This document shows positions 1 to 21,199 of a stretch of 21,199 nucleotides of DNA, piece after piece (position 1 is the stretch's first letter; every line of letters begins with the position of its first letter). This stretch comes from Methanothrix sp. (GTDB lineage: Archaea > Halobacteriota > Methanosarcinia > Methanotrichales > Methanotrichaceae). The DNA lies in contig JAJRAX010000005.1 of NCBI GenBank assembly GCA_028679775.1, forward strand, positions 1-21,199. Reading direction: 5' to 3'. The translations under genes and the position numbers were made by a program. A model generated the notes under the pieces. The model worked only from the letters and a program-made list of their open reading frames with translations, had not been told where the DNA came from and ran no database searches.

Positions 1-5
1 AAAAT

Positions 6-12
6 AGGAGGT
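6..12 (+). promoter_or_regulatory. Shine-Dalgarno site of the S-layer gene
   Basis: AGGAGGT lies 6 nt before the ATG at 19. It is a near-perfect match to the anti-SD of 16S rRNA, as expected for an abundant envelope protein. The promoter must lie upstream of the window. Confidence 0.85.
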
Positions 13-18
13 TAAAAG

Positions 19-1263
19 ATGAAGAAATTGGCTGCAATTACATTTACATCGATGATGCTGTTACTAGCAACAGCGATGACGGTAGGAGCAGTCGACTCTG
101 TTGAAATCCGCGGGCAGGTCGCCACTGATACAGCAACCTGGACTGCAGACAACTTTGCCGGCTTCTACTACGACCTTGATGACAACATCAAGACAGAAGA
201 GCTGACCGCAACCGTATCCGAAGGCAAGAAGCTCCTGGAGCCCGATGGCGTTACATACAAGACCACGGCTATGTCAGATGACTTCGAGTTCGAGGATTGG
301 GGCAAATACAACGTCATAGGCTTCATGGCTGACAAGTACTTCGGCGGATACCTTGACACCCCAGATACCACCGATGACATCCTCTTTACCGAGTCTGACG
401 ATGAGAATGTTCTCTCCGACGAGCAGCTCCTCAAGATCCTGGTAGACGACGATGATGAGATGACCGTTACCTCCGGCACACCACTCAAGCTGGAAGAGGG
501 ATACGAGCTGGCCATCAAGTCTATCGATATCGATGGTAACAAGGTTTACCTCGAGCTCTCCAAGGATGGAGCAGTCGTAGACAGCAAGGTCATTTCCCCA
601 TCCGCCGACAACGCGAATATGAAGGATAAGACCTACTACTACAAGAAGGATATCGGCGACTCCAAGGATGTAGTTATCGTCGCTGCTCACTTCAAGAACG
701 CCTTCCGCGGTGCTGACCAGAACCTGGCCACCGTTGATGGACTCTGGCAGCTCTCTGATGAGGCCAAGGATGTGTCCGAGAATACCGAGTACGACAAGAT
801 GACCATCCAGACCGTCACCGTTGATGCCATCACCATGAACAACGAGGACAACGACATCACACTCAGCAAGAACAAGGACATCTCTTTGATGCCCGGCGTG
901 GCCATCAAGACCGCTGATTCTGATGACGATGCACTCAGGTACTACATCTACAAGGAAGTCACAATCGAGGGCGCTGAAACCACAACAACCACCGAGGCAC
1001 CTGTTGTTGCAGAGGAGAAGGCCGTCGTAGAGACTCCCGCTGAGACAGTAGTTGCCGAGGAGAACAACACCACTGCTGAGGTTAAGGAAGAGGCCCCCGC
1101 TGAGGTAAAGGAAGAGACCGCCACCGTGAACGAGACTGCTGAGCCCGCTGCCGAAACAAAGGCGAACGAGACCGCAGAGAAGACCACACCCGGATTCGAG
1201 AGCGTCTTCGCCCTTACCGGCCTCCTGGCAGTTGCCTACTTGGTTCTTGGCAGGAGAGAGTAA
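19..1263 (+). CDS. S-layer family protein, single DUF1608-type domain, PGF-CTERM anchor
   Basis: This is a predicted secreted cell-surface protein of 414 aa. Residues 1-24 are a Sec signal peptide (MKKLAAI start, hydrophobic core, cleavage near VGA). Residues about 28-315 resemble the S-layer duplication domain known from Methanosarcina, with landmarks NFAGFYYDLDD, a WGKYNVIGFMADKYFGGY segment and a RYYIYKE ending. Methanosarcina S-layer proteins normally carry this domain twice; here there is one copy. Residues about 316-390 are a Thr/Glu/Ala/Lys-rich acidic stalk with N-x-T sequons (NNT, NET twice). Residues 391-414 are a PGF-CTERM signal: PGF, a hydrophobic helix and terminal GRRE. By family knowledge archaeosortase A removes such tails and attaches lipid. 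Whether it is the main lattice protein or a minor paralog cannot be told here. The family assignment is from remembered motifs, not a search. Confidence 0.85.
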   Translation: MKKLAAITFTSMMLLLATAMTVGAVDSVEIRGQVATDTATWTADNFAGFYYDLDDNIKTEELTATVSEGKKLLEPDGVTYKTTAMSDDFEFEDWGKYNVIGFMADKYFGGYLDTPDTTDDILFTESDDENVLSDEQLLKILVDDDDEMTVTSGTPLKLEEGYELAIKSIDIDGNKVYLELSKDGAVVDSKVISPSADNANMKDKTYYYKKDIGDSKDVVIVAAHFKNAFRGADQNLATVDGLWQLSDEAKDVSENTEYDKMTIQTVTVDAITMNNEDNDITLSKNKDISLMPGVAIKTADSDDDALRYYIYKEVTIEGAETTTTTEAPVVAEEKAVVETPAETVVAEENNTTAEVKEEAPAEVKEETATVNETAEPAAETKANETAEKTTPGFESVFALTGLLAVAYLVLGRRE

Positions 1264-1273
1264 AAACAAATAG

Positions 1274-1310
1274 CTGGAGGGCTTAGGCTCTCCAGAACTA
1301 TCCTCTTTTT
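1274..1310 (+). terminator. Hairpin plus T-run after the S-layer gene
   Basis: CTGGAG (1274-1279) pairs with CTCCAG (1290-1295). The stem extends inward by a G-T wobble and two G-C pairs to a 4-nt loop (TTAG). A T-rich run TCTTTTT follows within 15 nt. It starts 10 nt after the stop codon and fits transcription termination, which in archaea depends mainly on the T-tract. Confidence 0.65.
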
Positions 1311-1356
1311 CGGAAAATTAATCAGTTCTTTTCTCAGTTCTTCCTTACCAAAAACG

Positions 1357-1367
1357 ATTTATATCCT
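1357..1367 (+). promoter_or_regulatory. TATA box of the mini PGF-CTERM gene
   Basis: ATTTATATCC, preceded by an A-rich BRE-like stretch, lies about 65-75 nt before the ATG at 1432. It predicts transcription from about 1385-1392 and a leader of about 40-45 nt. With the upstream terminator it suggests that this gene has its own promoter. Confidence 0.6.
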
Positions 1368-1431
1368 TTCGCGGATGTAAACGACTCGATCCGCTGATTC
1401 AACGGAAGATCAATGAATGGGAGGACTTATA

Positions 1432-1695
1432 ATGAAGAAGCTTGCAGCAATTATGCTTGTAGCCCTGATGATGCTATTCACAGCGGCCAGCGTATTTGCG
1501 TCGGAGGACGCTGAAGAGACCAATGAGACAGAAGTCGCTTCTGCTGAGGACGTCGCTGAAGAGGCAAATGAGATAGAAACCAACGAATCTGCAGAGAAAG
1601 AGACTGAGAGCGAACCCGCTCCCGGATTTGAGAGCATCTTCGCCATTGCCGGCCTTCTGGCAGCCTCAAGCCTGGCCCTTGGCAGACGAGAGTAA
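1432..1695 (+). CDS. Mini PGF-CTERM surface protein (signal peptide, acidic stalk, anchor)
   Basis: This encodes 87 aa from the ATG at 1432, chosen because GGGAGG (1419-1424) lies 7 nt upstream; an in-frame ATG at 1417 would overlap that site. Residues 1-23 are a signal peptide beginning MKKLAAI like the upstream S-layer protein. Residues about 24-62 are almost entirely Glu/Ala/Thr/Asn with N-glycosylation sequons (NET, NES). Residues about 64-87 are a PGF-CTERM tail, PGFESIFAIAGLL and so on, ending GRRE. Nothing is left for a folded domain, so the mature product would be a short, strongly acidic, possibly glycosylated and lipid-anchored peptide. The ends match the neighbour closely, which suggests a duplicate that lost its globular domain or a dedicated surface-coat peptide. 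The function is unknown. Confidence 0.8.
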   Translation: MKKLAAIMLVALMMLFTAASVFASEDAEETNETEVASAEDVAEEANEIETNESAEKETESEPAPGFESIFAIAGLLAASSLALGRRE

Positions 1696-1710
1696 GCAAT
1701 AATATAATAA

Positions 1711-1730
1711 TTTTTAAAATCTTTATTTTT
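1711..1730 (+). terminator. T-tract terminator region between convergent genes
   Basis: Three T-tracts (1711-1715, 1722-1724, 1726-1730) follow the mini-gene stop codon by 15-35 nt, with no obvious GC stem. Archaeal RNA polymerase terminates at such tracts. The leftward ABC operon ends just opposite, at 1744. Confidence 0.45.
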
Positions 1731-1743
1731 GATAGCATGCATT

Positions 1744-3435
1744 TTAAATACCATCATTCAAAATACGCTGATCGCAAATTCCATTTTCCGAACCAAAGAC
1801 GCATTCTACGAGCTTTCTGGTATAAGGATGCATGGGATTGCTGAGTACTTCATTTGTAGCTCCAATCTCCACGATCTGTCCCTTCTGCATGACTGCCATG
1901 TGATCGCTGACTTTTCTCGCTAAAGCTATGTCGTGCGTTACAAATAGCATTGTCAAACCCATCATTTCTTGAAGGTTCATCAACAGCTTCAAGATCTTAG
2001 CCTGAACGCTTGGGTCCAGTGCTGATGTAGGTTCATCTGCAACCAAAAGCTTCGGCCCAAGAGCTAGAGCCCTGGCGATCGCCACCCGCTGCACTTCGCC
2101 GCCACTCAATTGATGTGGATACCTAGAAAGAAAATCGTCATCAAAAGGCAATTCAACGTGCTCGATGACATTTATTGCCCTCTTTCTCCGGTCCTCTTCG
2201 CAGCCCATTCTCTGCACCACGAGTGGTTCCATGACTGCATCCAGCACACTCACTCTATGGCTGATGGACTCCTTGGGATTTTGAAATATCATCTGCACCT
2301 TCCGATAGAACTCCAAGCTCCTTATGCCAACCTCTCTTCCTTCCAGCCGGATCTCTCCTGAATCCTCTTCGTAGAGGCCCATGATGATCTTGGACAGAGT
2401 GGTCTTGCCAGATCCGCTCTCTCCAACAATTGCCATCGTCTCTCCTTCATAAAGAGTCAGATTTATGTCCTGCAAAGCAATAAACGAGTCAAAGCGTTTA
2501 GAGAGGCCCTTTATCTGCAGCAGCGGAAGAATGCCACCTCGATGGCAGGCGATCAGGCTTCCGTTTAGCCTCACAAGCTCAGGAACAATTCTCTCGCAAA
2601 TCTCGATATGCTGCGTGCAGCGCTGATGGAATGGGCATCCTGCCAGTCCAAGAGTCATGCGGCCGGGAATGCCCTGAAGGTCTTTGGTCGCGTTCAATTT
2701 AAGAAACGATCGCAAGAGACCGCGGGTGTAGGGATGCCGAGGATCTTTAACCAGTTTTTCGGTCTTTCCCTGCTCGATAATCCTGCCGGCGTAAAGCACT
2801 GCCATCTGATTGGTGAGAGCCGAGGCCAAAGAGATATCGTGAGTGATTAAAAGAGACATTCTTCCAGACATGGCAAAAGCAAAAAGCTTTATGATATTAG
2901 CTTTGGTAAGAGGGTCCAGTGATGCAGTTGGCTCATCCAATATTAAAAGATCTGGATCGTTTGCCAAGGCCATGGCGATGAGAACCCTCTGTCGTTCTCC
3001 CCCGCTGAGTTGATATGGATAGCTTCTGCCTTTATTCCTGGAAAGCCCAACGGAAGTGAGCAGTCCTGAAACCCGTTCATCCAGAGCTTTTTTTTCCGGC
3101 CTGCTGTGACAGAGAATGGCTTCTTTTATCAGATCCTCAATTCTGTAAACTGGATCCAGGGCATCCTCCACGTTCTGAAAGACCATCGCCATATCTTGCC
3201 CACGAATCTTTCGATACTCTTGCTCTGAGATATCCAGAAGATCTCTGCCCAGAAAACTGATCTCACCAGATGCACTGCCTGAAAAGAGTCCCATGATTGC
3301 AAGAGCAAGTGTGGTCTTTCCGGCTCCAGATTCACCAACAACCGAAATTGAGTCGCCCGGCATCAGGTCCAAATTTATTCCCTGCAGGATCTCAGACTTG
3401 CCGAAGGAGACACAGAGATTCCTGATTCTCAACAT
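1744..3435 (-). CDS. Fused double ABC ATPase of a peptide/nickel-type importer (DppD-DppF-like)
   Basis: This cytoplasmic ATPase (563 aa) should power the two permeases encoded just upstream. It carries two complete ABC modules. Module 1 has Walker A GESGAGKTT (34-42), signature QLSGGERQR (142-150) and LLILDEP (163-169). Module 2 has GESGSGKTT (338-346), QLSGGEVQR (442-450) and LLVADEP (463-469). An oligopeptide/dipeptide C-terminal segment between them (about 230-300) holds Cys267, 273, 280 and 297, the spacing seen in DppD/OppD-type proteins and possibly a metal or Fe-S site. Most relatives use two separate ATPases; here they are joined. The start is the ATG at 3435, preceded by AAAGGAG; it overlaps the end of the upstream permease by 7 nt, implying translational coupling. 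The reading frame extends to 3564, but that part lies inside the permease gene. The substrate cannot be read from the ATPase. Confidence 0.92.
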   Translation of the reverse strand: MLRIRNLCVSFGKSEILQGINLDLMPGDSISVVGESGAGKTTLALAIMGLFSGSASGEISFLGRDLLDISEQEYRKIRGQDMAMVFQNVEDALDPVYRIEDLIKEAILCHSRPEKKALDERVSGLLTSVGLSRNKGRSYPYQLSGGERQRVLIAMALANDPDLLILDEPTASLDPLTKANIIKLFAFAMSGRMSLLITHDISLASALTNQMAVLYAGRIIEQGKTEKLVKDPRHPYTRGLLRSFLKLNATKDLQGIPGRMTLGLAGCPFHQRCTQHIEICERIVPELVRLNGSLIACHRGGILPLLQIKGLSKRFDSFIALQDINLTLYEGETMAIVGESGSGKTTLSKIIMGLYEEDSGEIRLEGREVGIRSLEFYRKVQMIFQNPKESISHRVSVLDAVMEPLVVQRMGCEEDRRKRAINVIEHVELPFDDDFLSRYPHQLSGGEVQRVAIARALALGPKLLVADEPTSALDPSVQAKILKLLMNLQEMMGLTMLFVTHDIALARKVSDHMAVMQKGQIVEIGATNEVLSNPMHPYTRKLVECVFGSENGICDQRILNDGI

Positions 3436-4292
3436 TGTTCTTGGCTCCTTTCCAAAGGTCCGGGCACAAGCCTCGGGTCCATAGCGGCCTCCAGAGAAAA
3501 ACCAATGAAGCAGAGTGCTACCAGGGTCAAAGATAAAGCCAAACCCGTAGGAAGTAGCCACCATTTCCAGACATCCAAATATGTAAAATCAAGAGCCTGG
3601 TGTATAATCTTGCCCCAGCTTATGGTCATGGGGTCCGAGACCCCCAAGAAGCCCATGCCGGCCTCCATGAAGACAGCTCTCCTCGCGTCCTGAACAGTCA
3701 TAGCCATAATCAGAGGGCTAAGTTCCGGGGCGATGTGGCTCTTGAAGATGTGCATGCAGCCTGCCCCAAAAGTCTGAGATGCATAAATGTGCTCCCTCTC
3801 TTTCAGGCTCAAAACCTGAGAACGAATGATCCTTGCACCTTCAGGCCAAGATAAGAGGGATATCATCAGAATAGTAATCAGAAGATTTGGCCGAATGTAA
3901 GCCGCCACCAGAATCATCACGATGATTGGGGGAACAGAGTACATGGCATCAACAATCCGCATCCAGATGCTCTCATATATCCCGCCGATCAATGCAGCCG
4001 AGGCTCCCACCAGAACGCTTAGAGTGATAGAGATGACGGCGACGCCAGCGGCGACGATCAGCGTGGTCCGCGCCCCGTAAAGAAGCCTGCTCCAGATGTC
4101 CTGACCCAGAGAATCCGTTCCCAGCGGATTCATTAACGATGGGCGACTGAATATATGGCCTGTATAGCAGTCGGGCGAGAAGAATGTGAGCACAGGTGCA
4201 AGGACGGCCATGAGCACAATTGTCGCGAGAATGAATAGCCCTGCAAGTGCCAGTCGATCGGAAGCTACCGCTCTGAATGGATCAATGTGCAT
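3429..4292 (-). CDS. ABC importer permease, DppC/NikC-like
   Basis: This inner-membrane permease (287 aa) has about six helices. The N-terminal helix (about 15-36) is followed by the typical MNPLGTDSLGQDIWSRLLYG segment (54-73) of the DppC/NikC branch. The ATPase-contact EAA loop is near residues 171-190 (ASQTFGAGCMHIFKSHIAP), with the usual Gly and the downstream hydrophobic/Pro pattern. The gene overlaps the preceding permease by 11 nt and the following ATPase by 7 nt, so the three form one tightly coupled leftward operon. The ATG at 4292 has a GAGGGTGAG ribosome site just upstream. By family it pairs with the DppB-like subunit to move a small peptide, a nickel chelate or a similar ligand delivered by the binding protein at 7188-8741. 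Confidence 0.92.
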   Translation of the reverse strand: MHIDPFRAVASDRLALAGLFILATIVLMAVLAPVLTFFSPDCYTGHIFSRPSLMNPLGTDSLGQDIWSRLLYGARTTLIVAAGVAVISITLSVLVGASAALIGGIYESIWMRIVDAMYSVPPIIVMILVAAYIRPNLLITILMISLLSWPEGARIIRSQVLSLKEREHIYASQTFGAGCMHIFKSHIAPELSPLIMAMTVQDARRAVFMEAGMGFLGVSDPMTISWGKIIHQALDFTYLDVWKWWLLPTGLALSLTLVALCFIGFSLEAAMDPRLVPGPLERSQEQC

Positions 4293-5265
4293 ATCTCACC
4301 CTCGGATCGAGCTTGCTGTAGAGAAGGTCCACAAAAAGGTTGACAGTCAGAACGAGGACCGTCAGCAAGAGCAAAATTCCCTGAAGCAGCGGATAGTCTC
4401 GAGAATTGAGCGCTGTATTCAGTAGCGATCCAACTCCGGGATAGGAGAAGACGATCTCTATGAAGAGCGTCTGGATCAAAAGATGGGGGATGCGCATTCC
4501 CGTCTCTGTGACAACAGGAAGTAAAGAGTTCCTGCCACTGTGAGCATATTTCACTTTAAATTCCGAGCACCCGATGGCACGAGCAGTCATGATGAATGAC
4601 TCTGCCAGTATCGATATGGCTGTACTTCTGGTGATGAGAAATGTATCACCCACCAGCACCAAGACCAGTGCAGCTACCGGAAGAGCCAGGTGACTGCACA
4701 GATCCTTTAAATAATCAAGACCCTCCAGCCCGGAGTAGGGAGTGATTGCGCCGAAGAGGGGAGCCCAACCCAAGCTCACACCAAATATCAAGAGCAACAA
4801 TATGCCCATGAAAAACATCGGAAAGCCACTCAAGAACATGAGCGAGGCGGTTAGTCCGCGGTCCAGCAGCCTGCCCCGTCGGCTGGCAGCCTCAATTCCC
4901 ATGATGACACCTATTACAGTAGCTATCGCCAGGGCCAGAAGTGTGAGGAGCAGCGTCCAGGGCAAAGCGCCCATGATAACCGCAGATACCTGATCTTTAT
5001 AATAATACGAAAAACCAAGATCGCCATGCAAAAGACCCATGAGATAAGCAGCAAGCTGATCCGTCCAGGTTCTGTCCAGAGCAAACTGCTTGATCAAATG
5101 AGCCTCCATCTCAGCAGTCATGGAAACCAGTGCCTCGTCGCCATAAATGGCATGCAACGGGTCCCCTGGCATCAAGCGTGGCAGCGCAAAGTTTAGTGAG
5201 AATATGGCGGCGAGTGCTGCTACATAGTTGAGAATCAGCCCTCTGCCAGGAAGATCGTTTTTCAT
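4282..5265 (-). CDS. ABC importer permease, DppB/NikB-like
   Basis: This is the first gene of the leftward operon, a 327-aa membrane permease of the DppB/NikB type. Features include an N-terminal helix, the LPRLMPGDPL segment (29-38), the LDRTWTDQLAAYLMGLLHGDLGFS-type periplasmic region (63-86), and an EAA loop around MTARAIGCSEFKVKYAHSG (about 225-245). The C-terminus, SKLDPRVRYAH, is characteristic of this subunit. The ATG at 5265 has AGGAATAGGA upstream. About 240 nt separate it from hxlR, and this gap carries a TATA-like box and the left copy of the duplicated element. Gene order permease-permease-ATPase without a binding protein means the operon depends on the divergent unit for its receptor. 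Confidence 0.92.
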   Translation of the reverse strand: MKNDLPGRGLILNYVAALAAIFSLNFALPRLMPGDPLHAIYGDEALVSMTAEMEAHLIKQFALDRTWTDQLAAYLMGLLHGDLGFSYYYKDQVSAVIMGALPWTLLLTLLALAIATVIGVIMGIEAASRRGRLLDRGLTASLMFLSGFPMFFMGILLLLIFGVSLGWAPLFGAITPYSGLEGLDYLKDLCSHLALPVAALVLVLVGDTFLITRSTAISILAESFIMTARAIGCSEFKVKYAHSGRNSLLPVVTETGMRIPHLLIQTLFIEIVFSYPGVGSLLNTALNSRDYPLLQGILLLLTVLVLTVNLFVDLLYSKLDPRVRYAH

Positions 5266-5503
5266 TTGCTGATCCTATTCCTCTTCATCTAGATCGAATT
5301 GCTTTTTGGGTTGCGTTTCATCATCACAAATCCAATCTGAAATAAATGGGACAAAGACTAATTATACTCATTTATCTTCGAGCCAACTCTACAGAGCACC
5401 TGCTTGATTGGAGTATTTTAACTAAGAAGTTTAGAATTTTGTAGTCACTATAATCCTGGATAGCATGATTCTGGATTGGCTTGGCATGTATCGTCCTTCA
5501 GCC
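5266..5503. other. Leader and promoter region of the permease operon
   Basis: This 238-nt gap separates the permease operon (leftward) from the end of hxlR. It contains the left copy of the 20-bp element (5427-5446) and, on the minus strand, the box TTAAAATACT just after it (5413-5422). Transcription from that box would begin near 5390 and give a leader of about 120 nt. No small ORF or convincing hairpin was found in the leader. Confidence 0.5.
5427..5452 (-). promoter_or_regulatory. Left copy of the duplicated operator-like element (permease operon)
   Basis: AAGTTTAGAATTTTGTAGTC (5427-5446) is the exact reverse complement of 5939-5958. Allowing one mismatch, the identity extends to 26 bp (5427-5452 against 5933-5958). 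Read toward the permease gene, it is followed after 5 nt by TTAAAATACT. It contains an imperfect dyad (TAGAA-TT-TTGTA), as expected for a dimeric winged-helix repressor. Confidence 0.75.
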
Positions 5504-5914
5504 TCAGTGATTTGTGATATGATCTTGGGCCGGATAGACCCACATTGGAACAGGCAGTCTCTGACAGACCTGATGACTTTCCTCTGATTTTCCTTTTCTG
5601 GAGGCAACCCAATTCAATAGAGGTATCAAGACTGAATCTCTAAGCTCTGTTCCATCGTTTGTGAGCACATACTCAACTCGTGGAGGTATTTCGGCAAATG
5701 ATTCTCTCTTGATCAAGCCTTCGGCTTCGAGCTCTTTTAGCGTATCTGACAGAGCTTTTGGGCTGATGTCAAGCAGAATATCCATCAATCCACCAAACCT
5801 TAGCCTTTCGTGATAGCCGATGGCATTGATTGTGAGGAGAGTCCATTTCTTTCCGATAACGCTTATCGTGCGCCTAAGCGGACAGGTATCGATATATTTA
5901 CATTTTTCATTCAT
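5504..5914 (-). CDS. HxlR-family winged-helix transcriptional regulator
   Basis: This 136-aa cytoplasmic DNA-binding protein has the classic HxlR start: CKYIDTCPLRRTISVIGKKW (residues 5-24), with Cys5 and Cys11. A recognition-helix region around ISPKALSDTLKELEAEGLI (50-68) and a wing near PPRVEYVLTNDG (77-88) follow. The family acts as dimers; members sense aldehydes, redox state or other small molecules, and N-terminal cysteines are often the sensor. The last 25 or so residues, after the usual family end, include Cys117. It lies between two divergent halves of one ABC system, and identical elements flank it, so it very probably represses or activates both units and itself. The ribosome site (GGGAAAG) is weak. 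Its ligand is unknown; a metal or thiol-reactive signal is only a guess. Confidence 0.9.
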   Translation of the reverse strand: MNEKCKYIDTCPLRRTISVIGKKWTLLTINAIGYHERLRFGGLMDILLDISPKALSDTLKELEAEGLIKRESFAEIPPRVEYVLTNDGTELRDSVLIPLLNWVASRKGKSEESHQVCQRLPVPMWVYPAQDHITNH

Positions 5915-5932
5915 AGTAATACTTTCCCAATC

Positions 5933-5958
5933 TATAGAGACTACAAAATTCTAAACTT
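5933..5958 (+). promoter_or_regulatory. Right copy of the duplicated operator-like element (fmdE/hxlR promoters)
   Basis: GACTACAAAATTCTAAACTT (5939-5958) is the exact inverted copy of 5427-5446. It precedes the TATA-like box of the rightward unit by a few nt, and lies 25-44 nt before the hxlR start codon on the other strand. It could therefore control fmdE and hxlR at once, including autoregulation. Confidence 0.75.
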
Positions 5959-5962
5959 AATT

Positions 5963-5973
5963 GCTTAAATACT
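5963..5973. promoter_or_regulatory. TATA-like box shared by the divergent fmdE and hxlR promoters
   Basis: GCTTAAATACT reads as a TATA box rightward (start near 5990-6000, leader about 35 nt). Leftward it reads AGTATTTAAGC, which would start hxlR transcription near 5940, inside the operator-like element. The left module has the equivalent TTAAAATACT at the same distance from its element. Confidence 0.55.
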
Positions 5974-6031
5974 TTTCATTGGGATAGAAACCGATCGAGA
6001 GAAGATAAAAGCTCCATTGATGGGTGCAAAT

Positions 6032-7138
6032 ATGAATAAAAAGATAATCACGTTGATACTGCTCATAACCATGATGCCTGGAATCGTTTTGGCACAGAGC
6101 GCTGTGAGCGAGAGCACAATTGTAGATGAGCTGGGATCTAAAGCAGCCAAAATTGCGATGGAAGAGCTCAAGTTTGAGAAAGGTGACCGCAATATTCTGG
6201 CATTAACCGATGCAGGATATGCAGAGGTCAATGGCCTGACCACCCAGGAAGCATTGTCGGGAATTGCCAAGGAGACCGGGATGAATGAAGGAGATGGCAA
6301 CTTTTTTCGTGTCCTTCGAGCTAACAACAAGCCTTTGTGGTTCTTCTTTTTTAACAAGGCAACAGGCTACGCCATCTATATAGAAGTCGAAGACAAATCC
6401 CTCAAAAGATCTTCAGACGAGTTTGAAGCTATGAGCAATGATCAGATCTTTTGCAAAATCTCCAGAGCTAATGCAGATCTCAGATACCTGCTAAACCACA
6501 CAGATGAGGGAAATGCGACCTTTAACGGAAAGGCCTTTAATGGCAATGAATTCGCATTGGTGGGCATAGCCAATATCTGGGCACAGCCGCAATCGACCTT
6601 TGACTTCCTGCAAGCAGCATGCTTTCACGACCACCTCTGCCCAGGCGTAACAGGCGGCTATATGATTGCTAAATATGTTGAAAAGGTGCTGCCAATAACC
6701 AACGGTAGCGAGAGCTACAAGGTAATTGCAATTCCTCAGTGGTGCAAAGATGATCTTTTGCAGCTTCGCTGGGATGCAACGCCCGGCAAGAGCGGCATGT
6801 TCGTCATGGCGCTGACAGATGCCGAAGAAAAAGCGCTCAATCTCAAGTATAAAACAGATGTATCCGGCATCTACGTTCGCTGGAATGAGACTGCCAAAAA
6901 GGGAGATGCTCTCGTTTTGGGATTCAACTGGACCACTATGTACAACCTGACTGGAACAGACAACTGGAAGGGTCCATCCTGGGCCACTATGCTGGTCATG
7001 GACATTAGGATGATGGACTACTGGAACCGACCAGAAGTTGCCATATCCACACTAAAGGAGTTCACGGTGGATCAAGATATGCTGGCGATGATGCAAAACG
7101 CAGGCATGCATCCACTTAAGGTAGCCGGAGTACTGTAG
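6032..7138 (+). CDS. Secreted FmdE-domain protein
   Basis: This 368-aa protein begins with a signal peptide (MNKKIITLILL to MPGIVLA, cleavage near residue 21). The ATG at 6032 is preferred over the TTG/ATG at 6017/6020 because GGGTG lies 5 nt upstream and the signal peptide then starts cleanly. Residues about 22-180 are a domain I do not recognise. From about 188 the FmdE hallmark appears: Cys197-x-His199-Asp-His201-Leu-Cys203-Pro-Gly205, with Cys238 (PQWCKDD) downstream. FmdE domains are known from a cytoplasmic formylmethanofuran dehydrogenase-associated protein and bind metal through these Cys/His residues. A secreted version next to an importer receptor suggests an extracellular metal- or cofactor-binding role rather than methanogenesis itself. 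It shares an operon with the binding protein 49 nt downstream. The substrate is unknown. Confidence 0.85.
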   Translation: MNKKIITLILLITMMPGIVLAQSAVSESTIVDELGSKAAKIAMEELKFEKGDRNILALTDAGYAEVNGLTTQEALSGIAKETGMNEGDGNFFRVLRANNKPLWFFFFNKATGYAIYIEVEDKSLKRSSDEFEAMSNDQIFCKISRANADLRYLLNHTDEGNATFNGKAFNGNEFALVGIANIWAQPQSTFDFLQAACFHDHLCPGVTGGYMIAKYVEKVLPITNGSESYKVIAIPQWCKDDLLQLRWDATPGKSGMFVMALTDAEEKALNLKYKTDVSGIYVRWNETAKKGDALVLGFNWTTMYNLTGTDNWKGPSWATMLVMDIRMMDYWNRPEVAISTLKEFTVDQDMLAMMQNAGMHPLKVAGVL

Positions 7139-7173
7139 ACGGAAATGATTGCAGAGAGATTGATCAAATGAAC

Positions 7174-7179
7174 GGAGGA
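7174..7179 (+). promoter_or_regulatory. Strong ribosome site that fixes a TTG start
   Basis: GGAGGA lies 8 nt before the TTG at 7188. No in-frame ATG lies near the signal-peptide start, so the sequence supports TTG initiation. Confidence 0.8.
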
Positions 7180-7187
7180 ATCATCTT

Positions 7188-8741
7188 TTGAAGAGAATAG
7201 ATCTAATTGTCAAAGGACTTCTATTATTGGCGATAACGCTGCTGATCTCCGGCTCCGGATGCGCAGATGAGAACGTGCCGATCTACACCATTGGTGACAC
7301 CACCGGCGATTGGGGATTTCCTTCGCCTTATGGACATTATGCTCGTGGTCCAGGGTACATAAGGATGAGCCTTATCTTCGATACGCTGGTCTGGAAAGAT
7401 GATCGCGGATATGTTCCTGCTCTGGCCGAGAGCTGGCAGATGGAAGGAAACGACGCATATGTCTTCAACTTGAGAAAGAACGTCACCTGGAATGACGGTG
7501 AGGTGTTCACCGCCAATGATGTTGTCTTCACCATTGACTACATCAAGCAGCACCCCTATTCGTGGGTAAACTCCAACCCCATAAAAGCGGCTGAAGCTCT
7601 GGATGACTATACTGTGAAGATCTTCCTGAATTATTCATATGCTCCTTTCCTGGAAATGATAGCGGGCACTCTTCCGATTCTTCCGGAGCATATCTACGAG
7701 GGTGTCAGCAATCCGGATGAGTTCCAGGACGACGACGCTCTTGTCGGCACAGGCCCATACAAGCTCGTGAATTACGACAAGACGCAAGGGACGTATCTCT
7801 ACGAGGCCTATGACGACTACTACCTAGGCTCTCCGAATGTGAAACAGATCCGGTTCGTGAAGATAAGCAATGAAATGGCAGCAGCCGCTTTAGAAAATGG
7901 TGACGTTGATGCTGTCGGTGTACCCGCAGAGACTGCGGATCAGCTCAAGACGGTCGGCTTTGTGGTTCTTGAGGGACCACGTGATGGAATCGCCAAGATC
8001 ATGGTCAACCACAAGAAAGAGCCTTTTTCGGACACCAGGTTCAGGCAGGCGCTGTATTATGCAATCGATCGCCAGGCTCTTGTGGACAACGCACTTCGCG
8101 GCTATGGCATCATCGCCAGCTCCGGGCTTTTCTCTCCGGATAGCGAGTGGTACAATCCAGAGGTCGAGCAGTACGATTATGACATGACCAAAGCGAAAGA
8201 TCTGATGTCTGAGATGGGCTACGCCACAGACGGGCAGTATTTCTCCAAGGCCGGCCAGACTCTTGAGATAGAGATGCTGGTTACCTCCTCAAACGAGCGT
8301 GTGGGTGAGATGATACGACAGCAACTCGATGCAGCCGGATTCAAGGTCAACCTGCGCAGCGTAGACTCAAAGACCCTCGACAGCCTTGTTGGTGAATGGA
8401 ACTTCGATCTCGCCCTGAACAGCCACGGCGGCATGGGGGGAGATCCAGAAATTCTCAACAGGATCATCGGCGAGGGCTATGCATTCAACAGCGCCCGCTA
8501 CACGGCAGATGAAAAGCTCAACGATCTCTTGAGTGACGAAGTCAGTGAGATGGACCCTGCCAAGAGAAAAGAGTTGGTATTCGAGGTCGAGGCTGTCCAT
8601 GCCCAGGATCTTCCATCTTTGCCCCTGTACTATTCGAATTCGTACTGGGCTCATGACGGCAAGGTGGATGCCTACTACACCAAGCAGGGAGTTGCCAACG
8701 GCATACCAATAGCTCAGAATAAGCTGTCTTTTGCGAAATGA
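7188..8741 (+). CDS. ABC substrate-binding protein, SBP_bac_5 (peptide/nickel) family
   Basis: This exported receptor (517 aa) should capture ligand for the permeases at 3429-5265. The TTG start is set by GGAGGA. Residues 1-24 are a signal peptide with a possible lipobox at SGSGC25, so it may be lipid-anchored; Gly at -3 makes that call weak. Family landmarks are LIFDTLVWKDDRGYVPALA (62-80), FNLRKNVTWNDGEVFTANDV (93-112), GTGPYKLVNY and RFRQALYYAIDR. It is full length for the family. Members bind oligopeptides, nickel chelates, heme and other ligands, and sequence alone does not separate them. Its neighbours (secreted FmdE protein before, CooC after) favour a metal complex. A hairpin plus T-run follows the gene. 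Confidence 0.92.
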   Translation: MKRIDLIVKGLLLLAITLLISGSGCADENVPIYTIGDTTGDWGFPSPYGHYARGPGYIRMSLIFDTLVWKDDRGYVPALAESWQMEGNDAYVFNLRKNVTWNDGEVFTANDVVFTIDYIKQHPYSWVNSNPIKAAEALDDYTVKIFLNYSYAPFLEMIAGTLPILPEHIYEGVSNPDEFQDDDALVGTGPYKLVNYDKTQGTYLYEAYDDYYLGSPNVKQIRFVKISNEMAAAALENGDVDAVGVPAETADQLKTVGFVVLEGPRDGIAKIMVNHKKEPFSDTRFRQALYYAIDRQALVDNALRGYGIIASSGLFSPDSEWYNPEVEQYDYDMTKAKDLMSEMGYATDGQYFSKAGQTLEIEMLVTSSNERVGEMIRQQLDAAGFKVNLRSVDSKTLDSLVGEWNFDLALNSHGGMGGDPEILNRIIGEGYAFNSARYTADEKLNDLLSDEVSEMDPAKRKELVFEVEAVHAQDLPSLPLYYSNSYWAHDGKVDAYYTKQGVANGIPIAQNKLSFAK

Positions 8742-8764
8742 GATCTAACAAATGAAGGCAAGCC

Positions 8765-8794
8765 GGCAAGCGATCACAGCTTGCCATTCTTTTT
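8765..8794 (+). terminator. Hairpin plus T-run between the receptor and cooC
   Basis: GGCAAGC (8765-8771) pairs perfectly with GCTTGCC (8779-8785) across a 7-nt loop, followed by TTCTTTTT (8787-8794). It lies 24 nt after the receptor stop and 17 nt before the cooC start, so it could terminate the transcript or lower cooC expression by partial read-through. Confidence 0.6.
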
Positions 8795-8810
8795 GTCTGG
8801 AGAAATGGAA

Positions 8811-9560
8811 ATGAAGATATTGATTTGCGGAAAAGGCGGAAGCGGAAAGAGCACAGTATCAGCACTATTGGCCCGAGAACTCTCAAAGAACGCAGACCGC
8901 GTCCTGGTGGTTGATACCGATGAATCCAACTTTGGGCTCTACAAGCAACTGGGTTTTGAGCAGCCCCGTGACTTCATGGAACATCTTGGGGGAAAGAAAT
9001 CTCTGACTGAGATATTGATGAAGTTCATCCGATCCGAAGGAAGAGAAGACCTGAAGATCCTGGATGAATTCGCTCCGGAAGACATTCCCAAGGAGCTCAT
9101 AGTCGGAGACGACGAGATAAAACTGATTGCCATCGGCAAAATTCATGAGTTTGATGAGGGCTGTGCCTGTCCGATGGGTGCACTTGCGAGGGAGTTTCTC
9201 GAAAAGCTCAAGGCCGACAGCTGGAACGTGGTAGTGGATACTGATGCAGGAATTGAGCATTTCGGTCGAGGCGTTGAGGCGGGCTGCGACAAGATCGTGG
9301 TTGTCGTAGATCCAAGCTTTGAGTCCGTCCAGCTCTCCGCCAAGATCTCAGAGATGGGTGCCAAGATTGGAAAGCCCGTCTATTTCATCCTCAATAAGAT
9401 GGATGAGAAGTCTCAGGAGCTGTCAAATCTGGTGGACAAATCTAGGGTGATTGGGACTGTGCCCTTTGATCAAGAGGTCTTCAAGGCCTGTCTGAAGGGT
9501 GAGAGAATACCCGCGATACCAGGGATAAAGCCAATAGTTGATCGACTGCTTGCAGCTTGA
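8811..9560 (+). CDS. cooC: CooC-type ATPase for nickel insertion into CO dehydrogenase
   Basis: This 249-aa cytoplasmic P-loop ATPase belongs to the MinD/CooC group. It has the deviant Walker A GKGGSGKST (7-15) with the signature Lys8, DTDESN (35-40), and DTDAGIEHFGRG (143-154). The CooC metal-binding pair Cys118-x-Cys120 lies in GCACPMG. Characterised CooC proteins bind nickel at the CxC of a dimer and use ATP to help build the Ni-Fe-S C-cluster of CO dehydrogenase, which acetate-using methanogens need as part of CODH/ACS. The ATG at 8811 is chosen because GGAG (8799-8802) is 8 nt upstream; the frame is open further 5' but without a ribosome site. It lies downstream of a transporter receptor and 9 nt before the flavin-reductase gene. 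The specific nickel role is inferred from the family. Confidence 0.88.
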   Translation: MKILICGKGGSGKSTVSALLARELSKNADRVLVVDTDESNFGLYKQLGFEQPRDFMEHLGGKKSLTEILMKFIRSEGREDLKILDEFAPEDIPKELIVGDDEIKLIAIGKIHEFDEGCACPMGALAREFLEKLKADSWNVVVDTDAGIEHFGRGVEAGCDKIVVVVDPSFESVQLSAKISEMGAKIGKPVYFILNKMDEKSQELSNLVDKSRVIGTVPFDQEVFKACLKGERIPAIPGIKPIVDRLLAA

Positions 9561-9569
9561 GAGGAATAT

Positions 9570-10172
9570 ATGATATTAAAAGCCAGTCAAAGGGAGAATA
9601 TCTTGCCCCTTCCAATAGTTCTGATCTCCACTATTTCTAAAGAGGGGATTAGAAATGCTGCCCCCTGGTCGAATTTTACGCCAATCCTTCGACCCCTGGA
9701 CGAGATCGTTCTCGCATCCTGGATCAAGCGAGACACATTGAACAACATTCGTCAGACTGGAGAGTTCGTGGCAAATATCCCGCCGGTTGGTATGGAAGAC
9801 GCTGTGATGGTCTGTGCCAGAAACTATCCTCCTGAGGTGGATGAGTTTGAAGAGGCAGATCTCAAAGCTCGTCCTTCGGTGAGGGTCAAGGCACCAGGAA
9901 TTGATGGCTGCCTGGCCTGGGCTGAGTGCACCCTCCAAGAGGAGATTGTGCGAGATAAATTCGTATTGGTCATAGGCAAGGTAGTGCACCTGGAGGTTGA
10001 CGATCGGTTCTTCAGTGTCCAGGGCGAGATGGACTTCCAAAGAGCAAAGCCTATGGGTGTGATACTGGGCCAGAATGGCATGAGCTTTACTTATCCTGAA
10101 TTTTCCGGAAGGCATGCTGAATACAAAGAGATGTTTCAAAGCCCTGCGATCCGGAAAAAGCAGTCCGTGTGA
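9570..10172 (+). CDS. Flavin reductase-like (FMN-binding split-barrel) protein
   Basis: This 200-aa cytoplasmic protein resembles the flavin-reductase-like/flavoredoxin family that binds FMN in a split barrel. Landmarks are PLPIVLISTISKEGIRNAAP (13-32), where the backbone contacts flavin in this fold, and the NIRQTGEFVANIP segment (60-72). The C-terminal part contains FSVQGEMDFQRAKPMGVILG. Members reduce flavins or pass electrons to partner proteins. Its start lies 9 nt after the cooC stop with GAGGAA just upstream, so the two genes are very likely co-transcribed. A redox role in metal-cluster assembly would fit this but is inference. The partner and substrate are unknown. Confidence 0.85.
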   Translation: MILKASQRENILPLPIVLISTISKEGIRNAAPWSNFTPILRPLDEIVLASWIKRDTLNNIRQTGEFVANIPPVGMEDAVMVCARNYPPEVDEFEEADLKARPSVRVKAPGIDGCLAWAECTLQEEIVRDKFVLVIGKVVHLEVDDRFFSVQGEMDFQRAKPMGVILGQNGMSFTYPEFSGRHAEYKEMFQSPAIRKKQSV

Positions 10173-10225
10173 AATGCAGAAGAAATGGGCCGTTTGATCC
10201 GAGACAACCAGAAAGGGCAAAGCAG

Positions 10226-10233
10226 TTATATCC
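10226..10233 (+). promoter_or_regulatory. TATA box implying a leaderless amrS mRNA
   Basis: TTATATCC is centred about 30 nt before the ATG at 10260, putting the transcript start within a few nt of the start codon. No Shine-Dalgarno site precedes that ATG. Confidence 0.5.
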
Positions 10234-10259
10234 AATAAACGCCCAATATTCAATCGATT

Positions 10260-11297
10260 ATGATCATCAATCGTGAGATAGAAAGCTCCGAGGTCGTTCG
10301 AGATGCCCAGTTCTGGGATAAGCAGGATGGCATCGTTCAGTGTGGCCTCTGTCATCAGAATTGTCGCATCCGGCCTGATCATCGGGGATTGTGCGGCGTC
10401 CGGGAGAACCAGAATGGCAATCTCATAACCCTGGTATACGGAAAGCTGGTGGCTGCCAATGTCGATCCGATTGAGAAGAAGCCGTTATTTCATTTTTTGC
10501 CTGGAAGCCTCGCGTATTCAATAGCTACTGCGGGCTGCAACTTCCGTTGCCTGCACTGCCAGAACTCCGACATATCTCAACTGCCGAGAGAGGCCGGAAG
10601 GATACCCGGAGACTATGTCGCTGCCGAGAAGGTTGTGGCTGACGCAACTGACATAGGCTGTGAGTCCATCGCCTATACCTATACCGAGCCCACAGTCTTC
10701 TTCGAGTATGCCTTTGATGTGGCGACACTTGCTCGTCAATCTGGCCTCAAGAACGTCTTTGTCAGCAACGGCTACATCGAAGAGGAACCGGCCCAAAAGA
10801 TCATCCCTCTCCTGGATGCAATCAACATCGATCTGAAAGGCGACGACCAGTTCTACAAGAAGGTCTGCGGAGCACGGATCGAGCCCGTTGAGGAAAACAT
10901 TGAGCTATTCTGGAAGAAGGGCGTCTGGGTGGAGGTTACTACTCTTATCATCCCAGGCTACAACGACTCGCCGGAAGTCCTGGAGGAGCTTGCCGGCTTT
11001 TTGGCTGGAGTTAGCCCGGACATGCCCTGGCACATCTCCGCCTTCTATCCCATGTACAAGATGAGTGATGTTCCTCGTACTGGAATTGAGTCGCTGCGCC
11101 GGGCGATCGATGCTGGAGAGCGAGCCGGACTCAAATACGTCTACGCTGGTAATATCCCTGGTGTTAGCGAGAACACGCTCTGTCCGGGCTGCAAAGAGAC
11201 GGAGATCGAGAGGCAGGGATACAGGATAATGAGAAATTCGGTGAGAGACGGGCACTGCTCGCAGTGCGGCTCGCCTCTGGCTGGCGTCTGGTCCTAG
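10260..11297 (+). CDS. amrS: AmmeMemoRadiSam-system radical SAM enzyme
   Basis: This 345-aa protein is of the radical SAM type, with the 4Fe-4S triad Cys93-x3-Cys97-x2-Cys100 (CNFRCLHC). A cysteine-rich N-terminus (CGLCHQNC, 28-35, then Cys45) resembles the pyruvate-formate-lyase activase-like family annotated as AmmeMemoRadiSam system radical SAM protein. The C-terminus has two further pairs, CPGC and CSQC, that look like a zinc ribbon. The usual partners, MEMO and AMMECR1 homologs, are not in this window. The reaction is not established. The ATG at 10260 lacks a ribosome site but lies about 30 nt after a TATA box. It ends 50 nt before ribBA. Other glycyl-radical-activase-like functions are possible, but the overall Cys layout favours this call. 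Confidence 0.88.
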
Positions 11298-11313
11298 ATG
11301 CCAGCACAAAACT

Positions 11314-11337
11314 CTTAAGTATTGAGCAGCACTGCTC
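11314..11337 (+). promoter_or_regulatory. ribBA promoter with an embedded inverted repeat
   Basis: A TATA-like CTTAAGTAT (11314-11322) is followed at once by GAGCAG-CA-CTGCTC (11324-11337), a perfect 6+6 inverted repeat lying between the TATA box and the start codon at 11348. A protein bound there would block initiation. No Shine-Dalgarno site is visible, so the mRNA may be leaderless. Confidence 0.5.
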
Positions 11338-11347
11338 CTCTTCTTAT

Positions 11348-12556
11348 ATGTCATTTTGCTCGGTAGAGGAAGCGATTTCAGATATCCAGGCTGGACGTTT
11401 TATAATCGTTCTGGACGATGAGAACCGTGAGAATGAGGGCGACCTCGTGATAGCCGCGGAAAAGGCTACTCCTGAGGCCATTAACTTCATGGTCCGACAC
11501 GCTCGAGGTCTGGTCTGCATGCCAATGACAAGAGAGAGGCTTGATGAGCTGGAGCTGCCTCTCATGACTGCCCAAAACACTGAGTCCATGCATACTGCTT
11601 TTACCCTGTCTGTTGATGCCAAGTTCAACACCACTACCGGTATTTCCGCTTTTGATCGAGCTACAACTGTCCAGACACTTATTGATCCCAAAACCAGGCG
11701 CAGCGACATTGTCACTCCAGGGCACCTCTTCCCGCTGCGGTCCAAAGAGGGCGGAGTCTTGCGACGAACCGGGCACACCGAGGCATGCATCGACTTGGCC
11801 CGGCTGGCGGGCCTCTATCCGGCTGGCGTCATCTGCGAGATCATGAATGAGGACGGCAGCATGGCCAGGCTCTCTGAGCTGGAAAAATTTGCTGAGGAGC
11901 ATGGCCTGAAGATGCTCACCATTGAGAGCCTGATCAGCTACCGCATGAAACAGGAGTGCCTCATCAGGAAGGTCGCTGACGTGAGCATGCCAACCGTTTA
12001 TGGAGACTTCCGGGCCATAGGATATGAGTCCATTCTGGACGGACAATGCCACGTCGCCCTGGTGGCCGGAGATCCCACTGCTTCCAATGCCCTCGTCAGA
12101 GTTCATTCGGAGTGCCTGACGGGCGATGTCTTCTCATCCAAACGCTGCGACTGCGGTGACCAGATGCGCCAGGCACTGCGCCTCATCAGCGAGAACGGAA
12201 ACGGTGTCCTGGTTTACATGCGCCAGGAGGGCAGGGGAATTGGTCTTGCCAATAAGCTACGCGCCTACGCCCTGCAGGACGCGGGTTCAGATACCGTGGA
12301 GGCCAACAATGAACTGGGCTACCCCGCGGACCTCCGAGATTACGGCATAGGAGCCCAGATTCTTGTCGATCTGGGCATCAAGGAGATACGACTCTTGACC
12401 AACAACCCCCGAAAGGTCATCGGCCTCGAAGGCTACGGCATGAAGATAGTTGAGCGAGTCCCGCTGGAGATCGAGCCCAACAGCGTCAATAGAAGATACC
12501 TGGAGACAAAAAGGGACAAGATGCATCACTTCCTTCTCCAAGACGACCTGCCTTGA
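11348..12556 (+). CDS. ribBA: Bifunctional DHBP synthase / GTP cyclohydrolase II (RibBA)
   Basis: This 402-aa cytoplasmic enzyme is for riboflavin synthesis. Residues about 1-203 are 3,4-dihydroxy-2-butanone-4-phosphate synthase, with [10 protein letters not shown] (23-32), TTTGIS (95-100), the [11 protein letters not shown] region (120-130) and TGHTEA (141-146). Residues about 205-397 are GTP cyclohydrolase II: zinc ligands Cys256, Cys267 and Cys269 have the same 11/2 spacing as E. coli RibA, followed by RQEGRGIGL (292-300) and NNPRK (352-356). Both halves look intact. The ATG at 11348 starts the RibB domain; the frame is open to 11264, but that stretch lies inside the previous gene. Most methanogens open GTP with ArfA/GTP cyclohydrolase III instead, so this fusion may have come from bacteria. 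Its stop codon abuts that of the convergent hsp20. Confidence 0.95.
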
Positions 12557-13057
12557 TCAGTCAATCGTTATTCGTTTCCTGGTGGTGACGACCTCTTTGG
12601 GAATGGCAATCCTCAGCACGCCATCCGCGAGCCTTGCCACCGCCGACTCCATTTTAACTCCGGCAGGAAGCGATACAGTCCTCTCGAACTTCTTGTAAGT
12701 GCGTTCGCGTTTGTGGTAATTTTTTTCTGAGATCTCTGTCTCCGTCTTTCTCTCTGCCACCACTGACAGATCGTTGTCTGATATGACGATATCAACATCC
12801 TTCTTGTCTATGCCCGGCAGATCCATGGTGACGATAATCTCTTCATCAGTCTCCTGTACGTCTGCCAGAGGCCGGATCATGCTTTGCTGATCCCCCGTCA
12901 CATCGACCTCCTGCATCAGCTCGCCCATCCGCTTTTGCATCCGCTCCATTTCATCGATGTATTTGGATTCAAGGTTTGTGAGGCCCAGATCATCCATCAG
13001 TCGGTTCATCCTCTTCTGCAGCTTCTTCAGCTCCTCGGCGGCTACCAATCCTGTCAT
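12557..13057 (-). CDS. Small heat-shock protein (Hsp20/alpha-crystallin)
   Basis: This 166-aa cytoplasmic holdase chaperone has an alpha-crystallin domain at residues about 62-155, with the hallmark ARLADGVLRIAIPK (141-154), and a C-terminal ITI motif (163-165) that normally docks between subunits. The N-terminal 50 residues are rich in Met, Lys, Glu and Leu in a heptad-like pattern (KKLQKRMNRLMDDL, DEMERMQKRMGEL) and may form a coiled coil. The ATG at 13057 follows a short leader with GGTG and a strong TATA-like box at 13087-13100, placing the transcript start near 13068. The gene is convergent with ribBA and downstream of tsr3 on the same strand, but appears to have its own promoter. Confidence 0.93.
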   Translation of the reverse strand: MTGLVAAEELKKLQKRMNRLMDDLGLTNLESKYIDEMERMQKRMGELMQEVDVTGDQQSMIRPLADVQETDEEIIVTMDLPGIDKKDVDIVISDNDLSVVAERKTETEISEKNYHKRERTYKKFERTVSLPAGVKMESAVARLADGVLRIAIPKEVVTTRKRITID

Positions 13058-13086
13058 AAAAACACCGTAATAGTAAATGCGTCTAC

Positions 13087-13100
13087 CGCTTATATTTATT
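13087..13100 (-). promoter_or_regulatory. TATA box of hsp20, overlapping the tsr3 stop codon
   Basis: On the minus strand the sequence reads AATAAATATAAGCG. The TAA at 13096-13098 is the tsr3 stop and also part of the TATA element. The spacing to the hsp20 ATG (about 40 nt) fits a short leader. Confidence 0.6.
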
Positions 13101-13587
13101 GCGATAGATATGCATTTTGAATCTGCACGACCTCTAAAGAGTTTTTTGCGGCAGCGTATTCCAAAAGGGGCTCCCGGTTCAGCTCCAAAAAGACGTGTCC
13201 CCAGTTGAATTTTGACAAGATCTGCTCAGCCTGAGATGGCTGCCCCAATATGAAAAGACCTGCCGCCAGGGCTTCTACTGTGGAGAGCTTGAAGGGCTTG
13301 CCATAATTTACAGGATTGGCAGCAACCAGGAATGGCAGAGCCCTTTGATTGAGGCTGAGTCGGCCAAAGACCTCCTCAGCATGGGCCCAGCTACAGTCCA
13401 AGGCAGCTAAGCCCCTGGCCCCCCGGTCCTCCGGGGAGAGGGCCTTCTCTGAGAACGGGCTTAAAACCAGGAAAGGCCGAAGTTGGTTGACATGAGTTGT
13501 CAAGCGAACCAAATCGAAGCGAGCCAGCTTTTTGCCTGAGCACTTCTTGGGGTCGCACTGGTTTGCATGGTAAACCAAAAGTTGCAT
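13096..13587 (-). CDS. tsr3: Tsr3, 16S rRNA aminocarboxypropyltransferase
   Basis: This 163-aa protein resembles Tsr3 (formerly DUF367), which transfers the 3-amino-3-carboxypropyl group of SAM to a small-subunit rRNA nucleotide late in ribosome assembly. Signature segments are [18 protein letters not shown] (8-25), [12 protein letters not shown] (83-94) and [20 protein letters not shown] (104-123). The length is near the archaeal norm. The ATG at 13587 has no strong ribosome site (GGTGG is 12 nt away). It is divergent from valS across 77 nt, so both promoters must lie in that gap. Its stop overlaps the hsp20 TATA box. Confidence 0.92.
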
Positions 13588-13664
13588 ATTGCTATTGGTC
13601 CACCGATAATCCTATTAACATTGTGTTCAACTGCCTAGCTAGCCATTGAGCGAGGAGCTTTCTG
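13588..13664. promoter_or_regulatory. Divergent promoter region of tsr3 and valS
   Basis: This 77-nt AT-rich gap has candidate TATA-like sequences around 13586-13593 (CATATTGC) and 13609-13618 (CCTATTAACA). The valS ribosome site GAGGAG (13652-13657) lies 7 nt before its ATG. Confidence 0.4.
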
Positions 13665-16241
13665 ATGAGCGAGGTCTCCAAAGAGTACAACTTTAGTTAC
13701 ATAGAAGAGAAATGGGTGAAAAGCTGGGACAGTTCAATCTATCATTTCGACTGGGAGTCGAAGAAACCGCAATATATCATAGACACACCGCCGCCTTACC
13801 CCACGGGAAACTTCCATATCGGAAATGCTCTCAACTGGTGTTACATCGATTACGTGGCCCGTTACAAACGCATGCAAGGCTTTAATGTCATGTTCCCGCA
13901 GGGCTGGGACTGCCACGGGCTGCCAACTGAGGTCAAGGTGGAGGAGCTTAACCACATAACCAAGAATCAGGTCCCCAGAGAGGAGTTCAGAAGGCTGTGC
14001 GAGAAGTTGACTGACGAGGCAATCGTCCGCTTCCACAAGTCCATGGGAAGGCTCGGCCTCTCCATAGACTGGTCAAACGAGTACGTTACCATGAAGCCGG
14101 AGTACTACGGCAAGACCCAGACCTCCTTCGTGCGTATGTACGAGAACGGCCAGATCTACAGGGATGATCATCCCGTCAATTGGTGCCCCCGCTGTGGCAC
14201 GGCCATTGCCTTCGCGGAGGTTGAATACGACACCAGGACAACGACTCTGAACTACATGCGCTTTGTTTCAGAAGAAGGCGAGATGCAGATCGCAACCTCT
14301 CGGCCCGAGCTTCTCCCGGCTTGCGTGGCTGTAGCCGTCAATCCCAATGACGAACGCTACCAGAAGTTCATAGGCAAGACTGTAAGGGTTCCCATTTTCA
14401 ATTATGAGGTTCCGGTTCTGTCCGACTCTGTCGTGGACACAAGCTTTGGAACTGGAATCGTCATGATCTGCACCTTCGGAGACAGGCAGGACGTGAGATG
14501 GTGGATGGAGCATCACCTTCCACTCCGCCAGGCCATAGATCGCGAGGGAAAGCTGAACGCCATCGCTGGGCCTTACCAGGGACTGTCAGTCACCGAGACC
14601 AAGAACAAGATCACTGAGGACATGAAGAACGAGGGCATAATCTTCAAGCAGGAACCTTTAGAGCAGAACGTTGGCCTCTGCTGGAGATGCAAGACGCCTA
14701 TAGAGATCCTTTCAGAGAGGCAGTGGTTCGTCAAGATCAATGCTGAGGAGATCAAGAAGGCGGCAGATGAGATCAACTGGGTGCCGCCTCACATGCAGGT
14801 CCGGCTCAAGAATTGGGCTGATTCGGTTGAATGGGACTGGTGCATCTCTCGGCAGAGGATCTTTGCGACGCCAATTCCCGTCTGGTACTGCCGGGCCTGT
14901 GGAGAGGTATTGGTGGCCAAAGAAGAGTGGCTTCCACTCGACCCCAACCAAAAGCAGCCTTCTGTGAAATGCAAATGCGGCAGCTCCGATTTCATCCCTG
15001 AGAAGGATGTCCTCGACACCTGGATGGACAGCTCAATCTCAGCTTTAGCTGTCGCCGGTTGGCCGAACAGAAAAGATCTGCGCATGCCCACACAACTGCG
15101 GCCCCAGGGGCACGATATCATTCGAACCTGGGCCTTTTACACAATACTTCGCACCCAATCTCTGGAGGGGATGAGGCCCTGGGATACCATTCTCATCAAC
15201 GGCATGGCTCTGGGCGAGGACGGGCACAAGATGTCCAAGTCCTTAAACAACTTCATCCGCCCTGAGGAGGTCTTTGAGGTCAACGGAGCCGATGCTCTCC
15301 GGCAGTGGGGTGCCATGGGCGGCAGTCCCGGAAACGATATCATGTTCCAATGGAAGGAGATAACTGCAGCCAGCCGTTTCCAGCAGAAGCTGTGGTCAAT
15401 ATTCCGCTTCGCGCTTCCCTTGATCGCCGATGTTGACGCGAGCCCCTGCCAGGTGGACCGCTGGCTTTTAGGTGAGCTGGATCAGCTTATCGATAAGACC
15501 ACACAGGCCATGGACGCTTTCCAGTTCGACGAGACCATGAAGGCCATCCGGGGATTTGCCTGGGAGACCCTGGCCGACAATTACATCGAGCTGGTCAAGG
15601 CCAGGCTCTACGGCCCGGACAGCCCTGAGAAGAGAGCGGCACAGAGCACTCTTTTCAAGGCTTTGGAGACCATCGCCCGGCTCATGGCACCTTTTACCCC
15701 GTTCATCTCCGAGGAGATCTTCCATACTCTCAGAGGGAAGAGCGTGCATGTCCAGAGCTGGCCCAAGACATCCGGTATAGCCGTCGATCCGGCAGGTCTC
15801 GCCATCAAGGAGATTGCTGCATCTTTGAGGCGTTACAAGGCTGAATTGGGCATGGCCCTCAATTCGCCTCTTCCGGGAATTGTGGTTTATTCTGAGCTTG
15901 GGCTGGAGACCTTCGATCTGTCAGGTGTAGCCAACTCCAATGTGGATAGCCGGACGACTGGCCCTGAGATCGAGATGAAGCCCGTAGCCGTCAAGCCGCA
16001 GATGAAGATCCTGGGTCCCAGGTTTAAGGATAAGAGCGGCAAGATCATCAAGGCGTTAGGCGGCATGGACCCGGCTGATGTGGCAAGCCAGAAGGCCAAA
16101 GGATCTATTGCCGTATTGGTCGATGGCGAGACGATTGAAGTTCCGCCGGAGGCAGCCGAGATTGTCATGGAGACTCTTTCAGCGGGACTTGCCGTGGATG
16201 TTCTGAGACTGGAGAAGGCCACGGTGCTGGTTCGAAGATGA
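13665..16241 (+). CDS. valS: Valyl-tRNA synthetase
   Basis: This class I synthetase (858 aa) charges tRNA-Val. The ATP site has HIGN (51-54) within [15 protein letters not shown] and KMSKS (522-526) within [10 protein letters not shown]. The [13 protein letters not shown] segment and an editing (CP1) domain lie between. Zinc-ribbon-like pairs occur at CPRCG, CWRC, CRAC and CKCG, as in archaeal ValS. The C-terminal anticodon-binding region is followed by a short extension, but the long bacterial coiled-coil arm is absent, which fits an archaeal enzyme. GAGGAG (13652-13657) supports the ATG at 13665. The last 4 nt overlap the start of the CYTH gene. Confidence 0.97.
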
Positions 16242-16786
16242 TCGAGGTCGAGGTCAAGGCCCGCGCTCCAGAGGACATTGTCGAGAGGATCGCCGCCCTG
16301 GGAGCCAAATTAATGGTCGTGGAAAACCACCACGACATGTATTTCAATTCGCCGATTCGCGACTTTAAAAAGAGCGACGAAGCGCTCCGAATCCGTATCA
16401 AGGAGGACGGAGCCCGCCTGACCTACAAGGGCCCAAAGCTCGATCTCTCGACTAAATCGCGTAGGGAGTTGACTGTGAAGATCGATGATCATCAGCAGAT
16501 GAAAGAGATCCTTCTCTCTCTTGGCTACGTCCTCTCCGCTCAGGTGAAGAAGCGCCGAAGCAAGTACACCTACCAGGGAGCAGTCCTTGCACTGGACGAG
16601 GTAGAGGGCCTGGGACGCTTCATCGAGGTGGAAGCAGAGGGCGCTGGAGACTATGAGTGCGAGAGAGAGAAGGTTTTAGCCATCATGGGTCGTCTGGGCC
16701 TCACCGAGTCGATTCGCAGTTCATACCTGGAGCTTCTCGAAGAGAGAGAACTCGGGCTTGCCGCAGGCAAGAGAGAGAAAATCTGA
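16238..16786 (+). CDS. CYTH-domain protein (class IV adenylate cyclase/triphosphatase type)
   Basis: This 182-aa cytoplasmic protein has the CYTH signature ExExK at its very start (EVEVK, residues 3-7), then basic and acidic residues characteristic of the tunnel fold: [40 protein letters not shown] enzymes act on triphosphate groups with metal ions. In archaea they may be tripolyphosphatases, thiamine-triphosphatase-like enzymes or CyaB-type cyclases, and sequence alone does not decide. The ATG overlaps the valS stop (ATGA), and its own TGA overlaps the next ATG (TGATG), so translation is probably coupled along the three genes. The last 20 residues are charged and probably disordered. Confidence 0.88.
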
Positions 16787-17691
16787 TGACCGATAGTTCA
16801 AGGATTCATGTTCTGGTGATGCTGTTTTTCGTGATAGTAGTCCAGATCCTTGCTCTGGCCGTCACCCCGGCCATATCAGCGAGCGACAGCAGGGTCTTTC
16901 AGGATCCTACATCCACATCGAATCCGTTTATCTATATGATTCTCATCCTGGCTTTCACAGCTCTTCTTCTCCTGGCCATAAAGATGAATAAGAGCTGGAT
17001 CATCAGCGGATTTATCCAATTATCGATAGCATTAAGCATATATTACCTGGTGGTGGCTTTTTTGCCGCCACTCCTGGCCCTGTTGCCCACTGCAGCCGTT
17101 CTCCTGTTCATTCGTTACTATCCGGAGTGGTATGTAGTCGATATCTTCGGCATTGCGGTCTGTGCAGGAATCAGCTCGCTTTTCGGAGTGAGCATGACGA
17201 CTCTGCCTACCCTCATGCTCCTCATAATCCTGGCAGTCTATGATGCCATATCCGTCTACAAGACAAAGCATATGGTCTCGCTTGCAGAGGGCGTGATCAA
17301 GATGAAGGCACCGCTTCTCTTCGTGGTGCCGAAGAGCCGGAACTACAGCTTCAGGAAGGATCAGTCCCTGCTCACCCATGAGACGGGCGGCAGCCAGCCC
17401 CAGGCTGCAACCCCTCTGGCCAAGGGAAAAAGGGGCGCCTACTTCCTGGGGCTGGGAGACGCCATCATCCCAACAATCCTCGTCATCTCAGCCAACACAT
17501 CGCTTCCAGCCGGCGGGCTATTCGGGGTGAACATCCCTGCGATTGGAGCAATGCTCGGCACCTATCTGGGCTTTCTCGCCCTCATGACGACGTCGCGAGA
17601 CAGGCCCCAGGCGGGGTTGCCTTTTCTTAACAGCGGCGTGATACTGGGATTTTTGGCTGGGTGCGCGATAGCTGGTGTAAGGCCGTTTTAA
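16786..17691 (+). CDS. Presenilin/signal-peptide-peptidase-like intramembrane aspartyl protease
   Basis: This 301-aa multi-pass membrane protein has about nine helices. Catalytic aspartates typical of archaeal presenilin homologs are visible: Asp153 in VYDAISVYKTKHM and Asp225 in GLGDAIIPT. The C-terminal GLPFLNSG (277-284) stands where the family's PxL motif is expected. Such enzymes cleave membrane helices, including leftover signal peptides. A loop at about 185-215 between the two catalytic helices is likely cytoplasmic and flexible. The ATG at 16786 overlaps the CYTH stop by 1 nt and a GAGAGAG ribosome site lies upstream; the frame is open to 16657, but that stretch lies inside the CYTH gene. 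Natural substrates are unknown. Confidence 0.88.
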   Translation: MTDSSRIHVLVMLFFVIVVQILALAVTPAISASDSRVFQDPTSTSNPFIYMILILAFTALLLLAIKMNKSWIISGFIQLSIALSIYYLVVAFLPPLLALLPTAAVLLFIRYYPEWYVVDIFGIAVCAGISSLFGVSMTTLPTLMLLIILAVYDAISVYKTKHMVSLAEGVIKMKAPLLFVVPKSRNYSFRKDQSLLTHETGGSQPQAATPLAKGKRGAYFLGLGDAIIPTILVISANTSLPAGGLFGVNIPAIGAMLGTYLGFLALMTTSRDRPQAGLPFLNSGVILGFLAGCAIAGVRPF

Positions 17692-17701
17692 CGTATCTGG
17701 A

Positions 17702-18439
17702 TTACTTGACTCCGGTTACGAGAAACTGATCTCCTGAGTGTCCCCACTTCAGATAATCGAGCGTTGTAAGGAGCTTCCTATTGAGGTCCGCCACAACGGC
17801 GATGTCCTTGAAGCCAATCTCCCTGAGGATCTCTAGGTCGGCCTCTGGTCGTTTCGCATTGCTTGACCACAATCTCTCTCTCCAGCCATCATCATTCGTG
17901 CTCTGATCATCGGGCCACCTCCACTCGGCCAATGCCGATGAGATGAGCGCCCACATTTTTTTTGTCCAGGGTTTGTCTCTGCTGCCGAGATACCAATTGC
18001 CGTCCACCACCACCAACCGCCCTCCGGGCCTCAGAACTCTATGCCATTCTGCAATGGCACTCTTCGGATCAGGAAGGCTCCAGAGAACATATCTGTTTAC
18101 CACTGCATCGAATGACGCCTCGCTGAATGGCAGTTTTTCTGCGTCTGCCAATACCAGCTCCACAGAATTATGTAGAGTCGCGGAGTTCTCTCTCGCCTTT
18201 GCCAGCATCCTCTCGGATGCGTCGATTCCTGTGACATCATAGCCCATATCGGAGATCAGATTTGCCACAATTCCTGGTCCTGTCCCAACATCCAGTATCT
18301 TATGACGATTTCCTCCCAGGAATTCTGCGAATATCCTCTGCCATATGGTTTTATCTCTCCTAAAAAATATTACATGGCGAACGTTTTTGTCATAACCTGA
18401 AGCCCTTGTATTCCAGTGGCTTCGGATACGATCTTTCAT
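17702..18439 (-). CDS. Class I SAM-dependent methyltransferase (Methyltransf_11 type)
   Basis: This 245-aa cytoplasmic protein has motif I ILDVGTGPG (48-56), the acidic ribose-binding loop GYDVTGIDAS (66-75), LADAEKLPF and a post-I/II region VLRPGGRLVVVDG. It opens with MKDRIRSHWNTRASGYD, typical of small-molecule methyltransferases. The start at 18439 is chosen for GGAGGG (9 nt upstream). The frame is open to 18517, but that part lies in the receptor gene. It follows the dockerin receptor gene by 43 nt, within which lies a hairpin plus T-run, so it may be expressed only by read-through. Its substrate is unknown; cofactor or siderophore-like ligands are possible because of the neighbour. Confidence 0.9.
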   Translation of the reverse strand: MKDRIRSHWNTRASGYDKNVRHVIFFRRDKTIWQRIFAEFLGGNRHKILDVGTGPGIVANLISDMGYDVTGIDASERMLAKARENSATLHNSVELVLADAEKLPFSEASFDAVVNRYVLWSLPDPKSAIAEWHRVLRPGGRLVVVDGNWYLGSRDKPWTKKMWALISSALAEWRWPDDQSTNDDGWRERLWSSNAKRPEADLEILREIGFKDIAVVADLNRKLLTTLDYLKWGHSGDQFLVTGVK

Positions 18440-18454
18440 GCGTCCGCCCTCCAG

Positions 18455-18485
18455 AAAAAAATGATGAGAATGACCACTCTCATCA
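18455..18485 (-). terminator. Hairpin plus T7 overlapping the receptor stop codon
   Basis: On the minus strand TGATGAGA (18485-18478) pairs perfectly with TCTCATCA (18469-18462) across an 8-nt loop and runs straight into seven T (18461-18455). The first TGA is the receptor stop. The methyltransferase ribosome site begins 5 nt after the T-run. This is the strongest terminator-like structure in the window. Confidence 0.75.
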
Positions 18486-19766
18486 CCAATTTTTGTATTC
18501 GGGATATACGAAAGCACCTTGGTTTTTGATGTCGAAGTCTATGCGGCAGAAATTGTCTACATATTCTTGATGTATGGCCTCTGGATCAATATCCTGGAAT
18601 AGGTCGGGATAGAACAATTTTGCCAGGTAAGCAGTGCCAATGATGTTGTTTCCCGCGCCGAGCAACAATAGGTAGTCCAGACAATATACATCATCATTTT
18701 TTACTGCATCAACATTGGCAAGCTCAGTGCGATTCATGACCTGCTCTTTTGAGGCGATCATCTTGGTCAGGTCATTAGTCTCATAACCACCATCGCCATA
18801 GCTTTCAACGCCTACAAATATGTATTTTGGATTTTCTTTTGTCACGAATTCGGGTTGTACTTCCAGCATTGCACCGTATTTGGGATCATTCGGCCCTATC
18901 ACATCATCGAGGATATTTTTTCCTCCAGCCATCGTGATGATCTGACCGAGATTGCTGCCGGAGGCATAGCAGGAATAGGGTGTATACTCAAAGACGCATG
19001 TAGGCCTTTCTTCCTCCGGAATGGACTTCGTTCTGCTCGTGAATATGTCGTAGTACTTGGAATCCCAATCTATGAACCTCTCGGCCTCGGCCTCTTTGTC
19101 CAGAATATAACCATAGGTCCTTACATTCTTCACCAGTGTGTCCTGTTCGCGCATGTTGAGACAGATTAAAGGAATGCCATTGAGATTCTTCTCAAAGATG
19201 CGCTTCTGATCCAGGCCACCTATTAAGGCACTAGCTCGTTCGAGATTTGTCTGAACTGCATCTGGGTTCAAGCTGATGATCTTCTCGAAGTCGCAGTTGC
19301 TTGGGCTGTTCCCAACAAATGGCAGTTCTGCTAATTCCGGCAAAAACGTAATCTGTTTCGTTCTGTCTTGGCCATAGGCTACCAGTATGTCTTCAGCGTC
19401 CAAGATCCTGGTCATCTCAACTCCTGAATATCCCATGTTTACCAGGCGTTTGATGGGCTTGTTTACTGTTACATTCTCACCAAAAATATCTACAAATGTT
19501 AGCTTTTCTTCAGTACCATCCAGTATCTTTTGAAGCTGTTCTGTATCACTTCCATCGATCTTGCCATCAAAATTAGCATCGGCAAGTTTTGTGGCATCGT
19601 TTGTGCCCGACATTATGCCTTCAAGATACTGCAGATCGTCGTCATTCAGCAGATCGTCCATATTGGCGTTTCCGTAGATCTCAAGGACAAAGTCAGCAGC
19701 ATCCGCAGAAAAAGATGTCAGAACCAGGCTGATCAGTATCCAATCAAAGCAGCTTCTTCTTTCCAT
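18483..19766 (-). CDS. Dockerin-bearing metal/cobamide-type ABC binding protein
   Basis: This exported protein (427 aa) starts at the ATG at 19766, set by GGAGGA (6 nt upstream). Residues 1-24 are a signal peptide ending ADA. Residues about 31-84 contain two EF-hand/dockerin-like repeats: GNANMDDLLNDDDL and DANFDGKIDGSD, which normally bind calcium. Residues about 88-427 resemble the BtuF/FhuD-type periplasmic binding fold used for Fe chelates and cobamides: VTVNKPIKRLVNM, LNPDAVQTN, GSNLGQIITMAGG and NPKYIFVG. In methanogens similar dockerin-plus-receptor proteins are common. No permease or ATPase of this type is in the window. Calcium may let the repeats hold other surface proteins; no cohesin is visible here. 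Confidence 0.88.
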   Translation of the reverse strand: MERRSCFDWILISLVLTSFSADAADFVLEIYGNANMDDLLNDDDLQYLEGIMSGTNDATKLADANFDGKIDGSDTEQLQKILDGTEEKLTFVDIFGENVTVNKPIKRLVNMGYSGVEMTRILDAEDILVAYGQDRTKQITFLPELAELPFVGNSPSNCDFEKIISLNPDAVQTNLERASALIGGLDQKRIFEKNLNGIPLICLNMREQDTLVKNVRTYGYILDKEAEAERFIDWDSKYYDIFTSRTKSIPEEERPTCVFEYTPYSCYASGSNLGQIITMAGGKNILDDVIGPNDPKYGAMLEVQPEFVTKENPKYIFVGVESYGDGGYETNDLTKMIASKEQVMNRTELANVDAVKNDDVYCLDYLLLLGAGNNIIGTAYLAKLFYPDLFQDIDPEAIHQEYVDNFCRIDFDIKNQGAFVYPEYKNW

Positions 19767-19828
19767 AGACCGTCCTCCGTGTGTCTTCTGTTGCATCTCA
19801 TCAATATTTAGCACTAAGCTATTGCTAG

Positions 19829-19849
19829 TTGATAACCATTGCGTATCAA
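19829..19849. promoter_or_regulatory. TTGATA-N9-TATCAA dyad, candidate operator
   Basis: This perfect 6+6 inverted repeat spans 21 bp, about 20 nt upstream of the presumed TATA box of the dockerin receptor. The spacing suits a dimeric regulator contacting two turns of DNA. Confidence 0.4.
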
Positions 19850-19871
19850 AAACAAATATAGTAACACTAAT

Positions 19872-19895
19872 AGTATACCAAGAAGTATATCAAGA
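19872..19895. repeat. 12-bp tandem direct repeat (AGTATAYCAAGA, two copies)
   Basis: AGTATACCAAGA (19872-19883) is followed at once by AGTATATCAAGA (19884-19895), differing at one position. It lies in the receptor's upstream region and could be a paired protein-binding site. Confidence 0.55.
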
Positions 19896-20010
19896 ATTCA
19901 TTGAGATGTGAAATCGTTGTTCGTTGTTGGCCATTAAGGAAATCTGCCGCGTATCTTTCAGATCTTCAACTTGTTGCCCAATTCTTCCCCATCCTTCAGG
20001 GCGTGGTAGT

Positions 20011-20030
20011 TGACGCAAACGCAAGCGTCA
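20011..20030. repeat. Perfect inverted repeat TGACGC-N8-GCGTCA
   Basis: This 6-bp stem with an 8-nt loop directly follows a CTTCAGGGCGTGGTAGT stretch (19995-20010). The combination resembles ends of IS200/IS605-type elements that I remember, but no transposase or tnpB is nearby. Confidence 0.4.
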
Positions 20031-20062
20031 CTTTCAAGCCATTCTAAGACAACACAGTATAA

Positions 20063-20914
20063 ATGAGCCGCAACACCTCGCAGACCCGCGTCAGAAACAT
20101 ATCGATTCCGAATGTCTGGCTATGGCTATCCGTCTTTGTCTCGGTAATGGCAATAATAACTAGCCTGTTGGGGATCTTTTTCCAAAAAACTTATTCCAGA
20201 GAGGCTGAAGCCTGGGCTGTCCAAGCCGTCGGGCAGGATTTTGCCAACTTGGCAGTTGTTGCTCTTATGCTCGTTTGCACTTATTATCTATCGAAAAAGT
20301 CGCTGAGAGCATACCTTGTCTGGTTGGGCGCTTTTATCTATCTTGTCTACGCCTTCGCAATCTATGCTTTCTTTATCCATTTCAATTTTCTATTTTTAGT
20401 TTATGTTTTAATCTTGGGCTTATCATTCTATACTCTTATCGGCGGGTTGATGACGGCAGATCCAACAATTTTGTCGCAGTCTCTGCTTCACAATACCAAA
20501 TCGAAGATGGCAAGCGCGCTGTTGATGATCATAGGAATCTTGTTTGGATCACTATGGCTGAGCGAAATAGTCCCTGCTCTTCTCTCAAATAAAATACCAT
20601 CGGACCTTGTTGAAACCGGATTGTGGGTAAATCCTATTCATGTATTGGATCTGGCCTTTGTATTGCCGGGCATGATCATCACCTCTGCATTGCTATGGCG
20701 AAAGAATCTATTGGGATTTCTGATGGCAGTGCCTCTTTTAATATTTTCAGCAACAATGGGCATGGGAATAATTGCCACATTCATCATTTCCGTAAAATAT
20801 GGTATGCAGGTATTCTTTCCTGCAGGAATCATCGTTTGCTTAATTATTCTCCTAAGCATATATATTTCGTATCTATTCTTAAAAGAAGTGAATGAAAACT
20901 CAGGTCGAGCCTGA
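20063..20914 (+). CDS. Unrecognised multi-pass membrane protein (about 8 helices)
   Basis: This encodes 283 aa with a short basic N-terminus (MSRNTSQTRVR) and about eight hydrophobic helices near residues 18-40, 60-77, 84-105, 108-131, 150-173, 193-213, 218-245 and 250-275. I do not recognise a family. There are no conserved catalytic or metal-binding motifs that stand out and few charged residues inside helices. The start is uncertain: no ribosome site precedes the ATG at 20063, and a TATA-like string (TATAAAT) overlaps it; the next in-frame ATG (residue 29) would cut the first helix. It is AT-richer than the surrounding housekeeping genes. A probable membrane-gene remnant follows it directly. 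Confidence 0.7.
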   Translation: MSRNTSQTRVRNISIPNVWLWLSVFVSVMAIITSLLGIFFQKTYSREAEAWAVQAVGQDFANLAVVALMLVCTYYLSKKSLRAYLVWLGAFIYLVYAFAIYAFFIHFNFLFLVYVLILGLSFYTLIGGLMTADPTILSQSLLHNTKSKMASALLMIIGILFGSLWLSEIVPALLSNKIPSDLVETGLWVNPIHVLDLAFVLPGMIITSALLWRKNLLGFLMAVPLLIFSATMGMGIIATFIISVKYGMQVFFPAGIIVCLIILLSIYISYLFLKEVNENSGRA

Positions 20915-21081
20915 TCTTGATAGTGATTGCGGGCCTGTTGCATCAGCTGGCATTCTTCCTGGGCGGAAAGCCCACAGAGCGCGTGGTCTTTTGGTCCTTT
21001 CTTCATTGGAGTCCTGGCGATCACAATGAGTCTTGAGGCCTTTGTGCTGAAATCTGTCTGTTTTCAGGGAAGATCTTCTTG
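20903..21081 (+). pseudogene. Probable frameshifted remnant of a membrane-protein gene
   Basis: From about 20903 one frame reads a hydrophobic stretch (LILIVIAGLLHQLAFFLGG, then KPTERVVF). Near the TTTT at 20991-20994 the sensible reading moves to another frame, GPFFIGVLAITMSLEAFVLK and so on, to the TGA at 21079-21081. Removing one T joins them smoothly. No start codon with a ribosome site is visible, so this looks like a decayed gene end, or an intact small gene with a sequencing error. Confidence 0.4.
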
Positions 21082-21123
21082 AAACCGACAGCTTTTTTGC
21101 CCGGCCCGGACAGCTAAAAAGAT

Positions 21124-21128
21124 GAGGT
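21124..21128 (+). promoter_or_regulatory. Ribosome site of the 3' partial gene
   Basis: GAGGT lies 6 nt before the ATG at 21135. Confidence 0.6.
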
Positions 21129-21134
21129 ATAATC

Positions 21135-21199
21135 ATGGCAGATGATGACCAGGCAGTCTTAGAGCACTATGTGCCATTCTGCCCCAAATGCGGCAACGA
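21135..21199 (+). CDS. Start of a probable zinc-ribbon protein (partial, runs off the window)
   Basis: Only 21 codons are present: MADDDQAVLEHYVPFCPKCG and one more. The CPKCG knuckle (Cys16, Cys19) suggests the first half of a zinc ribbon near the N-terminus, as in many small archaeal membrane-anchored zinc-ribbon proteins. The ATG at 21135 has GAGGT 6 nt upstream. Nothing can be said about the rest. Confidence 0.65.
   Translation, partial: MADDDQAVLEHYVPFCPKCGN

Follow-up and report, generated by a model that had tools for sequence, protein, structure and literature searches.

The 20-bp sequence found in inverted orientation on both sides of an HxlR-type regulator gene in a 21,199-nt stretch of Methanothrix sp. 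DNA (the whole stretch that we analysed, hereafter the window) is best read as the operator of HxlR. It would serve autorepression of hxlR, it may also tune the divergent unit headed by an FmdE-domain gene, and a duplicated inverted copy of it would put the permease-ATPase genes (permBC-ATPase) under the same regulator; from sequence comparisons we put the probability of this reading as a whole at roughly two in three. Some of its parts stand firmer: the element is very probably the (predicted) operator of HxlR, and the right-hand copy is very probably the older one, the promoter-operator of hxlR itself.

Two inverted copies around hxlR

The forward strand reads AAGTTTAGAATTTTGTAGTC at 5427-5446 and GACTACAAAATTCTAAACTT at 5939-5958. 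The two are exact reverse complements over 20 bp, and if one mismatch is allowed the inverted match reaches 26 bp (5427-5452 / 5933-5958). In the outward direction a 5-nt gap (CTTAG) follows the left element and a 6-nt gap (AATTGC) the right element, and then come TTAAAATACT and TTAAATACT, respectively. In all of this the sequence bears out the description of the pair, TATA boxes included, in an earlier note on this DNA. The inverted similarity between the two sides of hxlR extends over 65 nt at 74% (5412-5476 / 5909-5973) and spans the region from the TATA box up to and including the hxlR start codon, so that the duplicated unit resembles the entire hxlR promoter. Four further inverted pairs found in the window (minimum length 17 nt) are 17-22 nt long.

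Allowing up to three mismatches, the 20-mer is present at only two places in the 2,342,195-base assembly (83% complete), while the reversed control pattern gives none. The genome-wide search proposed in the earlier note thus speaks against a general scattered repeat, and we rejected that candidate because the element has no further places in the assembly at this tolerance.

The outward box on the right, TTAAATACT, read in reverse gives AGTATTTAA, the TATA box of hxlR, and the start of fmdE lies 61 nt from it. Counted from the TATA boxes, the leader would measure ∼36 nt for fmdE and ∼125 nt, which is long, for permB; an alternative AT-rich box at about 5360-5366, noticed by eye, could serve permB. 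A search of the window for structured RNA returned no Rfam family at gathering scores.

Table 1. Features of the window discussed in the text, with coordinates, strand and the basis of each assignment. R1 is the profile of relatives' hxlR promoters described below.
Feature	Position	Strand	Basis
Right 20-bp element, core of hxlR promoter-operator	5939..5958	+	same site upstream of relatives' hxlR
hxlR promoter-operator, match to 47-position profile R1 (BRE-like part, TATA, operator)	5934..5979	-	26.2 bits, E 1.7e-7
Near-palindromic TATA box: TATTTAA toward hxlR (-), TTAAATA toward fmdE (+)	5965..5971	.	sequence reading; hxlR spacing
Left 20-bp element, exact inverted copy	5427..5446	-	sequence reading, assembly search
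Left copy, R1 match (positions 8-47; BRE-like part unmatched)	5412..5451	+	17.0 bits, E 1.3e-4
TATA-like box of left copy: TTAAAATA toward permB (-), TATTTTAA toward hxlR (+)	5414..5421	.	by eye
hxlR, winged-helix regulator with Cys11	5504..5914	-	PF01638, 67.7 bits (cut-off 20.8)
permB, Opp/Nik-type permease, first gene of left unit	4282..5265	-	PF00528
permC, second permease	3429..4292	-	PF00528, PF12911
Double ABC ATPase, dipeptide/nickel-transporter type	1744..3435	-	PF00005 in two stretches, PF08352
fmdE, FmdE-domain protein, first gene of right unit	6032..7138	+	PF02663; signal-like N-terminus by eye
Solute-binding protein (SBP), family 5	7188..8741	+	PF00496
cooC, CooC/MinD-like P-loop ATPase (name by eye)	8811..9560	+	PF01656
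flavR, flavin-reductase-like protein	9570..10172	+	PF01613

Elsewhere in the window, two secreted-looking proteins are encoded at 19-1263 and 1417-1695 (+), each ending in what we take to be a PGF-type C-terminal sorting signal. A periplasmic-binding-protein-like protein (PF01497) is encoded at 18483-19766 (-); by eye it carries N-terminal dockerin-type repeats, and it has relatives in loci L037-L039.

A profile of relatives' hxlR promoters

Upstream regions of 31 hxlR matches were examined for a common pattern, and most of them contain GAAAGTATTTAAaCTATCAAGTTTATAGTaATATAGTnACTAT on the strand of hxlR, with the ATG directly after it in some cases. The order within this string is a BRE-like GAAAG, a TATA box (TATTTAAA or TATTAATA) and then the operator. 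A draft consensus was matched at 29 or more of 43 letters in 26 of 29 relatives, and at only 18-25 letters in L108, L109 and L110. From the sites of the 29 relatives, 16 were chosen for diversity among those that fit, and their alignment gave the sequence-only profile R1, from which the window was left out.

With filters off, R1 finds two clear matches in the window, 26.2 bits on the right and 17.0 on the left, the third place scoring 4.7. Without its TATA part the profile gives 23.9 bits for the left copy and 19.3 for the right; the next-best place reaches 3.1, and 40 Markov copies of the window yield no more than 10.4 bits. For comparison, the best sites of relatives (those with a match) score 21.5-54.4 bits, versus 26.2 and 16.6-17.0 for the window copies. 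In the window's own genome only these two sites appear at E <= 0.1, the left one with E 0.0187. A search of 50 genomes yielded strong matches in seven genomes with this hxlR and weak partial ones (E 0.008-0.09) in G021, G037, G001, G005 and G006, which are without this hxlR, and at a second place in G003; by its E value the left copy does not rise above the stray matches of those five genomes. What makes it convincing despite this weak genome-wide value is where it lies and that it repeats the right copy exactly. Searches of more than 40 genomes were run with stricter filters, under which weak sites are lost, and the left copy is missing from the class-search output.

The element follows hxlR across genomes

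Relatives of hxlR were sought in the genus, the order, the class (237 genomes) and a sample of the phylum (392 genomes). In the genus, 21 of 26 genomes have a match at E <= 0.001, and close relatives (60-64% identity) occur in 4 of the 25 others. At E <= 1e-20, hxlR is present in 49 of the 237 class genomes and in 48 of the 392 phylum-sample genomes. Relatives apparently of the same type as the window's HxlR are known at the protein level only (P0001, 93%; P0002 and P0003, 78%).

The distribution of the element (E <= 0.001) over the class matches that of the gene closely: 46 genomes have both, 3 have hxlR alone, none has the element alone and 188 have neither. With the 16 training genomes taken out, the counts are 30, 3, 0 and 188. 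Conservation in relatives that keep hxlR, a comparison for which the earlier note had called, is therefore found in 46 of the 49 class genomes with the gene; and its proposal that HxlR goes with the element, and probably controls hxlR itself, is upheld at the level of sequence, as all 46 element-bearing genomes carry hxlR. No element was reported beside hxlR in G092, G106 and G124 of the class, the G106 contig ending ∼110 nt upstream of the match. Among the class sites, 47 of 48 lie within 150 nt upstream of hxlR on the same strand, and the 48th precedes an hxlR truncated by a contig end.

The phylum sample gives a similar picture, with 36 sites in 35 genomes; 34 of these sites adjoin an hxlR match. 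Counted by genome, 34 have both, 14 hxlR only and one the element only. The exceptions are G425, whose site scores 21.1 bits and which lacks an hxlR match at E <= 1e-20, and G253, where a second site is partial; it should be noted that 18 of the 35 element-bearing genomes of this sample overlap the class set. Such co-occurrence and adjacency mean that the element belongs to the hxlR promoter.

Promoter anatomy and dyad

In many relatives, both inside the class and outside it, the element sits between the TATA box and the hxlR start codon. Of the 54 rows of our spacing table, 17 have 27 nt between the end of the TATA box and the ATG, and 20, including the window (48), have 46-48 nt. The table omits L187; in 7 of the 54 rows (hxlR genes of genus groups g23 and g24) the upstream region does not fit the profile, and in one of these seven, L182, it is cut by a contig end. 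What we take to be the usual archaeal spacing places the operator over the expected hxlR transcription start, as expected of a repressor acting on its own gene.

The earlier note also described the element as an imperfect dyad. A dyad shows in the consensus of relatives, where the strongest, ACTAT-N7-ATAGT, scores 1.26, the 95th percentile over 300 column shuffles being 1.03 (36 distinct sites, from 37 of 50 profile matches); in the window itself it is weak, the arms being degenerate in both copies. Assignment of the right-hand TATA box to fmdE alone is not supported: the box fits the spacing to hxlR, and the element is missing at relatives' fmdE loci (17 upstream stretches inspected by eye and 8 loci by profile). 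As for the idea that an operator-plus-TATA module was copied in front of each operon, the left copy does head permBC-ATPase, while the right copy is the promoter of hxlR.

Changing partners on the outward side of the box

While hxlR is the constant partner of the box, the divergent partner changes between relatives. In 16 of 54 rows, and in L038 besides, a small Cys/His-rich gene lies divergent to hxlR, its start 34-65 nt away from the box. The encoded proteins (L037-L039, L082, L083, L098, L166-L169, L194-L200) have a common helical-looking C-terminus distantly like DUF5320, a resemblance that stayed below the cut-off in three of the four proteins tested, and are possibly metal-binding. Another partner is found in genus g38, where a relative of cooC is divergent and starts 84-113 nt away in 10 of 11 rows (L201-L207, L209-L211), with flavR behind it where the sequence was read. 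Several of these loci have HMA-like metal-chaperone ORFs nearby, as judged by eye; this arrangement is a second context in which the CooC-like ATPase is connected with HxlR. L036 has a divergent P-type ATPase that carries heavy-metal domains and lies further from the box, and FecCD and ABC genes lie on the hxlR strand in L038.

For the 15 element-bearing rows of g23, the ORFs listed include no divergent one of at least 45 residues with its start 130 nt or less from the box. The closest listed are 131-345 nt away, and none is listed for L178 and L181 (the latter near a contig end). Outward use of the box is therefore not general, and the box may serve two directions in some lineages. The candidate according to which the element serves hxlR alone, based on a lack of any outward gene in G007 and G018, was rejected, as a divergent 68-residue Cys/His-rich gene is present in both. 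A second type of hxlR in g23/g24 (L172, L174, L175, L189, L192) has a different upstream string, alike among its members (AAAGTATTTATAGGcgCAAGTATAAG in L172), and at some of these loci the divergent gene is thioredoxin-like or P-type-ATPase-like.

Neighbours of relatives' hxlR thus include Cys/His-rich proteins, a CooC-like ATPase, a flavin reductase, a heavy-metal P-type ATPase and a FecCD importer, and these findings tie HxlR to genes of a metal or redox type. Cys11 of the regulator lies within nearly invariant columns (at least 90%) of 19 aligned HxlR sequences. The conserved cysteine and the character of the neighbours together suggest that the signal of HxlR is linked to thiols or to a metal.

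Arrangement of the transport genes

A homologue of permB at E <= 1e-90 is present in 18 of 26 genomes of the genus, the window's own included. In all 16 relatives with a readable 5' end, trmO (identified by PF01980 in the L086 copy) lies upstream of permB on the same strand, 0-237 nt away; a 17th relative, L165, is without the 5' end and was left out of this count. The permB of the window has no trmO upstream. It heads a separate unit, divergent from fmdE, with hxlR in between.

fmdE and permB are on one strand in 4 of the 14 fetched fmdE or permB loci (L086, L214, L216, L217). In L214 (G002) the whole run of fmdE, SBP, cooC, flavR, permB, permC and ATPase is co-directional, and the SBP is of the window type (79%). 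Of the six other permB loci, five start with an SBP (58-62% identity) and L215 shows no SBP. The closest relatives of the window's fmdE-SBP-cooC-flavR genes are found in L084, L085, L087 and L088, with 62-74% for fmdE and 75-84% for the other three. permB is absent from the stretches read in these four, of which L084 and L085 end near flavR and L087 continues past flavR with a CDC48-type gene. The split of one operon is consequently not the sole possible history. We regard a simple split as weakened, both by the low number of joint loci and by the closest relatives without permB, and speak below of splitting or of a move.

The left copy

We scanned 68 loci totalling 566,619 bases, made up of the window, the neighbourhoods fetched around hxlR, and loci of fmdE and permB that have no hxlR. 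A second copy was seen only in the window, in a scan whose detection limit lies near the strength of the left copy, so that weaker ones elsewhere could escape it; a second R1 match in L208 is at the same place on the opposite strand. At core positions 8, 10 and 15 the two window copies have in common bases that are found in 1, 1 and 0 of 16 relatives, so that each is to be seen as a copy of the other. Positions 8 and 10 recur jointly only in L005 (G002), which holds the best HxlR match of the genus search. In its operator part the left copy resembles relatives' consensus more closely than the right copy does; the BRE-like part on the left is lost, the match beginning at profile position 8.

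Taken in the orientation of R1, the left copy is directed rightward, into the 3' end of hxlR. A 40-residue ORF at 5465-5587 (+), antisense to this 3' end, starts 18 nt past the left core, and its start mirrors that of hxlR relative to the core, both by eye.

Proposed mechanism and its rivals

According to our reading, a dimer of HxlR on the right operator would block initiation at hxlR and thereby give autorepression. The near-palindromic TATA box may be used backwards for fmdE-SBP-cooC-flavR, with HxlR tuning this unit from just upstream of the box. The permease-ATPase genes would have been parted from their usual upstream genes, either as an L214-like run was split around an incoming hxlR or as they moved, and an inverted copy of the hxlR promoter-operator would then have come to head permBC-ATPase, which would thus share its regulator with fmdE-SBP. 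That HxlR controls the two halves of the transport system is plausible, given relatives' co-directional permBC-ATPase genes and a second copy that, among the loci scanned, only the window has. A more specific version, in which a bidirectional switch with a shared TATA box was copied and flipped in one Methanothrix lineage once the permease-ATPase genes had been cut off, co-expression being repaired by promoter duplication, we offer tentatively and at somewhat less than even odds.

The strongest competitor would make the right copy purely autoregulatory and the left copy a decaying, functionless by-product of a local inverted duplication, with each transport unit having its own promoter. An element that tracks hxlR and no single partner gene, and that is lacking at fmdE loci elsewhere, would sit well with it, as would the missing BRE-like part on the left and an inverted similarity that takes in the whole hxlR promoter. 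Yet the left operator part has remained the nearer of the two to relatives' consensus (23.9 versus 19.3 bits) though the 65-nt repeat is just 74% alike, which suggests selection on the operator, and the copy stands at the head of a unit that is without its usual upstream gene; we consider a by-product unlikely. Another possibility is that the left copy works as an inward promoter, producing an antisense RNA or the 40-residue peptide (from ∼5465) into hxlR as an added layer of autoregulation. Loss of the BRE-like part on precisely that side, and the occurrence of such an arrangement in no other locus of the 68 scanned, weigh against it more heavily than the orientation of the copy and the mirrored ATG 18 nt past the core (by eye) speak in its favour, and it appears quite improbable. 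One could also imagine an hxlR cassette, mobile or phase-variable, with the copies as its terminal or invertible repeats, given a single gene between inverted repeats and hxlR neighbours that vary among genomes. This we rejected as hardly credible: the relatives that were scanned have one element each, as the promoter of hxlR, no recombinase was found among the ten window proteins scanned, no target-site duplication was seen by eye, and the element does not recur elsewhere in the assembly.

The operator reading that we prefer yields a specific, testable 47-bp prediction, at a widely conserved site, for a regulator present in 49 of 237 class genomes. Genetics is possible in Methanosarcina acetivorans C2A. 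A literature search, with subscription journals largely outside its reach, gave, among the matches listed, no description of an operator for any archaeal HxlR protein. The locus provides a concrete example of the way regulation may follow genes after they have moved apart, and, if the bidirectional-switch reading is true, one regulator between mirror-image promoters would keep the halves of a transporter in step.

Comparison with known systems

Sequence matches of the window's HxlR in the PDB are HxlR (7bze), YodB (5hs7), YybR (4a5m) and QsrR (4hqe). These MarR/DUF24 (HxlR-type) regulators of Firmicutes belong to the same Pfam family and likewise have an N-terminal cysteine. In the accessible part of one report, Cys11 of Bacillus subtilis HxlR reacts with formaldehyde and is crosslinked to Lys13 (PMC7835342); it aligns with Cys11 of the window protein, in which, however, the Lys13 partner is absent (CPLR). 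YodB, as far as the available text of PMC8063818 goes, senses via Cys6 and prefers the box TACT-N7-AGTA. The half-sites of this box are similar to those of the archaeal consensus dyad ACTAT-N7-ATAGT, but the spacing between ACT and AGT is wider in the archaeal one, and on this difference from the YodB consensus given there we rejected the notion that the two boxes are the same. Unlike the Firmicutes systems, the window regulator works in the setting of an archaeal TATA/BRE-type promoter. While B. subtilis HxlR is named an activator, the position of the site in the window system points to autorepression.

Prokaryotic bidirectional promoters are described, in the part of PMC12825309 that was available, as pseudo-symmetrical sequences that stimulate divergent transcription, and the near-palindromic box between close divergent genes in the window is alike in this respect. 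In contrast to such general bidirectional promoters, the operator here is conserved on one side of the box and tied to one gene, and outward transcription is putative. A thiol-based regulator of oxidative stress of the TrmB family is reported from Haloferax volcanii (PMC9426492, accessible part); judged by that text, it is likewise a small archaeal winged-helix protein, and is described as thiol-based, though it is of another family (PF01978).
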